A stretch of DNA of 64,000 nucleotides from Modestobacter altitudinis (GTDB lineage: Bacteria > Actinomycetota > Actinomycetes > Mycobacteriales > Geodermatophilaceae). Shown in pieces: positions 1 to 64,000 of the stretch. The stretch covers positions 62,001 to 126,000 of the forward strand of contig NZ_SJEW01000003.1 of the NCBI RefSeq assembly GCF_005930475.1. Direction: 5' to 3'. The position numbers and the translations under genes were made by a program. Each line of letters opens with the position of its first letter. The stretch's first letter is position 1. A model generated the notes under the pieces. That model was not told the DNA's origin and did no database searches. It was given only the letters and a program-made list of their open reading frames with translations.

Positions 1-1
1 T

Positions 2-256
2 GGAGTCGTCGGTCAGGTCGACGGCCTCGGCGCTGACCGAGCGGAGCCCGTCGTCGGCCTGCCAGGACAGCTCCAGCAGGTCCCGCTCGACGAAGCGGAC
101 GGCCTCCCCGGTGCTGGTGCGCGGCGGGGACACGTGCAGGAAGTTGGCCGTCTCCCGGCGGACCCGGCTGGTGAGGGCCTGGTCCCGACCGAGCGGCAGC
201 ACGCTGAGCGCGGCGGTGCCGGACGGGTGGTCCACGTTCGGTCGACCCGCGACCAT
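2..256 (-). CDS. Partial unknown protein (N-terminal 85 residues)
   Basis: The reverse strand is open from an ATG at 256 to the window edge, giving 85 codons with normal high-GC codon use. The visible part begins MVAGRPNVDHPSG and contains RETANFLHVSPPRT and LLELSWQADDG. I do not recognise the family. It is divergent from purS, about 205 bases away, so the two genes share an upstream region. The C-terminus lies outside the window, so length and domains cannot be judged. The forward and other-frame readings of this stretch look like shadows. Confidence 0.6.
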   Translation of the reverse strand, partial: MVAGRPNVDHPSGTAALSVLPLGRDQALTSRVRRETANFLHVSPPRTSTGEAVRFVERDLLELSWQADDGLRSVSAEAVDLTDDS

Positions 257-460
257 GCGGTTCCCCCGGTTCCTGGTGTTCGTCGTCGCGCTGTGCTGGT
301 TGTCGTGCCCATCTTGTGCCCGGCTCAGGCCGAGGGGCAGCGCACCGCACCCCTAGGAGTGAGCGCGACCGGCGAGCTCCTGACCGTGGACGGGTCGGTT
401 GTGCACGATCTGGCGTTCGGACCGCGCCCGACCGGCCGCGATCGGGCTGCCGGTACCCTC

Positions 461-706
461 GTGCCCGTGCCAGTGGTGGTCGTCGACGTCGTCCTGAAGC
501 CAGAGATCTCCGATCCCCAGGGGCAGGCGGTGCTCGGCGCCCTGGGCCGACTGGGGCACTCCGGCGTCCGCAGCGTCCGGCAGGGCAAGCACTTCGTCCT
601 GGACGTCGAGGGCGAGCCCGACGAGGCCGAGCTGCGGGAGATCGCCGAGACCCTGCTGGCCAACCCCGTCATCGAAGACGTCGAGCTGCACCTCCCCACC
701 GACTGA
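461..706 (+). CDS. purS: Phosphoribosylformylglycinamidine synthase subunit PurS
   Basis: Small subunit of FGAM synthase, cytoplasmic, de novo purine synthesis. PurS bridges the glutaminase PurQ and the synthase PurL. The product is about 81 residues, the usual PurS length, with the family pattern VLKPEISDPQGQAVLGAL near the N-terminus and a VRQGKHFVLDVEG strand segment. The open frame extends far upstream, but family length points to GTG 461; GTG 467 is also possible. It lies 9 bases before purQ, as the first gene of purS-purQ-purL. Confidence 0.93.
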   Translation: MPVPVVVVDVVLKPEISDPQGQAVLGALGRLGHSGVRSVRQGKHFVLDVEGEPDEAELREIAETLLANPVIEDVELHLPTD

Positions 707-715
707 GGACCTGAC

Positions 716-1387
716 TTGCGCATCGGTGTCATCACCTTCCCGGGCTCCCTGGACGACGTCGACGCCGCGCGTGCGGTCCGGCTCGCCGGCGCAGAGCCCG
801 TCTCCCTCTGGCACGGCGAGCACGACCTGAAGGACGTCGACGCCGTCGTCCTGCCCGGCGGCTTCTCCTACGGCGACTACCTGCGCGCCGGTGCCATCGC
901 GGCCCGGTCGCCGCTGGTGCGCGACGTCGTGGCCGCCGCCCGCACCGGCCTGCCGGTGCTCGGCATCTGCAACGGCTTCCAGGTGCTCTGCGAGGCCGGG
1001 CTGCTTCCCGGGGCGCTCACCCGCAACAGCCACCTGCACTTCCGCAACCGCGACCAGGCCCTCCTCGTCGAGCGCGCCGACACCGCCTGGACGTCGTCCT
1101 TCGCGCAGGGCCAGACGATCGTCGTCCCGGTGAAGAACGGTGAGGGCCGCTACGTCGCCGCCGACGCCGACCTCGACCGGCTCGAGGGCGAGGGGCGGGT
1201 CGTCGTCCGCTACACCGGCGGCAACCCCAACGGCAGCTCGCGCGACATCGCCGGCGTCACCAGTGCCGACGGCCGGGTCGTCGGGCTGATGCCGCACCCG
1301 GAGCACGCGGTCGAGGACCTCACCGGGCCCTCGACGGACGGGCTGGGCTTCTTCGTCAGCGTCCTGCAGGCCGCGGTGGCCGCGTGA
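716..1387 (+). CDS. purQ: FGAM synthase glutaminase subunit PurQ
   Basis: Class I glutamine amidotransferase that supplies ammonia to PurL. The 223-residue length is typical. The nucleophile motif GICNGFQVL places Cys85, and MPHPEHAVE places the His194/Glu196 pair, completing the catalytic triad. The start is a TTG at 716, supported by the family N-terminus [11 protein letters not shown]. The last four bases overlap the GTG of purL, which suggests translational coupling in the purSQL operon. Confidence 0.96.
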
Positions 1388-3672
1388 GCGCCATGGACAC
1401 CGTCGAGCTGGCCGCGAAGTCCCCCGAGGACCAGCAGCCGTGGGCCGAGCTCGGTCTCAAGGACGACGAGTACGCCCGGATCCGCGAGATCCTCGGCCGC
1501 CGGCCCACCACCGCCGAGCTGGCGATGTACTCGGTGATGTGGAGCGAGCACTGCTCCTACAAGTCCTCCAAGGTGCACCTGCGCCGGTTCGGGGACCTGC
1601 CTCAGAGCGACGCCCTGCTGGTCGGCATGGGCGAGAACGCCGGCGTCGTCGACGTCGGCGACGGCTGGGCGGTCACCTTCAAGGTCGAGTCGCACAACCA
1701 CCCCAGCTACGTCGAGCCCTACCAGGGTGCGGCCACCGGGGTCGGCGGCATCGTCCGGGACATCCTCACCATGGGCGCCCGCCCGGTCGCCGTCATGGAC
1801 TCGCTGCGCTTCGGCGCGGCCGACGCCCCCGACACCGCCCGGGTGCTGCCCGGCGTGGTCGCCGGCGTCGGCGGCTACGGCAACTGCCTGGGCCTGCCCA
1901 ACATCGGCGGCGAGCTGTTGTTCGACGACTGCTACGCCGGCAACCCGCTGGTCAACGCGCTGTGCGTGGGTGTGATGAAGCACTCCGACGTCCGGCTGGC
2001 CAAGGCCGAGGGCGCCGGCAACAAGGTGGTCCTCTTCGGCGCGCGCACCGGTGGCGACGGCATCGGCGGGGTCTCGGTGCTGGCCAGCGAGACGTTCGAC
2101 GACTCCGCGGACGGACGACGGGGCCCGGCCAAGCGCCCGGCGGTGCAGGTCGGTGACCCGTTCACCGAGAAGCTGCTCATCGAGGCCTGCCTGGAGATCT
2201 TCGCCGCCGACCTGGTGACCGGGATCCAGGACCTCGGCGGCGCCGGCATCTCCTGCGCCACCAGCGAGCTGGCCGCGGCCGGCTCCGGGGGCATGGCGAT
2301 CGACCTGGACGCCGTCCCGCTGCGCGACTCCACGCTCACCCCCGCCGAGATCCTGATGAGCGAGTCGCAGGAGCGGATGTGCGCGATCGTCGAGCCGGGC
2401 AAGGTGGAGGAGTTCCTGGCCGTCTGCGCCAGGTGGGACGTGCTGGCCACCGTCATCGGTGAGGTCACCGACGGCGACCGGCTCACCATCGACTGGCACG
2501 GCGAGCGGATCGTCGACGTCCCGCCGCGCACCGTCGCGCTGGAGGGCCCGGTCTACGAGCGGCCGATGAGCCGCCCGGCCGACCTGGACGCGCTGCAGGC
2601 CGACGCCCCGCCGTCGTCCTCGGCCGACCTGCGCGCCGACTGGCTCGCGGTGGTCTCCAGCCCCGACGGCGCGGACAAGACCTGGGTCACCGAGCAGTAC
2701 GACCGCTACGTGCGCGGCAACACCGTGCTCGCCCAGCCCGAGGACGCCGGGGTGCTGCGGATCGACGAGCAGAGCAACCGCGGCATCGCGCTGGCGCTGG
2801 ACGGCAACGCCCGCTACGCCCGGCTGGACCCCTACACGGGCACCCAGCTGAACCTGGCCGAGGCCTACCGCAACGTCGCCGTCTCCGGTGCCCGGCCGCT
2901 CGCGGTCACCAACTGCCTGAACTTCGGCTCGCCGGAGGAGCCCGAGGTCATGTGGCAGTTCGCCGAGGCCGTCCGCGGCCTGGCCGACGGCTGCCGCGCG
3001 CTGGGCCTGCCGGTCACCGGTGGCAACGTCAGCCTCTACAACCAGACCGGCGAGACGGCGATCAACCCGACCCCGGTCATCGGCGTCCTCGGGGTGCACG
3101 CCGACGTCACCCGCCGGGTGCCCACGGGCTGGCGGGCCGACGGAGAGACGGTGCTGCTGCTCGGCGAGACCCGCCCGGAGTTCGGCGGGTCGGCGTGGGC
3201 CGGTGTCGTGCACGGGCACCTGGGTGGGCTGCCGCCGGCGCTGGACCTGGCCGCGGAGCAGGCGCTGGCCGAGCTGATGGTCGGGCTGGCGGCCGACGGT
3301 CTGGTCAGCTCGGCGCACGACCTCGCCGACGGCGGCCTGGCCCAGGCGCTGACCGAGTGCGCGCTGCGGTACGGCATCGGGGCGCAGCTGCGGGTCGAGG
3401 GCGACCCCACCGCGGCCCTGTTCGCCGAGTCCGGGGCGCGCGCCGTCGTCACCACCGCCGACGCGACCGCGGTGCGTGCCGCGGCCGAGGCGGCCGGCGT
3501 GCCGGTCACCGAGCTCGGGACGACAGGTGGCGCGGCACTCGCGCTCGACGGCCTGCTCGAGCTGCCGCTGGCCGAGCTGCGCGAGGCGTGGACGGCGACC
3601 CTGCCGGCGCTGTTCGGCAGCCCGGAGATCGCGGTCGGCACCGTTCCCGCGGGCACCGTCCCGACCAGCTGA
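1384..3672 (+). CDS. purL: FGAM synthase subunit PurL
   Basis: Synthase subunit of FGAM synthase, converting FGAR to FGAM with ATP and ammonia from PurQ. At 762 residues it is the small, PurS/PurQ-dependent form rather than the fused enzyme of about 1300 residues. It contains [10 protein letters not shown], the VESHNHPS motif and GGVGGIVRD-like glycine-rich segments typical of the AIRS/PurM-like fold. Start is GTG 1384, overlapping purQ by 4 bases; an in-frame ATG at 1393 is an alternative. Its stop overlaps the next ATG by one base. Confidence 0.97.
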
Positions 3673-4058
3673 TGGCCGGCACCGCCCCGATCCCGGCCGA
3701 GGAACTACAGGCCGTGGTCGCGGCGGTGCGGCCGTGGTTGGCGGGGGAGGCCGAGCAGCCGCCGCGCGCCGTCCTGAGCGCGGCGGTGAAGACCTCGGCC
3801 CGCTGGCTGTCGCAGCAGGTGCCCGGCCGCTCGGTGGAGCTGCGGGTGCCGCCGTTCGTCGCCGTCCAGTGCGTGCCCGGGCCGCGGCACACCCGCGGCA
3901 CCCCGCCCAACGTCATCGAGACCGACGCAGCGACCTGGCTGCGGCTGGCCACCGGCGCGCTGTCCTGGGCCGAGGCGGTGGCCGAGGGGAGGGTCATCGC
4001 CAGCGGCAACCGCGCCGACCTCTCGGGGATCCTGCCGCTGGGCCCGCTCCGGCGTTGA
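3672..4058 (+). CDS. Sterol-carrier-family-like small protein
   Basis: Product of 128 residues whose ATG overlaps the purL stop by one base (TGATG), so it is almost certainly cotranslated with purL. Sequence features are a helical N-terminal half ([22 protein letters not shown]) and a C-terminal segment with [21 protein letters not shown], which resembles the bacterial SCP2-like sterol carrier family often found between purL and purF in actinobacteria. No catalytic residues are evident; the role in purine metabolism is unknown. The family name rests on recall. Confidence 0.75.
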
Positions 4059-4148
4059 CCATGGGCGTCTGGTCCCGCGCCGCGCCGCCGTCCGGCGTGT
4101 CCCGGGCAGGACGCCCATGATCGACAGCTGGGCCGGCCACGGACGACA

Positions 4149-4181
4149 GCGCCCCCTCTGCTCGATGAGCAGAGGGGGCGC
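4149..4181. terminator. Bidirectional hairpin terminator
   Basis: Perfect 14-bp stem (4149-4162 with 4168-4181) and a 5-base loop, arms GCGCCCCCTCTGCT and its complement. It lies between the convergent purSQL operon and the MFS transporter operon. There is no U-tract, as is common in high-GC actinobacteria. Confidence 0.85.
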
Positions 4182-4199
4182 CGTCGGTGGTGCGGGGGA

Positions 4200-4352
4200 T
4201 CAGCCGGTGAACAGCTTCGAGGCCGTGCTGATCGTCTGGTAGAGGCCGTAGGCCAGCGGCAGGCCCACCAGGGTCCAGGCGAAGGCGATCAGACCGACGG
4301 GCGTGTGCGTGGTCTGCGGCGGGGTCGCGGAGGTGCCGTGCGCGGTGCTCAT
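4200..4352 (-). CDS. MFS transporter small subunit
   Basis: Fifty-residue protein with one hydrophobic segment (GLIAFAWTLVGLPLAYGLYQ, residues 20-39) after a Thr/His-rich N-terminus. Its ATG overlaps the stop of the OFA-family transporter by four bases, so the two are coupled. Short proteins of this kind downstream of oxalate/formate-type MFS transporters are annotated as small subunits. The exact contribution to transport is not clear from sequence. Confidence 0.8.
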   Translation of the reverse strand: MSTAHGTSATPPQTTHTPVGLIAFAWTLVGLPLAYGLYQTISTASKLFTG

Positions 4353-5761
4353 CGCGTGGTGCTCGCTTCCGGGGTCGGGTCGGAGAAGAGGGCGTCGGCC
4401 GTCGGCTCGTGGAACCTGCTGGCCACGGGGCGGACCAGCAGGTTGGCGACGAAGCCCACGGCGAGCAGGCCGACCATGATGAACAGCGCGGGACGGTAGT
4501 CGCCGGCCACGAGCTCGCCGGGGGTGCCCTGGGTGTCCAGGACCCGGTTGACGATCAGCGGACCGGCCACACCGGCGGCCGCCCAGGCGGTCAGCAGCCG
4601 GCCGTGGATGGCGCCGACCTGGTAGGTGCCGAAGAGGTCGCGCAGGTAGGCGGGCGCGGTTGCGAACCCGCCGCCGTAGAAGCTGATGATCAGCGCGGCG
4701 AGGATGACGAACAGCCAGGTGGCGGTGCTGCCGACGGTCGCCAGCAGCACGTACAGCACCAGGCCGACGCCCAGGTAGACCATGTAGATGGGCTTGCGGC
4801 CGATGAAGTCCGACGTGGAGGACCAGACGAACCGGCCGCCCATGTTGAACAGCGACAGCAGCCCGACGAAACCGGCGGCCGCGGTCACGGCGACCGTGGA
4901 GGTGCCGTTCTCGCGGAAGAAGTCCTGGATCATCGGGCTGGCCTGCTCGAGGATGCCGATGCCGGCGGTCACGTTGCAGAACAGCACGATCCACAGCAGC
5001 CAGAACTGCGGGGTCTTGATCGCGTTGGCGGCCGAGACGCTGTTGGTGGTGACCAGCGACTTCGCCTTGACCGTCGAGGGGTCGAAGCCGGCGGGCTTCC
5101 AGCCCTCGGCCGGGACGCGGACGATGAAGGCGCCGAACATCATGAAGACCAGGTAGACCAGGCCGAGGGTGACGAACAGCTTGGCGACGGCGTCACCGCT
5201 GGCGACCGTGGCGGCGGTGCCGTCGTAGGCCGGGTCGTACCAGCCCATCAGCTGGCGGGACAGCGGGGTCGCGATCAGCGCGCCACCACCGAAGCCCATG
5301 ATCGCCATGCCGGTGGCCAGACCCGGGCGGTCCGGGAACCACTTGATCAGCGTGGAGACCGGCGAGATGTAGCCGATGCCCAGGCCGATGCCGCCGATGA
5401 CGCCGTAGCCCAGGTAGAGCAGCCACAGCTGGTCGGTGGCGATGCCCGCCGCGCCGACCAGGAAGCCGACCGACCAGAAGCAGGCCGAGACGAACATCGC
5501 GGCGCGCGGCCCGTTGCGGTCCACCCAGGTGCCGAACAGCGCGGCGGAGAGGCCGAGCATCACGATGGCAATCGAGAAGACGATGCCGATGGCGGTCAGG
5601 CTGGAGTCGAAGTCCGCGACCAGCGCGGTCTTGTAGACGCTGGTCGCGTACGCCTGGCCGATGCACAGGTGGACGGCGAGCGCCGCCGGCGGGATGAGCC
5701 ACCGGTTGAAGCCAGGGCGCGCGACGATGCGCTCCCGGGCCAGGAAGCTGGGTACTGCCAC
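4349..5761 (-). CDS. OFA-family MFS transporter (oxalate/formate antiporter-like)
   Basis: Integral membrane carrier of 470 residues with about 12 hydrophobic segments. OFA-like features are the opening NRWLIPPAALAVHLCIGQAYA, the loop WVDRNGPRAAMF between helices 2 and 3, and KWFPDRPGLATGMAIMGFGG before helix 5. The substrate is probably a small carboxylate, but oxalate or formate cannot be assigned from sequence. The start ATG at 5761 has GGAGG-like sequence upstream (tccgaggaacg region read on the other strand is weak). It is followed by the small subunit and divergent from mscR. Confidence 0.88.
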   Translation of the reverse strand: MAVPSFLARERIVARPGFNRWLIPPAALAVHLCIGQAYATSVYKTALVADFDSSLTAIGIVFSIAIVMLGLSAALFGTWVDRNGPRAAMFVSACFWSVGFLVGAAGIATDQLWLLYLGYGVIGGIGLGIGYISPVSTLIKWFPDRPGLATGMAIMGFGGGALIATPLSRQLMGWYDPAYDGTAATVASGDAVAKLFVTLGLVYLVFMMFGAFIVRVPAEGWKPAGFDPSTVKAKSLVTTNSVSAANAIKTPQFWLLWIVLFCNVTAGIGILEQASPMIQDFFRENGTSTVAVTAAAGFVGLLSLFNMGGRFVWSSTSDFIGRKPIYMVYLGVGLVLYVLLATVGSTATWLFVILAALIISFYGGGFATAPAYLRDLFGTYQVGAIHGRLLTAWAAAGVAGPLIVNRVLDTQGTPGELVAGDYRPALFIMVGLLAVGFVANLLVRPVASRFHEPTADALFSDPTPEASTTR

Positions 5762-5892
5762 GGAACGGACCTCCGAGGAACGTGGACGGTGCGACCGGGC
5801 GGACGCGACCTGGCCACCACCTGGGGATCAGCTGTGTCCCAGGCGCGGCCGGACGGACCGTACGTCGCCGGGTGGCGTCCCGCCGCCCGAGG

Positions 5893-5910
5893 ACCCCCCA
5901 TCCGGGGGGT
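5893..5910. promoter_or_regulatory. C6/G6 hairpin in the divergent transporter-mscR region
   Basis: ACCCCCC-ATCC-GGGGGGT, a 7-bp perfect stem with a 4-base loop, sits in the 248-base region between the divergent transporter and mscR genes. It could be a regulator site or part of an mRNA leader. No clear -10/-35 pair was identified beside it. Confidence 0.35.
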
Positions 5911-6009
5911 TCCGAGACCCTTTCGTTGCAGGGCGCCTCGTCGCGGGGGCCGGCTCCCCCGGTGCGGGAGGGACGCGCGCCCGCCGGCGACCGTCCTTAG
6001 GGTGGGGGC

Positions 6010-7095
6010 ATGCCGTACGAGGTCAAGGGCGTCGTCGCCCTCAGCAAGGGTGCTCCGGTCACGATCGAGACGGTCCTGGTCCCCGACCCGGGTCCGGGTG
6101 AGGCGGTCGTGGACGTGCAGGCCTGCGGGGTCTGCCACACCGACCTGCACTACCGCGAGGGTGGGATCAACGACGAGTTCCCGTTCCTGCTCGGCCACGA
6201 GGCCGCCGGTGTGGTCTCCGCGGTCGGCGAGGGCGTCACGAACGTCGCGGTCGGGGACTACGTGGTGCTGAACTGGCGGGCGGTGTGCGGGCAGTGCCGC
6301 GCCTGCACCGCCGGCAAGCCCTGGTACTGCTTCAACACCCACAACGCCGCGCAGAAGATGACGCTGGCCGACGGCACCGAGCTGTCCGCGGCGCTGGGCA
6401 TCGGCGCGTTCGTGGAGAAGACGCTGGTCCACTCCGGGCAGTGCACCAAGGTCGACCCGGCCGCCCCGCCGACCGCGGCCGGGCTGCTGGGCTGCGGCGT
6501 GATGGCCGGCGTCGGCGCGGCGATCAACACCGGCGGGGTCACCCGCGGCAACTCCGTGGCCGTGTTCGGCTGCGGCGGCGTCGGGGACGCGGCGATCGCC
6601 GGGTCGAAGCTGGCCGGCGCGACCACGATCATCGCCGTCGACATCGACGACCGGAAGCTGGAGTGGGCCCGCGGCATGGGCGCCACCCACACGGTCAACT
6701 CGAAGGAGACCGACCCGGTCGAGGCGGTCAAGGCCCTCACCGGTGGCTTCGGCGTCGACGTCGCGATCGACGCGGTCGGCCACCCGGCGGTGTTCGAGCA
6801 GGCCTTCTACTCCCGGGACCTGGCCGGCACCGTGGTCCTGGTGGGCGTGCCGAACCCGACGATGGAGATCACCCTGCCGATGATCGAGGTGTTCGGCCGC
6901 GGCGGTGCGCTGAAGTCCTCCTGGTACGGCGACTGCCTGCCCAGCCGGGACTTCCCGATGCTCATCGACCTGTACCTGCAGGGCCGCTTCGACCTCGACG
7001 CGTTCGTCTCCGAGACGATCTCCCTGGACGCGGTGGAGCAGGCCTTCGAGAAGATGCACGCCGGTGAGGTCCTGCGCTCCGTGGTCGTCTTCTGA
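6010..7095 (+). CDS. mscR: S-(hydroxymethyl)mycothiol dehydrogenase
   Basis: NAD-dependent zinc alcohol dehydrogenase that oxidises the formaldehyde-mycothiol adduct (formaldehyde detoxification; also linked to S-nitrosomycothiol reduction). It has 361 residues. The catalytic zinc site is CGVCHTD (Cys42) with GHEAAG (His63-Glu64), and the structural zinc cysteines are 93, 96, 99 and 107 (CGQCRAC...C). The nucleotide-binding loop is [12 protein letters not shown]. Its stop overlaps the ATG of the MBL hydrolase by one base, the arrangement seen for mycothiol dehydrogenases in other actinobacteria. Its presence implies a mycothiol-producing organism. Confidence 0.95.
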
Positions 7096-7703
7096 TGACG
7101 GCGCGGATCGACAAGGTCGTCATCAGCGGGGTGTTCAGCCTGGACGGGCAGGACTTCGACGTCGACAACAACGTCTGGCTGGTCGGCGACGACGACGAGG
7201 TGGTCGTCATCGACGCCCCGCACGACGCGGCGCCCATCGTCGAGGCGGTGGCCGGGCGGAAGGTGCGGGCGATCGTGCTCACCCACGGGCACAACGACCA
7301 CATCACCGCCGCGGTCGCCCTGCGGGACGCCGTCGACGCCCCGATCTGGTTCCACCCCGCGGACCGCATGCTCTGGGACGTCGTGCACCCCGACGCGAGC
7401 CCGGACGCCGAGCTCGCCGACCACGCCAGGTTCCGGGTGGCCGGCACCTCGCTGGAGGCGCTGCACACCCCGGGCCACTCGCCGGGCAGCACCTGCCTGC
7501 ACGCGCCCGACCTGCGCACGGTGTTCACCGGCGACACGCTGTTCCATGGTGGACCCGGCGCGACCGGCAGGTCCTACAGCGACAAGCCCACCATCATCAG
7601 CTCGATCCGCGCCCGGCTGATGAGCCTGCACGGCGACACCGTGGTGCACACCGGCCACGGCGACGACACGACCATCAGCGCCGAGGTCGGCCACATCTCC
7701 TGA
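7095..7703 (+). CDS. MBL-fold hydrolase partner of MscR
   Basis: Metallo-beta-lactamase-fold protein of 202 residues. The signature is THGHNDH for metal ligands, with further His in HTPGHSPGST and an Asp in TGDTLF, plus HTGHGDD near the C-terminus. Coupled to mscR through TGATG. In actinobacteria this pair is thought to complete formaldehyde/mycothiol detoxification, probably by hydrolysing the S-formyl thioester; that role is inferred from context. Confidence 0.9.
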   Translation: MTARIDKVVISGVFSLDGQDFDVDNNVWLVGDDDEVVVIDAPHDAAPIVEAVAGRKVRAIVLTHGHNDHITAAVALRDAVDAPIWFHPADRMLWDVVHPDASPDAELADHARFRVAGTSLEALHTPGHSPGSTCLHAPDLRTVFTGDTLFHGGPGATGRSYSDKPTIISSIRARLMSLHGDTVVHTGHGDDTTISAEVGHIS

Positions 7704-7710
7704 GGCATCC

Positions 7711-7742
7711 CGAGGGGCCATGGTGGCCACCATGGCCCCTCG
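7711..7742. terminator. Perfect 32-base palindrome after mscR-MBL
   Basis: Bases 7711-7726 are the exact reverse complement of 7727-7742 (arm CGAGGGGCCATGGTGG). It starts 8 bases after the MBL stop codon and ends 90 bases before purF. It most likely terminates the mscR operon. A zero-gap palindrome of this length is unusual for a terminator and could also bind protein. Confidence 0.7.
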
Positions 7743-7832
7743 GTCGTGACCAGGCAGTTCCAGACGACGTCGTCCGGTCCCGGGTGAGCGGGCCCACCCG
7801 GAGGGGGACCGCGCAGCCGGTACCCTGAGGGC

Positions 7833-9392
7833 GTGCCTCGCGGTGATGGACGGCTGACGCACGACCTCGATCCCCAGTCCCCTGGTCCTCAGGACGCCTG
7901 TGGCGTCTTCGGGGTCTGGGCACCGGGTGAAGAGGTCTCGAAGCTGACCTACTTCGGCCTGTACGCCCTCCAGCACCGCGGTCAGGAGGCGGCCGGCATC
8001 GCGGTGTCCGACGGCTCCTCCGTCGTGGTCTACAAGGACCTGGGCCTGGTCAGCCAGGTCTTCGACGAGGCGACGCTGGGCAGCCTGCGCGGCCACATCG
8101 CGGTCGGGCACACCCGGTACTCCACCACCGGTGCCTCCACGTGGGAGAACGCCCAGCCGACGTTCCGGACCACCGGCGCCGGCACCGGCCTGGCGCTGTG
8201 CCACAACGGCAACCTGGTGAACACCGCGGAGCTGGCCAGCGCGGCCGCCGACGAGGGCGTGGCCGGTGCGTTCGCCGCCACCACCGACTCCGACCTGGTC
8301 ACCTCGCTGATCGCCGCCAAGCCGGACATGTCGGTCGAGGCCGCCGCGATGGAGGTGCTGCCGCGGCTGCGCGGGGCCTTCAGCCTCACCTTCATGGACG
8401 AGCACACCCTCTACGCCGCGCGCGACCCGCAGGGCGTCCGCCCGCTGGTCCTCGGCCGGCTGGAGCGCGGCTGGGTCATCGCCAGCGAGACCGCCGCTCT
8501 GGACATCTGCGGCGCCTCCTACGTCCGCGAGGTCGAGCCGGGCGAGCTCATCGCCATCGACGAGGACGGCCTGCGCAGCCAGCACTTCGCGCACAGCCAG
8601 CCCAAGGGCTGCGTCTTCGAGTACGTCTACCTGGCCCGGCCCGACACCACGATCTCCGGCCGCACCGTGCACGCGGCGCGGGTGGAGATCGGCCGCCGGC
8701 TGGCCAAGGAGCACCCGGTCGAGGCCGACCTGGTCATCCCGGTGCCGGAGTCCGGGACGCCGGCCGCCGTCGGGTACGCCGAGGCCTCCGGGATCCCCTA
8801 CGGCCTGGGCCTGGTGAAGAACTCCTACGTGGGGCGGACGTTCATCCAGCCCAGCCAGACCATCCGGCAGCTGGGCATCCGGCTGAAGCTGAACCCGCTG
8901 CGCGACGTCATCCGCGGCAAGCGGCTGGTCGTCGTCGACGACTCGATCGTGCGCGGCAACACCCAGCGGGCGCTGATCCGGATGCTGCGTGAGTCCGGCG
9001 CGCTCGAGGTGCACGTGCGGATCGCCTCACCACCGGTGAAGTGGCCCTGCTTCTACGGCATCGACTTCGCCAGCCGTGCCGAGCTGATCGCCAACGGCCT
9101 GGACCTCGACGGGGTGCGCGCCTCGATCAACGCCGACTCGCTGGGCTACGTCTCCGAGCAGGGCATGATCGCCGCGACCGAGCAGCCCGCCAACCGGCTG
9201 TGCACCGCGTGCTTCTCCGGGCAGTACCCGATCCCGCTGGGCGAGCCCGAGGTGCTGGGCAAGCACGTGCTCGAGGGCATCGGCCGCCGGGCGATCGGGG
9301 ACCCGCAGGTCGCCGTCAGCGGCTGGACCGGCCAGCAGGCCGGCAGCGCCACGGTGCCGGGGGGCGCGGCGGACGCGCTGGCGCGTCCGTGA
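7833..9392 (+). CDS. purF: Amidophosphoribosyltransferase PurF
   Basis: First committed step of purine synthesis: PRPP plus glutamine to phosphoribosylamine. It has 519 residues. A 22-residue propeptide precedes the catalytic Cys23 (QDACGVFGVW), followed by the Ntn glutaminase domain (RYSTTG, HNGNLVN) and a C-terminal phosphoribosyltransferase domain with the PRPP loop VVVDDSIVRGNT near residue 370. Cysteines in LCTACFSGQYP are consistent with the Fe-S-containing class. GTG start; overlaps purM by 4 bases. Confidence 0.96.
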   Translation: MPRGDGRLTHDLDPQSPGPQDACGVFGVWAPGEEVSKLTYFGLYALQHRGQEAAGIAVSDGSSVVVYKDLGLVSQVFDEATLGSLRGHIAVGHTRYSTTGASTWENAQPTFRTTGAGTGLALCHNGNLVNTAELASAAADEGVAGAFAATTDSDLVTSLIAAKPDMSVEAAAMEVLPRLRGAFSLTFMDEHTLYAARDPQGVRPLVLGRLERGWVIASETAALDICGASYVREVEPGELIAIDEDGLRSQHFAHSQPKGCVFEYVYLARPDTTISGRTVHAARVEIGRRLAKEHPVEADLVIPVPESGTPAAVGYAEASGIPYGLGLVKNSYVGRTFIQPSQTIRQLGIRLKLNPLRDVIRGKRLVVVDDSIVRGNTQRALIRMLRESGALEVHVRIASPPVKWPCFYGIDFASRAELIANGLDLDGVRASINADSLGYVSEQGMIAATEQPANRLCTACFSGQYPIPLGEPEVLGKHVLEGIGRRAIGDPQVAVSGWTGQQAGSATVPGGAADALARP

Positions 9393-10441
9393 GCGAGTTC
9401 ACCTACGCGTCCTCCGGCGTCGACATCGACGCGGGGGAGCGCGCGGTCGCCCTGATGCGCTCGGCCGTCGAGAAGACCAACCGCCCCGAGGTCGTCGGCG
9501 GCCTGGGCGGCTTCGCGGGGCTGTTCGCGCTCGACACAGCGAAGTACCGGAAGCCGCTGCTGGCGTCCTCCACCGACGGCGTCGGCACGAAGATCGCGCT
9601 GGCCCGGGCGCTGGACCGGCACGACACCGTCGGCATCGACCTGGTGGCCATGGTCGTCGACGACCTGGTGGCCTGCGGTGCGGAGCCGCTGTTCCTGCAG
9701 GACTACGTCGCCTGCGGGCGGGTGGTGCCCGAGCGGATCGCCGCCATCGTCACCGGGATCGCCGCCGGGTGCACCCAGGCCGGGGCCGCGCTGGTCGGCG
9801 GTGAGACCGCCGAGCACGGTGACCTGATGGGCGCCGACGAGTACGACCTGGCCGCCACCGCGGTCGGGGTCGTCGAGGCCGACGCCGTCCTCGGGCCCGA
9901 GCGGGTCCGCGGGGGCGACGTGGTGATCGCGATGGCGTCCTCGGGCTTCCACTCCAACGGCTACTCGCTGGTGCGCCGGGTCCTCGACCGCGCCGGCCTG
10001 GACCTCACGGCCACCCCGGCCGGCCTGGACCGCCCGCTGGGCGACGCGCTGCTCGAGCCGACCCGGATCTACGCCCGGGACTGCCTGGCGCTGGTCGACC
10101 AGTTGGGCGTCGGGTCGGTGCACGCCTTCGCACACATCACGGGCGGCGGGCTGGCCGGCAACACGGTGCGCGTCGTCCCGGCGGGGCTCGAGGCCGTGCT
10201 GGACCGCAGCACCTGGGTGCTGCCGGCCGCCGTCCGGCTGCTCGAGGAGCACGGTGTGCCGCGGACCGAGTCCGAGCGCGCCTTCAACTGCGGCGTCGGC
10301 ATGGTGGCCGCGGTCGCCGCCGACCAGGCCGATCGCGCGGTGGCGCTGCTCACCGCACGCGGTGTGCCGTCCTGGGTGGCCGGGACGCTCGCCCCGGTCG
10401 ACGGCGAGGCCTCGGCCCGGTTGGTCGGCTCCTACCGCTGA
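9389..10441 (+). CDS. purM: Phosphoribosylformylglycinamidine cyclo-ligase PurM
   Basis: AIR synthetase, ATP-dependent ring closure of FGAM to AIR. It has 350 residues from GTG 9389, chosen because it overlaps the purF stop (GTGA) and gives the family N-terminus SEFTYASSGVDIDAGERAV. Motifs: STDGVGTK, MVVDDLVACGAEPLF, GGETAEH and HITGGGLAGN. The frame extends further upstream inside purF, but that part is antisense noise. purF-purM form a second pur operon separate from purSQL. Confidence 0.96.
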   Translation: MSEFTYASSGVDIDAGERAVALMRSAVEKTNRPEVVGGLGGFAGLFALDTAKYRKPLLASSTDGVGTKIALARALDRHDTVGIDLVAMVVDDLVACGAEPLFLQDYVACGRVVPERIAAIVTGIAAGCTQAGAALVGGETAEHGDLMGADEYDLAATAVGVVEADAVLGPERVRGGDVVIAMASSGFHSNGYSLVRRVLDRAGLDLTATPAGLDRPLGDALLEPTRIYARDCLALVDQLGVGSVHAFAHITGGGLAGNTVRVVPAGLEAVLDRSTWVLPAAVRLLEEHGVPRTESERAFNCGVGMVAAVAADQADRAVALLTARGVPSWVAGTLAPVDGEASARLVGSYR

Positions 10442-10443
10442 AC

Positions 10444-10500
10444 AAGGACCCCGTCCTCCTCACCCCTCGCACGCTCGGGGCGAGCCTCTGGACGGGGCCC
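10444..10500. repeat. Intergenic repeat copy A
   Basis: About 57 bases beginning AAGGACCCCGTCCTCCTCAC and ending GGACGGGGCCC. The ends are nearly inverted (GGACCCCGTCC with GGACGGGGCC) and the centre contains GCTCG-GGG-CGAGC. It matches copy B (10526-10582) closely and copy C (10615-10650) in its right part. Confidence 0.75.
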
Positions 10501-10525
10501 GACCCTTGCCCCCCACCACTCCTTG

Positions 10526-10582
10526 AAGGACCACGTCCTCCTCATCCCTCGCAAGCTCGGGACGAGCCTCGAGACGAGGCCT
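10526..10582. repeat. Intergenic repeat copy B
   Basis: Second copy of the same unit, starting AAGGACCACGTCCTCCTCAT, with a handful of substitutions relative to copy A and the same GAGCCTC centre. The spacing from copy A to copy B is 82 bases. Confidence 0.75.
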
Positions 10583-10614
10583 GAGTGGGTCCCTGCGAGG
10601 GGGCCGTTCCAGCA

Positions 10615-10650
10615 CGTCGCCGGGCTCGGGGTGAGCCTCTGGACGGGGCC
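10615..10650. repeat. Intergenic repeat copy C (right half only)
   Basis: Contains GGGCTCGGGGTGAGCCTCTG followed by GACGGGGCC, matching the right part of copy A. The left half is absent or too diverged to recognise. Confidence 0.6.
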
Positions 10651-10658
10651 GGGCAGCA

Positions 10659-10698
10659 CGAGGACACCGCTGCCCGGTGAGAGGCGGCGGTGTCCTCG
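10659..10698. terminator. Hairpin between purM and the DUF3073 gene
   Basis: Twelve-bp perfect stem (10659-10670, CGAGGACACCGC, with 10687-10698) and a 16-base loop. It lies between the convergent purFM operon and the DUF3073 gene, so it probably terminates both. Confidence 0.7.
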
Positions 10699-10731
10699 CG
10701 GAACGAGTGCTGAGCCGGACGGCTCAACAGG

Positions 10732-10947
10732 TCAACGGCTGGCAGCCCAGTCGTCGTCCTCGTCGTCCGGTGACCAACTCCCGGCCAACGGTTCGTCGTC
10801 GTCGTCGTCCTTGGGTCCCCGGGTGGGGAAGGACGACGGTTGACCTGCGAGCTCACGCTGAAGGGCCGTGAGGTCGGTGTTGGGTGAGCTGTACTTGAGC
10901 TCACGGGCCACGCGTGTCTGCTTGGCCTTCGCTCGGCCGCGCCCCAT
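10732..10947 (-). CDS. DUF3073 small protein
   Basis: Seventy-one residues: a basic N-terminus (MGRGRAKAKQTRVARELKY) and an acidic tail with DDDDDEP and DDEDDDW. This is the DUF3073 pattern, a small actinobacterial protein of unknown role that is commonly encoded next to purM. Cytoplasmic, with no signal or membrane segment. Confidence 0.9.
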   Translation of the reverse strand: MGRGRAKAKQTRVARELKYSSPNTDLTALQRELAGQPSSFPTRGPKDDDDDEPLAGSWSPDDEDDDWAASR

Positions 10948-11145
10948 GGCTCGACCCCCTCGTGACGGAGTGCGGGTCGTCCAGCACTGGGCTGGACGGC
11001 CCGTGTGGCGACCCCGACTGAGTGACTGTGTCCTTGAGCGAGCTTACGACACGGATGGGACACGGGCACGCATCGCGTCCCCGAGCCCCCTCGTCGGGAG
11101 GTGTCGGGTGACCGGCACCGCACCCCTGAGCGGGCTCGGAGGACC

Positions 11146-12210
11146 TCAGCGGGGCAGTCGGATGGTCGCCAGCCGGCCCACCGAGCGCATCCGCTCCTCG
11201 GCCAGCCGGTCCGCGGCGACGGCGGGGGACACGCCCTCGGTCCGCGCCGCGTCGAAGACCCGCAGCGCGACGTCGAAGATCGTGGTGGCCTTCGACTCGG
11301 CCCGGGCGAAGGAGAAGCCGTGCCGCTCGTCCTCGACCTGGATGACCCCGCCGGCGTTCACCAGGTAGTCGGGGGCGTACAGGATGCCGCGGTCCTCGAG
11401 CAGCTGGGCGGTGCCCTCGTGGGCCAGCTGGTTGTTCGCGCCGCCGCAGACGATCTCAGCGGGCAGGACGGCGACGGTCTCGTCGTCGAGCGCACCCCCC
11501 AGGGCGCACGGGGCGTAGACGTCGTGCGGGGTGCGGACCAGCGTGGCGGTGTCGGCGACCGCGCGCGCCGAGGGGTGCCGGGCCAGCAGCCGGTCGACGG
11601 CGGCGGCGTCCACGTCGGTCACGACGACGTCGGCGCCGTCGGTGACCAGCCGGTCGACCAGGTGCGAGCCGACCTTGCCCACGCCGGCGACGGCGACCGT
11701 GCGTCCGGCGAGCGTGGGCTTGCCCCAGCGGTGCTCCGCGGCGGCGCGCATCCCCTGGTAGACGCCGAACGCGGTGAGCACCGAGGAGTCACCGCAGCCG
11801 CCGTACACCTCCGACCGGCCGTGGGCGAAGCGCGTCTCACGGGCCACCACGTCCAGGTCGGCGTTGTAGGTGCCGACGTCGCAGGCCGTCAGGTACCGGC
11901 CGCCGAGCGCCTCGACGAACCGGCCGTAGGCGCGCAGCAGCGCCTCGGTCTTGTCGGTGCGCGGGTCGCCGATGATGACCGCCTTGCCGCCACCGAGGTC
12001 GAGCCCGGCGAGGCTGTTCTTGTAGGCCATCGCCCGGGACAGCGCCAGCGCATCGGCGACCGCGGCGTCCTCCGAGGCGTAGGGGAAGAAGCGGGTGCCG
12101 CCGAGGGCGGGGCCCAGTGCCGTCGAGTAGACGGCGATCACCGCCCGCAGCCCCGACCCGGGGTCGGAGCAGAAGACGACCTGTTCGTGCCCTGAGGCCA
12201 TCACGTCCAC
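11146..12210 (-). CDS. vdh: Leu/Val/Phe-type amino acid dehydrogenase
   Basis: NAD-dependent oxidative deamination of branched-chain amino acids, 354 residues. The ELFV dehydrogenase pattern is clear: GPALGGTRF, catalytic-lysine region [27 protein letters not shown], and the Rossmann motif [11 protein letters not shown]. It sits next to DUF3073 as valine dehydrogenase does in Streptomyces, so Val is the likely substrate, but Leu or Phe cannot be excluded. Starts GTG 12210 and ATG 12201 are both possible. Confidence 0.9.
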
Positions 12211-12497
12211 GCCCGGCAGCCTAGGCGGCCGGATCCGGCCGGGGGCGGCGGCGCGGGGGGCGCCCGGGAGCGCGCGGCGGTCGTCTGGCCGGCAACGAGC
12301 TGGTCTCAGCTGGGAGCCGGATGCGGGTCGGAAGCGTCCGGCCAGGCATGATCAGGGGCCGAGGACAGGCGCTGGAGCTCTCCGGTGCCGCACACTCCCC
12401 AGGGCGGACCTGCGACCAGGACCGCCCGCCGGGGGAGAACGGCGGGGCAGCGCTGCGCCGCGACACAGGAGCGACCACATTGAAGGACTGGCACACG

Positions 12498-13490
12498 ATG
12501 GCCCGACGCACGCGGTTGCTCGCGCTCGCCCTGGCAGCCCCGCTGCTGATGAGCGCCTGCTCCACCGACGACTCCGGCGGCTCCGGGAGCGGCTCCACCT
12601 CCGGCAGCGGCGAGAGCGCCGCCGCCGACGGCGACCTGAGCTTCGCCGTGATCACCCACGGCTCGGCCGGTGACGCCTTCTGGGACGTCGTGCAGAAGGG
12701 TGCCGAGGCGGCCGGGGACGACCTCGGTGTCGGCGTGGACTACCAGAGCGACGGCGACCCGCAGCGGCAGTCGCAGCTCATCCAGGCCGCGGTGAACTCC
12801 GACGTCGACGGGATCGTGGTCTCCATGGCCAACCCCGACGCGCTGCAGGACTCGGTCGAGGCCGCGGTGTCCGCGGGCATCCCGGTGGTCACGATCAACT
12901 CCGGCGCCGACCGTTCGGCGGCGTTCGGCGCCATCGGCCACGTCGGCCAGGACGAGACGATCGCCGGGCAGGGGGCCGGCCAGCGGCTGGCCCAGGACGG
13001 CGCCAAGAACGTGCTCTGCGTGGTGCACGAGGCCGGCAACATCGGCCTGGAGCAGCGCTGCGCGGGCGCCTCGCAGGGGCTGGGCAGCAACGTGAAGCTG
13101 CTGCAGGTCGACATCAACGACCTGCAGGCGGCGCAGTCGACGATCACCTCGCAGCTGCAGAGCGACCCGTCGATCGACGGCGTCCTCACGCTGAACTCGG
13201 CGGTCGCCTCGGTCGCCGCCTCGGCCGCCTCCGACGCGGGCTCGGACGCCGAGATCGCCACGTTCGACCTCAACGGCGACGTGATCGCCGCGATCCAGGA
13301 CGGCTCGGTCGCCTTCGCCGTCGACCAGCAGCAGTACGAGCAGGGCTACCTGCCGATCGTGATGCTCAAGCTCTACGCGCAGAACCTGAACACCGTGGGC
13401 GGTGGCCAGCCGGTGCTGACCGGCCCGGGCATCGTGGACTCCGCCAACGTCGACGCAATCGCCGATCTCGCCTCCTCCGGCACCCGCTGA
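12498..13490 (+). CDS. Sugar ABC transporter substrate-binding lipoprotein
   Basis: Periplasmic-binding-protein-like family 4 (ribose/rhizopine type), 330 residues. The N-terminus MARRTRLLALALAAPLLMSAC is a lipoprotein signal with Cys21, then a Gly/Ser-rich linker and the binding domain (SFAVITHGSAGDAFWDVVQKG, VDGIVVSMANPD, GIPVVTINSG). An upstream in-frame TTG at 12480 has its own AGGAG at 8 bases, so the start is not certain. First gene of a three-gene importer operon; ligand unknown. Confidence 0.88.
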   Translation: MARRTRLLALALAAPLLMSACSTDDSGGSGSGSTSGSGESAAADGDLSFAVITHGSAGDAFWDVVQKGAEAAGDDLGVGVDYQSDGDPQRQSQLIQAAVNSDVDGIVVSMANPDALQDSVEAAVSAGIPVVTINSGADRSAAFGAIGHVGQDETIAGQGAGQRLAQDGAKNVLCVVHEAGNIGLEQRCAGASQGLGSNVKLLQVDINDLQAAQSTITSQLQSDPSIDGVLTLNSAVASVAASAASDAGSDAEIATFDLNGDVIAAIQDGSVAFAVDQQQYEQGYLPIVMLKLYAQNLNTVGGGQPVLTGPGIVDSANVDAIADLASSGTR

Positions 13491-13506
13491 GCCGGTCGGA
13501 GCGGAC

Positions 13507-14568
13507 GTGAGTGCCACCCAGCAGGCGCCGGTGAGCCGGCCGGCGCGCGCCGACGAGCGCGTCGCCGCCGTCGGGCTGTGGCGCCGGCTGCTGGTCAAGC
13601 CCGAGCTTGGCTCGCTGATCGGCGCCGTCGTCATCCTGGCGTTCTTCTCCGTCCAGTCCAGCGTCTTCCGCTCCCTCGGCGGGGTGGCGAACTGGCTGGA
13701 CGTCGCCTCGACGCTGGGGATCATGGCGGTCGCGGTCGCGCTGCTGATGATCGGCGGGCACTTCGACCTGTCCGCCGGCGTCATGACCGGCACGACGGCG
13801 CTCACGGTCGGGATCGTGGCGACCCAGCTGGACCAGAACATCTGGGTCGCCATCGCCGTCTCGCTGGTGCTCGCGCTGGCGATCGGCTTCCTCAACGGCT
13901 GGCTGGTCACCCGGACCGGGCTGCCCAGCTTCATCATCACGCTCGGCACGTTCCTCATGCTGCAGGGCCTCAACCTGGGCCTGACCAAGCTGTTCACCGG
14001 CACGGTCATCGTCCGCGGGATCGCCGACGCGCCCGGCTACCACTCGGCGGAGCTGCTGCTGGCCTCCACGATCAGCGTCTTCGGGCAGCCGTTCCGGGTG
14101 GCTGTCGTGTGGTGGCTGCTGGCCACCGCCGTCGCCAGCTGGGTGCTGCTGCGCACCCGGTTCGGCAACTGGGTGTTCGCCACCGGCGGTGACGAGGTGG
14201 CCAGCCGCAACGTCGGCGTCCCGGCCGCCCGGACGACGATCACGCTGTTCATGACCACCGCGGCCGCGGCCTGGCTGGTCGGCTCGATCACCGCCGTCCG
14301 GCTGACCTCGGTGCAGGCCAACACCGGCACCGGGCAGGAGCTGATCTACATCGTCGCGGCGGTCATCGGCGGCTGCCTGCTCACCGGCGGGTTCGGCTCG
14401 GCGATCGGCGCGGCGCTCGGCGCGCTGGTCTTCGGCATGACCCAGCAGGGGATCGTCTACCTCAACTGGGACGCCGACTGGTTCTACTTCTTCCTCGGGG
14501 CGATGCTGCTGCTCGCAGTGCTGTCCAACCGGCTGGTGCGGCGCTACGCCGAGGCGGCCCGCCGATGA
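13507..14568 (+). CDS. Sugar ABC transporter permease
   Basis: RbsC/FrcC-type integral membrane permease of 353 residues with about 8-10 hydrophobic segments. It has [13 protein letters not shown] in the conserved cytoplasmic region and the EAA-like loop near [23 protein letters not shown] start 16 bases after the binding-protein stop; the last 4 bases overlap the ATPase ATG. Confidence 0.92.
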
Positions 14569-15374
14569 GCACCGCGGCCGGGGACCGGCCCGACGCGCCG
14601 CTGCTGGAGCTGCGCGGGATCGGCAAGGACTTCGGCTCGGTCATCGCGCTGGACGACATCTCCACCACGGTGCGGGCCGGTCAGGTGACCTGCGTGCTCG
14701 GCGACAACGGTGCGGGCAAGTCGACGCTGATCAAGGTGCTGTCCGGCGTGCACAAGCCCACCCGCGGCGAGCTGCTGCTGGACGGGCAGCCGGTGAGCTT
14801 CGGGGCGCCGCGCGAGGCGCTGGACGCCGGCGTCGCCACCGTCTTCCAGGACCTGGCGATGATCCCGCTGATGGCGATCTGGCGGAACTTCTTCCTCGGC
14901 TCGGAGCCGACGACCGGCTGGGGTCCGTTCCGGCGGTTCGACAGCGCGACGGCCAAGGAGGTCACCCGCCGGGAGCTGTCCGCGATGGGGATCGACATCC
15001 GGGACCCCGACCAGCCGGTGGGCACGCTGTCCGGCGGTGAGCGGCAGTCGGTGGCGATCGCGCGGGCGGTCCACTTCGGCGCCCGGGTGCTCATCCTGGA
15101 CGAGCCGACGTCCGCCCTCGGGGTCAAGCAGGCGGGGGTGGTGCTGCGCTACATCGCGCAGGCCCGCGACCGCGGGCTCGGCGTCGTCTTCATCACCCAC
15201 AACCCGCACCACGCCCACCCGGTGGGCGACCGGTTCCTGCTGCTCAACCGCGGCCGCAGCATGGGCGACTTCGCCAAGGGGGAGTTGAGTCGCGAGCAGC
15301 TGACCGGGATGATGGCCGGCGGTGACGAGCTCACAGAGCTGGCCGAGGAGCTGGAACGCCCCTCCGGTCGCTGA
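14565..15374 (+). CDS. Sugar ABC transporter ATP-binding protein (single domain)
   Basis: ABC ATPase of 269 residues. Walker [10 protein letters not shown], signature LSGGERQ, Walker [13 protein letters not shown] and H-loop FITHN are all present. It has one nucleotide-binding domain, as in FrcA-type systems, rather than the two fused domains of RbsA/MglA. Coupled to the permease by ATGA overlap. Confidence 0.93.
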
Positions 15375-15468
15375 CGGTGTTGTGGTCCTTGCGGCGCGTG
15401 TTGGCTTTGTGACTGGTGGGGGAGATGCGACCCTGTCCGGGCCCGATTCCTCTTCCCCAGGAGCCCCG

Positions 15469-16776
15469 ATGTCGCAGCGACCGCTGCGCGCTGCCCCGGC
15501 GCCCGTCCGCCGCCTGCCCGGCGGGGGGGCCGGGTTGCGGCGCGCGTCCCGGCTGCGCGCCGGCGCGCTGGCGGTCCTGCTGGCCGGCGCGGTGGTCCTG
15601 ACCGGAGGCGGCGTGGCATCGGCCGCGCCGGAGAACCCCACGGACTCCCAGCTCCAGGACGCCCGGGTCGCGCAGGACGCCGCAGCGGCCGAGGTCGGCC
15701 GGATCGCCGGCCTGGTGGCGGCGGCCGAGGCGCAGCTGGAGCAGGCGCAGGTCCAGGCCGAGGCGGCGGGCACGGCGTACCTGCTCGCCGAGGAGGCCCG
15801 GCAGGCCGCCGAGGCCACCGCCGAGCGGGCCGCGCTGGACCTGCAGGCGGCCGCCGACGCGGTGGCCGCGGCGCAGGCGCGGCTGACCGACTTCTCCCGC
15901 AACACGTACATGAACGGCACCACGCTCACCAGCGAGATGGCGCTGCTGGACGTCGACGGGCCGGCCGAGCTGGTGCGCAAGGCGGCGACGCTGGACTACG
16001 TCGCCGACCACCAGGTCGACGTGCTCGGCGCCTTCGAGGCGGCGCGCGTGCAGCAGGCCGCCGCGGACGCCGCTGCCCGGAGCGCCCGGGACCAGAAGGC
16101 GGCAGCCGAGGCGGCCGCGCAGGCGGCCAAGGCCGAGGCCGAGGCCCAGCTGGCCGCGCAGGAGAAGGCGGTCGCCGACGCCGCGGCCCAGAAGGCCGCG
16201 CTGGAGCAGCAGCTGCAGGCGGCCCAGGTGCGCCTGCTGGAGCTGCAGGGCGCCCGCGACGCCTACCAGGCGTGGGTCGCGCAGAAGGCGGCCGAGGAGG
16301 CCGCCGCCCGGGAGGCCGAGGAGCGGGCCCGCGCCCAGGCGGCCGCCGACGAGGCCGCCGACACCGGCGGCTCCGGGTACGTGCGGCCGGCCACCGGCCG
16401 GACCAGCAGCTGCTTCGGCGCCCGCTGGGGGGTCACCCACTACGGCGTCGACATCGCCGCCCCGATCGGCACGCCGATCTACGCCGCGACAGACGGGGTG
16501 GTGCAGCGCGCCGGCGCGGCGACCGGCTTCGGCCAGGCCGTCTACCTCCGCGGCGACGACGGCGCGGTCACCGTCTACGGGCACGTCAACCGGTACTTCG
16601 TCGCCGCCGGGGAGCGGGTCTCGGCCGGCGAGCGGATCGCCGAGGTCGGCAACCGGGGCCAGTCGACCGGCCCGCACCTGCACTTCGAGGTGCACCCCAG
16701 CGGGGCGATGTACGGCGGTCAGGTCGACCCGGTGCCGTGGCTCAAGGCCCGCGGCATCACCATCCGCGGCTGCTGA
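15469..16776 (+). CDS. Secreted M23 metallopeptidase with coiled-coil region
   Basis: Peptidoglycan hydrolase-type protein, 435 residues. Signal peptide about residues 1-50 (AGALAVLLAGAVVLTGGGVASA), then a long Ala/Glu/Gln-rich coiled coil (about residues 60-290), then an M23/LytM domain with zinc-ligand motifs THYGVD and HLHFE. Start ATG 15469 follows AGGAG (15460-15464 region); the longer open frame overlaps the ABC ATPase and is rejected. The architecture resembles EnvC/NlpD-like cell-wall cleavage or activator proteins. Confidence 0.9.
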   Translation: MSQRPLRAAPAPVRRLPGGGAGLRRASRLRAGALAVLLAGAVVLTGGGVASAAPENPTDSQLQDARVAQDAAAAEVGRIAGLVAAAEAQLEQAQVQAEAAGTAYLLAEEARQAAEATAERAALDLQAAADAVAAAQARLTDFSRNTYMNGTTLTSEMALLDVDGPAELVRKAATLDYVADHQVDVLGAFEAARVQQAAADAAARSARDQKAAAEAAAQAAKAEAEAQLAAQEKAVADAAAQKAALEQQLQAAQVRLLELQGARDAYQAWVAQKAAEEAAAREAEERARAQAAADEAADTGGSGYVRPATGRTSSCFGARWGVTHYGVDIAAPIGTPIYAATDGVVQRAGAATGFGQAVYLRGDDGAVTVYGHVNRYFVAAGERVSAGERIAEVGNRGQSTGPHLHFEVHPSGAMYGGQVDPVPWLKARGITIRGC

Positions 16777-16797
16777 CCTCACCCCCCTGTCGGGTGG

Positions 16798-17322
16798 TCA
16801 GCTGGTCGGCGCGAGTGTCGTCTCGGGGCAGTTGGCCGTCGCGTAGCTCGAGACGTTCGTGGTGGCCGTGGTGAGCTGCTCCTGCAGCCCCGCGGCGGCC
16901 TCCTGCAGCTGCTGCGCCGCCGTCGGGTCGGTGAAGTCGATGCCCTGGGCCGCGGTGGCCAGCTGCTGCACGCCGTCGACCAGGGTGGTCCAGTCCCCGG
17001 CGATCTCGGCCGGCGCCTGGACGTCGGCGTACTGGTCGGCCAGCTGCTGCAGGGCAGGGGCGAGCTGGGTGGGGTCGTTGCTCGCCGTCCCGACGGTCGC
17101 GTTCACCGACTGCTCCAGCGACACCGCCTGCTCGCAGAACGCGGCCGCCTCCGCACTGGTCGCGCTGGGCGACGCCGAGGAGCTGCCGGACGAGGTCGGT
17201 GCGGCGCTCGAGCTGCTGCTGCCGGACGACGCCGCCGAGGACTCCTCGTCGGAGCTCTCGCAGCCGGTGAGCAGCAGGGCGGCGGACAGGCCGGCGGTGA
17301 GCAGGAGTGCGGGTGCGCGCAT
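16798..17322 (-). CDS. Lipoprotein of unknown function
   Basis: Product of 174 residues. Lipobox LLLTGC (Cys21), a Ser/Ala-rich linker, then a helical domain with paired cysteines (AAFCEQAVSLEQSV and TANCPETT) that could form a disulfide. It reads like small actinobacterial lipoproteins with a helical bundle; no enzyme motif is visible. Divergent from the MBL hydrolase gene and convergent with the M23 peptidase. Confidence 0.8.
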   Translation of the reverse strand: MRAPALLLTAGLSAALLLTGCESSDEESSAASSGSSSSSAAPTSSGSSSASPSATSAEAAAFCEQAVSLEQSVNATVGTASNDPTQLAPALQQLADQYADVQAPAEIAGDWTTLVDGVQQLATAAQGIDFTDPTAAQQLQEAAAGLQEQLTTATTNVSSYATANCPETTLAPTS

Positions 17323-17370
17323 GCCCTCGACGCTAGCCGCCGCTGCTCCGGCCGGACGGCGACGGCTAGC

Positions 17371-18258
17371 GTGCGGGAGGTGAGCGCGCCCGCGGACCCC
17401 CGCACCGGCTGGGGCCTGCCCGCCCCCGGCGCGCTGCCGCGCACGGCTGACCTGGAACCGCTGGTGTCCCGGGTGCTGGCGCCCAACGCCTCGAGCATGA
17501 CCCTGGACGGCACCAACACCTACGTCGTGGGTGCGCCCGGCCGCGGCCAGGCCGTCGTGGTCGACCCCGGGCCGCCCGACGCGGGTCACCTGGCCGCGGT
17601 GGAGGCGGTGCTCGCCGCCAGGGACGCCCGGGTGGTGGCGGTGCTGGTCACCCACCACCACGGCGACCACGCGGAGGCGGCGCAGCCGTGGGGCGCGCGC
17701 TTCGGTGCCCCGGTCGGGGCCGCCACGGCGTCGGTCACCGGACCGGGCGGCCGGCTGCTCACCACCGGGGACCAGCTGCAGCTGGCCGGGACGACGATCG
17801 GCGTCGTCGGCACGCCCGGCCACACCGCCGACCACCTGGCGTTCCGGCTGGAGTCCGGGGCCGTGCTGGTCGGCGACCACGTGCTGGGGCGCGGCACGTC
17901 GGTGGTGACCCATCCCGAGGGCGACGTGGTGGCCTACCTGGAGTCGCTGCGCCGGGTGCACGACCTCGGCCCCTCGGCGCTGTACTGCGGCCACGGCCCC
18001 GAGCTCACCGTCGACCCGTCCGCCGTCCTGGACTTCTACCGGGCGCACCGGACCTACCGCGAGGAGCAGCTGGTCGGCGCCCTCGCCGCGGGGCCGCAGA
18101 GCGTGGACCAGCTGGTGGCGCAGGTCTACGCCGCCGTGCCGCGGGAGCTGTGGCCGGCGGCGGCCCAGTCGACCCGGGCCACCCTGGCCAAGCTGGTGGC
18201 CGAGGGCCGCGTCGAGCCGTGGGCCGACGACGCGGTCGCCCTGGTCGCCGGACCGTGA
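17371..18258 (+). CDS. MBL-fold metallo-hydrolase (LACTB2-like)
   Basis: Protein of 295 residues. An N-terminal MBL domain carries VTHHHGDHAEAA (HxHxDH), GTPGHTADHLAF, VGDHVLG and YCGHGPE; a C-terminal winged-helix-like tail (QSVDQLVAQVYAAVPRELWP) matches the LACTB2 subgroup of putative nucleases or thioesterases. Substrate not assignable. Start GTG 17371 or GTG 17380. Overlaps the GMC oxidoreductase by 4 bases. Confidence 0.88.
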   Translation: MREVSAPADPRTGWGLPAPGALPRTADLEPLVSRVLAPNASSMTLDGTNTYVVGAPGRGQAVVVDPGPPDAGHLAAVEAVLAARDARVVAVLVTHHHGDHAEAAQPWGARFGAPVGAATASVTGPGGRLLTTGDQLQLAGTTIGVVGTPGHTADHLAFRLESGAVLVGDHVLGRGTSVVTHPEGDVVAYLESLRRVHDLGPSALYCGHGPELTVDPSAVLDFYRAHRTYREEQLVGALAAGPQSVDQLVAQVYAAVPRELWPAAAQSTRATLAKLVAEGRVEPWADDAVALVAGP

Positions 18259-19865
18259 GCTGGGACGTCGTCGTCGTCGGCGCCGGTTCCTCCGGCTGCG
18301 CGCTCGCGGCGCGGCTGGTCGACGCCGGCCGCCGGGTGCTGCTGCTGGAGGCCGGCGCGGACCACCCGACGGCGGCGGACTTCCCGGCGTCGCTGCGGGA
18401 CGCCGCCACCCTCGGCGCGGCCACCCCGGGCCACCCGGCCAACTGGACGTACACCGCGCAGCTCGCCGAGGACGTCAGCTACCCGGTCGTGCGGGGCCGG
18501 GTGCTCGGCGGGTCCAGCGCGCTCAACGGCACCTACTTCGTCCGCGGCACCCCCGCGGACTTCGACGGCTGGGCGGCCGCGGGCAACGACCTCTGGTCCG
18601 CGGCCGCGGTGCTGCCGGCCTTCTGCCGCTCGGAGGCCGACGCCGACTTCGGCGACCGCCCCGGGCACGGCGCGGACGGGCCGATGCCGGTGCGCCGCCA
18701 GCACCTGTCCCACCCGGTCACCGACGCGTTCGCCGCGGCCTGCGACGAGCTCGGCTTCCCGGCCGAGCCGGACAAGAACGCCGGCGGACCCGCCGGGCAC
18801 GGTCCCGTCCCGGTCAACGTGGTCGACGGCGTGCGGGTCAACACCGCGATGGCCTACCTCGCCCCGCGGCGCTCCTCGGACCTGCTCACCGTGCGGGGCG
18901 GCACCCGGGTCACCCGGGTGGTGGTCGAGGGCGGTCGCGCCGTCGGCGTGCAGACCCCCGCCGGCGTGCTCCGCGCCGACGAGGTGGTGCTGGCCGCCGG
19001 AGCGGTCGCCTCGCCACACCTGCTGCTGCTGTCCGGGATCGGCCCGGCCGACCAGCTGCGCGCCGCCGGCGTGCCGGTGCTGGTCGACGCCCCCGGCGTC
19101 GGCGCGCAGTTCAGCGACCACCCCGACCTCTACGTCACCTGGCAGCCGAGCCAGCGGACGCCGATGCCGCGGGACCTGCTGCCCCTGGCGACGGCGCTGA
19201 ACACCCCGGCCGAGGGGTCGGCGGTCGCCGACCTCGAGGTGATGCCCTGGCTCAAGCCGTTCCGCAAGGTGCTGCTGGACCGGTCGCAGGGGTCGGCCCT
19301 GGCTGGGCTGGGCGAGGCGGTGCGCCGGTCGGCCGGCACCCTGCGGGCGCTGCGCGGGGCCTCGCTGCACCGGCTGCTCGACCAGGCCCGTCGCCGCGAC
19401 GACCTGTACCTGGCGGTGGCGCTGCAGCAGGAGGACAGCCGCGGCCGGCTGACCCTCACCAGCCCCGACCCGCTCGTCCAGCCCCGGATCGAGCACCGGT
19501 ACCTGACCGAGGAGGCCGACCGGCGGCGGTTGCGGGAGGGCGTGCGGCTGGCCGCCGAGCTGCTGCGGACGGCGGCGTTCGCACCGCTCGTCGCCGAGCG
19601 GACCGGGTTGCCCGACGAGGTGCTGCGCGACGACCGCGAGCTGGACCGGTGGACCCGGCGGCACTTGGCGACCGCCATCCACCTCGCCGGCAGCGCCCGG
19701 ATGGGCCCGGACGGCGACCCCGGTGCCGTGGTCGACCAGCACCTGCGGGTCCGCGGGGTCGAGGGGCTGCGGGTGGTGGACACCTCGGTGATGCCCCAGG
19801 TCACCTCCCGCGGGCCCGCCGCGACCGCGGTGATGATCGGCGAACGCGCGGCGGAGCTCTGGTGA
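18255..19865 (+). CDS. GMC-family FAD oxidoreductase
   Basis: FAD-dependent dehydrogenase/oxidase of 536 residues. N-terminal dinucleotide motif VVVGAGSSGCALAARL, GMC signature 1 RGRVLGGSSALNGTYFVRG, signature 2 around GAVASPHLLLLSGIGPA, and C-terminal HLAGSARMG with DTSVMPQ. The short N-terminal form and the sequence around the signature recall MftG, the mycofactocin-system member, but no mft genes are in the window and I cannot confirm it. GTG start overlapping the MBL gene. Confidence 0.88.
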   Translation: MSWDVVVVGAGSSGCALAARLVDAGRRVLLLEAGADHPTAADFPASLRDAATLGAATPGHPANWTYTAQLAEDVSYPVVRGRVLGGSSALNGTYFVRGTPADFDGWAAAGNDLWSAAAVLPAFCRSEADADFGDRPGHGADGPMPVRRQHLSHPVTDAFAAACDELGFPAEPDKNAGGPAGHGPVPVNVVDGVRVNTAMAYLAPRRSSDLLTVRGGTRVTRVVVEGGRAVGVQTPAGVLRADEVVLAAGAVASPHLLLLSGIGPADQLRAAGVPVLVDAPGVGAQFSDHPDLYVTWQPSQRTPMPRDLLPLATALNTPAEGSAVADLEVMPWLKPFRKVLLDRSQGSALAGLGEAVRRSAGTLRALRGASLHRLLDQARRRDDLYLAVALQQEDSRGRLTLTSPDPLVQPRIEHRYLTEEADRRRLREGVRLAAELLRTAAFAPLVAERTGLPDEVLRDDRELDRWTRRHLATAIHLAGSARMGPDGDPGAVVDQHLRVRGVEGLRVVDTSVMPQVTSRGPAATAVMIGERAAELW

Positions 19866-19875
19866 GCAGACCGGG

Positions 19876-20544
19876 TCAGCCGGCCGGCGCGGTCCGCTCG
19901 GCGTCGGCGATGGCCAGCGAGCGGTCCAGGTAGACCGCCCGCACGGACAGCAGTTGGTGCAGCTCGGAGAGCACCCGGTCCAGCACCTGCGCCGGGTCGG
20001 CCTCCTCCGGTGCGTGCTCGGGCGACTGGGCGGCCATCTCGGCCAGCCCGGCGGCCGCCTCGGTCAGGGTGGGCCACAGGTGGCCCCACTGCCAGAACTC
20101 GTACGTGCCCAGCGGCACCCGGGCCAGCGGTGGCATGCCCAGCAGCCCGATCCCGTCCAGGCCGCGCTGGTCGGGGAGCTCACCCAGGCCCAGCAGCAGC
20201 GACTGCACCCGGTGCGTGGCGGCGAACTCCGCGGCCTCCGGGGTGCCCGGCGCGACCTCGGCGACCAGCCCCCGGCCGACGAGCGCGTCGAGCACCGTCT
20301 CCGGGTCCTCGACGCCCGCCTCGCCGGCCGCCCGGCAGAGCTGCTGCCGGGTCCACGGCGTCCGGCCCGCCTGGCCGGGCAGCCCGTGCGCCAGCGTCCA
20401 GACGTCGGCGGTGGCCTGGTCGGTCAGCAGCGGGCTGTCCCAGCCCAGCCGGACCACCCAGTACGCCGGCGGTGCGCCCCGGCGCTGGTGGAAGGGGCCC
20501 ATCGCGTGGCCCAGCGGCAGCACCAGCGGTTCCTCGACGGGCAT
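19876..20544 (-). CDS. Unknown protein, paralogue of the next gene
   Basis: Product of 222 residues, cytoplasmic by appearance. Not recognised. It aligns along most of its length with the product of 20544-21164: shared positions include VW-AHG, PWT, GLVA-APGT, LLLGLG and the C-terminal L-S-LH-LL block. A possible winged-helix is suggested by the PWTRQQLCRAAGEAGVEDPE segment. Its ATG overlaps the stop of the upstream paralogue by one base. Ends 10 bases from the GMC oxidoreductase stop (convergent). Confidence 0.8.
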   Translation of the reverse strand: MPVEEPLVLPLGHAMGPFHQRRGAPPAYWVVRLGWDSPLLTDQATADVWTLAHGLPGQAGRTPWTRQQLCRAAGEAGVEDPETVLDALVGRGLVAEVAPGTPEAAEFAATHRVQSLLLGLGELPDQRGLDGIGLLGMPPLARVPLGTYEFWQWGHLWPTLTEAAAGLAEMAAQSPEHAPEEADPAQVLDRVLSELHQLLSVRAVYLDRSLAIADAERTAPAG

Positions 20545-21164
20545 CAGCTCACCGCCCAGGTGTCCAGGCAGACGGCGTTCGGAGTGAGCAGCCGGTGCAG
20601 GTCGCTGAGCAGTGAGGTCAGCACGGCTTCCGGGTCGCTGGCCAGCGGGTCCTCGATGCCGACGCGGGCGGCCGTGGCGGCGGCACCCTCGCAGGCCCGC
20701 CACAGGCTGGTCTCCATCGTCGCCCACTCGAACAGGTCGTAGGCGGCGGCGGAGAGCACCGCGAGCGGGCGGCCGGGCAGGCCGACGGAGTAGGCGTCCG
20801 GGTTCTCCGCGGAGTTCCCCAGCCCCAGGACCAGCGGCACCATGCGGACCCGGCGGGCCAGTGTCCGGCCGCTCTCGGTGCCGGGTGCCGCCAGGGCGAC
20901 CAGGCCGGTCTCCAGCAGGTGCACCAGTCGGTCAGGGGCGTCGGGGAGCCCGACCGCGCGCGCCTGGTCGGCGAGCTCGTCGGCGGTCCAGGGGCGGGGG
21001 ACGTGGTCGGCCGGGCCGTGCGCCATCGCCCACACGCTGAAGTCGGTCGAGGGGAGTCGCCGCAGCTCGGCGCCCACCCGGACGTGGAACTCGTCCTCGG
21101 CGGCCCGGACCCGGATCAGCTGCCCGATCGGGTAGACCTGCAACGGGGGCGAGTCGCTGGTCAT
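20544..21164 (-). CDS. Unknown protein, paralogue of the previous gene
   Basis: Product of 206 residues, start ATG 21164. Contains VWAMAHGPADHVPRPWTADE and LVALAAPGTE, matching the downstream gene in order and spacing, so the pair arose by tandem duplication. No transmembrane segment, signal peptide or catalytic motif is seen. Translationally coupled with the downstream paralogue (TGATG), which suggests the two products act together, possibly as a heteromer. Confidence 0.8.
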   Translation of the reverse strand: MTSDSPPLQVYPIGQLIRVRAAEDEFHVRVGAELRRLPSTDFSVWAMAHGPADHVPRPWTADELADQARAVGLPDAPDRLVHLLETGLVALAAPGTESGRTLARRVRMVPLVLGLGNSAENPDAYSVGLPGRPLAVLSAAAYDLFEWATMETSLWRACEGAAATAARVGIEDPLASDPEAVLTSLLSDLHRLLTPNAVCLDTWAVS

Positions 21165-21216
21165 CGCCGGGAGCCTAGCGGGGGAGGCGCCGCGGTCCCC
21201 CCAGCCGGCGGGCCGG

Positions 21217-21429
21217 TCAGCGGAGGGCGCGGATCTGGGTGCTGGTCTGGGACAGCGGCGACCACGCGTCGGGGTGCGGCTGACCGGCGTCGACGACCCA
21301 GGAGGGCGTGCGCGCGGCCGTCGTCCTCCCGCGGGTCGCCGGGCGGGCACTGAGGTGCACGATCACGGAGAGCAGGACGAGCAGCCCCAGGAGCACGGCG
21401 GCGATGACGAAGAGCGTCGAGAGCATCAC
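21217..21429 (-). CDS. Small membrane protein
   Basis: Seventy residues with one N-terminal transmembrane helix (LFVIAAVLLGLLVLLSVIVH) and a polar tail with PSWVVDAGQPHPDAW. Two adjacent ATGs at 21429 and 21426. Unknown function. It precedes the paralogue pair on the same strand but with a 52-base gap. Confidence 0.6.
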   Translation of the reverse strand: MMLSTLFVIAAVLLGLLVLLSVIVHLSARPATRGRTTAARTPSWVVDAGQPHPDAWSPLSQTSTQIRALR

Positions 21430-21577
21430 TACAAGTTAGTGGTGGGGACCGGTCCGTGTCCGGGCCGAAGGCGGGCAGATGTCACCGAAGCTGCCGGTCA
21501 GATCAGGGGAGTCTGACAGTTGACGGGGTCGCGGCGTCGTCCACCAGCCCGAACCCATGCCGGTCCCCCGCCTGAAG

Positions 21578-21627
21578 CCGCGGTTTCGCGCGACAAAGGA
21601 CGCGTACTCGGTCGCGCGAAACCGCGG
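21578..21627. terminator. 17-bp stem hairpin abutting the pobA stop codon
   Basis: CCGCGGTTTCGCGCGAC (21578-21594) is the exact reverse complement of 21611-21627, with a 16-base loop. It begins directly after the pobA stop on the reverse strand. It is a strong terminator candidate, or a copy of a dispersed palindromic repeat. Confidence 0.75.
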
Positions 21628-22797
21628 TCAGCGGTCCAGGCGGAGGCCGGTGTAGTTCTCGGCGAGCTCGCGGGCGGCGGTCTCGCTGCCGCAGACCCGG
21701 CGGAGCTGGGAGAGCTGCAGCTCGGCGTCGAAGTCGTCACCGGAGCGGTGGAACATCGAGGTCATCCACCAGGAGAAGTGGGTGCAGCGCCAGACGCGGG
21801 CCAGTGCCCGGTCGGAGTAGCTGTCGACCAGGTCGGTCTGCTTCTCGGCGAGCAGCCGGACCAGCGCCTGGGCGAGCAGGGTGACGTCGGCGGCCGCGAG
21901 GTTGAGGCCCTTGGCCCCGGTCGGCGGGACGATGTGCGCGGCGTCCCCGGCGAGGAACAGCCGGCCGCGGCGCATCGGGGCGGACACGAACGAGCGCATC
22001 GGCAGGATCGACTTCTCGGTGACCGGGCCGGTCTGCAGCTCCCAGCCGTCGAGCGCGAACCGGGTGGACAGCCCGTCCCAGATCCGGTCGTCGGACCAGT
22101 CCTCGATCTTCTCGGTGGGGTCGACCTGCAGGTAGAGCCGGGAGACCGACGGCGAGCGCATGGAGAGCAGCGCGAACCCGTCGGGGTGCCAGGCGTAGAC
22201 CAGCTCGTCCTCCGACGGCGCGACGTCGGCGAGGATGCCGAGCCAGGAGAAGGGGTAGGTGCGCTCCCAGGTCCGCCCGCCGGCGGCCGTCACGACCGGG
22301 CGCGAGACGCCGTGGAAGCCGTCGGTGCCGGCGATGACGTCGCACTCGAGCACCTGCGGGTCGCCCGCGGCGTCGGTGAACCGGATCCGCGGGGAGTCGC
22401 CGTCGACGTCCTCCGGGACGACGTCGGAGACGTCGAACAGCAGCGGCGGGCCGCCGTCGAGCTGGGCCTCGATCAGGTCCTTGGTGACCTCGGTCTGGCC
22501 GTAGACCCACACCTTGCGCCCGCACAGCGCAGGGAAGTCCAGGTGGTGCCGGGTGCCGGGGTACTGCAGGTGGATGCCGTCGTGCGGCAGCCCCTCGCGC
22601 TGCAGCCGGTCGCCCACGCCGGCGTCGATCAGCGTCGACACCGTGTGCTGCTCCAGGATGCCGGCGCGGATCCGGGCCTCGACGTAGTCCCGCGAGCGGT
22701 TCTCCAGCACCACGGTGTCGATGCCCTGGAGCTGCAGGAGGCGTGAGAGGAGGAGGCCGGCAGGGCCGGCACCGATGATCCCGACCTGGGTGCGCAC
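21628..22797 (-). CDS. pobA: 4-Hydroxybenzoate 3-monooxygenase
   Basis: FAD- and NAD(P)H-dependent hydroxylase converting 4-hydroxybenzoate to protocatechuate; 389 residues, the usual length. FAD motif IIGAGPAGLLLSRLLQ, the DG motif AGTDGFHG, and the GD motif FLAGDAAHIVPPTGAKGLN are intact. ATG start not visible as the first codon of the track alternatives but MRTQVGIIGAG is the natural N-terminus. Transcribed with the IclR gene 50 bases upstream; its product feeds the divergent pca genes. Confidence 0.95.
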   Translation of the reverse strand: MRTQVGIIGAGPAGLLLSRLLQLQGIDTVVLENRSRDYVEARIRAGILEQHTVSTLIDAGVGDRLQREGLPHDGIHLQYPGTRHHLDFPALCGRKVWVYGQTEVTKDLIEAQLDGGPPLLFDVSDVVPEDVDGDSPRIRFTDAAGDPQVLECDVIAGTDGFHGVSRPVVTAAGGRTWERTYPFSWLGILADVAPSEDELVYAWHPDGFALLSMRSPSVSRLYLQVDPTEKIEDWSDDRIWDGLSTRFALDGWELQTGPVTEKSILPMRSFVSAPMRRGRLFLAGDAAHIVPPTGAKGLNLAAADVTLLAQALVRLLAEKQTDLVDSYSDRALARVWRCTHFSWWMTSMFHRSGDDFDAELQLSQLRRVCGSETAARELAENYTGLRLDR

Positions 22798-22846
22798 GGC
22801 TACGAGTGTGACCGGCAGCGACCTCCCGGTCGGCCCGTTCTTCCGG

Positions 22847-23623
22847 TCAGTGGAACTGCTCGGAGCGGGCGAGCTCGCGGCCGATGCCCCGCGCGGCGAC
22901 CTGCAGCACGGGGGCGAGCCGGCCGACGTCGCGGCGGTGGGCCGGGACGACGATGCCCAGCGCGGCCACCACGACCGGGCCGGTGGACCGGTCGACGGTG
23001 ACCGGGACGGCGACGGAGGCAGCCCCGAGGGACATCTCCTCCGCGGTGCGCGCCCAGCCGCGGCGACGCACCTCGGCGAGTTCGCGGGCCAGGACCCGCG
23101 GGTCGGAGACGGTGTGCCGGGTCTCCCGGGTGAGCTGGTGCAGGACCTGGTCGACCACGTCGTCGGGGGCCGACGCCAGCAGCACCTTGCCCACGCCGGT
23201 CGCGTGCAGCGGCAGCCGGCTGCCCACCTGGCTGACGACCGGCACCGACTCGCGGCCGGAGATCCGCTCGACGTAGAGCGCCCGCAGCCCCTCCCGGACG
23301 GCGAGGTGCACGGTGTCCCGGGTGGCGGTGTGCACGTCGAGCAGGAACGCGGAGGCGACCTGGCGGAGCTCCAGCTGCACCGGCGCGAGCAGGCCGAGGT
23401 CCCAGAGCTTGCGCCCGATCTCGTACCGGCCGTCGGGCCGGCGGGACAGCGCTCCCCAGGCGGCCAGCTCGGCGAGCAGTCGGTGGGTGGTGGTCAGCGG
23501 GGTGCCCGAGCGCACGGCGACCTCGGAGAGGGTGAGGCGTGGGTGCCGGGAGTCGAAGGCGTCGAGCACGCCGAGCGCTCGGGAGGTCACCGACCGTCCG
23601 GCCGCCGTCTGCCCACCTGCCAC
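22847..23623 (-). CDS. IclR-family regulator of the pob/pca genes
   Basis: Product of 258 residues. N-terminal winged helix (LTLSEVAVRSGTPLTTTHRLLAEL region) and C-terminal effector domain (LPLHATGVGKVLLA, VAVPVTVDRS). The position between pobA and pcaHGBDC, in the manner of PcaR/PobR, suggests it senses an aromatic or 3-oxoadipate-type inducer and controls both. Divergent from pcaH with a 70-base shared promoter region. Confidence 0.9.
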   Translation of the reverse strand: MAGGQTAAGRSVTSRALGVLDAFDSRHPRLTLSEVAVRSGTPLTTTHRLLAELAAWGALSRRPDGRYEIGRKLWDLGLLAPVQLELRQVASAFLLDVHTATRDTVHLAVREGLRALYVERISGRESVPVVSQVGSRLPLHATGVGKVLLASAPDDVVDQVLHQLTRETRHTVSDPRVLARELAEVRRRGWARTAEEMSLGAASVAVPVTVDRSTGPVVVAALGIVVPAHRRDVGRLAPVLQVAARGIGRELARSEQFH

Positions 23624-23693
23624 CGTCGTCCTGCTTTCTGACCAGCGGAAGTCATCGCTAGGGCCAGCCTACTGTCGGCCGTACGGTCCGGGC

Positions 23694-24461
23694 ATGACCG
23701 GGACCACATCTCGCGCGCCGCGGCCGGCGTCGGACAGCGCGCTGGAACTCCCGCGCTACCTCCAGGAGCCGGAGGGCCGGCGCACCCCCGTCGCCCACGC
23801 CGACTACCGCAGCACCGCCCTGCGCGCGCCGTTGCGCACGCCCGTCGACCTCCCGCAGCGGCTGACCGAGGTCACCGGGCCGGTGCTGGGCGAGGACCGG
23901 GTCACCGCGGCCGACGCGGACCTGACCCTGCGGATGGGCGGCGAGGCCCAGGGGCAGCGGATCAACGTCTTCGGCCGGGTGCTGGACAGCGGCGGCCGCC
24001 CGGTCCCCGACACGCTCGTGGAGATCTGGCAGGCCAACGCGGCCGGCCGGTACCGGCACGTGGGCGACAACTGGCCGGCGCCGCTGGACCCGCACTTCGA
24101 CGGCCTGGGCCGGGTGATGACCGACAGCCTCGGCCGGTACGAGTTCACCACCATCCAGCCCGGCGCCTACCCGTGGGGGAACCACCACAACGCCTGGCGC
24201 CCGGCGCACATCCACTTCAGCCTGTTCGGCCGTGCCTTCACCCAGCGGCTGGTCACCCAGATGTACTTCCCGGGCGACCCGCTGTTCTGGCAGGACCCGA
24301 TCTTCAACGCGATCCCGCCGTCGGCCCGGCACCGCGCGATCAGCACGTTCGACCTGGACCGCACCCAGGACAACTGGGCGCTGGCCTTCCAGTGGGACAT
24401 CGTGCTCCGCGGTTCGGCGCAGACGCCCTTCGAGACCGAGGACGACGGAGACGTGGCCTGA
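23694..24461 (+). CDS. pcaH: Protocatechuate 3,4-dioxygenase beta subunit
   Basis: Catalytic subunit with Fe(III); intradiol ring cleavage of protocatechuate to 3-carboxy-cis,cis-muconate. It has 255 residues. The iron ligands are visible as Tyr in GRYRHVGD, Tyr in GAYPWGN, and the two His in PAHIHFS. Start ATG 23694; the longer open frame is antisense to iclR. First gene of pcaHGBDC; one base separates its stop from the pcaG ATG. Confidence 0.96.
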   Translation: MTGTTSRAPRPASDSALELPRYLQEPEGRRTPVAHADYRSTALRAPLRTPVDLPQRLTEVTGPVLGEDRVTAADADLTLRMGGEAQGQRINVFGRVLDSGGRPVPDTLVEIWQANAAGRYRHVGDNWPAPLDPHFDGLGRVMTDSLGRYEFTTIQPGAYPWGNHHNAWRPAHIHFSLFGRAFTQRLVTQMYFPGDPLFWQDPIFNAIPPSARHRAISTFDLDRTQDNWALAFQWDIVLRGSAQTPFETEDDGDVA

Positions 24462-24462
24462 G

Positions 24463-25131
24463 ATGACGGTTGACCATCTGTCCCAGCAGGTGAGGGGCGC
24501 GAACGAGGAGAACGACCGGCGGCCGGGCACCCCGCGGCGGGGCACGGGCTTCCTGGACGGGCCGTTCCAGCTCGGCACCACGCCCAGCGCGACGGTCGGC
24601 CCGTACCTGGCGATCGGGCTGACCTGGGCGGACGGCCCGTTCGCCGTCGCCGAGGGCACGGAGGGTGCGATCTGGCTGCGCGGCCGCGTCTTCGACGGCA
24701 ACGGCGACCTGGTCCCCGACGCGATGATCGAGACCTGGCAGGCCGACCCGGACGGCCGCTTCGACCATCCCGACGCCCCGCAGGGCGAGCGGCGGCACCC
24801 CGGCTTCCGCGGCTTCGGCCGGTCGCACACCGTCGAGCCGGCGGGTGAGTACGGCATCCTCACCCTCAAGCCGGGCCGGGTCGACGACGGCGCGGGCGGG
24901 CTGCAGGCGCCGCACGTCGACGTCTCGGTGTTCGCTCGCGGGCTGCTCGACCGGGTCGTCACCCGGATCTACTTCGCCGACGAGGCCGAGGCCAACGCCG
25001 AGGACGACGTCCTGGCGGCGCTGCCCGACGACGCCTCCCGCCGGACGCTGATCGCGCAGCCGACCGACGACGGGTACGCCCTGGACATCCACCTGCAAGG
25101 GGACGACGAGACCGTCTTCTTCGCGGTGTGA
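24463..25131 (+). CDS. pcaG: Protocatechuate 3,4-dioxygenase alpha subunit
   Basis: Structural partner of PcaH, 222 residues. The dioxygenase fold is seen in TVGPYLAIGL, VIDGNG-like RVFDGNGDLVPDAMIETWQA, and APHVDVSVFARGLLDR near the C-terminus. The alpha chain lacks the full iron-ligand set, as expected. Start ATG 24463. Confidence 0.95.
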   Translation: MTVDHLSQQVRGANEENDRRPGTPRRGTGFLDGPFQLGTTPSATVGPYLAIGLTWADGPFAVAEGTEGAIWLRGRVFDGNGDLVPDAMIETWQADPDGRFDHPDAPQGERRHPGFRGFGRSHTVEPAGEYGILTLKPGRVDDGAGGLQAPHVDVSVFARGLLDRVVTRIYFADEAEANAEDDVLAALPDDASRRTLIAQPTDDGYALDIHLQGDDETVFFAV

Positions 25132-25156
25132 GCCGGCGACCCGACAGGATGCCTGC

Positions 25157-26488
25157 GTGAGCATCCTCGACGCGACCTTCGCCCGCGGCCCCGTCTCGGC
25201 CGGCGGCCCGGCCGCGGACCCGTGGCTGGTGGCTCTGCTCGAGGTGGAGGGCGCGCTCGCGCGCGCCGCCGCCCGGGTCGGGCTGGTCTCGGAGGCCGCG
25301 GCCGACGAGGTCAGCCGGGTCTGCGCCGACCCCGCCGGCCTCGACCTCGCCGCGGTGTACGAGCGCGCCGCGGACGCCGGCAACCCGGTGCCGCCGCTGG
25401 TTCGGGTGCTGCAGGACGCCGCCGGCCCGCACGCCGCCCGGGCCGTGCACGTCGGGGCGACCAGTCAGGACGTCGTCGACACCGCGGCGGTGCTGCTGGC
25501 CCGGCGCGGCCTGCAGCTCATCGAGGCCGACCTGGCCACGGCGGCCGAGGCGTGCGCCCGGCTGGCCGCCGAGCACCGGGACGACCTGCTGATGGGCCGC
25601 ACGTTGCTGCAGCAGGCACTGCCGATCACCGTCGGCCTCAAGGCCGCCACCTGGCTGGCCGGCCTGGACGGCGTCCGGGCGCGGCTGACCGCGGTGAGCG
25701 GCTCGCTGCCGGTGCAGTACGGCGGCGCCGTGGGGACGCTGGCCGCGAGCTCCGGCTCCGGCGTCGACCTGCGCCGGGAGCTCGCCGCCGAGCTGGGGCT
25801 GGCGGTCACCGACGTCCCCTGGTTCACCGTGCGGCTGCCCATCGCCGACGTCGCCGGGGTGCTGGGCGCGGCCGCCGGGGTGGTGGCCACGATCGCCGTC
25901 GACGTCGTCCTGCTGGCGCAGAGCGAGGTCGCCGAGGCCGCCGAGGTCTCCGCCCGCCGTGGCGGCTCCTCGGCGATGCCGCACAAGAACAACCCGGTGG
26001 CGGCCGTCTCCGCCCGGGCGTGCGCCCGGCGCGCCCCCGGGCTGGTGGCGACGCTCCTCGCCGCGATGGAGCAGGAGCACGAGCGCGGCGCGGGCACCTG
26101 GCACGTGGAGTGGCCGACGCTGACCGAGCTGCTGGGCACCGTCGGGTCGGCGGCCTCCTGGCTCACCGAGTGCCTCGGTGACCTGCAGCTGGACACCGCC
26201 CGGATGGCCGATGCGGTGACCTCGGCCGGCGACCCGCAGCTGGCCCGGGCGCTCGCCGAGGCGCTCACCCCGTCGCTCGGTGCCGGCGCCGCGCACGACG
26301 CCGCGTCCGCCGCCGTCCGCACCGCGGCACGGGAGGGACGCCCGCTCGCCGACGTGGTGCTCGAGCGCGCCGACGTCGACGGCGCGGCGCTCGTCGCCGA
26401 CACCACCCCCGACGTCGGGGAGGCCGGAGCCCAGGTGGACGCCGCCCTCGCCGCCCACGTCATCGCTGCCCAAGGAGGACGCCCATGA
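25157..26488 (+). CDS. pcaB: 3-Carboxy-cis,cis-muconate cycloisomerase
   Basis: Fumarase/aspartase superfamily enzyme forming 4-carboxymuconolactone; 443 residues. The superfamily signature SSAMPHKNNPV is at about residue 274, and VHVGATSQDVVDT contains the conserved His/Thr/Ser region. GTG start 25 bases after pcaG; overlaps pcaD by 4 bases. Confidence 0.95.
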   Translation: MSILDATFARGPVSAGGPAADPWLVALLEVEGALARAAARVGLVSEAAADEVSRVCADPAGLDLAAVYERAADAGNPVPPLVRVLQDAAGPHAARAVHVGATSQDVVDTAAVLLARRGLQLIEADLATAAEACARLAAEHRDDLLMGRTLLQQALPITVGLKAATWLAGLDGVRARLTAVSGSLPVQYGGAVGTLAASSGSGVDLRRELAAELGLAVTDVPWFTVRLPIADVAGVLGAAAGVVATIAVDVVLLAQSEVAEAAEVSARRGGSSAMPHKNNPVAAVSARACARRAPGLVATLLAAMEQEHERGAGTWHVEWPTLTELLGTVGSAASWLTECLGDLQLDTARMADAVTSAGDPQLARALAEALTPSLGAGAAHDAASAAVRTAAREGRPLADVVLERADVDGAALVADTTPDVGEAGAQVDAALAAHVIAAQGGRP

Positions 26489-27264
26489 CCGCCGTCGAGG
26501 TCGACGCCACCGTCGACGGGCCGGAGGACGCCCCGGTCGTCGTCCTGTCCAACTCCCTGGGCGCGACGCGCGCCATGTGGGACCCGCAGGTGCCGGTGCT
26601 GGCCGAGCGGTACCGGGTCGTCACCTACGACACCCGCGGGCACGGCGCGTCCCCCGCCCCGGCGGGGCCGTACACCCTCGACGACCTGGTCGACGACGTC
26701 CTGGCCCTGCTGGACCGGGTCGGTGCGCAGCGGGCGCACGTCGTCGGGCTCTCACTGGGCGGGATGACCGCGCTCCGGCTGGCCGCCCGGGAGCCGCAGC
26801 GGGTGCACCGGCTGGCGGTGCTCTGCTCCTCGGCGAAGACCGAGCCGCAGGGGTTCCTGGACCGGGCGGCCGCCGCCCGGGCCGAGGGCACCGGGTCGTT
26901 CGCGCCGGCCGTGGTCAGCCGGTGGCTGACGCCGGCGTACGCCGCCGCGCACCCCGACCTGGTCGCCCGGCTCGAGGCGATGATCGCCGGCGCCGACGAC
27001 GAGGGGTACGCCGCGTGCGCCGAGGTGGTCGGCGGCGTGGACCTGCGGGAGGACCTCGGCCGGGTCACCGCGCCGACGCTGGTGGTCTCCGGCGCCGAGG
27101 ACCCGGCTCTGCCGCCGGCGCACCAGCAGGCGATCGCCGACGGGATCCGCGGCGCCGAGCTGCTCACCGTCAGCCCGGGCGCACACCTGGCCAACCTCGA
27201 GCAGCCGCTGCGGGTCAGCGGCGCGCTGCTCGGTCACCTCGACGCAGCAGGGGACGAGCGATGA
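26485..27264 (+). CDS. pcaD: 3-Oxoadipate enol-lactonase
   Basis: Alpha/beta hydrolase, 259 residues. Nucleophile elbow GLSLGG (Ser), acid in SGAEDPALP, and catalytic His in SPGAHLANLEQP. Coupled to pcaB by ATGA and to pcaC by ATGA. Here PcaD and PcaC are separate proteins, unlike the fused PcaL of some actinobacteria. Confidence 0.94.
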   Translation: MTAVEVDATVDGPEDAPVVVLSNSLGATRAMWDPQVPVLAERYRVVTYDTRGHGASPAPAGPYTLDDLVDDVLALLDRVGAQRAHVVGLSLGGMTALRLAAREPQRVHRLAVLCSSAKTEPQGFLDRAAAARAEGTGSFAPAVVSRWLTPAYAAAHPDLVARLEAMIAGADDEGYAACAEVVGGVDLREDLGRVTAPTLVVSGAEDPALPPAHQQAIADGIRGAELLTVSPGAHLANLEQPLRVSGALLGHLDAAGDER

Positions 27265-27677
27265 GCGAAGCCGCGGACGGAACGGGCCCGACGACCGACG
27301 AGCAGCGCCGCGCCGCCGGGATGCGGGTGCGCCGTGAGGTGCTGGGCGACGCGCACGTCGATCGCGCCGTCGCCGCGGTCACCCCGCTGACCGCCGACTT
27401 CCAGGACTTCATCACCCGGGTCGCCTGGGGTGACCTGTGGCAGCGGCCCGGGCTGGACCGGCGCACGCGCAGCATGCTCACCCTGGCGATCACCGCGTCG
27501 CTGCGGCACTGGGACGAGTTCGCGCTGCACGTGAAGGCCGCGGTGCACAACGGGCTCACCGACGACGAGATCGCCGAGGTCTGCCTGCACACCGCCGTCT
27601 ACGCCGGCGTGCCGGCGGCCAACCACGCGCTCGCCGTCGCGAAGCCGATCCTGGCCGAGCTGCGCGCCGAGGGCTGA
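27261..27677 (+). CDS. pcaC: 4-Carboxymuconolactone decarboxylase
   Basis: AhpD-like fold enzyme of 138 residues. Motifs: DLWQRPGLDRRTRSMLTLA and EFALHVKAAVHNG, with the conserved GVPAANHAL near the C-terminus. Decarboxylates 4-carboxymuconolactone to 3-oxoadipate enol-lactone. Last gene of the operon; a hairpin follows 13 bases after the stop. Confidence 0.94.
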   Translation: MSEAADGTGPTTDEQRRAAGMRVRREVLGDAHVDRAVAAVTPLTADFQDFITRVAWGDLWQRPGLDRRTRSMLTLAITASLRHWDEFALHVKAAVHNGLTDDEIAEVCLHTAVYAGVPAANHALAVAKPILAELRAEG

Positions 27678-27690
27678 GGGGCGCCCGGCC

Positions 27691-27722
27691 CGGGCCGTCG
27701 CTGGGGGAACAGCGGCGGCCCG
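27691..27722 (+). terminator. Terminator of pcaHGBDC
   Basis: CGGGCCGTCGCTG (27691-27703) pairs with 27710-27722 over 13 positions with one G-U, loop GGGGAA. It lies 13 bases after the pcaC stop. Confidence 0.75.
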
Positions 27723-28069
27723 AGCCAGGACCGGGTGCTGCCGGTCGGGGGGCCGGCAGCAGGCTCGTCGGGCCGACCACCTCGCCGGCCCGGGGACCAG
27801 CCTCGGGCGGTGCCGAGGTGGTGTCCAGCACTCCGGCCGGTCGCAGCGGCTCGTCCGGGGAGCCGTGACGCTCCGCCGCCGGCACGTCCCAGGCGACCTC
27901 ACCGACCGCAGCAGGACGGCGACGGGTCGTGCGCGTCGAGGGCCGCCCCGCCCGGGTGAGCAGGCGCCATGCCGGACGGTTGGTGTCCGCACACGTCGGG
28001 TAGGGCGGACCGGCGGGCCGGTGCGGTCCGCACCCACCCGACCTGGAGCACCGCCCCTGCCGTGCCGCA
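27723..28069. other. Intergenic stretch without a supported gene
   Basis: About 350 GC-rich bases between the pca terminator and the glycosyltransferase-like gene. No reading frame here shows domain-like composition, and no clear promoter or repeat was recognised. Confidence 0.5.
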
Positions 28070-29143
28070 GTGCTCGACCGCAGGAGGCTCGTGACCGTCG
28101 TCCCTGAGGAGCCGCAGCGCCCGCTGCGGGTCGTGTCCGTCCCGGACAGCTCGCCCTACGTCGACGCGGTGCTGCCCGACCGCGTGCTGCGGGTCGGGCC
28201 GGGCGTCACGCCGAGCCCCTGGCTGGACCCGGGGTACCTGACCGCGCACACCGACGCGGTCGACGTGCTGCACGTGCACGGTGGGTTCGAGCACCTCACC
28301 GTGGCCGAGATGGACGCCTGGACGGCGACGGTCCGGCGGTGCGACGTGCCGCTGGTGGTCACCGTCCACGACCTCGTCGCCGTCGACGGCGCGGACTCCG
28401 GAACGCACCCGGGCGCGGCGCGGACCCGCGCGCAGGCCCACCTGCGTGCCCTGCTGGCGACCGCAGAGGTCGTGCTCACCCTCACCCCGGGCGCGGCCGA
28501 CGAGATCGCCGACCGCTTCGGCCGGACCGCCATCGTGGTGGCCCACCCGTCCCTGGGGGACCCGACCCCCGGGGTCGGGCGGGAGACGCGCCTGGTCGGC
28601 GTGCACCTGGGCGCGCTGGGCCCGGAGGTCGCCGAGCCGCAGGCGCTGCTGCGCAGCGCGCTGTCCGGCGCCGTTTCCGGCGGTGGCCGGCTGCGGGTGG
28701 ACGTGGACCCCGACGTCGACCTCGCCGTCCGGCTGCCGGTGCTGGTCGCGCTCGCGGACGCCGGGGAGCTGGAGCTCGTGCGCAGCCGGCCGACCGGGCC
28801 GGAGGGGTGGGTGCGGCACCTGCAGGAGCTGCACGTGTCGGTCGTGCCGCAGCGCGCCCGGAGCCACTCGTCGTGGGTCGAGCTCTGCCGGGACGCCGGG
28901 ACCCGGGCGGTCGTGCCGGTGGGCGGGCACCAGCGGGAGCAGTGGTCCGACGTCGTCCTCTACGGCAACGACCCGCTGACCGGCCTGGACACCGCCTCCC
29001 TCACCTCGGCGGTGGTGGCGGCGCTGACCCGCCCCGCTCCGGCGCGGGTCGACCGCGGTTGGCGGGCGGAGCAGCTGGCCGCCGTCCGCCGCGTGCACGC
29101 CCAGGTCTACGACCAGGTCGCCGCCGACCACGCCACCACCTGA
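28070..29143 (+). CDS. Glycosyltransferase-like protein (GT-B type)
   Basis: Product of up to 357 residues. The N-terminal half has VDVLHVHGGFEHL and PLVVTVHDLVAVDGADSG followed by VLTLTPGAADEIADRFGR, the pattern of GT4-type glycosyltransferase N-domains. The C-terminal half has VPQRARSHSSWVELCRDAGT, resembling the donor-binding region but without a clean E-x7-E. Substrate unknown. Start GTG 28070 or GTG 28091. Confidence 0.7.
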   Translation: MLDRRRLVTVVPEEPQRPLRVVSVPDSSPYVDAVLPDRVLRVGPGVTPSPWLDPGYLTAHTDAVDVLHVHGGFEHLTVAEMDAWTATVRRCDVPLVVTVHDLVAVDGADSGTHPGAARTRAQAHLRALLATAEVVLTLTPGAADEIADRFGRTAIVVAHPSLGDPTPGVGRETRLVGVHLGALGPEVAEPQALLRSALSGAVSGGGRLRVDVDPDVDLAVRLPVLVALADAGELELVRSRPTGPEGWVRHLQELHVSVVPQRARSHSSWVELCRDAGTRAVVPVGGHQREQWSDVVLYGNDPLTGLDTASLTSAVVAALTRPAPARVDRGWRAEQLAAVRRVHAQVYDQVAADHATT

Positions 29144-29178
29144 GGGACCGCGCCGGGGGCACGCCTTCGGCGACGCTC

Positions 29179-30702
29179 TCAGGCGCCGGGGCCCTCCTCG
29201 GCGTGCGGCAGCCGGACGGTGAACGCGGTCCGGCCCGGCTCGCTGGCCACCTCCACCGTGCCGCCGTGCGCGGCGACGACGGCGTGCACGATGGCCAGCC
29301 CGAGGCCGGTGCTGCCCGCGGTGCGCGAGCGGGAGGCGTCGCCGCGGGCGAAGCGCTCGAAGACGTGCGGGCGCAGCGCGGCCGGGATGCCCAGCCCGTC
29401 GTCGGCCACCTGCAGCACCGCCCAGCCGGCCTCGGCGCGCAGCCGGGTGGTGGCCGTCGTGCCGTCGGGGGTGTGGCTGCGCACGTTCGCCAGCAGGTTC
29501 GCCAGCACCTGGTGCAGCCGGGCCGGGTCGCCGGGCACCACGACGGGGGAGTCGGGCAGGTCGACCTGCCAGCGGTGGGTCGGGCCGGCCGCGTGCGCGT
29601 CGCTGACGGTGTCGACGACCAGCGCGGTCAGGTCGACCTCCTCGGTGCTGAGCTCCCGGCCGGCGTCCAGCCGGGCGAGCAGCAGCAGCTCCTCCACCAG
29701 CTCCGACATCCGCAGCGCCTCGGACTCGACCCGTCGCACGGCGTACCCGACGTCGGGGGGCACCTCGGCGTGCTGCCGGCGGACCAGCTCGGCGTAGCCG
29801 CGGATGGAGGCGAGCGGGGTGCGCAGCTCGTGGCTGGCGTCGGCGACGAACTGGCGGACCTGCGTCTCGGACTGCTGACGGGCGGCCAGCGAGCCCTCCA
29901 CGTGGTCCAGCATCCGGTTCAGCGCCGTGCCGACCTGCCCGACCTCCGTCCGCGGGTCGGTGTAGTCCGGCGGCACCCGCTCGGCCAGCCGCACCTCGCC
30001 GCTGGCCAGCGGCAGCTCGGAGACCAGGGCAGCGGTGGCGGCCACGCGGTCCAGCGGACGCACGGCGCTGCGGATCATCAGCGCTGCCACGCCCAGAGCC
30101 GCGGCCAGGCCGAGGAGCCCGGCGAGGAACTCGACAGTGACCAGGTTGCGCACCGCGTCGCTCGTGCTGCTCAGCGGGAGCCCGGTCACGATGACTGTCC
30201 CGCCAGAGATGGGGCTGGCCATGAGCCGGTAGTCGCCCAGGTCCCCGCCGAGGTGGACTGTCCGCGCGTCCGTGGAGGCGCTCGCGTACGCGACGATGAT
30301 GGCCTGTGGCCGGGTGAGGGTGCGCGACTGGCCGTCTGCAGTGAGCGTGGCCCCCTGGGTGCAGATGCCGTCGTCGATCACCGCGCTGAGAGTGCCGTCA
30401 CCTTGACCGGGCGTGTCGTAGAAGTCCGGCGTCGCGGGACGCTTGCCACTGTTGGCGGCGTCGGCGTCCGGTGCATCAGCGGCAGTCGGGTGGCCGAACC
30501 GCAGGGCGGCGTTGGCGGCGCGGTCTTGAGTCGCCATCAGCCGTGAGTCGACCTGATCGACCAGGTGGTTGCGCAGCACGGTCGTGGACACCAAACCGAC
30601 CAGTGCCAGCACGAGCACCAGCGGGACGACGAAAGCCCACAGCAGACGCGCCCGCAACGTGAGGCGTTGCGGGCGCGGTCCCGGGAGGTGCTGCAGGTGC
30701 AT
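29179..30702 (-). CDS. Sensor histidine kinase (TrcS-like)
   Basis: Membrane sensor kinase, 507 residues. TM1 about residues 18-42, extracytoplasmic domain about 43-185, TM2 about 187-211, HAMP, then HisKA with phospho-accepting His291 (DASHELRTPLASIRG), N-box LANLLANVRSHTP, G1 VADDGLGIP and G2 STGLGLAIV. Its ATG overlaps the regulator stop by one base. The signal is unknown. Confidence 0.93.
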   Translation of the reverse strand: MHLQHLPGPRPQRLTLRARLLWAFVVPLVLVLALVGLVSTTVLRNHLVDQVDSRLMATQDRAANAALRFGHPTAADAPDADAANSGKRPATPDFYDTPGQGDGTLSAVIDDGICTQGATLTADGQSRTLTRPQAIIVAYASASTDARTVHLGGDLGDYRLMASPISGGTVIVTGLPLSSTSDAVRNLVTVEFLAGLLGLAAALGVAALMIRSAVRPLDRVAATAALVSELPLASGEVRLAERVPPDYTDPRTEVGQVGTALNRMLDHVEGSLAARQQSETQVRQFVADASHELRTPLASIRGYAELVRRQHAEVPPDVGYAVRRVESEALRMSELVEELLLLARLDAGRELSTEEVDLTALVVDTVSDAHAAGPTHRWQVDLPDSPVVVPGDPARLHQVLANLLANVRSHTPDGTTATTRLRAEAGWAVLQVADDGLGIPAALRPHVFERFARGDASRSRTAGSTGLGLAIVHAVVAAHGGTVEVASEPGRTAFTVRLPHAEEGPGA

Positions 30703-31442
30703 CAGGTCGCGGGCTTGATCACGTACCCGGCGCCGCGCAGTGTGTGGATCATCGGAGTGCGCCCGGCGTCGATCTTCCGGCGCAGGTAGGAGATGTAGAG
30801 CTCGACGATGTTGCCCTGGCCGCCGAAGTCGTACTGCCACACCCGGTCCAGGATCTGCGCCTTCGACAGCACCCGCTTCGGGTTGCGCATCAGGTAGCGC
30901 AGCAGCTCGAACTCGGTGGCGGTGAGCCGGATGTCCGTACCGCCCCGCATCACCTCGTGGCTCTCCTCGTCCAGCGTCAGGTCGCCGACGACCAGCAGGC
31001 CGTCGTCGGCCACCACGCGGCTGGTCCGGCGCAGCAGGCCGCGCAGCCGAGCCGCGACCTCCTCGAGGCTGAACGGCTTGGTCACGTAGTCGTCGCCGCC
31101 GGCGGTGAGCCCGGCGATGCGGTCCTCGAGGGCGTCCTTGGCGGTGAGGAAGACGACCGGCACGAGCGGGGAGTCCGCCCGCAACCGGCGTAGCACCTCC
31201 AGGCCGTCCATGTCCGGCAGCATGACGTCCAGGACGACGGCGTCCGGTCGGAACTCGCGGGCGACGCGGACGGCGTCGGCGCCGTCGGAGGCGGTGCGGA
31301 CGTCCCAGCCCTCGTAGCGCAGGGCCATGGACAGCAGCTCGCAGATGGAGGGCTCGTCGTCGACTACCAGCACCCTCAGGGCGCTGCCATCAGGACGGGT
31401 GAGCTGGGCCCGAGAGCTCGTGAGGGGGGTGCTCGTCGTCAT
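30702..31442 (-). CDS. OmpR-family response regulator (TrcR-like)
   Basis: Product of 246 residues. Receiver domain with VVDDEP, phospho-acceptor Asp72 (VVLDVMLPDMDG), FLTAKD and conserved Lys in YVTKPFS; C-terminal winged helix with RVWQYDFGGQGNIVELYISY and HTLRGAGYVI. The DRVWQYDFGG segment recalls mycobacterial TrcR/TcrX. Start ATG 31442. Confidence 0.93.
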   Translation of the reverse strand: MTTSTPLTSSRAQLTRPDGSALRVLVVDDEPSICELLSMALRYEGWDVRTASDGADAVRVAREFRPDAVVLDVMLPDMDGLEVLRRLRADSPLVPVVFLTAKDALEDRIAGLTAGGDDYVTKPFSLEEVAARLRGLLRRTSRVVADDGLLVVGDLTLDEESHEVMRGGTDIRLTATEFELLRYLMRNPKRVLSKAQILDRVWQYDFGGQGNIVELYISYLRRKIDAGRTPMIHTLRGAGYVIKPAT

Positions 31443-31536
31443 GGTCTGACTGTGCAGCCTGATCCTGGGAGTTTCCTGTGTTCTGCCGAACAAGTGTCTG
31501 GACGTCCGGCAGATGCGCAGGCGACGAGAGGAGGGG

Positions 31537-31610
31537 TGGCCAGGGGCGGGGTCGAACCGCCGACCTCTCGCTTTTCAGGCGAGCGCTCGTACCGACTGAG
31601 CTACCTGGCC
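31537..31610 (-). tRNA. tRNA-Phe (GAA)
   Basis: Read on the reverse strand from 31610. Acceptor GGCCAGG pairs with CCTGGCC; anticodon stem CTCGC/GCGAG encloses loop CTGAAAA, anticodon GAA; T-loop GTTCGACCC. CCA is not encoded. Confidence 0.96.
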
Positions 31611-31645
31611 CCAGCGCCGGAACCGGTGGTGCTGGCGCCGGATGG

Positions 31646-31719
31646 CGACCCTGACGGGACTCGAACCCGCGACCTCCGCCGTGACAGGGCGGCGCGCTAA
31701 CCAACTGCGCTACAGGGCC
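31646..31719 (-). tRNA. tRNA-Asp (GTC)
   Basis: Read on the reverse strand from 31719. Acceptor GGCCCTG pairs with CAGGGTC (one G-T); anticodon stem CCGCC/GGCGG with loop CTGTCAC, anticodon GTC. The following bases read CCA. Confidence 0.96.
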
Positions 31720-31756
31720 TTGCTCGTTCTGGTGCTCCTGGTGGAGCTGTCGTGCG

Positions 31757-31829
31757 TGCCCCCAACGGGGTTCGAACCCGTGCTACCGCCTTGAAAGGGC
31801 GGCGTCCTGGACCGCTAGACGATGGGGGC
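31757..31829 (-). tRNA. tRNA-Glu (TTC)
   Basis: Read on the reverse strand from 31829. Acceptor GCCCCCA with TGGGGGC; anticodon stem CCGCC/GGCGG with loop CTTTCAA, anticodon TTC. Transcription order Glu-Asp-Phe. Confidence 0.96.
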
Positions 31830-31943
31830 TCGTGGTCGCTGGAGGCAGGGAGAACCTTACATGGCCCGGGGCGGGTGCCTGCACGGGGGCCCGCGCGCCG
31901 CGTGGCGAGCAGGTCTGCGGGGCTCCGCGTGCCAGCATCGGTC

Positions 31944-32618
31944 GTGCTCACACGACGTCCCTCCCGGATGACCGGGCTCGCCTGCCTGGCCGTTGCCGTG
32001 CTCTCCGCCGGGTGCGCCGCGCAGACCGACCCCGAGGCCGCGGCCTCGACCGGCAGCGCATCGACCACGACCTCCGCCTCCGCGCCCAGCAGCACGTCCA
32101 CCGAGTCGACCAGCCCGGCGACGGCCACGGCGACGGCGACAGCGGCGGCCACGGAGGAGGCAGCAGCGGGCACCCCGTTCCCGGGCGACACCCGGGCCGA
32201 CGTCGCCGAGGCGGTCGACCCGGACGGGCTCACCGTCACCGCGGTGCGCGCAGCCAGCCACGAGGGCTTCGACCGGGTGGTCTTCGAGCTGTCCGGCACC
32301 GGGACGCCCGGCTGGTCGGTGGAGTACGTCGACGCCCCGTCGGCGCAGGGCAGCGGTGCCGCGATCGACCTCCCCGGGGCGGCGTACCTCGGGGTGTCGT
32401 TGCAGGGCACCAGCTACCCCTACGACTCCGGTGCCGAGGAGGTGGCCCGGGGTGCGGTGCCGATCTCGGGCACCGACGTCGTCGAGGGGGTCTTCTACGA
32501 CGCCACCTTCGAGGGCACCTCGGCGGCCGTCATCGGGACCGCCACCCGCGCGCCGTTCCGGGTCTACTCCCTCACCGGACCCTCCCGCGTGGTGGTGGAG
32601 GTGGCCACCACCGGCTGA
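31944..32618 (+). CDS. AMIN-like domain lipoprotein
   Basis: Product of 224 residues. GTG 31944 gives a basic n-region (MLTRRPSR), hydrophobic core and lipobox LSAGC; ATG 31968 is an alternative. A long Ser/Thr/Ala linker is followed by the AMIN-like domain: EGFDRVVFELSGTGTPGWSV, AAYLGVSLQGTSYPY and a C-terminal TGPSRVVVEV. Such domains are found in actinobacterial exported proteins of unknown role, probably at the cell wall. Confidence 0.85.
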   Translation: MLTRRPSRMTGLACLAVAVLSAGCAAQTDPEAAASTGSASTTTSASAPSSTSTESTSPATATATATAAATEEAAAGTPFPGDTRADVAEAVDPDGLTVTAVRAASHEGFDRVVFELSGTGTPGWSVEYVDAPSAQGSGAAIDLPGAAYLGVSLQGTSYPYDSGAEEVARGAVPISGTDVVEGVFYDATFEGTSAAVIGTATRAPFRVYSLTGPSRVVVEVATTG

Positions 32619-32640
32619 CCGGCGGCGGCCTGCCGGTGGT
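32607..32640. terminator. Hairpin spanning convergent stop codons
   Basis: ACCACCGGC (32607-32615) pairs with 32632-32640. The stem overlaps the 3' ends of both the AMIN-like gene and the facing lipoprotein gene. Confidence 0.5.
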
Positions 32641-32972
32641 CAGCCTGCCTTCGCGGTCAGCTCCAACGTGGTGTCGGTGACCGTGGTGCAGGTGAGGGAC
32701 AGCGGCCCCGCGGTGACGCTCTCGCCCTGGGCGCAGGAGACGCTGGCGTCGCCGACCGACACGGTCGCCTTGCCGTTCTCCGTGCCCACGAAGGCCAGGT
32801 CGTTGCCGAGGATGCTCGCCTTCGCGCCGTCCCCCTCCAGCTTCACCGTGCAGGTGGTGCCGGAGCAGTCGACGTTGTCCGAGCTGCACGCCGCCAACGG
32901 CAGCAGCAGCAGCAGGACCCCGGCGGCGGCGCCCACGGCTGCGCGGACACCTCGGTGCAGTCGATCGGCCAT
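32640..32972 (-). CDS. Small lipoprotein, unknown function
   Basis: Product of 110 residues with signal peptide and lipobox LPLAAC. The mature part has cysteines in NVDCSGTTCTVKLEG, SVSCAQG and SLTCTTV, four in total, likely two disulfides in a small beta-sandwich. Not recognised beyond this. Confidence 0.75.
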   Translation of the reverse strand: MADRLHRGVRAAVGAAAGVLLLLLPLAACSSDNVDCSGTTCTVKLEGDGAKASILGNDLAFVGTENGKATVSVGDASVSCAQGESVTAGPLSLTCTTVTDTTLELTAKAG

Positions 32973-33026
32973 GGGAGCAGGGTAGGGCGGACGGCCGGAC
33001 CCCGCGCGGCCCGACGCGGCGGGAGG

Positions 33027-33554
33027 TCAGTCCCGGTGCGGAGCGGTGCTGAAGACCCAGCTGCGGAGGGCGACGAACCGGATCAGGCCGATCGCTCCGG
33101 TCACCGCGGCGATCAGGCAGAGCTGGGCGACCGCGCCGACGTCGCCGACCAGGCTGTGCACGCCGGCCAGTGCGAGCGAGGTGGCGACCAGGCCGATGAC
33201 GGCCAGCCCCCCGCCCTCCCACTGCGCGGCGAACCAGGAGACCCGGGCTCCGGCGTGGAAGGTCAGCCGGCGGTGCATCTCGTTGGCCAGCAGGGTCGAG
33301 GCGACCGCGCCGACGACGTTGGCCAGCTGGTCGCCCAGCCCACCGAGCGCGATGAAGAGCACGGCGTAGACCGTGCTGGAGACCACGCCGACGACGACGA
33401 AGCGGACGAACTGGGCGCGGGCGTCGTCCTGGTGCAGGCGGGTCCGCAGCAGGCTGAGCAGCTGGGGCGCCCGGTGGAGCTCGGTCGTGACGAGAGAACC
33501 CGGCTTGCGCGCGCCACCGGGGGCGGTGCGACGGAGCAGGGACGGGCAGGTCAC
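33027..33554 (-). CDS. GtrA-family membrane protein
   Basis: Product of 175 residues with four hydrophobic segments: RFVVVGVVSSTVYAVLFIAL, an ANVVGAVASTLLANEMHRRLTF region typical of GtrA, and two more. GtrA-like proteins are linked to flipping or handling of lipid-linked sugars for cell-surface glycans. GTG 33554 is chosen because GAAGGAG lies 5 bases upstream; GTG 33599 would add 15 residues. Confidence 0.85.
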   Translation of the reverse strand: MTCPSLLRRTAPGGARKPGSLVTTELHRAPQLLSLLRTRLHQDDARAQFVRFVVVGVVSSTVYAVLFIALGGLGDQLANVVGAVASTLLANEMHRRLTFHAGARVSWFAAQWEGGGLAVIGLVATSLALAGVHSLVGDVGAVAQLCLIAAVTGAIGLIRFVALRSWVFSTAPHRD

Positions 33555-33647
33555 GTGTACTCCTTCGAGAGCCAGTGGCTCAACGGTTGCATGCTCCACC
33601 AGGAAGTCTCAGGTGTGCATCTGGATTCCCCGCGCGGCGCGCTGACA

Positions 33648-33669
33648 CTCCGTGAGGTCGATCACGGAG
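33648..33669. promoter_or_regulatory. 8-bp inverted repeat upstream of 33736
   Basis: CTCCGTGA-GGTCGA-TCACGGAG lies in the shared region between the divergent GtrA gene and the gene at 33736. Possible operator; no matching regulator is next to it. Confidence 0.35.
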
Positions 33670-33735
33670 AGTGGTCACGATCAGGTCACAGGCGGCTGTC
33701 AGCTGCTTCCCGAGCAGCGTCGGCACGGTGGGGCC

Positions 33736-34227
33736 GTGCACACACCCGGCCCTCGGCGTCCCTGGCTCTACGACCCCTCGCTCGGCGGGGTGCTGGTGCG
33801 GGCGCACCGGTCGCCGGTGGCCGGTGCGGCGAGCAGCGTGGTGTCCGACGTGGTGTGGGGCGACGTCCTGGCGGTGCTGCGCTGGGCCGAGGCGACGCTG
33901 ACCTGCCCGCCGGAGCTGACCGGTGGCACCGCCTGGCGGACGGCCGCCGCGTCGGCCGGCATGCTGCGCCGCCTGCCGGGGCTGTGCCGGGAGACCGGTG
34001 TCGCCTGGCCGGGGCCCGCGCCGGCGTCCCCGGCGGGGGAGGTGCCGGCCGTGCAGCGACTGCGGACGGCGGCCGACCGGCTGGCGGTGCGGCTGTGCTC
34101 CCCGGAGGAGGGCGTGGCCGGGCCGCTGCGCGACTCGCTCGCCGACCTCGCGCGGGACGTCGACGAGGTGGGTGCGGCCGCGATCGCGCTGCTGGCCGAG
34201 GGGGCCGACTGGACGGCGGCGAGATGA
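33736..34227 (+). CDS. Hypothetical protein
   Basis: Product of 163 residues, GTG start. Largely helical, soluble, Ala/Leu-rich: DVLAVLRWAEATLTCPPE, RTAAASAGMLRRLPGLCRE, ADLARDVDEVGAAAIALLAE. No family recognised. Precedes the DUF2231-Rieske gene by about 30-40 bases on the same strand. Confidence 0.65.
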   Translation: MHTPGPRRPWLYDPSLGGVLVRAHRSPVAGAASSVVSDVVWGDVLAVLRWAEATLTCPPELTGGTAWRTAAASAGMLRRLPGLCRETGVAWPGPAPASPAGEVPAVQRLRTAADRLAVRLCSPEEGVAGPLRDSLADLARDVDEVGAAAIALLAEGADWTAAR

Positions 34228-34257
34228 GCCCGCCGGTTCCGGTCGCCCACAACGGGT

Positions 34258-35157
34258 ATGGGCGGGCGCATGAGCTTGCTCGCCGTGCTGGACCGGCTGT
34301 CCGAGGTGTCGTCGTTCGACAAGTCGCTGGAGAGCGCGCGGGCGGCGGTGAACAAGGTGCTCCGGCCGCAGGCGTTCAAGGACCTGCTGCACGGCACCTG
34401 GCTCGGCCACCCGGTGCACCCGATTCTGGCCATGGTCCCGGTGGGCACCTGGCTGTCGGCCGGGATCCTGGACGCGGTGCCGCCGGCCCGTCCGGCTGCC
34501 ACCGCGCTGATCGGCACCGGCGTCGCCGCCAGCCTGCCGGCCGCTCTCGCGGGCGCGGCCGACTGGTCGGAGCAGGACGACGCCGTCCGCCGGCTCGGCG
34601 CCGTGCACGCGGTCGCCAACTCCGCGGCGCTCGGCCTGTACGTCGGCTCGCTGGTGGCCCGGCGCAAGGGCAACGGCACGCTGGGCCGGGTGCTGGCCTA
34701 CAGCGGCCTGGGGTTGGCCAGCGCGTCGGCCTCGATCGGTGGGCACATGTCCTACGCGCAGTCCTCGGGCGCCAACCACGCGGTGGTCGAGGCCCGGCAG
34801 CTCACCACCGAGTGGATCGACCTCGGACCCCTCGACGACCTGCCCGAGGGGCGTCCGGCGCTGCGCACCGGTGAGGGTCAGGGCACGCCGGTCGGGCTCG
34901 CCGTCGTCCGCCGCGGCGCCCGCGTCGACGTCTTCGTCAACGCCTGCGCGCACGTGGGCGGACCGCTCGCCGAGGGGACGGTCGAGGAGGTCCGCGGAGC
35001 TGACTGCCTGGTGTGCCCGTGGCACGGCTCGGCGTTCGACCTGGAGAGCGGCGAGCCGCGGCGCGGGCCGACGGCGAGCGCGCAGGAGCGGCTGGAGGTC
35101 AGGTACGAGGCCGGCCGGGTCTACGGGAAGCTGCCGAACCGGCACGTCTCGAAGTGA
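34258..35157 (+). CDS. DUF2231 membrane domain fused to a Rieske 2Fe-2S domain
   Basis: Protein of 299 residues (295 if ATG 34270 is the start). N-terminal part has DUF2231-like membrane segments (GTWLGHPVHPILAMVPVGTW, YVGSLVARRKGNGTLG), and the C-terminal part is a Rieske domain with CAHVGGPL and CPWHGSAFDLESG, giving the C-x-H/C-x2-H ligands. Likely a membrane-tethered electron-transfer protein; the partner is unknown. Confidence 0.9.
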   Translation: MGGRMSLLAVLDRLSEVSSFDKSLESARAAVNKVLRPQAFKDLLHGTWLGHPVHPILAMVPVGTWLSAGILDAVPPARPAATALIGTGVAASLPAALAGAADWSEQDDAVRRLGAVHAVANSAALGLYVGSLVARRKGNGTLGRVLAYSGLGLASASASIGGHMSYAQSSGANHAVVEARQLTTEWIDLGPLDDLPEGRPALRTGEGQGTPVGLAVVRRGARVDVFVNACAHVGGPLAEGTVEEVRGADCLVCPWHGSAFDLESGEPRRGPTASAQERLEVRYEAGRVYGKLPNRHVSK

Positions 35158-35191
35158 CCGCCGGCGGCTGACCCGGACCTAGGCTGCGGCC

Positions 35192-36040
35192 GTGCGGGGA
35201 GCGGCCGTCGGTCTGGTGCTGGTGGCGGTCCTGGCGGGCTGCGGCGGCGCGGACCAGCCCGCTCCGCCGCCGGCTGCGTCGTCCACGCCGGCCGCCGAGG
35301 CCCTCCCGGAGGTCCCCGGCGTCACCGGTGAGGCGGTGCAGCTGCGCACCGACGCCGCCCTCGGCGGGCAGGTGCAGGTGCGGCTCACCGACACCGGCCC
35401 GGCGCCGTTCACGGTCACCTCCGTGCAGCTGGACTCCCCGGGGTTCGCCGCAGTGCCGGCCCGGACGGTCGCGGCGACGTACGAGCCCGGGCAGACCATC
35501 GACCTGCCGACGCCGTTCGGCACGGTGGACTGCACGGCCGGGGTCGAGCCCGTGGCGGCGCGCGTGACAGTGGTGCGGCCGGAGGGGACGACGGGGGAGC
35601 TCCGGGTGCCGCTGGCCGGCGACACGATGGCGCAGGTGCACGACGCCGCGTGCGCCGTCGAGCGGGTGCTGGCGGTCGTCGACGTCGCGGTGGAGGACCT
35701 GACCGAGGCGGGCACCACGACGACCGGCGTGGTCGTGCTGACCCGGCGCTCGGGCGACGAGCCGGTCGAGGTCACCCGGCTCGGCGGGAGCGTCGTGCTG
35801 CAGCCGGTGCTGGACGACCTGCCGGTGACGCTGGAACCGGACCGGGACGAGCTGAGGCTGCCGGTGACCTTCGACGCGGCGCGGTGCGATCCGCACGCGC
35901 TCGCCGAGACCAAGAAGCCGTTCGTCTTCCCGCTGGCGGTGACCGTCGGCGACGGGGACAGCGTGCCGGTGGACCTCCCGCTCGACGACGCGCAGAAGGT
36001 GCAGCTGGAGGGGTTCCTCGGCCGGGTGTGCACCGGCTGA
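35192..36040 (+). CDS. Lipoprotein of unknown function
   Basis: Product of 282 residues, GTG start. Signal with lipobox VLAGC (Cys17), a Pro/Ala linker, then two beta-rich segments (GQVQVRLTDTGPAPFTVTSV and TTGVVVLTRRSGDEPVEVT) with conserved-looking cysteines. Resembles actinobacterial exported beta-sandwich lipoproteins. No enzyme motif. Confidence 0.75.
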   Translation: MRGAAVGLVLVAVLAGCGGADQPAPPPAASSTPAAEALPEVPGVTGEAVQLRTDAALGGQVQVRLTDTGPAPFTVTSVQLDSPGFAAVPARTVAATYEPGQTIDLPTPFGTVDCTAGVEPVAARVTVVRPEGTTGELRVPLAGDTMAQVHDAACAVERVLAVVDVAVEDLTEAGTTTTGVVVLTRRSGDEPVEVTRLGGSVVLQPVLDDLPVTLEPDRDELRLPVTFDAARCDPHALAETKKPFVFPLAVTVGDGDSVPVDLPLDDAQKVQLEGFLGRVCTG

Positions 36041-36077
36041 GCGGTTCGCCGGCCCGCCACCGGGGCACCGTCCGGGC

Positions 36078-36173
36078 GTGTTCCTCTTCTCCAGCCGGCT
36101 GGGCTGCCTGGGCTCGCTGCTGGTCTCGCTCGTGCTGACGGCGCTGCTGTTCGTCCTGTTCACCGTGCTCTGA
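36078..36173 (+). CDS. 31-residue hydrophobic membrane protein
   Basis: GTG 36078 to TGA 36173, MFLFSSRLGCLGSLLVSLVL followed by TALLFVLFTVL. One transmembrane helix with a short N-terminus. Very similar tiny proteins (MxFFSSRLGCLGSLL...) are, from memory, widespread in actinobacteria, which supports it as real despite a weak ribosome-binding site. Confidence 0.6.
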   Translation: MFLFSSRLGCLGSLLVSLVLTALLFVLFTVL

Positions 36174-36371
36174 CCCCTCGGCCGATCCCGGAGACGCGCG
36201 CGAGGGCGCGTCGAGCTGGCCGACCGTCCCGCCGAGCTCGCCGGATCTTGTCCGGCATCTGCTCCGCGCGTACGCTCTTGTACCCCCTGGACGGTCGATG
36301 ACGCCGCTGGTGGCGACGTGGTCCACGTCCCGGCTCCTGTCCGCACGGGCATGCAGTTGCAGGGAGGCGTG

Positions 36372-37643
36372 ATGTCCTCTTCGCCGTCCTTCCAGTCCCG
36401 CACCAGCCTCTGGTCGCGTCTGCGTCCACGTGCGGTTGCCAGGGTGTTCGCCGTCGCGCTGCTCGTGGCGGGCACCACGATGCTCGCTGTCGGCCCGGCA
36501 GCGGCAAGCGGTGTCGCGTGCGGGGACGTCGTCTCGGTCGACACGACGTTGACCAGCGATCTGGTGGACTGCCCCGACATCGGACTCGTGATCGGTGCCA
36601 ACGACATCACGCTCGACCTCAACGGGCACACCATCGACGGCGATGGGACATCGCCGGTGACCTGCCCGGTGCAGGGCCGGGTCTGTGACGTGGGCGTGGA
36701 CAACTCGGCCGGCCACGACGGCGTCACGATCCAGGGCGGCGCGATCCAGCAGTTCAACGCGGGGGTCCTCGTCTCCGGCGGGGCGGACGGCAACCGGCTG
36801 CGCCGGTTGACGATCGCGCAGACGACGAGCGAGGCCATCCTCGTGGTGGACAGCGCCCACACGGTGATCGAGGGCAACACCATGACTGATCCGGGCATCA
36901 CCGCGGTCGTGGTCCTGGAGTCGTCGGACGCGCTCGTGACCCGGAACGCGGCGTCGGGGAGCACCGGCTACGCGATGTTCCTCGACGCTGACCACAGCGT
37001 CATCGAGCACAACGCGCTGGATGCGGGCGAGCACGGCTTCGCGGTCGGTGGCAGCGGTACCACCGTCCGCCGCAACGTCGTCTCGGACAGCGGCGGGGGC
37101 ATCGACGTCAACGACGAGGCCAGCGGGATCCGGGTCGAGGAGAACGAGCTCCGGAGGGTCGGTGACGGCATCATCGTCGGGGTCGCATCGGACACCCTGG
37201 TGCGGCGCAACGTCGTGGACGCCGTCGGCGGAGGTGAGCGGGGAGGCTTCGGCATCATCCTCGACGGTTCCGTCCGGAGCACCGTGGCCCGGAACGCGGT
37301 ACATGCCACGGGGAACGGCCCGGCGATCTACGTCGCCCACCTCGACGCGGCCTCTGCGCCCCGCGACAACCACGTCACGCACAACCACGCCACGAGCCAG
37401 CACGCCGACGGGATCCTGGTCGATCCCGACGCGACCGGCACCGCGCTGTCCGGCAACGTGGCGGTGAACAGCGGTGACGACGGCATCGACGTCGACGCTC
37501 CCGGCACGACGCTGACAGGCAACCTCGCCGCCCACAACCACGACCTCGGGATCGAGGCGGTCGCCGGTGTCGTGGACGGTGGCGGCAACCGCGCCGGGGG
37601 CAACGGCAACCCCGCCCAGTGCACCAACATCTCCTGCAGCTAG
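36372..37643 (+). CDS. Secreted parallel beta-helix repeat protein
   Basis: Product of 423 residues with signal peptide (VFAVALLVAGTTMLAVGPAAA) then repeated PbH1/NosD-like coils: recurring patterns such as G-x-TIQGG, VIEGNTM, TLVRRNVV, STVARNAV, ALSGNVAVNSG and TLTGNLAAHN spaced about 22-25 residues. Likely a right-handed beta-helix with carbohydrate-related or adhesive role. Start ATG 36372 has AGGGAGG 4 bases upstream. Followed by 250 gene-free bases before tRNA-Lys. Confidence 0.88.
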   Translation: MSSSPSFQSRTSLWSRLRPRAVARVFAVALLVAGTTMLAVGPAAASGVACGDVVSVDTTLTSDLVDCPDIGLVIGANDITLDLNGHTIDGDGTSPVTCPVQGRVCDVGVDNSAGHDGVTIQGGAIQQFNAGVLVSGGADGNRLRRLTIAQTTSEAILVVDSAHTVIEGNTMTDPGITAVVVLESSDALVTRNAASGSTGYAMFLDADHSVIEHNALDAGEHGFAVGGSGTTVRRNVVSDSGGGIDVNDEASGIRVEENELRRVGDGIIVGVASDTLVRRNVVDAVGGGERGGFGIILDGSVRSTVARNAVHATGNGPAIYVAHLDAASAPRDNHVTHNHATSQHADGILVDPDATGTALSGNVAVNSGDDGIDVDAPGTTLTGNLAAHNHDLGIEAVAGVVDGGGNRAGGNGNPAQCTNISCS

Positions 37644-37894
37644 GCCGCACGCGACGTCGCGACGATCTGCCTGTGCGGGGGTGCCCCGGTGTCCCAGGAG
37701 CTCTCCGGGAAACGTCTGAGGTGACCTCGGGTTCTTCGTGCACGTCAGCACGGACGGAGGGCTGCCATCCGCCCCACCCCCGTTCAGCGCCGCGTGTCGA
37801 AGCGGCGGCGCGCTAGCCTCGCAGCGGGCCGCAGGGTGCCGCAGATCCCGCACACGTCGTTCGTGGGTCGTCTGGAAGCCCTCCGGCACCGGCA

Positions 37895-37967
37895 GGGCCT
37901 CTAGCTCAACTGGCAGAGCAGCGGACTTTTAATCCGCGGGTTGTGGGTTCGATCCCCACGGGGCCCA
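37895..37967 (+). tRNA. tRNA-Lys (TTT), island integration site
   Basis: Acceptor GGGCCTC with GGGGCCC (one T-G); anticodon stem GCGGA/TCCGC with loop CTTTTAA, anticodon TTT; T-loop GTTCGATCC; CCA follows. Bases from 37926 onward are duplicated at 48462-48505, so the 3' half is the attL core. The gene remains complete after integration. Confidence 0.96.
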
Positions 37968-39121
37968 CCACTGTGACCTGCAGTTTTGTTCTTTCGTGGG
38001 TGGGCGACCGGGGGTGGCGCCCACAAGACGCCCACAAGGCTGTCGGCGGCCCGCTGCGCGGCGGCGTCCATCCGAGCGGCCAGGTCGCTCAGGTCGTCGT
38101 CGAAGAGACCGGCGTAGACGTCGAGCGTCATCGCCGCTGAGGCATGCCCGAGCATGCGCTGGATGCTCTTGACGGTGGCCTCACTGGCCACCGCGAGTGA
38201 GGCGGCGGTGTGCCGGAGGTCGTGTGGGGTGACGTCGGTCAGGCCGGCCGCGCAGACGGCCGGGTCGAAGACCACGCGGCGCCAGTTCCGCAGCCGCAGT
38301 GCCGTGCCCGCGGCGGTGGTCAGCACCAGGTCGCCGCCCTTCTTGCCCTCGCAGCGCTCGGCCAGCGGACCGGCCAACGCGGCCGGCAGTGGGACGCTCC
38401 GGTGCTGATGGGTCTTCGGCGAGCCGAACTCCAGCTTGCCCGCCACCTCGGTCACGGATTCGGCGATGCTGAGCCGGCGGCACAGGAAGTCGACGCGGCG
38501 CACCCGCAGCGCGGCCAGCTCGCCGAACCGCAGCCCGGTGTAGGCGAGCAGTCGGATGACGTCCCCGTCGTCGACGGCCGCGGCGGCGAGCCGTTCCACT
38601 TCTTCCCGGCTAAGGAAGCGCGGCTCGTCGCGGGTGACGCGGGGGAGAGGCACCCGGTCAGCGGGGTTCCGCGGGATGCGCCCGTCGCGCACGGCAAGTC
38701 CGAGCAGCAGCGAGAAGACGCGGTGCGCCTGGCGCACGGTGGCCGGTGCGGAGCCGTTGGCTCGCAGTCCGGCGACCCAGCCGGCGACCTCGGCATGCGT
38801 GACGTCGGCAAGGCGGTGACTGCCCCAGGTGGGGAGCACGTGCGTGCGCAGCAGGCCCGCGTACCGGTACAGGGTGCTCGGCTTGATCTGGGTCTGTGCC
38901 GCGAGCCACTGGTCTGCCCAGGCGGAGACCGTGACCCGGCCGCGGTCCGGTGCGGTCCAGGTTTGGGTGACCATCGCCGAGGTTGCCACGTCGAGCCAGC
39001 GCTGGGCGTCTACCTTCCGGGCGAACCGCTTCTCGTGCTGCCGCCCACCGGGATTGCGGTATCGCGCGCGGTACCGCGACGTCCCGTCGCTCAGCGTGAT
39101 CCGGGTGATGGAGCCGTCCAC
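37901..39121 (-). CDS. Tyrosine-type site-specific integrase
   Basis: Phage-type integrase, 406 residues from GTG 39121 (GGAGG 9 bases upstream). N-terminal arm-binding AP2-like part (RYRARYRNPGGRQHEKRF), SAM-like core-binding domain, then the catalytic domain with Arg in TGLRFGELAAL, HxxR in TPHDLRHTAAS, His/Trp-equivalent in LGHASAAMTLD and the Tyr of VYAGL. The frame runs on through the attL core into tRNA-Lys, so the last residues (after RIK) are host-encoded. It integrates and excises the island with the excisionase. Confidence 0.93.
   Translation of the reverse strand: MDGSITRITLSDGTSRYRARYRNPGGRQHEKRFARKVDAQRWLDVATSAMVTQTWTAPDRGRVTVSAWADQWLAAQTQIKPSTLYRYAGLLRTHVLPTWGSHRLADVTHAEVAGWVAGLRANGSAPATVRQAHRVFSLLLGLAVRDGRIPRNPADRVPLPRVTRDEPRFLSREEVERLAAAAVDDGDVIRLLAYTGLRFGELAALRVRRVDFLCRRLSIAESVTEVAGKLEFGSPKTHQHRSVPLPAALAGPLAERCEGKKGGDLVLTTAAGTALRLRNWRRVVFDPAVCAAGLTDVTPHDLRHTAASLAVASEATVKSIQRMLGHASAAMTLDVYAGLFDDDLSDLAARMDAAAQRAADSLVGVLWAPPPVAHPRKNKTAGHSGGPRGDRTHNPRIKSPLLCQLS
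37926..37969 (+). repeat. attL core (44 bases)
   Basis: Begins CTTTTAATCCGCGGGTTGTG and ends CGGGGCCCACC, identical to 48462-48505. It spans anticodon loop to the 3' end of tRNA-Lys. Confidence 0.95.
38016..38039. repeat. Putative integrase arm sites near attL
   Basis: Two tandem copies of an ACGCCCACAA-like decamer (GGCGCCCACAAGACGCCCAC and on). The same unit occurs three times at 48321-48352 near attR and once at 48549-48560 just outside it. Confidence 0.6.
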
Positions 39122-39213
39122 GGCAGAGGACCTCCTGCAGGTGCCGAGAGATCGGACTGAACTGCTTGCGGCTGAGCCTGCCCGACGAAGGCCATCGGCG
39201 GCGGTGATGTGCA

Positions 39214-39414
39214 TCAACTGTGGGCGCGGGTGGCCTTGTCCCCGCCGACCTTTGAGTCCCACCAGCGGCCGACCTCGACCTCGTCATAGAGCACCCGGCG
39301 GCCGGCGCGGACGCCGGCAGGGCCGATGCCGACGTGGCGCCAGTAGCGAACGGTGGCCGGGCTGGTGCGGAACCGCGCGGCCACCTCCTCGGTGGTGAGC
39401 AGACGGCCTGTCAT
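39214..39414 (-). CDS. Excisionase / HTH DNA-binding protein
   Basis: Sixty-six residues with a MerR-like winged helix: LLTTEEVAARFRTSPATVRY then WRHVGIGPAGVRAGRRVLYDEVEV. GGAGG lies upstream of ATG 39414. Typical size and position for a recombination directionality factor beside the integrase, 93 bases upstream of it on the same strand. Confidence 0.88.
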   Translation of the reverse strand: MTGRLLTTEEVAARFRTSPATVRYWRHVGIGPAGVRAGRRVLYDEVEVGRWWDSKVGGDKATRAHS

Positions 39415-40120
39415 GGGTGCCTCCTGGGTGGACGGCCGCGCAGATCGGGCAACCGCGCACGCTCAACAGGCGCCGATGCAGGCCGAACGCTGCCATCGGC
39501 GACCGGGAGTCGGAAAGCAGTCGAACGGCTGCACGACCGCCGCGGTCACCCCGGACGTCACCCCAGCTCAGCGAGGTTCCAACGGGTGAGGAGGCTGTCA
39601 CCCCGCTTGGCGCGTCGATGCCGTGCCCGGGTGGACCAGCAGACGCGCCGGCGACACGCGAGCCAGGAGCTGGCCGTCCTGTTCGGTGCTCTTCTGGCGG
39701 CGGCTATCGCGCTCCTCGTCGGGGTCGACGCTTCGCGCGACTGGGAGCAGGTGGCAGTCGGCGGCGTGCTCTGCGTCAGCACGGGACCAACTTCTCCGCA
39801 CAGCTGCGAGGACTTCGGTCGGCCGAGCGCGCGGTACGTCAGGACGTCACCCCCGCACCGGACTCGCCAGAACAGGGTTGAGCCACCCGGCCGGGCCTCT
39901 CGTCGACCTGGCCGCGTTCGGGCGCTGGCCCGCCGAGGCCACTCGTCACAACGAATCGCTTGGGCCCGAGTGAGCTCCTATGTGCAAGGGCTCGGCGGTA
40001 GCGTTTTGGCTGGCGGTGGGTGCGGTGGACTGGCCGCAGCGAAGAGCAGGTCAGGGACTGGGAGCCTGTCGCGCAGCTGGCTTCGGCCGTGAAGACGCGT
40101 CCCGTTTGCCGCTGCCGCAC
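39415..40120. other. Gene-free or decayed stretch inside the island
   Basis: About 700 bases with several overlapping open frames but none convincing. The forward frame from GTG 39586 contains a single hydrophobic segment (LAVLFGALLAAAIALLVGV) after a basic stretch, which could be a small membrane protein, but it lacks a ribosome-binding site and runs into low-complexity sequence. Confidence 0.4.
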
Positions 40121-40400
40121 TCACCGTCCTATCGCGGTCGGTGCGCGTCCGGCGGCGAGGTCTTCGTGCAGGGTCTTGTAGATCACGTCGGAGAGGCGTC
40201 GTTTCAGGCAGCGCAGCGCTTCGCGTCCGGTCTTGCCTTCGGCGCGTTTGCGCAGGTAGTAGGCGCGGCCTTCGGTGTCGGCGCGGATCTGGGTGATCGC
40301 CATGGTGTAGAGCACCCGGTTGAGCGTGCGGTTGCCTGAGCGGTTGAGCCGATGCCGACTGGTGCGCCCGGAGGAGGCCCATCCGTGTCTCGCGCCCGGC
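40121..40400 (-). pseudogene. IS110-family transposase remnant (C-terminal part)
   Basis: The reverse-strand reading contains SSGRTSRHRLNRSGNRTLNR, then YTMAITQIRADTEGRAYYL and ALRCLKRRLSDVIYKTL, the C-terminal region of IS110 transposases (Transposase_20). The catalytic DEDD domain is missing. Upstream, an AAAGGAGG and ATG at 40589 starting MLFDRR may be the original 5' end, in a different frame, implying internal deletion. Confidence 0.75.
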
Positions 40401-40582
40401 AGCTGTTCTGGAACTGCGGTCGCCCGCGGGCTGCCTCGCTCCCATCGGGTTGACGCCGCCACGGCTTGCCGGCGTCACCCCGGCGGCCCGGTCACCCCCG
40501 GTCGTCTCCTTCAGCGCGGCCGGTCGACCTGGGCGCCCCAGGCGGCGAGCCTCGGCCATGCCGCTGTCGCTGCGACGGTCGA

Positions 40583-40606
40583 ACAACATAACCTCCTTTA
40601 TGTTGT
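40583..40606. promoter_or_regulatory. A/T-rich 8-bp inverted repeat
   Basis: ACAACATA-ACCTCCTT-TATGTTGT. The loop, read on the reverse strand, is the AAGGAGGT ribosome-binding site of the MLFDRR start, so a stem here would hide it. Could be an IS end, an operator or a translational control hairpin. Confidence 0.4.
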
Positions 40607-40895
40607 ATGGCCGGCGTATCTGACACCCATCGAGGCGACATGTGCGGCGAATCGGTGGCAAGGATGCTCGTGAGTCCTGTGGCTGAGTGTCGGGAGGCAA
40701 CCGAACGAGCGAGGTAGTCGCGTCGCCTCGCGCGAGCAAGGCGCTCGTGCAGTGGACTCCAACTCTTTCGTTTGGTGCCTTTGGGCCCCGTTGGTCAGCG
40801 CGAGGGAAACAAGACCAGGTGGCTACACCCAGTGGACCTGGCTAGTCTTCTCCATGAACCAGTGCGGTGACTCTGGCGCGGTGTACGGTGCTCGA

Positions 40896-41630
40896 ATGGC
40901 TGCGCCAACAACAACGCGAATCGCCGGTACCGTCACCATTCGGCCACTTCTCTTGGGTGTCGTGGCAGATTTGGGCGAATCGGCTCGTGTAGTCGAAATC
41001 TTCCGCACCCTGGCTGGCCTCGGGGGTGGCTGCTACTCATCCATTCTCGAGTCGCCAGCCAGTCAGGAGGACTTAGAGGCGAAGTTCCACGCTTATGATC
41101 TGGATGCTCTCTGGGCGTGGGACGACGAATCTACACTCGAGTCGAAAGTGGCCTGGCGTGGTCGCGGTGAATGGGGACCGTTCGAAACCGGACGGTATGC
41201 CAATGGATTGCTACCGTGGGTCGCACTAGACGGGGCGCCGAGTGGCGTAGAAGTTCAGCATGATCCGCTGCTTGATTGGTTCTTGGCCGACCGAGCTACC
41301 GCATCGACGCACTCCGCCGTACTCGACGACGTACCGTCCGCGGTGTCGACGCGTTCGTTCAATCACACCCCACCCCTGATACTGATTATAGATCGCAGCT
41401 CCCTGACGCATCAAGTTCTGGCGTGGAATGTCCGATCGCTGGCGATCAACTTGATGATTATTGATCTCGGTGTTAGTTCGCAATACTCCGCTTGGAGGAG
41501 GTGGCTAGCTGGTCTGCCCAGCAGAGCTCAGAAGACTCGGAGTCGATGCAAGAAGTGTGGATCTGGGATGTTCGACAGGATCCTTGCGAGCAGGACTTCG
41601 ATGCACTCGCATTCAAGCTTGAAGGGGTAG
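40896..41630 (+). pseudogene. Split nuclease-like gene, segment 1 (N-terminal)
   Basis: Frame of 244 residues from ATG 40896 (ATG 40854 also in frame). It starts MAAPTTTRIAGTVTIRPLLL and includes AGLGGGCYSSILESP, DLDALWAWDDE and PPLILIIDRSS followed by LAWNVRSLAINLMIIDLGV. After that point the reading becomes unlike protein (Ser/Arg/Lys-rich to the stop), while the -1 frame becomes protein-like. Codon use is visibly less GC-biased than in flanking chromosome genes. No family recognised with certainty. Probably the N-terminal third of one protein with the next two segments. Confidence 0.6.
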
Positions 41631-42493
41631 GCAGAAGGGCCGTCTGGTATCACTCAGGCAAAACGCCACCGCGCTACTCGCGCGTTCTTGAGACCGACGA
41701 CGTGCTTCCGTTCGATGTCGCTATTCCCTACGGAGCGATGCAGGCCACGGTTCTTTTGCCGAGGCGTCGCCTAGCTGGACGAGGAAGCGTTTTAGGAGAT
41801 TTCCGTACAGTTGCCGCCGATGTCAAGGTCACAGAGCTGACCGGTCATGACCCTCGGCTAGTTGCGCACCTGCCTGACGACGAAAGATTCGCGGACCTGT
41901 TGGATTGGGTATCCGACAATATGGTGCGTGCCAGGCGACCGACGGATCGCGGGTTCGTCTCAGGAGTCGGCGTCACCGATCGGTCGATCAATGTTCAGCT
42001 CCACCGCAAGTCCGAGGTCTTTCGCCGGCTGTTTGGGGCGGGAGGAGTTGTCACTGGCCAGTCCGACGTTGGGCTTTTTCAAACGCGGGCGGCGGAGATG
42101 CTGGGTGGCGCGGCTAGTGGAGCTTTAACGCAACCTGGGTTGGCCGCTGCTTTACAGCTCTTAGCCACCCATCAGGGGGGCATTCCGCTGGCTCGTCTTA
42201 GAGAAGAGATTAAAAAGGGCCGCGGTCGGTGGCCCATGCGGTTGTCGCAGACCAGTGTTGCCGACTACGTCGAATCAGTCCTGCGACGGCTGCTCAATAG
42301 TGGCTTGGTGACTGCGGTCCTAGTGGGCAAATGTACTTTTTGTCGTGCGTCTATGCATATTGGTCCAAGCATGCTCGGCGACCACGTCGCGTGCGACTTT
42401 TGTGGACAAGATGTGCGACTGGCTTCTCTGATCGGGGGGGGGGGCAGTACCGCCAAAGTGGTTGTTCCGCCTAGCGGGGCATCTGACGCGTGA
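41477..42493 (+). pseudogene. Split nuclease-like gene, segment 2 (middle, zinc ribbon)
   Basis: Open from 41477; possible own starts TTG 41492 or ATG 41546 (GGAG 3 bases upstream, too close). Contains VWIWDVRQDP, RRAVWYHSGKTPP, a Ser/Thr-rich helical middle, LLATHQGGIPLARLREEIK, and a zinc ribbon C-x2-C-x16-C-x2-C (CTFC...CDFC). Inserting one base near 41474-41476 (TT to TTT) reads through from segment 1 as DLGVSFAILRLEEVASW. The frame is lost again after the 11-G tract. Confidence 0.6.
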
Positions 42494-43085
42494 GCAGGTG
42501 CAGGCCATGGTTCCTGCCTTGGCCGCGCTTGGCCAGATAGTCAACACGTACGGAATAGGCGGTGATCTGGCGTGTCATGAGTTGGGCCTAACAGTCACGG
42601 TTGGCCAAAAGTCGGTTGAAGCCGACATTGCCGCGTTTCTGCGCTATCCAATCCCTGTCACCTTGATCGGGGAGGTGAAAGGCCGCAATCGGATTGATCA
42701 GAATGATCTCGACAACCTTGGTTGGCTACAGGACCGCCTGACTGGAGAAGGATTTGACAGCCTCATCGTTCTCGTGACAGCGAAACAGAGTTTTGGACCT
42801 GAAGAGGTCGCGATCCTGCGTACATTCTGTGAGGTGCGGGCGGAAGTAGTCACTGTCCGTCGGTCGCTGACGCCGCGCCTTCCTCTGCTTTTGACTGGTG
42901 AGGATCTGTTTTTGCCCTGGATGGACGAGGAGAGCGTGAGGCGGTGGGGGAGGAATGATCCTGGGTTAGCTGTTCATGGCGTGGCCTTGGAGTCCTGCAA
43001 GCGCAACCTTGGACTTCTTGATTGGGAACTGTCGAGGACTGGCCCGGCAAAGCTTAATTGGGTGATTGGTTTGGATCGCGCGTGA
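42432..43085 (+). pseudogene. Split nuclease-like gene, segment 3 (PD-(D/E)XK-like)
   Basis: Open from 42432; a TTG at 42462 would give 207 residues. The core VEADIAAFLRYPIPVTLIGE plus VKGRNRID has the restriction-endonuclease pattern D-x15-E-V-K (Asp55, Glu71, Lys73 counted from TTG 42462), followed by DLDNLGWLQDRL and a hydrophobic strand SLIVLVTAK. Removing one G from the 11-G tract joins it to segment 2 as LASLIGGGAVPPKWLFRLAG. Likely a DNA-cleaving domain of a defence-type protein. Confidence 0.65.
42434..42444 (+). repeat. 11-G homopolymer tract
   Basis: Eleven consecutive G between the zinc ribbon and the nuclease-like segments. Ten would restore one reading frame. Candidate for phase variation, mutation or a sequencing error. 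Confidence 0.95.
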
Positions 43086-43247
43086 GTCATGGCTGGTGTC
43101 TATTGACCGACCCTTGAATGACGTCCTTTATCTATCGGTCCGATCGCTCTGCGCATGCGGCAGGGGTGAGCTATCCCGATGGTCCACAGTCGAGGCTGGT
43201 CGCCCTCTGAAGTTGATCTTCGGCTCGGGCTACTGGACGATCCGGCC

Positions 43248-43766
43248 GTGAAGGTCATCGGGAACTTCGTCATCTTCGCGGCCGTGCTGGGGATCGGCGT
43301 TGCCGTCTACTTCTTCGTGACAGGTCCCGCAGCGGTCGGCTGGTTTCTGGCCGTCCTAGTGGTCCTGCTGCTGCCGAGCTATCTGCTGGTGACGAGGACG
43401 CCCCGTCAGTTCGGTAAGAGGACCGGAGACCATGTAGCCGCTCAGGACCCCCAGTCTTTAGCGGAGGGGCGTGGCGGCATCCGGGTGCATCGGCCTGCCG
43501 GCTACTACGTCAATGCCGTGCGCACCTACAAGATCCTCGTGGACGGTGAGGAGGTCGGCTCCGTGCGCCCCGGCAGGTCCCTTGATCTGCAGGTCGAGCC
43601 CGGCCGTCATGTGGTGCGGGGCAGCTTGGACTGGGGTGGGAGTCAAGACCTGTCCGTCGACGTCGCCGCTGGCGAGACAGTCATGCTCGCGGTGCTGCCC
43701 GGGCCGCCGACGGCGGCCTTCTCAAAGCCGAACGGGGTCTTGGAGCTCAAGCTGTCTTCCACGTAG
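43248..43766 (+). CDS. Membrane protein with PEGA-like C-terminal domain
   Basis: Product of 172 residues from GTG 43248 (a longer form from 43179 is possible). Two adjacent transmembrane segments (VIGNFVIFAAVLGIGVAVYF and GWFLAVLVVLLLPSYLLV), then a beta-rich extramembrane domain: YKILVDGEEVGSVRPGRSLD and VEPGRHVVRGSLDWGG resemble PEGA surface-type domains. Function unknown; island cargo. Confidence 0.7.
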   Translation: MKVIGNFVIFAAVLGIGVAVYFFVTGPAAVGWFLAVLVVLLLPSYLLVTRTPRQFGKRTGDHVAAQDPQSLAEGRGGIRVHRPAGYYVNAVRTYKILVDGEEVGSVRPGRSLDLQVEPGRHVVRGSLDWGGSQDLSVDVAAGETVMLAVLPGPPTAAFSKPNGVLELKLSST

Positions 43767-44240
43767 CCGGGCCTCGCGCTGAGGGCGGCCCACAAACGTC
43801 AACCGCCAGCCGATTCGGGCCGTTGATTCCGGACACGGGTTCTGGGCCGGTTGACTCGTTGGCTGACCTGCGCGAATGCCCGACGAGTCAAGTAGTCCGC
43901 GGAGCGGCCCGCAAGCGGGTGGTTGTGGGCCGTAGTTTCGGAACCCGTATCTGGTCACGCAGAGCAGGATGGCCGTTTTCCGCTAGTTACTCTCGGTAGA
44001 AGGGTCAGTAGCCGGCCGGTCGGCCGCAGCAGGACGCAGCGCTCATCTTGGGCCACTGGCGGCTCTGCATGCCGAGAACGCTGATGTACCGGTCAGTTCG
44101 CTAACGGGCGTTCGAGCTCTTGGGCGGCGTGGCGAGCTCGGACTTCGTTTGGACGGGCGGACGGTCCCGGCCTAAGACACGCCTGGAAGTTCGGTCAGCA
44201 GCTACTAGACAGGCGCTCTAAGTAGAGGCACTATCAAGAC
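43767..44240. other. Gene-free stretch inside the island
   Basis: About 470 bases with no convincing reading frame. It contains CGGCCCACAA near 43786 and its complement TTGTGGGCCG near 43923, a long-range inverted pair. It holds the promoter region of the padR operon. Confidence 0.45.
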
Positions 44241-44618
44241 GTGCCGACCGGACCGCAGCCCAGCGAGTGGCTCCGCGGGGTCCTCGAGCTGTGCGTCTTG
44301 CGAGTCATGGCTGATGGGCCCACCTACGGCTATGCCATCGCCGGTCGGCTGGCCGACGCGGGCTTCGGCGACATCAAGGGCGGCACGCTGTACCCGCTGC
44401 TGGCCCGGCTCGAGAAGAACGAGCTGGTCATCGTCGACTGGCGGACCGGTGACACCGGTCCGGGGCGCAAGTACTTCACCCTCACCGACGCCGGCCGCGC
44501 CGAGCTGGAGCACGGCCTCACCCGGTGGGAGGCGTTCTCGGCCCGGGTCGGCGTCCACCTTGCCGCGGGCGGCGACGCCTTCGTCCACTCCACCCACTCC
44601 TCGAGGAGTTCAACATGA
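44241..44618 (+). CDS. PadR-family transcriptional regulator
   Basis: Winged-helix repressor of 125 residues, GTG start: LRGVLELCVLRVMADGPTYG then GGTLYPLLARLEKNELV and GPGRKYFTLTDAGRAEL, the PadR core. It overlaps the HAAS-type membrane gene by 4 bases (ATGA), the usual pairing where PadR controls its partner. Confidence 0.93.
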   Translation: MPTGPQPSEWLRGVLELCVLRVMADGPTYGYAIAGRLADAGFGDIKGGTLYPLLARLEKNELVIVDWRTGDTGPGRKYFTLTDAGRAELEHGLTRWEAFSARVGVHLAAGGDAFVHSTHSSRSST

Positions 44619-45388
44619 GCGAGTCCCCCGGCGTGCAGGCCGCACCGCAGGAAGTCTGGGAGCGTCCGTTCGTCCGGGCCCACCAGGAGTGGTGCAGTGC
44701 GTTCGTGCTCGAGCTGCGGCTGCGAGACGTCCCCGGTCTGGTGATCGGGGAGCGCCTGGGCGAGGTGGAGGGCCACTGCACGGAGACCGGTGAACCCCCC
44801 TCAGCAGCGTTCGGTGATCCCACCGACTACGCCCGCGAGATCGATGCGGAGAGCTCTCCCGAGCGCGTGTCCGGGGTGTGGACCATCGCCGCCCTCGGCG
44901 CCGGTCAGGTGCTGGCCATGCTCGTCGGCACCGCTGCGATCCGAAACTGGGTCAGTGGTGAGCCACTGACCTACAACCTGGTGCAGCTCGGCTGTCTCGC
45001 CGTGGTCGCGGCCGCGCTGCTGTGCCTACCTCGAGTGCTGCGCCCGCTGATGGCGCACCCTTGGGTGGTGGGCACCGCCCTCTTCGCCGTGGTCACCGCG
45101 GCTGGTGTCGGAGCCGCAGCAGCCAGTGGAACTTCGTCAGCGACCGTTGTTCCGGTATCACCGGCAGTGATCGCGATTGGCCTCTTTATGGTGGTGATCG
45201 CCCTGTCCTGGCTCGAGTACCGCGAGCTGACTGGTGACTCCGCCGACGATCTCGTCACCTCCCCTCTCACCCCTGAGCCGCGAGCGAACATTGCAGCCCA
45301 GCGATCAGGCTGGATCGTCTTGCTGCCGCCCCTGATGATCCCCACCTATTACCTTGCGATGGGGATCCTCTTCTGGGTCTTCGGCTGA
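44615..45388 (+). CDS. HAAS-domain-like membrane protein
   Basis: Product of 257 residues. The N-terminal part (about 1-85) is a soluble helical region (FVLELRLRDVPGLVIGERLG, PTDYAREIDAE) resembling the HAAS domain found next to PadR regulators; the C-terminal part has six or so hydrophobic segments. Probably a membrane signalling partner of the PadR protein. ATG 44615 preceded by GAGGAG. Confidence 0.8.
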   Translation: MSESPGVQAAPQEVWERPFVRAHQEWCSAFVLELRLRDVPGLVIGERLGEVEGHCTETGEPPSAAFGDPTDYAREIDAESSPERVSGVWTIAALGAGQVLAMLVGTAAIRNWVSGEPLTYNLVQLGCLAVVAAALLCLPRVLRPLMAHPWVVGTALFAVVTAAGVGAAAASGTSSATVVPVSPAVIAIGLFMVVIALSWLEYRELTGDSADDLVTSPLTPEPRANIAAQRSGWIVLLPPLMIPTYYLAMGILFWVFG

Positions 45389-45945
45389 AGCACGTGAACC
45401 AGTCCGACGGCGTGCCGCGTTGAGGCGACAGCGTTCCGCCGGCAGTTGTCGGACTGGTTTGATCTGATCGCCTGCCGTCGCTGAGTCGCGCACGACGCGT
45501 GCCACCAGCCAGGGCGACACGCGCGAAACACCTTTCCATCACCCGCGGGCTCTCGAAGATCGACCCGGCTCTCCTGGCACATCGGGTGAGGCAATCGTGA
45601 ACCGCACCCGCAGGGGCGCCAGCGCTTACCGTCCCGAAAACGGTCAGGTTTCGGGCAGTCCGTCAACGGGCGCTTTCGGTCCGGCGCAGTCCCCGACCAG
45701 GGCCAAGGTGTCGCCCCAGGCTCGAAGTCCTTCGCCACCAGCCGGGCGAGGATCAGCCGCGATAACTCAGGGATCAGGTCGTCGAGCTCGAGGACGCCAC
45801 GGCCGGAGCCCCCCTCGTCGTCGTGCCGCCAAGCGCAGTTGCTTGAGGGTCTCCTGGTCGACGATGGGTCAGGGCTTGTCCACGCTGCTACGACCCATCA
45901 CGCGGTGTAGGTGGGCGGGGTGACCCAGCTGACTAGCCTGAGAGG
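45389..45945. other. Island stretch with a possible decayed gene
   Basis: About 560 bases without an intact gene. On the reverse strand around 45730-45830 one frame reads GVLELDDLIPELSRLILARL, protein-like but without a start or a clean end, which suggests a gene remnant. The last 60 bases hold the tetR promoter, with TGACCCAG at 45921 resembling the half-site upstream of the SDR gene. Confidence 0.4.
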
Positions 45946-46539
45946 GTGATCACCCGGAAAGGGCAAGCCACCCGAGAGCACATCGTCGGGGCGGCCGCGA
46001 CGCTCATCGGCCAGCATGGAGTCGCCGGCACCAGCGCCGATGATGTCCGCAAGACCGCGGGTGTCAGCGGATCACAGCTGATGCACTACTTCGGCAGCAA
46101 GCAGGCCCTCGTGAGGGCGGTCATCGCTCGTCAGTCCGAGTCGGAGGCGGTCGTCGATAACCCGATGCTGGGTCCGCTCGACAGCTTCGAGGCGCTGCGG
46201 GCGTGGGCCGACGCTGCGGTGGAGAACCTCGCTCACGGCAGCAGTCGCGGCGCCTGCACGTTGGCGATGCTGGCGGGTTCAACGAGTCCTGGCGACGAGC
46301 AGACCCGTGATGAGCTCTTCCGCGCCTTCGTACGCGTGCAGTCCCCGCTGCTGGACGGTCTCCGCGCTATGCGCGACCGGGGCGACCTCCGTCCCGGGGC
46401 CGATCTCGACGAGCTGTCGATGGCGCTGCTGACGGCCCTCCAGGGGGGCACTCTCCTGGGGCAGACCATGCAGTCGACGGCGCCCATGCGAGCGTCGATG
46501 AACGCCGCGCTCCGCTACGTCGAGTCCTTCGCCACCTGA
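45946..46539 (+). CDS. TetR-family transcriptional regulator
   Basis: Product of 197 residues, GTG start. N-terminal HTH: REHIVGAAATLIGQHGVAGT and VRKTAGVSGSQLMHYFGSKQ; C-terminal ligand-binding helices. It probably represses the SDR gene downstream through the inverted repeat at 46721-46748. In this family ligands are often small aromatic or quinone-like compounds; nothing here fixes the ligand. Confidence 0.92.
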   Translation: MITRKGQATREHIVGAAATLIGQHGVAGTSADDVRKTAGVSGSQLMHYFGSKQALVRAVIARQSESEAVVDNPMLGPLDSFEALRAWADAAVENLAHGSSRGACTLAMLAGSTSPGDEQTRDELFRAFVRVQSPLLDGLRAMRDRGDLRPGADLDELSMALLTALQGGTLLGQTMQSTAPMRASMNAALRYVESFAT

Positions 46540-46720
46540 CCATCGCCTGACGGTCCGTCCGACCGCCCTGCACCTTCCAGGCCCGCTCTGACAGCTAGCG
46601 GCCCGGGTTGTCTCCGTCACCTGGGCCCCGCCGCGTATGCAAGATCGTCGAACCAACTGCGGGCAGTCCCGCTGACCCTTGACGTCGAGCCCAGCAGCAT
46701 TCCAGCTTTTCTGGGTTAAG

Positions 46721-46748
46721 TGACCCAATCTGTGTCATGATTGGGTCA
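46721..46748. promoter_or_regulatory. TetR operator candidate
   Basis: TGACCCAAT-N10-ATTGGGTCA, a perfect 9-bp inverted repeat 22 bases before the SDR start codon. A related half-site TGACCCAG lies upstream of tetR at 45921. Confidence 0.75.
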
Positions 46749-46770
46749 TCCCGCCCAGAAGGAGCATTCC

Positions 46771-47514
46771 ATGTCGGAGCTTGCAGGAAGAACCGCCCTC
46801 GTCACCGGTGCGACCCGCGGGATCGGCTACGAGGTCGCCCGTCGCCTCGTGGAGGCCGGTCAGACCGTCTACCTGGGTGCCCGGGAGCTGCGACGAGGGA
46901 TCGAGGTAAGCGCTGAGGTCGGCGCGACGCCAGTCCTCCTCGACACCACCGACGGCGCCTCGATCGCCGCGGCGGTGGACCGGTTGCAGAACGAGGTCGG
47001 CGCGCTGGACGTCCTGGTGAACAACGCCGGCATCGCCGGGGACCAGCGTCCGCCCGCCGAGGCGACGCCCGACGACCTCCGCCGGGTGTTCGAAACGAAC
47101 GTGTTCGGCGCCGCCGCGGTGTTGACGGCCTTCACGCCGCTGCTCGAGGCGAGCCGGGCTCCGGTCGTCGTGAACGTCTCCAGCGCCGTCGGCTCCATGA
47201 CGCTGAACGCGAGCCCGGACGCGCGGTGGTCAATGCTTGCGTACCCCATGTCGAAGGCAGCGCTCAACATGCTGACCATCCAGTACGCGAGGGCCTTCCC
47301 CCGCTGGCGCGTCAACTCCGCGTCACCCGGGCCCACCGCGACGGACTTCGTCGCCCACCGCGAGGGCCTGCCGACGGTGGAGCAGCTTCGGGCGGCCGGC
47401 GTCGCGGTGAACACCGTGCAGGAGGGCGCGGAGATCATCGTGGGGATGGCGACGGTCGGCCCGAAGGGCCCGACCGGGACCTTCGTCGGCAACGAGGGAC
47501 CCGTTCCCTGGTGA
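46771..47514 (+). CDS. SDR-family oxidoreductase
   Basis: Short-chain dehydrogenase of 247 residues: TGATRGIG cofactor loop, NNAG, catalytic Ser in NVSSAVGS and YxxxK in YPMSKAALN. ATG 46771 has AGAAGGAG 6 bases upstream. Likely the target of the adjacent TetR regulator; substrate unknown, a quinone, aldehyde or keto compound being usual for this TetR-SDR pairing. Confidence 0.93.
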   Translation: MSELAGRTALVTGATRGIGYEVARRLVEAGQTVYLGARELRRGIEVSAEVGATPVLLDTTDGASIAAAVDRLQNEVGALDVLVNNAGIAGDQRPPAEATPDDLRRVFETNVFGAAAVLTAFTPLLEASRAPVVVNVSSAVGSMTLNASPDARWSMLAYPMSKAALNMLTIQYARAFPRWRVNSASPGPTATDFVAHREGLPTVEQLRAAGVAVNTVQEGAEIIVGMATVGPKGPTGTFVGNEGPVPW

Positions 47515-47546
47515 CGTCGAGCGGGCGGTCGTCGTCCTCCGTGCGC

Positions 47547-47640
47547 TCAGGCTGGTACGAGGTAGTCGCACGTCCTGCCCTGTAGGAAGTAGTCGCCACC
47601 GGTCAGCACGTACACCAGCCAGTCGAACGAGCCCCGGGCG
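47547..47640 (-). pseudogene. C-terminal gene fragment
   Basis: Reverse strand reads GSFDWLVYVLTGGDYFLQGR then TCDYLVPA and a stop at 47547-47549. Protein-like but with no start; it abuts another fragment on the opposite strand. Confidence 0.4.
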
Positions 47641-47748
47641 GCGGCCCTCGACTCGCGCCCGGTCGACCTCACCGGCGCCGTGCCCGAGCAGCTGGCCCGC
47701 CGCGCCCTGCCGGCCCGCTCCACCGGCCCGGTCAACCTCGCCGACTGA
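47641..47748 (+). pseudogene. C-terminal gene fragment
   Basis: Forward strand reads LDSRPVDLTGAVPEQLARRA then LPARSTGPVNLAD and a TGA at 47746-47748. Protein-like tail without a beginning. Confidence 0.4.
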
Positions 47749-47755
47749 GGCCGGA

Positions 47756-47830
47756 CTAAAAGCCGGGGAACACCCGCCGCAGGTCGTCGAGCGTGACGCT
47801 GCCGGCGACCTCAGTGCCGGCCGGCCGGCG
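47756..47830 (-). pseudogene. C-terminal gene fragment
   Basis: Reverse strand reads GTEVAGSVTLDDLRRVFPGF then TAG at 47756-47758, a typical protein tail. The frame is not maintained upstream. Three fragment tails in 300 bases mark a recombination scrapyard near the island's right end. Confidence 0.4.
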
Positions 47831-48461
47831 GGCTCACCGCCGGACCCGTGCACCAGCTGCACCAAGCCCCCTGGAGCGCCGGCGTAGCCGGCTCACCCGT
47901 CCGGTAGTGCGCTTGATCGACCGGAGCTTGGCCAAGTGCGGAGTCGACGCCCATGACCCTGCGGTCAGGATGTCGGCGGACCGCAACGTCTGGTTGGGCG
48001 TGTGGCGGGCGGCGCGGAGCGTCGACCGCCCGGTTTCAGATATAGAAACAGCACCGACCGATCAACTCCCTGGCCGTGCCGCTACGTACGCCCGTAGGAC
48101 GGGCACGAGAGGGTCAACGGGGAAACTGACGGCGAGTCCTAGAGGCGCTCTGACCTGCAGATACTGCGGGGAGAACACGCAATTGGAGTGCGTCGGAGCG
48201 ATCTTCGAAACCGCTTCCGTCGGGCACCGAACGCAGGCGAGTCGCTGACGCGGAAGACGCTCGACCGGGTTCGTCCGTTGCGCGCGAACTGCGGCTCGAG
48301 CCGAGGCGCTGAGCGATACCGGCGCCCACATGGCGCCCACAAGACGCCCACAGAAGGGTCGTTAACGCTCGTTCGCGATCATGTACTTCCCACGGTGAAT
48401 TCGCTGGTCAATGCCCATATTGATCAGCGAACGCGCAGCTCAGGGCAGTGCGTCGTCCGAG
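47831..48461. other. Right end of the island, no intact gene
   Basis: About 630 bases. One forward frame includes CRYCGENTQLECVGAIF with two cysteine pairs, but no start or family is evident. Three ACGCCCACAA-like decamers lie at 48321-48352. Confidence 0.45.
48321..48357. repeat. Putative integrase arm sites near attR
   Basis: GGCGCCCACATGGCGCCCAC then AAGACGCCCACAGAAGG: three copies of GCGCCCACA or ACGCCCACA, matching the pair next to attL. Confidence 0.6.
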
Positions 48462-48505
48462 CTTTTAATCCGCGGGTTGTGGGTTCGATCCCCACGGGGC
48501 CCACC
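48462..48505 (+). repeat. attR core (tRNA-Lys 3' fragment)
   Basis: Forty-four bases identical to 37926-37969 in tRNA-Lys. It is a partial tRNA copy, not a functional gene, and marks the right end of the island. Confidence 0.95.
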
Positions 48506-48668
48506 GTGCTGACCAGCAGCTCCTCGCTGCGCGGGGGGCTGGCTGGGGTGGCGCCCACAGGCTGACCTCCACGTCGGCCGCTCTCGGGCTCGGCCGACCG
48601 ACCGGTGGCTGCCGCTACCGGCTGCTCTCAGGAGGCCGGGTCGTACCTGATCTCACAGACCTCCTGCG

Positions 48669-49898
48669 CGCGTCGGCAGCCCAGGGTTCGGCGAGATCAT
48701 GGCCGAGGTCGGCCTGCTCATCGGCTTCGGCGTCCTGATCGGCGCGCTGCTGCACTCGATGGGCACGTTCAACGACCTGGTAGAGCTCCTGGCGCGCAAG
48801 GTCGGGCGCCGCCTGCCCTACGCGATGGCCGGCACGCTCTCCACGATCTTCCCGTCCATCTACGTCGACGTGCAGGTCGTCCTGGCGGCGCCGATGGCCA
48901 AGGAGTCGGCGCCGGGCGTCGACCGCCGGCACGGCCTGCCCTGGCTCGCCGGCGCCATGGCCATCGGCATCTTCGCCGGGTACGTCTTCGTCGTCCCCGG
49001 CCTCGCCGCGGTGGCCATCGCCGGGCTCATGGAGGTGCCGCTGGGGACCTACCTGCTGTACGGACTGCCGATCGGGCTGACGACCGCGCTGATCACGACG
49101 TTCCTCTTCCGCCGGCTGCTGGGGTGGGGCTACTGGAACGAGCGGACCGACCTCGACCCCGATGTCGTCGTCGACGAGGAGGGCCGTCCGCACGACGAGA
49201 CGGAGGACGTGCCGCGGGCCGAGCGCGCCGCCCGGTTGCCGCTGTGGGTGCGCCTGCTGCCGATCCTGGTGCCGCTGGTGCTCATCGCCACCGGGGCCAT
49301 CGCCGGCCTGGCGGACCTCTCCAACCCGGTGATCACCTTCCTCGGCGACGCCAACATCGCCCTCTTCGTGGGGCTGCTGATCGCCTTCGGCATGGTCCGG
49401 CCGTCGCTGGGCGCGGACGGGGTCGGCACGGTCCTCACCGCCGGCTTCCACACCACCGGCGAGATCCTGCTCGTCACGGGCGTCGGCGGGTCCCTCGGCG
49501 CCGTCATCGCCGAGAGCGGCATGGACGAGACGCTCGTCGACCTCTTCGCCGCCGACGAGAACGCGCCGGTGATCATCAGCATCCTGCTCGCCTAGTTCAT
49601 CGCCGCGGTGCTGCACTTCGCGATCGGGTCGGTGTCGGTCGGGGCGATCACCGCCGCGGGCATCATCTCGCCCATCGTCGGCTCGCTCAGCGTCGACCCC
49701 GTCGTCATCGCGCTGGCCATCGCCTCGGGCGCGATGTTCGCGCTGCACGTCAACAGCAACTTCTTCTGGATGTTCAGCACCCTGCTCGACCTCTCCACCA
49801 AGGGCAGCCTGAAGACCCTGACGACGGCGACCTCGCTCGGGGCCGTCGTCTCCCTGCCGCTGGTGCTGGTGGCCAGCCTGGTGGCCGCGGCCGTCTGA
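48669..49898 (+). pseudogene. GntP-family permease, truncated and interrupted
   Basis: Gluconate/H+ symporter-type permease. The reading GFGEIMAEVGLLIGFGVLIG continues for about 300 residues with many membrane segments, then hits TAG at 49593-49595 after SILLA, and continues in the same frame (FIAAVLHFAIGSVSVGAITA to residue end at 49898). TGG to TAG would explain it. The N-terminal 60 or so residues expected for GntP are absent upstream of about 48669. Truncated just beyond attR, so an earlier rearrangement at the integration site probably damaged it. Confidence 0.8.
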
Positions 49899-50189
49899 CC
49901 CCGGTCGGAGTGGCCCCGCTCTGCGCCCGCCCGACACTCCGCGGCGGACCGCCGTCCCGGGGTCACCGACCGCGGTCTCGCGGAAAACCGGGCCCGGACC
50001 TGCGCAGATGTCGACAAGGGTGCCGTCAGGAGGCCGGTCATCGACCGGTGGCGGGGCCGGCGCAACGATTCGGTGACGGGGCTCCGGACGACGTGTCCGG
50101 AAGGGCGGTCGGGACCCTGCTGCGTCCTACGTTTTCGACACGTCCGCGGCACTTCCCCAGTCGCGACGGACCGTCCGAGGAGTCCCGCC
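49899..50189. other. Gene-free stretch
   Basis: About 290 bases between the broken permease and a small gene. No feature recognised. Confidence 0.5.
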
Positions 50190-50468
50190 GTGAACACGCT
50201 TGCAGACGTGGCGCACCGCCCGTCGTCGTCCCACCCGCACCTGCTGCTGCCCGCCGACGAGCTGAGCCTCGCGGCGCTGCTCGAGATGTTCGGGACCGAG
50301 GAGCCCGCCCTGCCCCCGGTGCGGCCCTCGTTCCGGGCCTCCGGTGCCCGGCTGCTCATGTGGTGGCGGGACTCGTCGCGGCGGGCAGCCCGCTGGGGCG
50401 CCGTCCCGGGCCCGGCCGGCACGTTCGGCAACCGTCCCGTCCGCAGCGCCGTGCCGGCGGTGCGGTGA
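50190..50468 (+). CDS. Small hypothetical protein
   Basis: Product of 92 residues, GTG 50190 with GAGGAG about 8 bases upstream. Contains LLLPADELSLAALLEMFGTE and SGARLLMWWRDSSRRAARWG. Not recognised. Its stop overlaps the next ATG by one base (TGATG). Confidence 0.7.
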   Translation: MNTLADVAHRPSSSHPHLLLPADELSLAALLEMFGTEEPALPPVRPSFRASGARLLMWWRDSSRRAARWGAVPGPAGTFGNRPVRSAVPAVR

Positions 50469-51328
50469 TGATCATCTGGCCGGTGGTCGCTGTCGTGGGT
50501 TTCGTCGTGCTGGCCGCGATCGTCATCGCGCTCGCCACGCACTCGACCGCCCAGTACGAGTTCGAGCGCAACCAGGTGCAGGCGCAGCGGCAGCGGGCCG
50601 CCGTCCCCGCCGTGGTCGGCGCGGGCGCCGCCTCCGGTGGCGCCGCGGGGCCGGTGGATACGGAGCGGCCGGCCACCACGGCGACCGAGGAAGCGCAGGC
50701 GGTGGCGGTCAGCGTGGCCGCGCACCCGGCCGGGAAGCGGGTCGCCGGACAGGGCACCCCGCCGGCGTGGTGGCTGGTCGACGACCCGGACGACGGGTCG
50801 GGCGAGCGGGTCGTCGCAGGTCCCTTCCGCGACCGGATCGAGGCGGACTGGGCAGCGCTCTCCGGTGGCCTGGCCGAGTCCGGCCGGGCGGTGCACGGTG
50901 TGCTGCACTCCGACGGCCGGGTGGTCCGTCGGCAGTCGGAGGAGGAGCGGGCGTGGCTGAGTGACCTCGGCGACCAGCTCGACCGGCTGCCGGCCGAGTG
51001 GGACGGGCCGCTGTCCGACGAGGACGAGCTCGTGACGCTGGTCGTGGAGGTGGCCGGGGGACTGGTCGAGGCCGGTCTGGCGCTGCACGACTGCTCGGGC
51101 GACGAGCCGGCCGGCGGGGTGTGCCTGACCCCCGAGCCCGGTCGCCCCGGTGTCCTGGTCAGCTGGCACCAGCACGCCCGGATGGCCAACGACCAGGTGC
51201 ACGGCGCCCCGGTGCACGCCGGGCTGCAGCGCACGATGAACGCCGCGATCGGCGGGTGCCTGCGTCAGCTGGGCTTCGAGGTCGAGCCCTACGGCGAGTC
51301 CGGCTGCTGGCTGGTCACCCTCGACTGA
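50468..51328 (+). CDS. Membrane-anchored protein of unknown function
   Basis: Product of 286 residues. N-terminal transmembrane segment [20 protein letters not shown] then [16 protein letters not shown], an Ala-rich linker, and a soluble part with [20 protein letters not shown] and a C-terminal segment [19 protein letters not shown]. The first 40 residues match those of the protein at 58530. Not recognised otherwise. Confidence 0.75.
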
Positions 51329-51334
51329 GGCACG

Positions 51335-51365
51335 GCCGGGCCCCCACGGGGAGTGGGGGCCCGGC
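51335..51365. terminator. Bidirectional hairpin
   Basis: GCCGGGCCCCCAC (51335-51347) pairs exactly with 51353-51365, loop GGGGA. Between convergent 50468 gene and the MarR/OhrR gene. Confidence 0.85.
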
Positions 51366-51368
51366 GGG

Positions 51369-51812
51369 TCAGCGACTGCCGCTCACCCGCGCGGTGAGCT
51401 CCTCGAGCTGCCGCTTGAGAGCAGCGAACTCCTGGACGTCGAGGTCCAGCGCGCCGATCATCATCGACGACACGCCGCACGCGGGCTGCTCCAGCGCCCG
51501 GCCGGCATCGGTGAGCCGCACCCGCACCCGGCGCTCGTCGGCCGCGCTCCGCTCCCGGGTGACCAGGCCGGCCGCGTCGAGCCGCTTGAGCAGCGGGGAG
51601 GTCGTCCCGGAGTCCAGGTCGAGACGGTCGCTGATCTCACGGACGCTCTGGTCGTCGCGCTCCCAGAGCGTCATCAGCACCAGGAACTGCGGATAGGTCA
51701 GGCCCAGCTGGTCCAGCATCGGCCGATATCGGGCCGTCACCGCTCGCGAGGCGCTGTACAGCGCGAAGCAGAGCTGGTCGTCGAGCTCGACGCTGGGTGC
51801 AGTGGTGGTCAC
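51369..51812 (-). CDS. MarR-family regulator (OhrR-like)
   Basis: Product of 147 residues from GTG 51812. [20 protein letters not shown] carries the N-terminal Cys that senses organic hydroperoxides in OhrR proteins; [17 protein letters not shown] and [15 protein letters not shown] form the winged helix. No ohr gene is adjacent in the window. A longer frame from 51887 exists but is less likely. Confidence 0.88.
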
Positions 51813-51926
51813 AACAAGACAATAGGACGCAACCTTCTTGACGACCCGGCGCGCACGGCTGCGGAGCATGCCCACCGCGAGGGCCAACAGTGCGTCGGGT
51901 GGCGGATCCCCACCTGAGCCGAGGGC

Positions 51927-53588
51927 TCAGCCGGCGTCGGCCCAGGACCGCACGACCGAGACGTCGAGCGGGAAGTCGACCGGGAAGCCGCCGAACAGCA
52001 GCCGTCCGGCCTCGGCCGCAGAGCGCCGGACCTCTGCGGAGACCGCGTCGGCCAGGGCGGCGGGGGTGTGCACCAGCACCTCGTCGTGCAGGAAGAACAC
52101 CAGGTGCGGCCGGTCGCTGACGGTGTCGCCGTCGCCGAGGCGCCAGAGCCGGTTGCGGAGGTCGGCCAGCCAGCACAGTGCCCACTCCGCCCCCGTGCCC
52201 TGGACGACGAAGTTCCGGGTGAAGCGTCCCCACGCCCGGCGGTGCCGGTCCCGGTCCTCCCGAGATCCGCCCTCGTCGGCCGGTTCGCCGAGCTCGACGG
52301 CCTGCTCGGCCCACTCCCCGGTCGGCAGCGGGGAGCCGCGGCCCAGCAGGGTGTGCACCACCTCGCCTCGCTCGCCCGCGCGGGCGGCCTCCTCGACCAG
52401 GCCGATCGCCCGTGGGTACCGGCGGGTCAGCCGCGGCATCATCCGCCCGCTCTCCCCGCGGGTGCCGCCGTACATGGCCCCCAGCATGCCGACCTTGGCC
52501 TCGGCCCGGGTCGCCACCGCACCGCTGGCCACCATCCCCTGGTACAGGTCCGACGCCCGAGCCGCCTCGGCCATCGCGGTGTCCGCGCTCATCCCGGCGA
52601 GCACCCGTGGCTCGAGCTGCGCGACGTCGGCGACGACGAACCGCCAGCCCTCGTCGGCGATGGCCGCGGGCCGGATCTGCAGCGGCACCGAGAGCGCACC
52701 GCCGCCGTTGGACGCCCACCGGCCGGTGACCACCCCGCCGGGCAGGAACCAGGACCGGAACCGGCCGTCGCGCACCCAGGTGTCCAGCCAGTTCCACCCG
52801 TTGGCGGCGAGCAGCCGGCCCAGCTTCTTGTACTCGAGCAGCGGCGCGATGCCGGGGTGCTCCAGCTGCTCGAGCGTCCAGGACCGGGTGTCGGACACCG
52901 GCAGTCCGGCGTCCTGCAGCGCGCGCAGCAGCCCGGGAGGTGAGTCCGGGTTGAGCTCGGGCGCCCGGAAGGCGGCGCGGATCTCCGGCAGCAGCCGCTC
53001 CAGCGCGGCCGGGCGGTGGCCGTTGACCGGTCGCGGCCCGAGCAGCTCGGCCAGCAGCCGGTCGTGGACGTCGGCGCGCCACGGCAGCCCGGCGTGTGTC
53101 ATCTCGGCGGCGACCAGCGCCCCGGAGGACTCGGCGGCCAGCAGCAGGCCCAGCCGCCCGCGGTGCGGGGACGCCGCCACCGCCGCCAGCTGCCGCTCGT
53201 GCTCGGCGAGCGGGTCCAGCCGGTCCGCGGGGTCCTCCAGCGCGAAGAGTGCCGGGTCGGACGGCACCACCGGCTCGAGTGCTGCCCACCCGGAGGCGTC
53301 GGCGCTGTGCACGAGCGACCGGTCGACGAACGGGGACCGGCGCAGCACGGCGGAGCTCAACCGCAGGTCGGTGCAGCGCTCCACCCGGACGCCGGCGTCC
53401 AGCAGCTCCGGGTACCACCGGGTGGTGTCGTCCCAGACCCAGCGCACCGGGGCGGACTCCCGGGCCCGGACGAAGCCGGCCAGCTCGGCGCGGGGCACCT
53501 GCGTGACCGTGACGACGACGCCGTCCTCGTCGAGCTCGTGCGCCCGCACCGTGCCCTCGCCGGAGCGCACGAGGACGACGCGGTTCAC
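51927..53588 (-). CDS. Bifunctional 3'-5' exonuclease/DNA polymerase (family A)
   Basis: Actinobacterial-type PolA-like protein, 553 residues. N-terminal exonuclease-like domain is degenerate; the C-terminal polymerase has motif A DVAQLEPRVLAG, motif B KVGMLGAMYGGTRGES and motif C HDEVLVHTP. Likely a repair polymerase. Start MNRVVLVRSGEG. Confidence 0.9.
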   Translation of the reverse strand: MNRVVLVRSGEGTVRAHELDEDGVVVTVTQVPRAELAGFVRARESAPVRWVWDDTTRWYPELLDAGVRVERCTDLRLSSAVLRRSPFVDRSLVHSADASGWAALEPVVPSDPALFALEDPADRLDPLAEHERQLAAVAASPHRGRLGLLLAAESSGALVAAEMTHAGLPWRADVHDRLLAELLGPRPVNGHRPAALERLLPEIRAAFRAPELNPDSPPGLLRALQDAGLPVSDTRSWTLEQLEHPGIAPLLEYKKLGRLLAANGWNWLDTWVRDGRFRSWFLPGGVVTGRWASNGGGALSVPLQIRPAAIADEGWRFVVADVAQLEPRVLAGMSADTAMAEAARASDLYQGMVASGAVATRAEAKVGMLGAMYGGTRGESGRMMPRLTRRYPRAIGLVEEAARAGERGEVVHTLLGRGSPLPTGEWAEQAVELGEPADEGGSREDRDRHRRAWGRFTRNFVVQGTGAEWALCWLADLRNRLWRLGDGDTVSDRPHLVFFLHDEVLVHTPAALADAVSAEVRRSAAEAGRLLFGGFPVDFPLDVSVVRSWADAG

Positions 53589-53622
53589 CCCGTCAGTGTC
53601 GCCGAGGGGTCCGACAGGGCGG

Positions 53623-53955
53623 TCAGCTGCTGAAGCGCCGCACGGTCGTGTAGTGCCGGGAGTGCTCGTCGAAGCGTGACAGCAGTGCCCGGGCCGCCGG
53701 CGGGACGACGGAGGTGCCCGGATCGCCGCCGGTGAAGGCCGCCACCGCGTCGAGGTCGGTGAAGGTCATCGCGGTCAGCACCTCGCCGCCCTCGGCCGGG
53801 TCCAGCTCCCGCGGGTGCCGGCGCAGCACGGTCAGGTCGTGCAGGCCCGGGACGCCCCGCGCCATGATCGCGGGCGCGATCTGGCCGGTCAGCAGGTCCT
53901 CGTAGGCCACGGACAGGTCGGGGTCGGTGAAGCCCCTCCACAGTCGCAGGATCAT
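53623..53955 (-). CDS. Antibiotic-biosynthesis-monooxygenase-like small protein
   Basis: Product of 110 residues from ATG 53955. ILRLWRGFTDPDLSVAYEDL, HDLTVLRRHP, and VLTAMTFTDLDAVAAFTGGD resemble the ferredoxin-like ABM fold. Divergent from a MarR gene with an operator-like palindrome between them, so probably regulated by it. Confidence 0.75.
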   Translation of the reverse strand: MILRLWRGFTDPDLSVAYEDLLTGQIAPAIMARGVPGLHDLTVLRRHPRELDPAEGGEVLTAMTFTDLDAVAAFTGGDPGTSVVPPAARALLSRFDEHSRHYTTVRRFSS

Positions 53956-53996
53956 GGTCGCCTCCGTTGCCGTTGATGACAGCAGCCTGCGCTTCC

Positions 53997-54010
53997 GACA
54001 GTATGCTGTC
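53997..54010. promoter_or_regulatory. Operator candidate between ABM and MarR genes
   Basis: GACAG-TATG-CTGTC, a 14-base palindrome 5 bases before the MarR start codon. Confidence 0.5.
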
Positions 54011-54014
54011 AACC

Positions 54015-54467
54015 ATGAGCGCTTCGGACCTCGACGCCTACCGGTTGCTGATCGCCGACGTCTACGAGCTGGCCGGGGAGTCGCGGCGCACCAGCGAGGT
54101 CCTGGCCCGGGAGGTCGGCCAGTCCGCCGCCCGCTGGCACGTCCTCAGCGTGGTGTCCGACGGCCCGCGGACCGTGGCGAGCGCCTCCCGCCGTCTCGGG
54201 CTGGCGCGGCAGAGCGTGCAGCGCGTGGTCGACGACCTGGTGGCCGCGGGGCAGGCCGAGCTGCGCCCCAACCCCGACCACGTCCGTGCGCCCCTCGTGA
54301 TCCTCACCGCCGCGGGTGCGTCGACCCTCGACCGGCTGGTGCGCCGGTCCGACGCCGACCGGGCGGCGCTGCTGGCACGCGCGGCGGTGAGCCCGGCCGA
54401 CCTCGACCAGGCCCGGGGCGTGCTCCGCCGGCTGCTGGCCGCGCTGCACGAGCCGGCCGCCGGCTGA
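54015..54467 (+). CDS. MarR-family transcriptional regulator
   Basis: Product of 150 residues, ATG 54015. WHVLSVVSDGPRTVASASRR then LGLARQSVQRVVDDLVAAGQ form the winged helix, and a C-terminal helical dimerisation part follows. Divergent from the ABM-like gene. Confidence 0.9.
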   Translation: MSASDLDAYRLLIADVYELAGESRRTSEVLAREVGQSAARWHVLSVVSDGPRTVASASRRLGLARQSVQRVVDDLVAAGQAELRPNPDHVRAPLVILTAAGASTLDRLVRRSDADRAALLARAAVSPADLDQARGVLRRLLAALHEPAAG

Positions 54468-54545
54468 GGTATGAGACGGACCCGTCCAGGGAAGGGGAGG
54501 CGGGCGTCGAACAGCACGGCGCCGCACCGCGACCCAGGAGCTGTG

Positions 54546-55253
54546 ATGTCCCGCTCGATCGCCGACCAGACCGTCTCCGAGCTCGGTGGCCCCGGCAGCG
54601 TGTTCGTCCGTCAGCGCAACGACCACATGGAGCTCGACCGGTTGCTGCAGGAGCTCGACGGCAGCACCGGTACCGCGCAGGAGCGCGTGCTGCGCACGAT
54701 CGATCGGTTGGTCTTCAGCCACGCCTTCGCCGAGGAGACCGTGCTGTGGCCGGTCATCCGCCGCGTGCTGCCGGACGGCGAGGCGCTCACGCTGCAGGTG
54801 GAGGAGGAGCACCAGGAGGTGAACGAGCTCGTCGCCGAGCTCGAGACCCTGGACCACGACGACCCCCGCCGTCCCGAGCGGCTGGCCCGGCTGGTCACGG
54901 TGCTCAAGGAGGACGTGCGGGACGAGGAGGACGTGATGTTCCCGCGGCTGCAGGAGGCGCTGGACGCCAAGGCGCTGCGTCGGCTCGGCCTGCAGTGGGA
55001 GGTGGCCCGCCGCGTCTCGCCGACCCGGGCGCACCCGACGGTCTCCCGCCGTCCGCCGGGCAACGCGGTCTCCGGCCTGCCGCTGAGCCTGCTCGACCGT
55101 TCCCGCGACCTCGTCGACGCCGGCGTCCAGCACGGACCCGAACGGCTCGCGCCGGCCGGTCAGGCGGTCAGCCGGGGGCTGGCCGCGGTCGCCGGTTGGG
55201 TCGAGCGGGTCCCGCTGTCCCGTCGCGGGGACCAGCCCCCGACCAGCCGCTGA
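54546..55253 (+). CDS. Hemerythrin-domain protein
   Basis: Product of 235 residues. Di-iron His/Glu ligands are spread as in hemerythrin HHE domains: RNDHMELDRLL, FSHAFAEETVLWP, EEEHQEVNELV and DVRDEEDVMFPRL. A C-terminal extension of about 85 residues has no recognised domain. Possible oxygen or NO sensing/storage role. Confidence 0.88.
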   Translation: MSRSIADQTVSELGGPGSVFVRQRNDHMELDRLLQELDGSTGTAQERVLRTIDRLVFSHAFAEETVLWPVIRRVLPDGEALTLQVEEEHQEVNELVAELETLDHDDPRRPERLARLVTVLKEDVRDEEDVMFPRLQEALDAKALRRLGLQWEVARRVSPTRAHPTVSRRPPGNAVSGLPLSLLDRSRDLVDAGVQHGPERLAPAGQAVSRGLAAVAGWVERVPLSRRGDQPPTSR

Positions 55254-55257
55254 CCCG

Positions 55258-55284
55258 GCGCTGACCCCGCTCGGGGGTCAGCGC
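55258..55284. terminator. Hairpin overlapping the stop of the 55278 gene
   Basis: GCGCTGACCCC (55258-55268) pairs with 55274-55284. Between convergent hemerythrin and membrane protein genes. Confidence 0.7.
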
Positions 55285-56171
55285 GCCCGTTCGGGCACCG
55301 GGGCGATCCGCCACCCCGCTGCCCCGGTGGCCACGATCGCGACGGCGACCACCAGGAAGACCCAGGCCGGGACGCCGTCCCAGTCGAGGGTGTCGGGGTA
55401 CCGGGCGACCGCGACCAGCGTGAGCACACCGAAGACGGTGTAGGCGATGGCCGAGGTGCGCAGCCGGGCCAGGTCACCGGCGAGGGCGGCGAGCGCCGTC
55501 GCCACCCCGAAGGCGATCAGCCAGGCGGCGACCACCCGGGCGGTGAGCGGGGTCAGCGGCCAGGGCCACAGCGTCGGCGCGGTGGACGGCGCGGTCACCA
55601 GCGCCACACCGCTGACGAGGAGCACCGCCGACTCGACGGCCAGCGCCGTCCGCAGCACGACCGGCACCGGGTGCCCGGGGCGCGGGTCCCGACCCGGCGC
55701 CCGTTCCTGCAGGGCCACCGAGACTGCCATCGCCACCGGGATCAGGACGTAGACGATCAACCAGAACCAGGCGGCCGTCCGGGCGATCCAGGGCAGCGAG
55801 GCGAACTCCGGCTGCAGGTGGAACCGGTCCAGGTGCACCAGGGTGGCGATCAGCGTGATCACGGTGAACGCCAGGATGGTCAGCACCGGGAGCCGGCTGT
55901 GCGCCCAGACGGGGTCGCGCAGCGAGAGAGCCACCAGCAGGAACCCCGCCGCGTAGCCGGCGCCCATCAGCGCGGCGGTCAGCGGCGGCTGGATCGTCCA
56001 GGCGAAGAACTCGTCGGTGGCCGAGGACAGCACGAACAGGGCGATCGTGGCCATCGCGGTCAGCACGCAGAAGACGGCGAGGAGCGCGCGCATGACTGGC
56101 TGCAGCGTGCGCACCGGCTCGTCCTGCTGGCGGGTGGTCGGCGTCCGGGGGGACGCGGAGATGCGGTCCAC
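55278..56171 (-). CDS. Multi-pass membrane protein, unknown function
   Basis: Product of 297 residues from GTG 56171 (CGGGAG 5 bases upstream; GTG 56114 is an alternative). About eight transmembrane segments in two groups, including ALLAVFCVLTAMATIALFVL and VVLRTALAVESAVLLVSGVA. No transporter signature. Divergent from the enoyl-CoA hydratase. Confidence 0.8.
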   Translation of the reverse strand: MDRISASPRTPTTRQQDEPVRTLQPVMRALLAVFCVLTAMATIALFVLSSATDEFFAWTIQPPLTAALMGAGYAAGFLLVALSLRDPVWAHSRLPVLTILAFTVITLIATLVHLDRFHLQPEFASLPWIARTAAWFWLIVYVLIPVAMAVSVALQERAPGRDPRPGHPVPVVLRTALAVESAVLLVSGVALVTAPSTAPTLWPWPLTPLTARVVAAWLIAFGVATALAALAGDLARLRTSAIAYTVFGVLTLVAVARYPDTLDWDGVPAWVFLVVAVAIVATGAAGWRIAPVPERAR

Positions 56172-56379
56172 GGGGTCTCCCGTGCGGTCGTCCCCCGTGC
56201 ACGGTCTCGGACCCTCCCATGGAACCACCGGGGTCGCGCGGCTGTCACCGCCTTTGCGCACGGTCCCTGCGCCGAGGCCGGACCCTGGGCCCGCACCCTG
56301 TGCCCTCGACCGGTGCCCGTGGTCTGATCGCAGCGACACGGGCCGGCACCGCCGCCGGCTCCGACCACGAGGGAGTCGC

Positions 56380-57132
56380 ATGTCCGGCAGCTCAGGTGAG
56401 GTCCTGCTCGAGGTGACCGACGGCGTCGCCGTCGTCACCCTCAACGCACCCCAGCGGCGCAACGCGCTGACCCCGGCGATGGCCGGCGAGCTGATCGCCA
56501 CCTTCGACGAGGTCGACGCCCGGGACGACGTCGGCGCCTTGGTGGTCCGGGCCGAAGGCAGGTCCTTCTGCGCCGGCGGTGACGTGCAGACGCTGACCGA
56601 CGCCGGCAGGGACCCGGCCGCGCCGGAGGCCTACGCCGGGATGGGCGCGATCTACGACTCGTTCTACCGGCTCGGTCAGGTCAAGGCCCCCACGATCGCG
56701 GCGGTCCGCGGCTCCGCGGTCGGCGCGGGGATGAACATGCTGCTCGCCGCCGACCTGCGGGTCGTCGCCCGCGACGCCCGGCTGATCTGCGGCTTCCTCA
56801 AGCGCGGCATCCACCCCGGCGGTGGCCACTTCGTCCTGCTGTCGCGGCTCGTCGGCCGGGAGGCCGCGGCGGCGATGGCGCTGTTCGGCGAGGAGGTCGA
56901 CGGCGAGACGGCCGTCCGGCTGGGGCTGGCCTGGGAGACCGACGACGACGACGCCGTCGACGGCCGCGCCCTGGAGCTGGCGACCCGGGTGGCCAAGGAC
57001 CCGGCGCTGGCCCGCCTCACCGTCGCCAACTTCCGCAAGGAGACCGGGCCGCCCGGGGTCAGCTGGGAGATCGCCACCCAGTTCGAGCGTCCCGCGCAGA
57101 TGTGGTCGATGCGGCGGCCGACCCCGGACTGA
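56380..57132 (+). CDS. Enoyl-CoA hydratase/isomerase family protein
   Basis: Crotonase-fold protein of 250 residues: VAVVTLNAPQRRNALTPAM, oxyanion-hole segments SFCAGGDVQTL and GSAVGAGMNMLLAADL. Gly in the second oxyanion site is present. In GFLKRGIHPGGGHFVLLSRL the first catalytic Glu is replaced (HPGGG), so hydratase activity is uncertain; it may act on another acyl-CoA. Confidence 0.9.
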   Translation: MSGSSGEVLLEVTDGVAVVTLNAPQRRNALTPAMAGELIATFDEVDARDDVGALVVRAEGRSFCAGGDVQTLTDAGRDPAAPEAYAGMGAIYDSFYRLGQVKAPTIAAVRGSAVGAGMNMLLAADLRVVARDARLICGFLKRGIHPGGGHFVLLSRLVGREAAAAMALFGEEVDGETAVRLGLAWETDDDDAVDGRALELATRVAKDPALARLTVANFRKETGPPGVSWEIATQFERPAQMWSMRRPTPD

Positions 57133-57201
57133 CGACAGCCGCGGGAGCATCGCAGCGAGGAGCGGACCGGGTAACGGAGTCGGTCCACCTGGCACCGACG
57201 C

Positions 57202-57239
57202 ACGACGGGCCCGGCTCCCGCGGGGGCCGGGCCCGTCGT
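57202..57239. terminator. Bidirectional hairpin
   Basis: ACGACGGGCCCGGC (57202-57215) pairs with 57226-57239, 14 bp, loop of 10. Between convergent enoyl-CoA hydratase and YihY-family genes. Confidence 0.85.
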
Positions 57240-57252
57240 CGGGCGACCGGGA

Positions 57253-58278
57253 TCAGGTCGTCTGCTTGTCCTTGGGCGTGTCCCGGGCGTCGAGCTGGAT
57301 CTCCTTCTCGGCGCGCGGCACACCCTCCTTCAGCTCCTTCGTCCGCTCGATCTCGGCGTTCAGCTCGATGCCGAACAGCAGGGCGAGGTTGATCAACCAG
57401 AACCAGATCAGGAAGATCACCACACCGGCGAGCGCCCCGTAGGTCTTGTTGTAGCTGCCGAAGTTGCCGACGTAGAAGGCGAACAGCGCCGAGGCGACGA
57501 CGGCCACCAGGATCGCGACGATGGCCCCGGGGCTGATGAACGAGAAGCCGCGCAGGCGCACGTTCGGGGTGGAGTAGTAGAGGACGGCGATCATCAGCGC
57601 CAGCAGCACCAGGATGACCGGCCACTTGGCCCAGCTCCAGATGGTGAGCACCGTGTCGCCCAGGCCGATGGACTGACCGATGGCGTCGACCACCGGACCG
57701 CTGAGCACCAGCATCGCCAGGATGAGGGCGGCGAACAAGATGCCGATCAGCGTGATGAGCAGCTGCAGCGGCTTGAGCTTCCAGACCTTGCGGCCCTCGG
57801 GCGTCTCGTAGACGACGTTGGCAGCGCGGGTGAAGGCGCCGACGTAGCCGGACGCGGACCAGATGGCGGCGGCGACACCGATGATCAAGCCGAGACTCGC
57901 GGACTTCGAGCTCCCGGCGATCTGCTCGATGACCGGGTTGAGCGTGTCGGCGGCCTGCGCCGGCACGACGGCGGTGATCGCCTCGGTGAGCTGCTGCGGG
58001 TTGGTGAGCAGACCGACGATCGACAGCAGCGCCGTGAGGGCGGGGAACAGTGCCAGTACGCCGTAGTAGGTGAGCGAGGCCGCCCAGTCGGTGAGGCCGT
58101 CCTCGCTGAACTCCTTGAGGGTCCGCTTGATCGTGCCGCCCGTGGTGGGCTTCGGGTCGGCGCCGGTCGGGGCGAAGTCCGCACGCTCTCGGCTGATGTT
58201 GTCGTCACCTGGGGCGGTGTCCTGCGCGGTGCCACCGCGCCCGCTCTCGCGGGCGTCGGGTGCGCTTGCTCCGGCCAT
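57253..58278 (-). CDS. YihY/BrkB-family inner membrane protein
   Basis: Product of 341 residues from ATG 58278 (CGGAGG upstream). Six or so membrane segments with the family motifs DWAASLTYYGVLALFPAL, AAIWSASGYVGAF, YSTPNVRLR and WFWLINLALLFG. Polar, charged N- and C-termini. Earlier labels as RNase BN are not supported for this family; role unknown. Confidence 0.92.
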   Translation of the reverse strand: MAGASAPDARESGRGGTAQDTAPGDDNISRERADFAPTGADPKPTTGGTIKRTLKEFSEDGLTDWAASLTYYGVLALFPALTALLSIVGLLTNPQQLTEAITAVVPAQAADTLNPVIEQIAGSSKSASLGLIIGVAAAIWSASGYVGAFTRAANVVYETPEGRKVWKLKPLQLLITLIGILFAALILAMLVLSGPVVDAIGQSIGLGDTVLTIWSWAKWPVILVLLALMIAVLYYSTPNVRLRGFSFISPGAIVAILVAVVASALFAFYVGNFGSYNKTYGALAGVVIFLIWFWLINLALLFGIELNAEIERTKELKEGVPRAEKEIQLDARDTPKDKQTT

Positions 58279-58529
58279 GCGGGGCCTCCGGTGGTTCTGG
58301 CGCGGACAGGTCGTCGGAGGGGTGCCCCGGGCCGGCCGTCTCCACGCCTCCACTCGGTGGCAGATGCGTAACGGTCCGTGCCGCACAGCCGGAGGCGACG
58401 ATCGTCACACACTGTTCACCGAATGAGTCGCTCCGTACGCGATTGACTGGCTCTCGGACCGGGAATTGACAGCTCGACGAGAGCCGCCGACTTCCCCCGG
58501 TGGACCCCGAGATCGACTTGGAGCACTTG

Positions 58530-58712
58530 ATGGTGATGTGGCCCACGCTGGCTCTGCTCGGTTTCCTCGTGCTGACCGCTCTGGTGATCGCGATGGGCAC
58601 GCAGTCCACGGCGCGGTACGAGGCGGAGAAGCGGGCGGCCTCCGCCCCCCGGGCCCGGAGCACCGCCGTCGAGGCGGCCCGCGCGACGGCGACGGCGACC
58701 GCAGTCCTCTAG
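58530..58712 (+). CDS. Small membrane protein with STA-module
   Basis: Sixty residues; ATG 58530 is chosen because GGAG lies 6 bases upstream (GTG 58500 also in frame). MVMWPTLALLGFLVLTALVI then AMGTQSTARYEAEKRA matches the N-terminus of the protein at 50468 position by position: MxxWP, GFxVL, VIA, TxSTAxYExE. Confidence 0.7.
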   Translation: MVMWPTLALLGFLVLTALVIAMGTQSTARYEAEKRAASAPRARSTAVEAARATATATAVL

Positions 58713-58748
58713 CCCTGCCGGCCCTGTAGCGGGCCCGCGAACTGCCGA

Positions 58749-58782
58749 ACGACGGCGGCCCTCCTCGGAGGGCCGCCGTCGT
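58749..58782. terminator. Bidirectional hairpin
   Basis: ACGACGGCGGCCCTCC (58749-58764) pairs with 58767-58782. Between convergent small membrane protein and acyl-CoA dehydrogenase genes. Confidence 0.85.
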
Positions 58783-58792
58783 CGTCTCTGCG

Positions 58793-60583
58793 CTAGAACC
58801 AGTCGCTGCGCATGTCGCGGACCGTTCCGTCCAGCGATGCCAGCAGCGCCAGTTGCGGTCCGACCTTGGGCAGCTCCCAGCGCTGGAAGTACCGGGCGGC
58901 CTGGCGCTTGCCGTCGTAGAAGTCGCCGTCCCGCCCCTCGGTGGCCAGGGCCTGCTCCAGCCACAACCAGCCGACGACCACGTGCCCGGCTGCCTCGAGG
59001 TACACCGCCGCGTTGGCCAGCGCCACCTCCGGGTCGCCGTCGGCCCACAGCGTCGCGGTCACCGCTCCGAGCCGCTGCACCAGGTCGTCGAGGGTCTCGC
59101 CGAGGTCGGCCCACTGCGTCCCGGCGGCCCGCTGCGTGGTGGCGCCGATCGCCTCGCCGAGAGCGACCAGGCCGGCGCCGCCGTTCATCACGACCTTGCG
59201 GCCGAGCAGGTCCAGCGCCTGGATGCCGTGGGTGCCCTCGTGGATCGGGTTGAGCCGGTTGTCCCGGTAGAACTGCTCGACTGGGTAGTCGCGGGTGTAC
59301 CCGTAGCCGCCGTGTACCTGGATGGCCAGGTCGTTGGCGGCCAGGCACCACTGCGAGGGCCAGCTCTTGGCGATCGGGGTCAGCGTCTCGAGCAGCAGGT
59401 GCGCCCGCGCCCGCTCCTCCTCGGTCTCGGCCGTCCGCTCCTCGTCGACCAGCCGGGCGCAGTACAGCCCCAGGGCGAGACCGCCCTCCACGTAGGACTT
59501 CGCGGCCAGCAGCATCCGCCGGACGTCGGCGTGCTCGACGATCGGCACCGGCGGGGCGGCGGGGTCCTTGCCGGCGAGTGCCCGGCCCTGCGTGCGGGTG
59601 CGGGCGTAGTCGACGGCGTGCAGGTAGCCGGTGTAGCCCAGCCCGGTGGCGCCCATCCCGACACCGATCCGCGCCTCGTTCATCATGTGGAACATGTAGG
59701 TGAGCCCGCGGTGCAGCTCGCCGACCAGGAAGCCGACCGCGCCGGGCTGCCCGCCCGGGGTGTGCACCCCCTCGCCGAAGTTCAGCAGGGTGTTGGTGGT
59801 CCCGCGGTAGCCCATCTTGTGGTTGAGCCCGGCGAGGACGACGTCGTTGCGCTCCCCGAGGGTGCCGTCGTCCTTCACCAGGAACTTCGGGACGACGAAC
59901 AGCGAGATGCCCTTCACCCCCGCCGGTCCACCGGGCACCTTGGCCAGCACCAGGTGGACGATGTTCTCGGTCAGCTCGTGGTCGCCGCCGGAGATCCACA
60001 TCTTGTTGCCGGTCAGCCGGTAGCTGCCGTCGTCCTGGGGCACGGCGCGAGTGGTGATGTCGGCGAGCGACGAGCCGGCCTGCGGCTCGGACAGCGCCAT
60101 CGTGCCGAACCAGCGCCCCTCGGCCATCGGCGGCACGTAGGTCTGCACCTGCTCCGGCGTCCCGTGCGCGACCAGCAGGTTCGCGTTGGCCATGGTGAGG
60201 AACGGATAAGCCGACGTCCCGATGTTGGCGGCCTGGAACCACACGTGGACGGCCTGGTTGACCGCCGCCGGGAGCTGCAGCCCGCCGAGCTCCTCGGGCA
60301 GCGGCGCGGCGTTCATGCCGGCGTCGGCGAACACCTTCAGCGCCGCGGCGACCTCGGGGACCAGCTGCACCTTGCCGTCGACGAGGTGCGGCTCGTTCTC
60401 GTCGGCCTTGCGGTTGTGCGGCGCGAAGTGCTCGGTGGCGATCTGCTCGGCCAGCTCGAGGACGGCGTCGAACGTCTCCCGGGAGTGCTCGGCGTAGCGC
60501 GGCCGCTTGGTCAGCGTCTCGACGTCGAGCCACTCGTGCAGCAGGAACTCGAGGTCGCGGGGGGACAGGATCAACGACGGCAC
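58793..60583 (-). CDS. Acyl-CoA dehydrogenase (long FadE5/AidB-like form)
   Basis: Flavoprotein of 596 residues, longer than the classical 380. FAD/substrate segments: WFGTMALSEPQAGSSLADIT, WISGGDHELTENIVHLVLAK, and catalytic region EGTHGIQALDLLGRK. The C-terminal extension and N-terminal SLILSPRDLEFLLHEWLDVE are typical of the FadE5-like group with acetyl-CoA dehydrogenase_C domain. Role in fatty acid beta-oxidation. Confidence 0.92.
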   Translation of the reverse strand: MPSLILSPRDLEFLLHEWLDVETLTKRPRYAEHSRETFDAVLELAEQIATEHFAPHNRKADENEPHLVDGKVQLVPEVAAALKVFADAGMNAAPLPEELGGLQLPAAVNQAVHVWFQAANIGTSAYPFLTMANANLLVAHGTPEQVQTYVPPMAEGRWFGTMALSEPQAGSSLADITTRAVPQDDGSYRLTGNKMWISGGDHELTENIVHLVLAKVPGGPAGVKGISLFVVPKFLVKDDGTLGERNDVVLAGLNHKMGYRGTTNTLLNFGEGVHTPGGQPGAVGFLVGELHRGLTYMFHMMNEARIGVGMGATGLGYTGYLHAVDYARTRTQGRALAGKDPAAPPVPIVEHADVRRMLLAAKSYVEGGLALGLYCARLVDEERTAETEEERARAHLLLETLTPIAKSWPSQWCLAANDLAIQVHGGYGYTRDYPVEQFYRDNRLNPIHEGTHGIQALDLLGRKVVMNGGAGLVALGEAIGATTQRAAGTQWADLGETLDDLVQRLGAVTATLWADGDPEVALANAAVYLEAAGHVVVGWLWLEQALATEGRDGDFYDGKRQAARYFQRWELPKVGPQLALLASLDGTVRDMRSDWF

Positions 60584-60638
60584 AGCGACTCCCGGTACGA
60601 CGACGATGTCGGGCGGACGAGCAGCCCGCCTTGCCAGG

Positions 60639-62150
60639 TTAGAAGGGTGGTGGGTCGTCCGCTGCTGGCGGCGGCTCTGCTGCTCCGGGTGGTGGCCGCA
60701 TGCCCGGTGCTCGCATGCCTGGTGGTCGCATGCCCGGTGGTCGGGTGGTCCTGGTGATGCCGGAGGGGGTGGTGACCTGGAGGACGCCGTCGGGGTTCAT
60801 GGTGAACCGCCAGCCGGGGGCGAAGGTCTTGAGCCGGTGGTGGGAGCGGCACAGGCAGCAGAGGTTGGTGCAGTCGGTCGCGCCGCCGCAGGCGGCGCTG
60901 GTGACGTGGTCGAGGTCGGTCCAGCCGACGCGTTGCCCGCAGTTGGGGAACCGGCACCGCCGGTCCCGGGTGGTGGTGAACGCGCGTTGCCGGGCGGTGG
61001 GTTCATAGGCGCCGGTGGTTGGTGGCGGCCCGGTGACCGGGCAGTCACACGAACTCTCGGAGTGCTGGGGGCAGCCGCGGCGGGCCAGCCGGGTGAGCTC
61101 AGCCGGAGTGAGGGTGGCCAGCAGCTGCCCGTCCGGCCCGGTGATCGCAAACGTCAGCGTCCCGCCGTCGGGAGCGGTGAGCCCCAACGCACCGACCCGG
61201 GCCAGCAGCTCCCCGACGTGGGCGGCGGTGATCGGCAACCCGTTCACCTCACCCGGCGTGCTGCCCGTCCCGCCCAGGCCGTCCAGCCCGGCGGTCACCG
61301 TCACATTCGCCGCCACCCCGGGGAGCCCGTGGTCGGCGGAGCGGCGGATCAACAACGACAGCACATGCGCCCGTAGCGCCCCGATCCGGCGCGGGTCGCC
61401 GTCTGCTTTGAGCATCTTCGCGAGCTGGTCGACGACGTCGTAGCACTCGACCGCCTCATCGGTGGGCAGCTCGGCAGCGACCGTGGACCGGCCGGCGGTG
61501 GCCGAGGGGTAGAGGTGCACGTCGGCGGTCTTCTCCGCCTCCTCGCGGCGCAGGTCGGCGGCCTCGGCGTCCAGCTCGACCATCAGTTCGGTGGCCCAGT
61601 CGCGGAGCTTGTACACCGACAGATCGCTCGCCTCGGGCAGAAGTGCGTCCTCGACCTGCCCGGCGACGGCGGTGTTGGTGTGCTGCAGCACCTCGGCGAG
61701 TGCCCGGGCGCGGGGTTCATCCAGCTCCCCGGCCTGGAGCGCGGCGAAGGTGGCGGGGAGCTTCTTCTGCCAGGTCAGTGCGTGGTCGAGCTTCTTCGAG
61801 GCGGTGGTGCGGCCGAGGTTGAGCACCGTGGCCAGCTCGGCGCAGAAGAACTCGCTGATCCCGTCCCCGGGATCACCGCCGGACCAGCCGGGATGGCGGG
61901 CGCCGGGGGTGCCGGGCTGCGGGTCGGCGCTGGCGGGGCGGGCGCCGGCCAGTGCCAGGATCAGCTGCGCCTCCTCGGCGGCGTCCCGGGCCCGCCGCCG
62001 CTGCACCTCCTGCAACCGGGCAGCCACCCGCTCCGGCGACACCGCGAACGGATCAAGCTCGGCATGCCCGCTCCCCACCCAGAACACGTCGACCCGCGCA
62101 CCGAGCGACCCGGGCACGTCAGGCCCGGGCAGCTCCGCGGTCGTCGTCAT
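60639..62150 (-). CDS. DUF222-HNH endonuclease-domain protein
   Basis: Product of 503 residues. N-terminal DUF222 region (helical, with LNLGRTTASKKLDHAL and AGELDEPRARALAEVL), then an HNH domain with zinc cysteines CRFPNCGQRVGWTDLDH, and CLCRSHHRLK. The tail is a short PPGMR-type repeat rich in Pro/Gly. This family is abundant and often multi-copy in high-GC actinobacteria; its substrate is unknown. Confidence 0.9.
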   Translation of the reverse strand: MTTTAELPGPDVPGSLGARVDVFWVGSGHAELDPFAVSPERVAARLQEVQRRRARDAAEEAQLILALAGARPASADPQPGTPGARHPGWSGGDPGDGISEFFCAELATVLNLGRTTASKKLDHALTWQKKLPATFAALQAGELDEPRARALAEVLQHTNTAVAGQVEDALLPEASDLSVYKLRDWATELMVELDAEAADLRREEAEKTADVHLYPSATAGRSTVAAELPTDEAVECYDVVDQLAKMLKADGDPRRIGALRAHVLSLLIRRSADHGLPGVAANVTVTAGLDGLGGTGSTPGEVNGLPITAAHVGELLARVGALGLTAPDGGTLTFAITGPDGQLLATLTPAELTRLARRGCPQHSESSCDCPVTGPPPTTGAYEPTARQRAFTTTRDRRCRFPNCGQRVGWTDLDHVTSAACGGATDCTNLCCLCRSHHRLKTFAPGWRFTMNPDGVLQVTTPSGITRTTRPPGMRPPGMRAPGMRPPPGAAEPPPAADDPPPF

Positions 62151-62355
62151 GCACCGAACATACGGACGGGGTACGACAGTTCCGGGCCTCAACGGGGCAG
62201 TCGAGAAGCCGGTTCCTCCGCGACGACGTCGCACGTGGCAGCGGGCTGTCCCGGTGGGCCGGTTCGGTCCGTTCGGGCTTCAGCCCACCGGTCGTCCACG
62301 AGAGCCGCGGCCGCGTGCGGGTTCGCGCTGTGACGACCTCGGGTACCCGGCGGCC

Positions 62356-62826
62356 ATGCCCCTACCGAAGATCGTCACCCGCGCTGCCGGGCTGGCCGGC
62401 GGAGCCGGAGGCAAGGCCCTCCAGCAGCTCCAGCACCTGCGGCTGCCCGGCTTCGGCCAGTCGTCGGTGACCGACGACCCCCGCACCGCGGCCCGCCGTT
62501 GGCGCGCCGTCAGCGTGCTGACCGACCCCGAGCAGCTGCGGACGGCGATCCCCGTCCCGCTCGCTGCGTTCGGCGATCGGCTCGACGTGCGGGTCACCCC
62601 GGCTCCCGGTGACCGGGGGGCCGAGCTGGCCGCCCGCTTCCGCGGTCCGGTGACCGAGGATGAGATCGGTGACCTGCGTGCCGCGCTGCGGGAGTCCAAG
62701 GCGCTGGTCGAGGTGGGCGAGGTGCTGCGCGTCGATCCGCAGCCGCACGGTCACCGCAAGGCCACCCCGCAGGGCGCCGCGATCGAGGGCATGGCCGAGC
62801 GAGCTCCCAGGGAGGGTGTGCTGTGA
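62356..62826 (+). CDS. Hypothetical protein
   Basis: Product of 156 residues, ATG 62356. Basic N-terminus, WRAVSVLTDPEQLRTA and ELRAALRESKALVEVGEVLR. Resembles SRPBCC-associated small proteins only loosely; not recognised. Overlaps the alcohol dehydrogenase start by 4 bases. Confidence 0.65.
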   Translation: MPLPKIVTRAAGLAGGAGGKALQQLQHLRLPGFGQSSVTDDPRTAARRWRAVSVLTDPEQLRTAIPVPLAAFGDRLDVRVTPAPGDRGAELAARFRGPVTEDEIGDLRAALRESKALVEVGEVLRVDPQPHGHRKATPQGAAIEGMAERAPREGVL

Positions 62827-63992
62827 GAGCGGCGACCTGGACCGGCGTCAACGAGGTGTCCGTCGAGACGGTCCCCGACCCGACGCTGCTCAACGACCAC
62901 GACATCATCGTCAAGGTCCGCAAGACCACCAGTTGCGGCTCCGACCTGCACCTGCTCGGTGGCTACATCCCCTTCATGCGCGCCGGGGACGTGCTCGGAC
63001 ACGAGTTCATGGGCGACGTCGTCGAGGTCGGCAGAGCGGTCCGCGAGCGGAAGGTCGGCGACCGGGTGGTCGTCAACTCCTTCATCGCCTGCGGCACCTG
63101 CTGGTACTGCAAGCAGGAGCTGTACTCCCTCTGCGACAACGGCAACCCCAACCCGGGCATCACCGAGGGGCTGTGGGGCCAGAGCCCCGGCGGTTGCTTC
63201 GGCTACTCGCACGCCCTCGGCGGCTTCGCCGGCAGCCACGCGGAGTACATCCGGGTGCCCTACGGCGACGTCGGCGCGTTCGTCGTCCCCGAGGAGGTCA
63301 GCGACCTGCGGGCGCTGTTCGCCTCCGACGCGGTGTCCACCGGGTGGATGGGCGCGGAGCTCGCCGGGACCAAGCCCGGTGACACGGTCGCCGTGTGGGG
63401 CGCCGGCGGGGTCGGGCAGATGGCCGCCCGTGCGGCGATGCTGCTGGGGGCGGAGCGGGTCCTGGTCATCGACCGGCTGCCCGAGCGGCTGGCCCAGGTG
63501 CGCGAGCACGTCGGTGCCGAGGTCATCGACTACTCCACGACCGACGTGATGGCCGAGCTCCGCGAGCTCACCGGTGGTCGCGGCCCCGACGTCTGCATCG
63601 AGGCCGTCGGCATGGAGGCCCACAGCCCGGGCGTGCACGGCACGTACGACCAGGTCAAGCAGCAGTTGCGACTGCAGACCGACCGGCCCTCCGCCGTCCG
63701 GGAGGCCATCATGGCCTGCCGCAAGGGCGGCAGCCTGTTCGTGCTCGGCGTCTTCGCCGCGGCCGTGGACAAGTTCCCGATCGGCGCCATGATGAACAAG
63801 GGCCTGACCGTGCGCGGTGCCCAGGTGCACGGGCAGCGCTTCACGCCGCGGATCCTCGAGCACATGGCCCGCGGCGAGCTGACCACCGAGCACCTGGCCA
63901 CCCATGTGATGCCGCTGGAGCAGGCGCCCAGGGGCTACCAGATGTTCAAGGACAAGGAGGACGGCTGCGTCCGCGCCGTCTTCGAGCCGTGA
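62823..63992 (+). CDS. Zinc-dependent alcohol/formaldehyde dehydrogenase-like protein
   Basis: MDR-family enzyme of 389 residues. Catalytic zinc: TTSCGSDLHLL and LGHEFMGDV; structural zinc cysteines CGTCWYCKQELYSLC; Rossmann loop WGAGGVGQMAAR. The insert GLWGQSPGGCFGYSHALGGF and CIEAVGMEAHS are characteristic of the glutathione-independent formaldehyde dehydrogenase group. GTG start. Its stop TGA ends at 63992. Confidence 0.9.
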   Translation: MRAATWTGVNEVSVETVPDPTLLNDHDIIVKVRKTTSCGSDLHLLGGYIPFMRAGDVLGHEFMGDVVEVGRAVRERKVGDRVVVNSFIACGTCWYCKQELYSLCDNGNPNPGITEGLWGQSPGGCFGYSHALGGFAGSHAEYIRVPYGDVGAFVVPEEVSDLRALFASDAVSTGWMGAELAGTKPGDTVAVWGAGGVGQMAARAAMLLGAERVLVIDRLPERLAQVREHVGAEVIDYSTTDVMAELRELTGGRGPDVCIEAVGMEAHSPGVHGTYDQVKQQLRLQTDRPSAVREAIMACRKGGSLFVLGVFAAAVDKFPIGAMMNKGLTVRGAQVHGQRFTPRILEHMARGELTTEHLATHVMPLEQAPRGYQMFKDKEDGCVRAVFEP

Positions 63993-64000
63993 CCTGCTGA

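Follow-up and report, generated by a model that had tools for sequence, protein, structure and literature searches.

The Modestobacter altitudinis window (the whole stretch of 64,000 nucleotides that was analysed) carries three overlapping open frames on the plus strand, A, B and C, which together fill positions 40896-43085. The locus raises the question of what kind of gene this is, what its family does, and whether the copy found here is in a working state. Our data indicate that it is probably a recently inactivated copy of one large (about 700-850 residues) metal-dependent nuclease, belonging to an unnamed and patchy actinobacterial family that would act as a stand-alone anti-plasmid or anti-phage effector. 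The features of the locus are listed in Table 1.

Table 1. Features of the split gene and of the island that carries it, in window coordinates
Feature	Position	Strand	Remarks
att repeat 1, inside the 3' part of tRNA-Lys (37895-37970)	37926-37969	+	44 bp, identical to 48462-48505
Tyrosine integrase of the island	37901-39262	-	PF00589, E 9.6e-18
Small MerR/HTH_17 protein	39214-39414	-	PF12728, E 7.9e-9
IS110-type transposase remnant, just upstream of piece A	40121-40462	-	PF02371, E 1.6e-7
Piece A, probable N-terminal part	40896-41474	+	Open frame; stays open to 41630
Piece B, middle part	41477-42433	+	Winged-helix-like stretch (by eye) and zinc ribbon; frame open 41477-42493
Zinc ribbon C-x2-C-x16-C-x2-C	42332-42403	+	In B; all four Cys aligned with 10 of 10 relatives
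11-G tract at the B to C frame change	42434-42444	+	Between zinc ribbon and nuclease
Piece C, C-terminal PD-(D/E)XK nuclease domain	42447-43085	+	Frame open 42432-43085
Active-site residues E-x-D ... E-x-K	42618-42680	+	In C; aligned with 10 of 10 relatives
Small protein with hydrophobic stretch, right after the gene	43179-43766		Weak DUF2846 match, E 0.0018, below cut-off
PadR regulator, membrane protein, TetR regulator, short-chain dehydrogenase	44241-47514		Island cargo downstream
att repeat 2, far end of the island	48462-48505	+	44 bp, identical to 37926-37969

The three frames are too long to have arisen by chance. The longest three within the interval have 338, 244 and 217 codons, and when 1000 first-order Markov sequences were simulated with the same composition, the longest plus-strand frame reached at least 318 codons in three of them, while a third-longest frame of at least 200 codons was never obtained. 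By coordinate arithmetic A and C lie in one frame and B in another, so that the two frame changes cancel; apart from these changes the pieces are open and free of further damage. The composition of the pieces is alien to the surrounding window, with a GC of 0.57-0.58 and a GC3 of 0.60-0.61 against a GC of 0.69-0.78 in the 1-kb bins outside 40-49 kb. The gene sits in an integrative island of about 10.5 kb at a tRNA gene, which has an integrase and direct att repeats, one of them in the tRNA 3' end. It is possible that the small MerR/HTH_17 protein beside the integrase is the excisionase. Thus both the mobile island and the GC lower than that of the neighbours, which had been put forward in the initial annotation of this DNA, were confirmed.

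Relatives were searched with pieces A, B and C, each by itself. Of 59 genomes of the genus, family and order, M. altitudinis was the only positive, with nothing similar in the other 58. Among 394 genomes of the class (M. altitudinis included) B and C each gave one strong foreign match, and both matches fell in the same 792-codon frame (E 1.7e-19 with B and 1.9e-10 with C); at E 0.01, 8 of the 394 genomes passed with B and 5 with C, the rest of these being weak. The frame lies on JAKAIC010000040.1 of the MAG WY3.bin15, an uncultured actinomycete, and codes for an intact protein of 791 residues, of which residues 316-570 match B (E 1e-18) and residues 578-699 match C (E 8e-10). A family profile scored 26.8 bits on B, where shuffled sequences reached at most 2.5, and 26.0 bits on C, where they reached at most -0.5. 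The MAG protein has the same parts in the same order in one frame, and the island around its gene carries an integrase, restriction genes and a tRNA-Leu, whereas the protein is about 27% identical where aligned and the neighbour genes are unlike those in the window.

For piece A the signal is weaker. In the alignment it begins where the MAG protein begins, with an equal RP-to-GG spacing, and only 2 of 500 shuffles do as well in a global alignment. In the local alignment 25 of 500 shuffles do as well, the family-profile score lies inside the shuffle range, with 99 of the 826 scored shuffles equal or higher, and an early spacing motif also turns up in 25 of 1000 shuffles; a significant local match of A to the family was not found, either by local alignment or by profile against shuffles. 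Judged by its position, the spacing and the modest global alignment, A is probably the N-terminus of the same protein. The head of B (its first 66 residues) shows no significant similarity; its local score is matched by 34 and its global score by 438 of 500 shuffles. The earlier proposal that the three frames were originally one protein therefore holds for B and C, which match one intact protein in order, and is tentative for A. The 11-G tract does stand at the second break, as had been proposed, but the exact place assigned to the first break is tentative; this frame change is located only by stops and weak similarity and is not at any long repeat.

The family extends beyond the MAG. A profile of the zinc-ribbon region made from two sequences matched 11 of the 394 class genomes at E <=0.01, and the genomes G067, G253 and G112 were accepted since zinc ribbon and nuclease motif follow one another in the same way in their long frames. 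The gene is patchy, being present in 5 of 394 class genomes with M. altitudinis included, a tally of the accepted matches of this profile. With a nuclease profile 9 of 168 genomes passed E <=0.001, M. altitudinis included, and M. altitudinis, G648 and G693 were accepted. Pieces B and C and the MAG protein found nothing in a plasmid collection; family members as queries gave 12 distinct records, of which several were fragments, and the inspection covered the records other than H16 and H17. Nothing was found in phages with the MAG and S. longwoodensis proteins as queries, nor in viral contigs scanned for the family, and a scan of a contig collection, made with two poorly chosen patterns, returned the WY3.bin15 MAG only. 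Altogether 11 members carry zinc ribbon and nuclease in one long frame, namely those of the MAG, G067, G253, G112, R. aetherivorans, K. indigofera, S. longwoodensis, R. erythropolis, S. griseorubiginosus, G648 and G693. The family is diverse, with members that form single long frames on both plasmids and chromosomes of actinobacteria; all the named ones belong to the Actinomycetota. The intact homologues that the initial annotation had suggested looking for thus exist in other genomes.

Not all copies are intact. On two Embleya plasmids (L039, L044) the gene is split over two frames, which indicates that damage to it recurs; in the decayed copy of L044 the frame change is inside the zinc ribbon, near the second break of M. 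altitudinis and not at it. As to other broken or partial copies, M. gallinarum has a short match that falls in three pieces, Hoyosella also has a short match, and another K. indigofera plasmid carries an N-terminal part. Several candidates were rejected. The inspection covered the weak genome matches other than L005, L007, L030, L033, L034 and L035; of these, L003, L004, L006, L008, L027, L028, L018-L020 and L011-L013 were other proteins or shadow frames. Among the nuclease-profile matches L052-L054 were ATPase-type proteins with a PD-(D/E)XK-like end, and L056 and L058 were short frames with a similar motif; for L055 and L057 no such frame was obtained.

In M. altitudinis the N-terminal part, the zinc ribbon and the nuclease are set apart from one another by the two frame changes, and hence no working protein is expected. 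Given these changes and a decayed neighbour, the gene has most likely been inactivated recently. The frames overlap, and a Shine-Dalgarno-like run, GGAGGAGGTGG (41493-41503), stands right at the A to B frame change. Three separate proteins, or one product made by programmed frameshifting, would account for such an arrangement, but we consider this extremely improbable because 11 relatives have zinc ribbon and nuclease in one frame, and among the relatives found none is divided at these two places or occurs as separate proteins ending there. It is also known that long homopolymers are error-prone in sequencing. The M. altitudinis genome is a draft of 5.18 Mb with high GC in 161 contigs, and a living strain carrying one intact gene, misread through sequencing or assembly error, would fit the absence of other damage in A, B and C. 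This would however need two independent errors in one gene, the first of them outside any long repeat, and the decayed IS110 fragment that adjoins the gene and the other broken copies in the family make such an error rather doubtful.

The 11-G tract deserves separate consideration. It lies exactly at the B to C change and is the sole run of at least ten G or C in the 5.18-Mb genome, which leaves room for slippage or phase variation at the second break. Poly-G contingency genes are known to switch by tract length, and by gaining and losing bases the tract could switch the nuclease end on and off. Nevertheless, the first frame change has no long repeat, and the tract alone cannot switch the whole protein. 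In addition, runs of at least eight are found in this gene in none of 10 relatives (one has seven G), and runs of at least ten G or C are common in the genus, being present somewhere in 16 of 21 genomes, M. altitudinis included. A phase-variable gene is thus unlikely, and recent inactivation is the preferred reading. Across the 21 genus genomes the number of ten-G or ten-C matches ranges from none to well over a hundred, perhaps depending on the sequencing method.

The zinc ribbon and the PD-(D/E)XK nuclease that the initial annotation had recognised both stood up to comparison. The four zinc-ribbon Cys and the residues E, D, E and K are kept in 10 of 10 aligned relatives as well as in B and C; the later members G648 and G693 each differ at one active-site residue by eye. 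With the D-x15-E-V-K motif at 42624-42680 in C, the alignments point to a D...(D/E)-x-K active site of the PD-(D/E)XK superfamily. When the nuclease profile was compared with the PDB, the sole matches up to E 10 were VC1899 and Can2 (E 0.04-0.06), and in the Can2 profile match (E 0.064) the E-x-D of the family is aligned on Glu276/Asp278, given as active-site residues of Can2 in PMC7969007. This is suggestive of a nuclease domain akin to VC1899 and Can2, both CARF-linked PD-(D/E)XK nucleases. Structure prediction of the C-terminal domain gave, at moderate confidence, the element order of the superfamily (helix-strand-strand-strand-helix-strand), and the structural matches of this model include Cdn1, Can2, VC1899 and Card1, although the unrelated DNase I scores alike. 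The model of the whole 791-residue MAG protein (pLDDT 36.8) was useless, and an N-terminal profile gave nothing of use against the PDB and no CARF match.

Scans of nine members with Pfam and PADLOC, which covered the members other than G648, G693 and that of S. griseorubiginosus, found no fitting family; these libraries presumably contain DUF4263/Shedu models. Scans of the MAG protein and pieces A, B and C with NCBIfam and PHROG likewise found none. In the five inspected plasmid records that annotate an intact member it is called 'hypothetical protein', and the family was not recognised in the open-licence literature from titles and abstract starts. The lack of a library match together with an active site kept in all ten aligned members makes the family a concrete candidate defence nuclease. 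As to the earlier claim of an undescribed anti-phage nuclease, the family is indeed absent from the libraries scanned, while for the anti-phage function the evidence comes from the neighbourhoods of relatives only.

In the MAG (contig L014 1-15287) the gene comes after HsdM, HsdS and HsdR, a complete set of type I restriction genes with the same orientation, and is itself followed by a GmrSD_N protein; the same 15 kb also contain an integrase gene and the tRNA-Leu. On the S. longwoodensis plasmid (L042 3389-18788) the member is surrounded by an HsdM-like methylase, a HATPase protein, an AAA protein of 1800 residues and a DUF4379 protein. An annotated restriction endonuclease lies within about 7 kb of the S. 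griseorubiginosus gene, as does a PIN protein, the R. erythropolis gene comes after HTH and PIN genes, and other members lie among transposases or near plasmid ends. A role of the family in defence would agree with the relatives found beside restriction genes. Apart from transposition genes and family members, a companion gene recurring across loci was seen only as an HsdM relative in two of them, and the lack of a further non-mobile companion favours a stand-alone effector. The many members on plasmids and some among transposases could also suggest a nuclease for repair or for upkeep of mobile elements, for example plasmid maintenance, and the nuclease domains of the repair enzymes EndoMS and Hjc do appear in the same structural match list. 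However, restriction, methylase or GmrSD_N genes occur at three loci and the distribution in the class is patchy, and a repair or upkeep function in place of defence appears somewhat unlikely.

The resemblance to Can2 leads to another possibility, a CRISPR ancillary nuclease of the Can2/Card1 kind that is switched on by cyclic oligoadenylate. VC1899 and Can2 being the sole PDB matches of the nuclease profile speaks for it, and one of nine members touches PADLOC CARF_PDDEXK at E 0.045. On the other hand, Can2 and Card1 have an N-terminal CARF domain, whereas no CARF family was detected by sequence with Pfam in nine members, where a distant CARF could be missed. Genomes with Can2 or Card1 usually have type III CRISPR, although VC1899 is an orphan (PMC7969007). 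The type III marker looked for, Csm1-type Cas10, was not found in the M. altitudinis genome and was detected in 7 of 14 controls. Moreover, the Can2-type proteins among the structural matches have about 370-440 residues against about 700-850 here. A CRISPR ancillary nuclease is thus very unlikely.

Among the closest known systems are the DUF1887 proteins Can2, Card1 and VC1899 (CARF-PD-(D/E)XK). The family shares with them a probable nuclease core, the E-x-D...E-x-K residues and the C-terminal position of the nuclease in a larger, putative sensor protein, but it is much longer and has a zinc ribbon before the nuclease. Shedu (SduA, DUF4263) is described in PMC12839542 as a single protein with a variable N-terminus and a PD-(D/E)XK nuclease, and on that description the one-protein layout is the same; in contrast, the nine members have no DUF4263 or PADLOC Shedu match, and a zinc ribbon is found in the family. 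By analogy, the family may act as Shedu and Can2 do, as a nuclease defence made of one protein, though these comparisons do not place it in either group. The probable catalytic fold is a known one, and the combination of parts in this unnamed family is new.

In the preferred reading the N-terminal half would sense an invader or a signal, the winged-helix-like stretch and the zinc ribbon would hold nucleic acid, and cleavage of DNA or RNA would then fall to the C-terminal PD-(D/E)XK domain, which resembles that of Can2 and VC1899. Islands and plasmids would thereby carry an effector that acts alone against plasmids or phages. More speculatively, and only as a tentative proposal, the family could be a new stand-alone immune effector of actinobacteria, with an unknown N-terminal sensor, a winged-helix/zinc-ribbon reader of nucleic acid and a Can2-like nuclease without CARF or CRISPR, which is spread by islands and plasmids and repeatedly broken, perhaps since it is harmful to the host, and whose nuclease end is maybe switched here by the poly-G tract. 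If this is true, a Can2-like nuclease would be coupled to something other than CARF.
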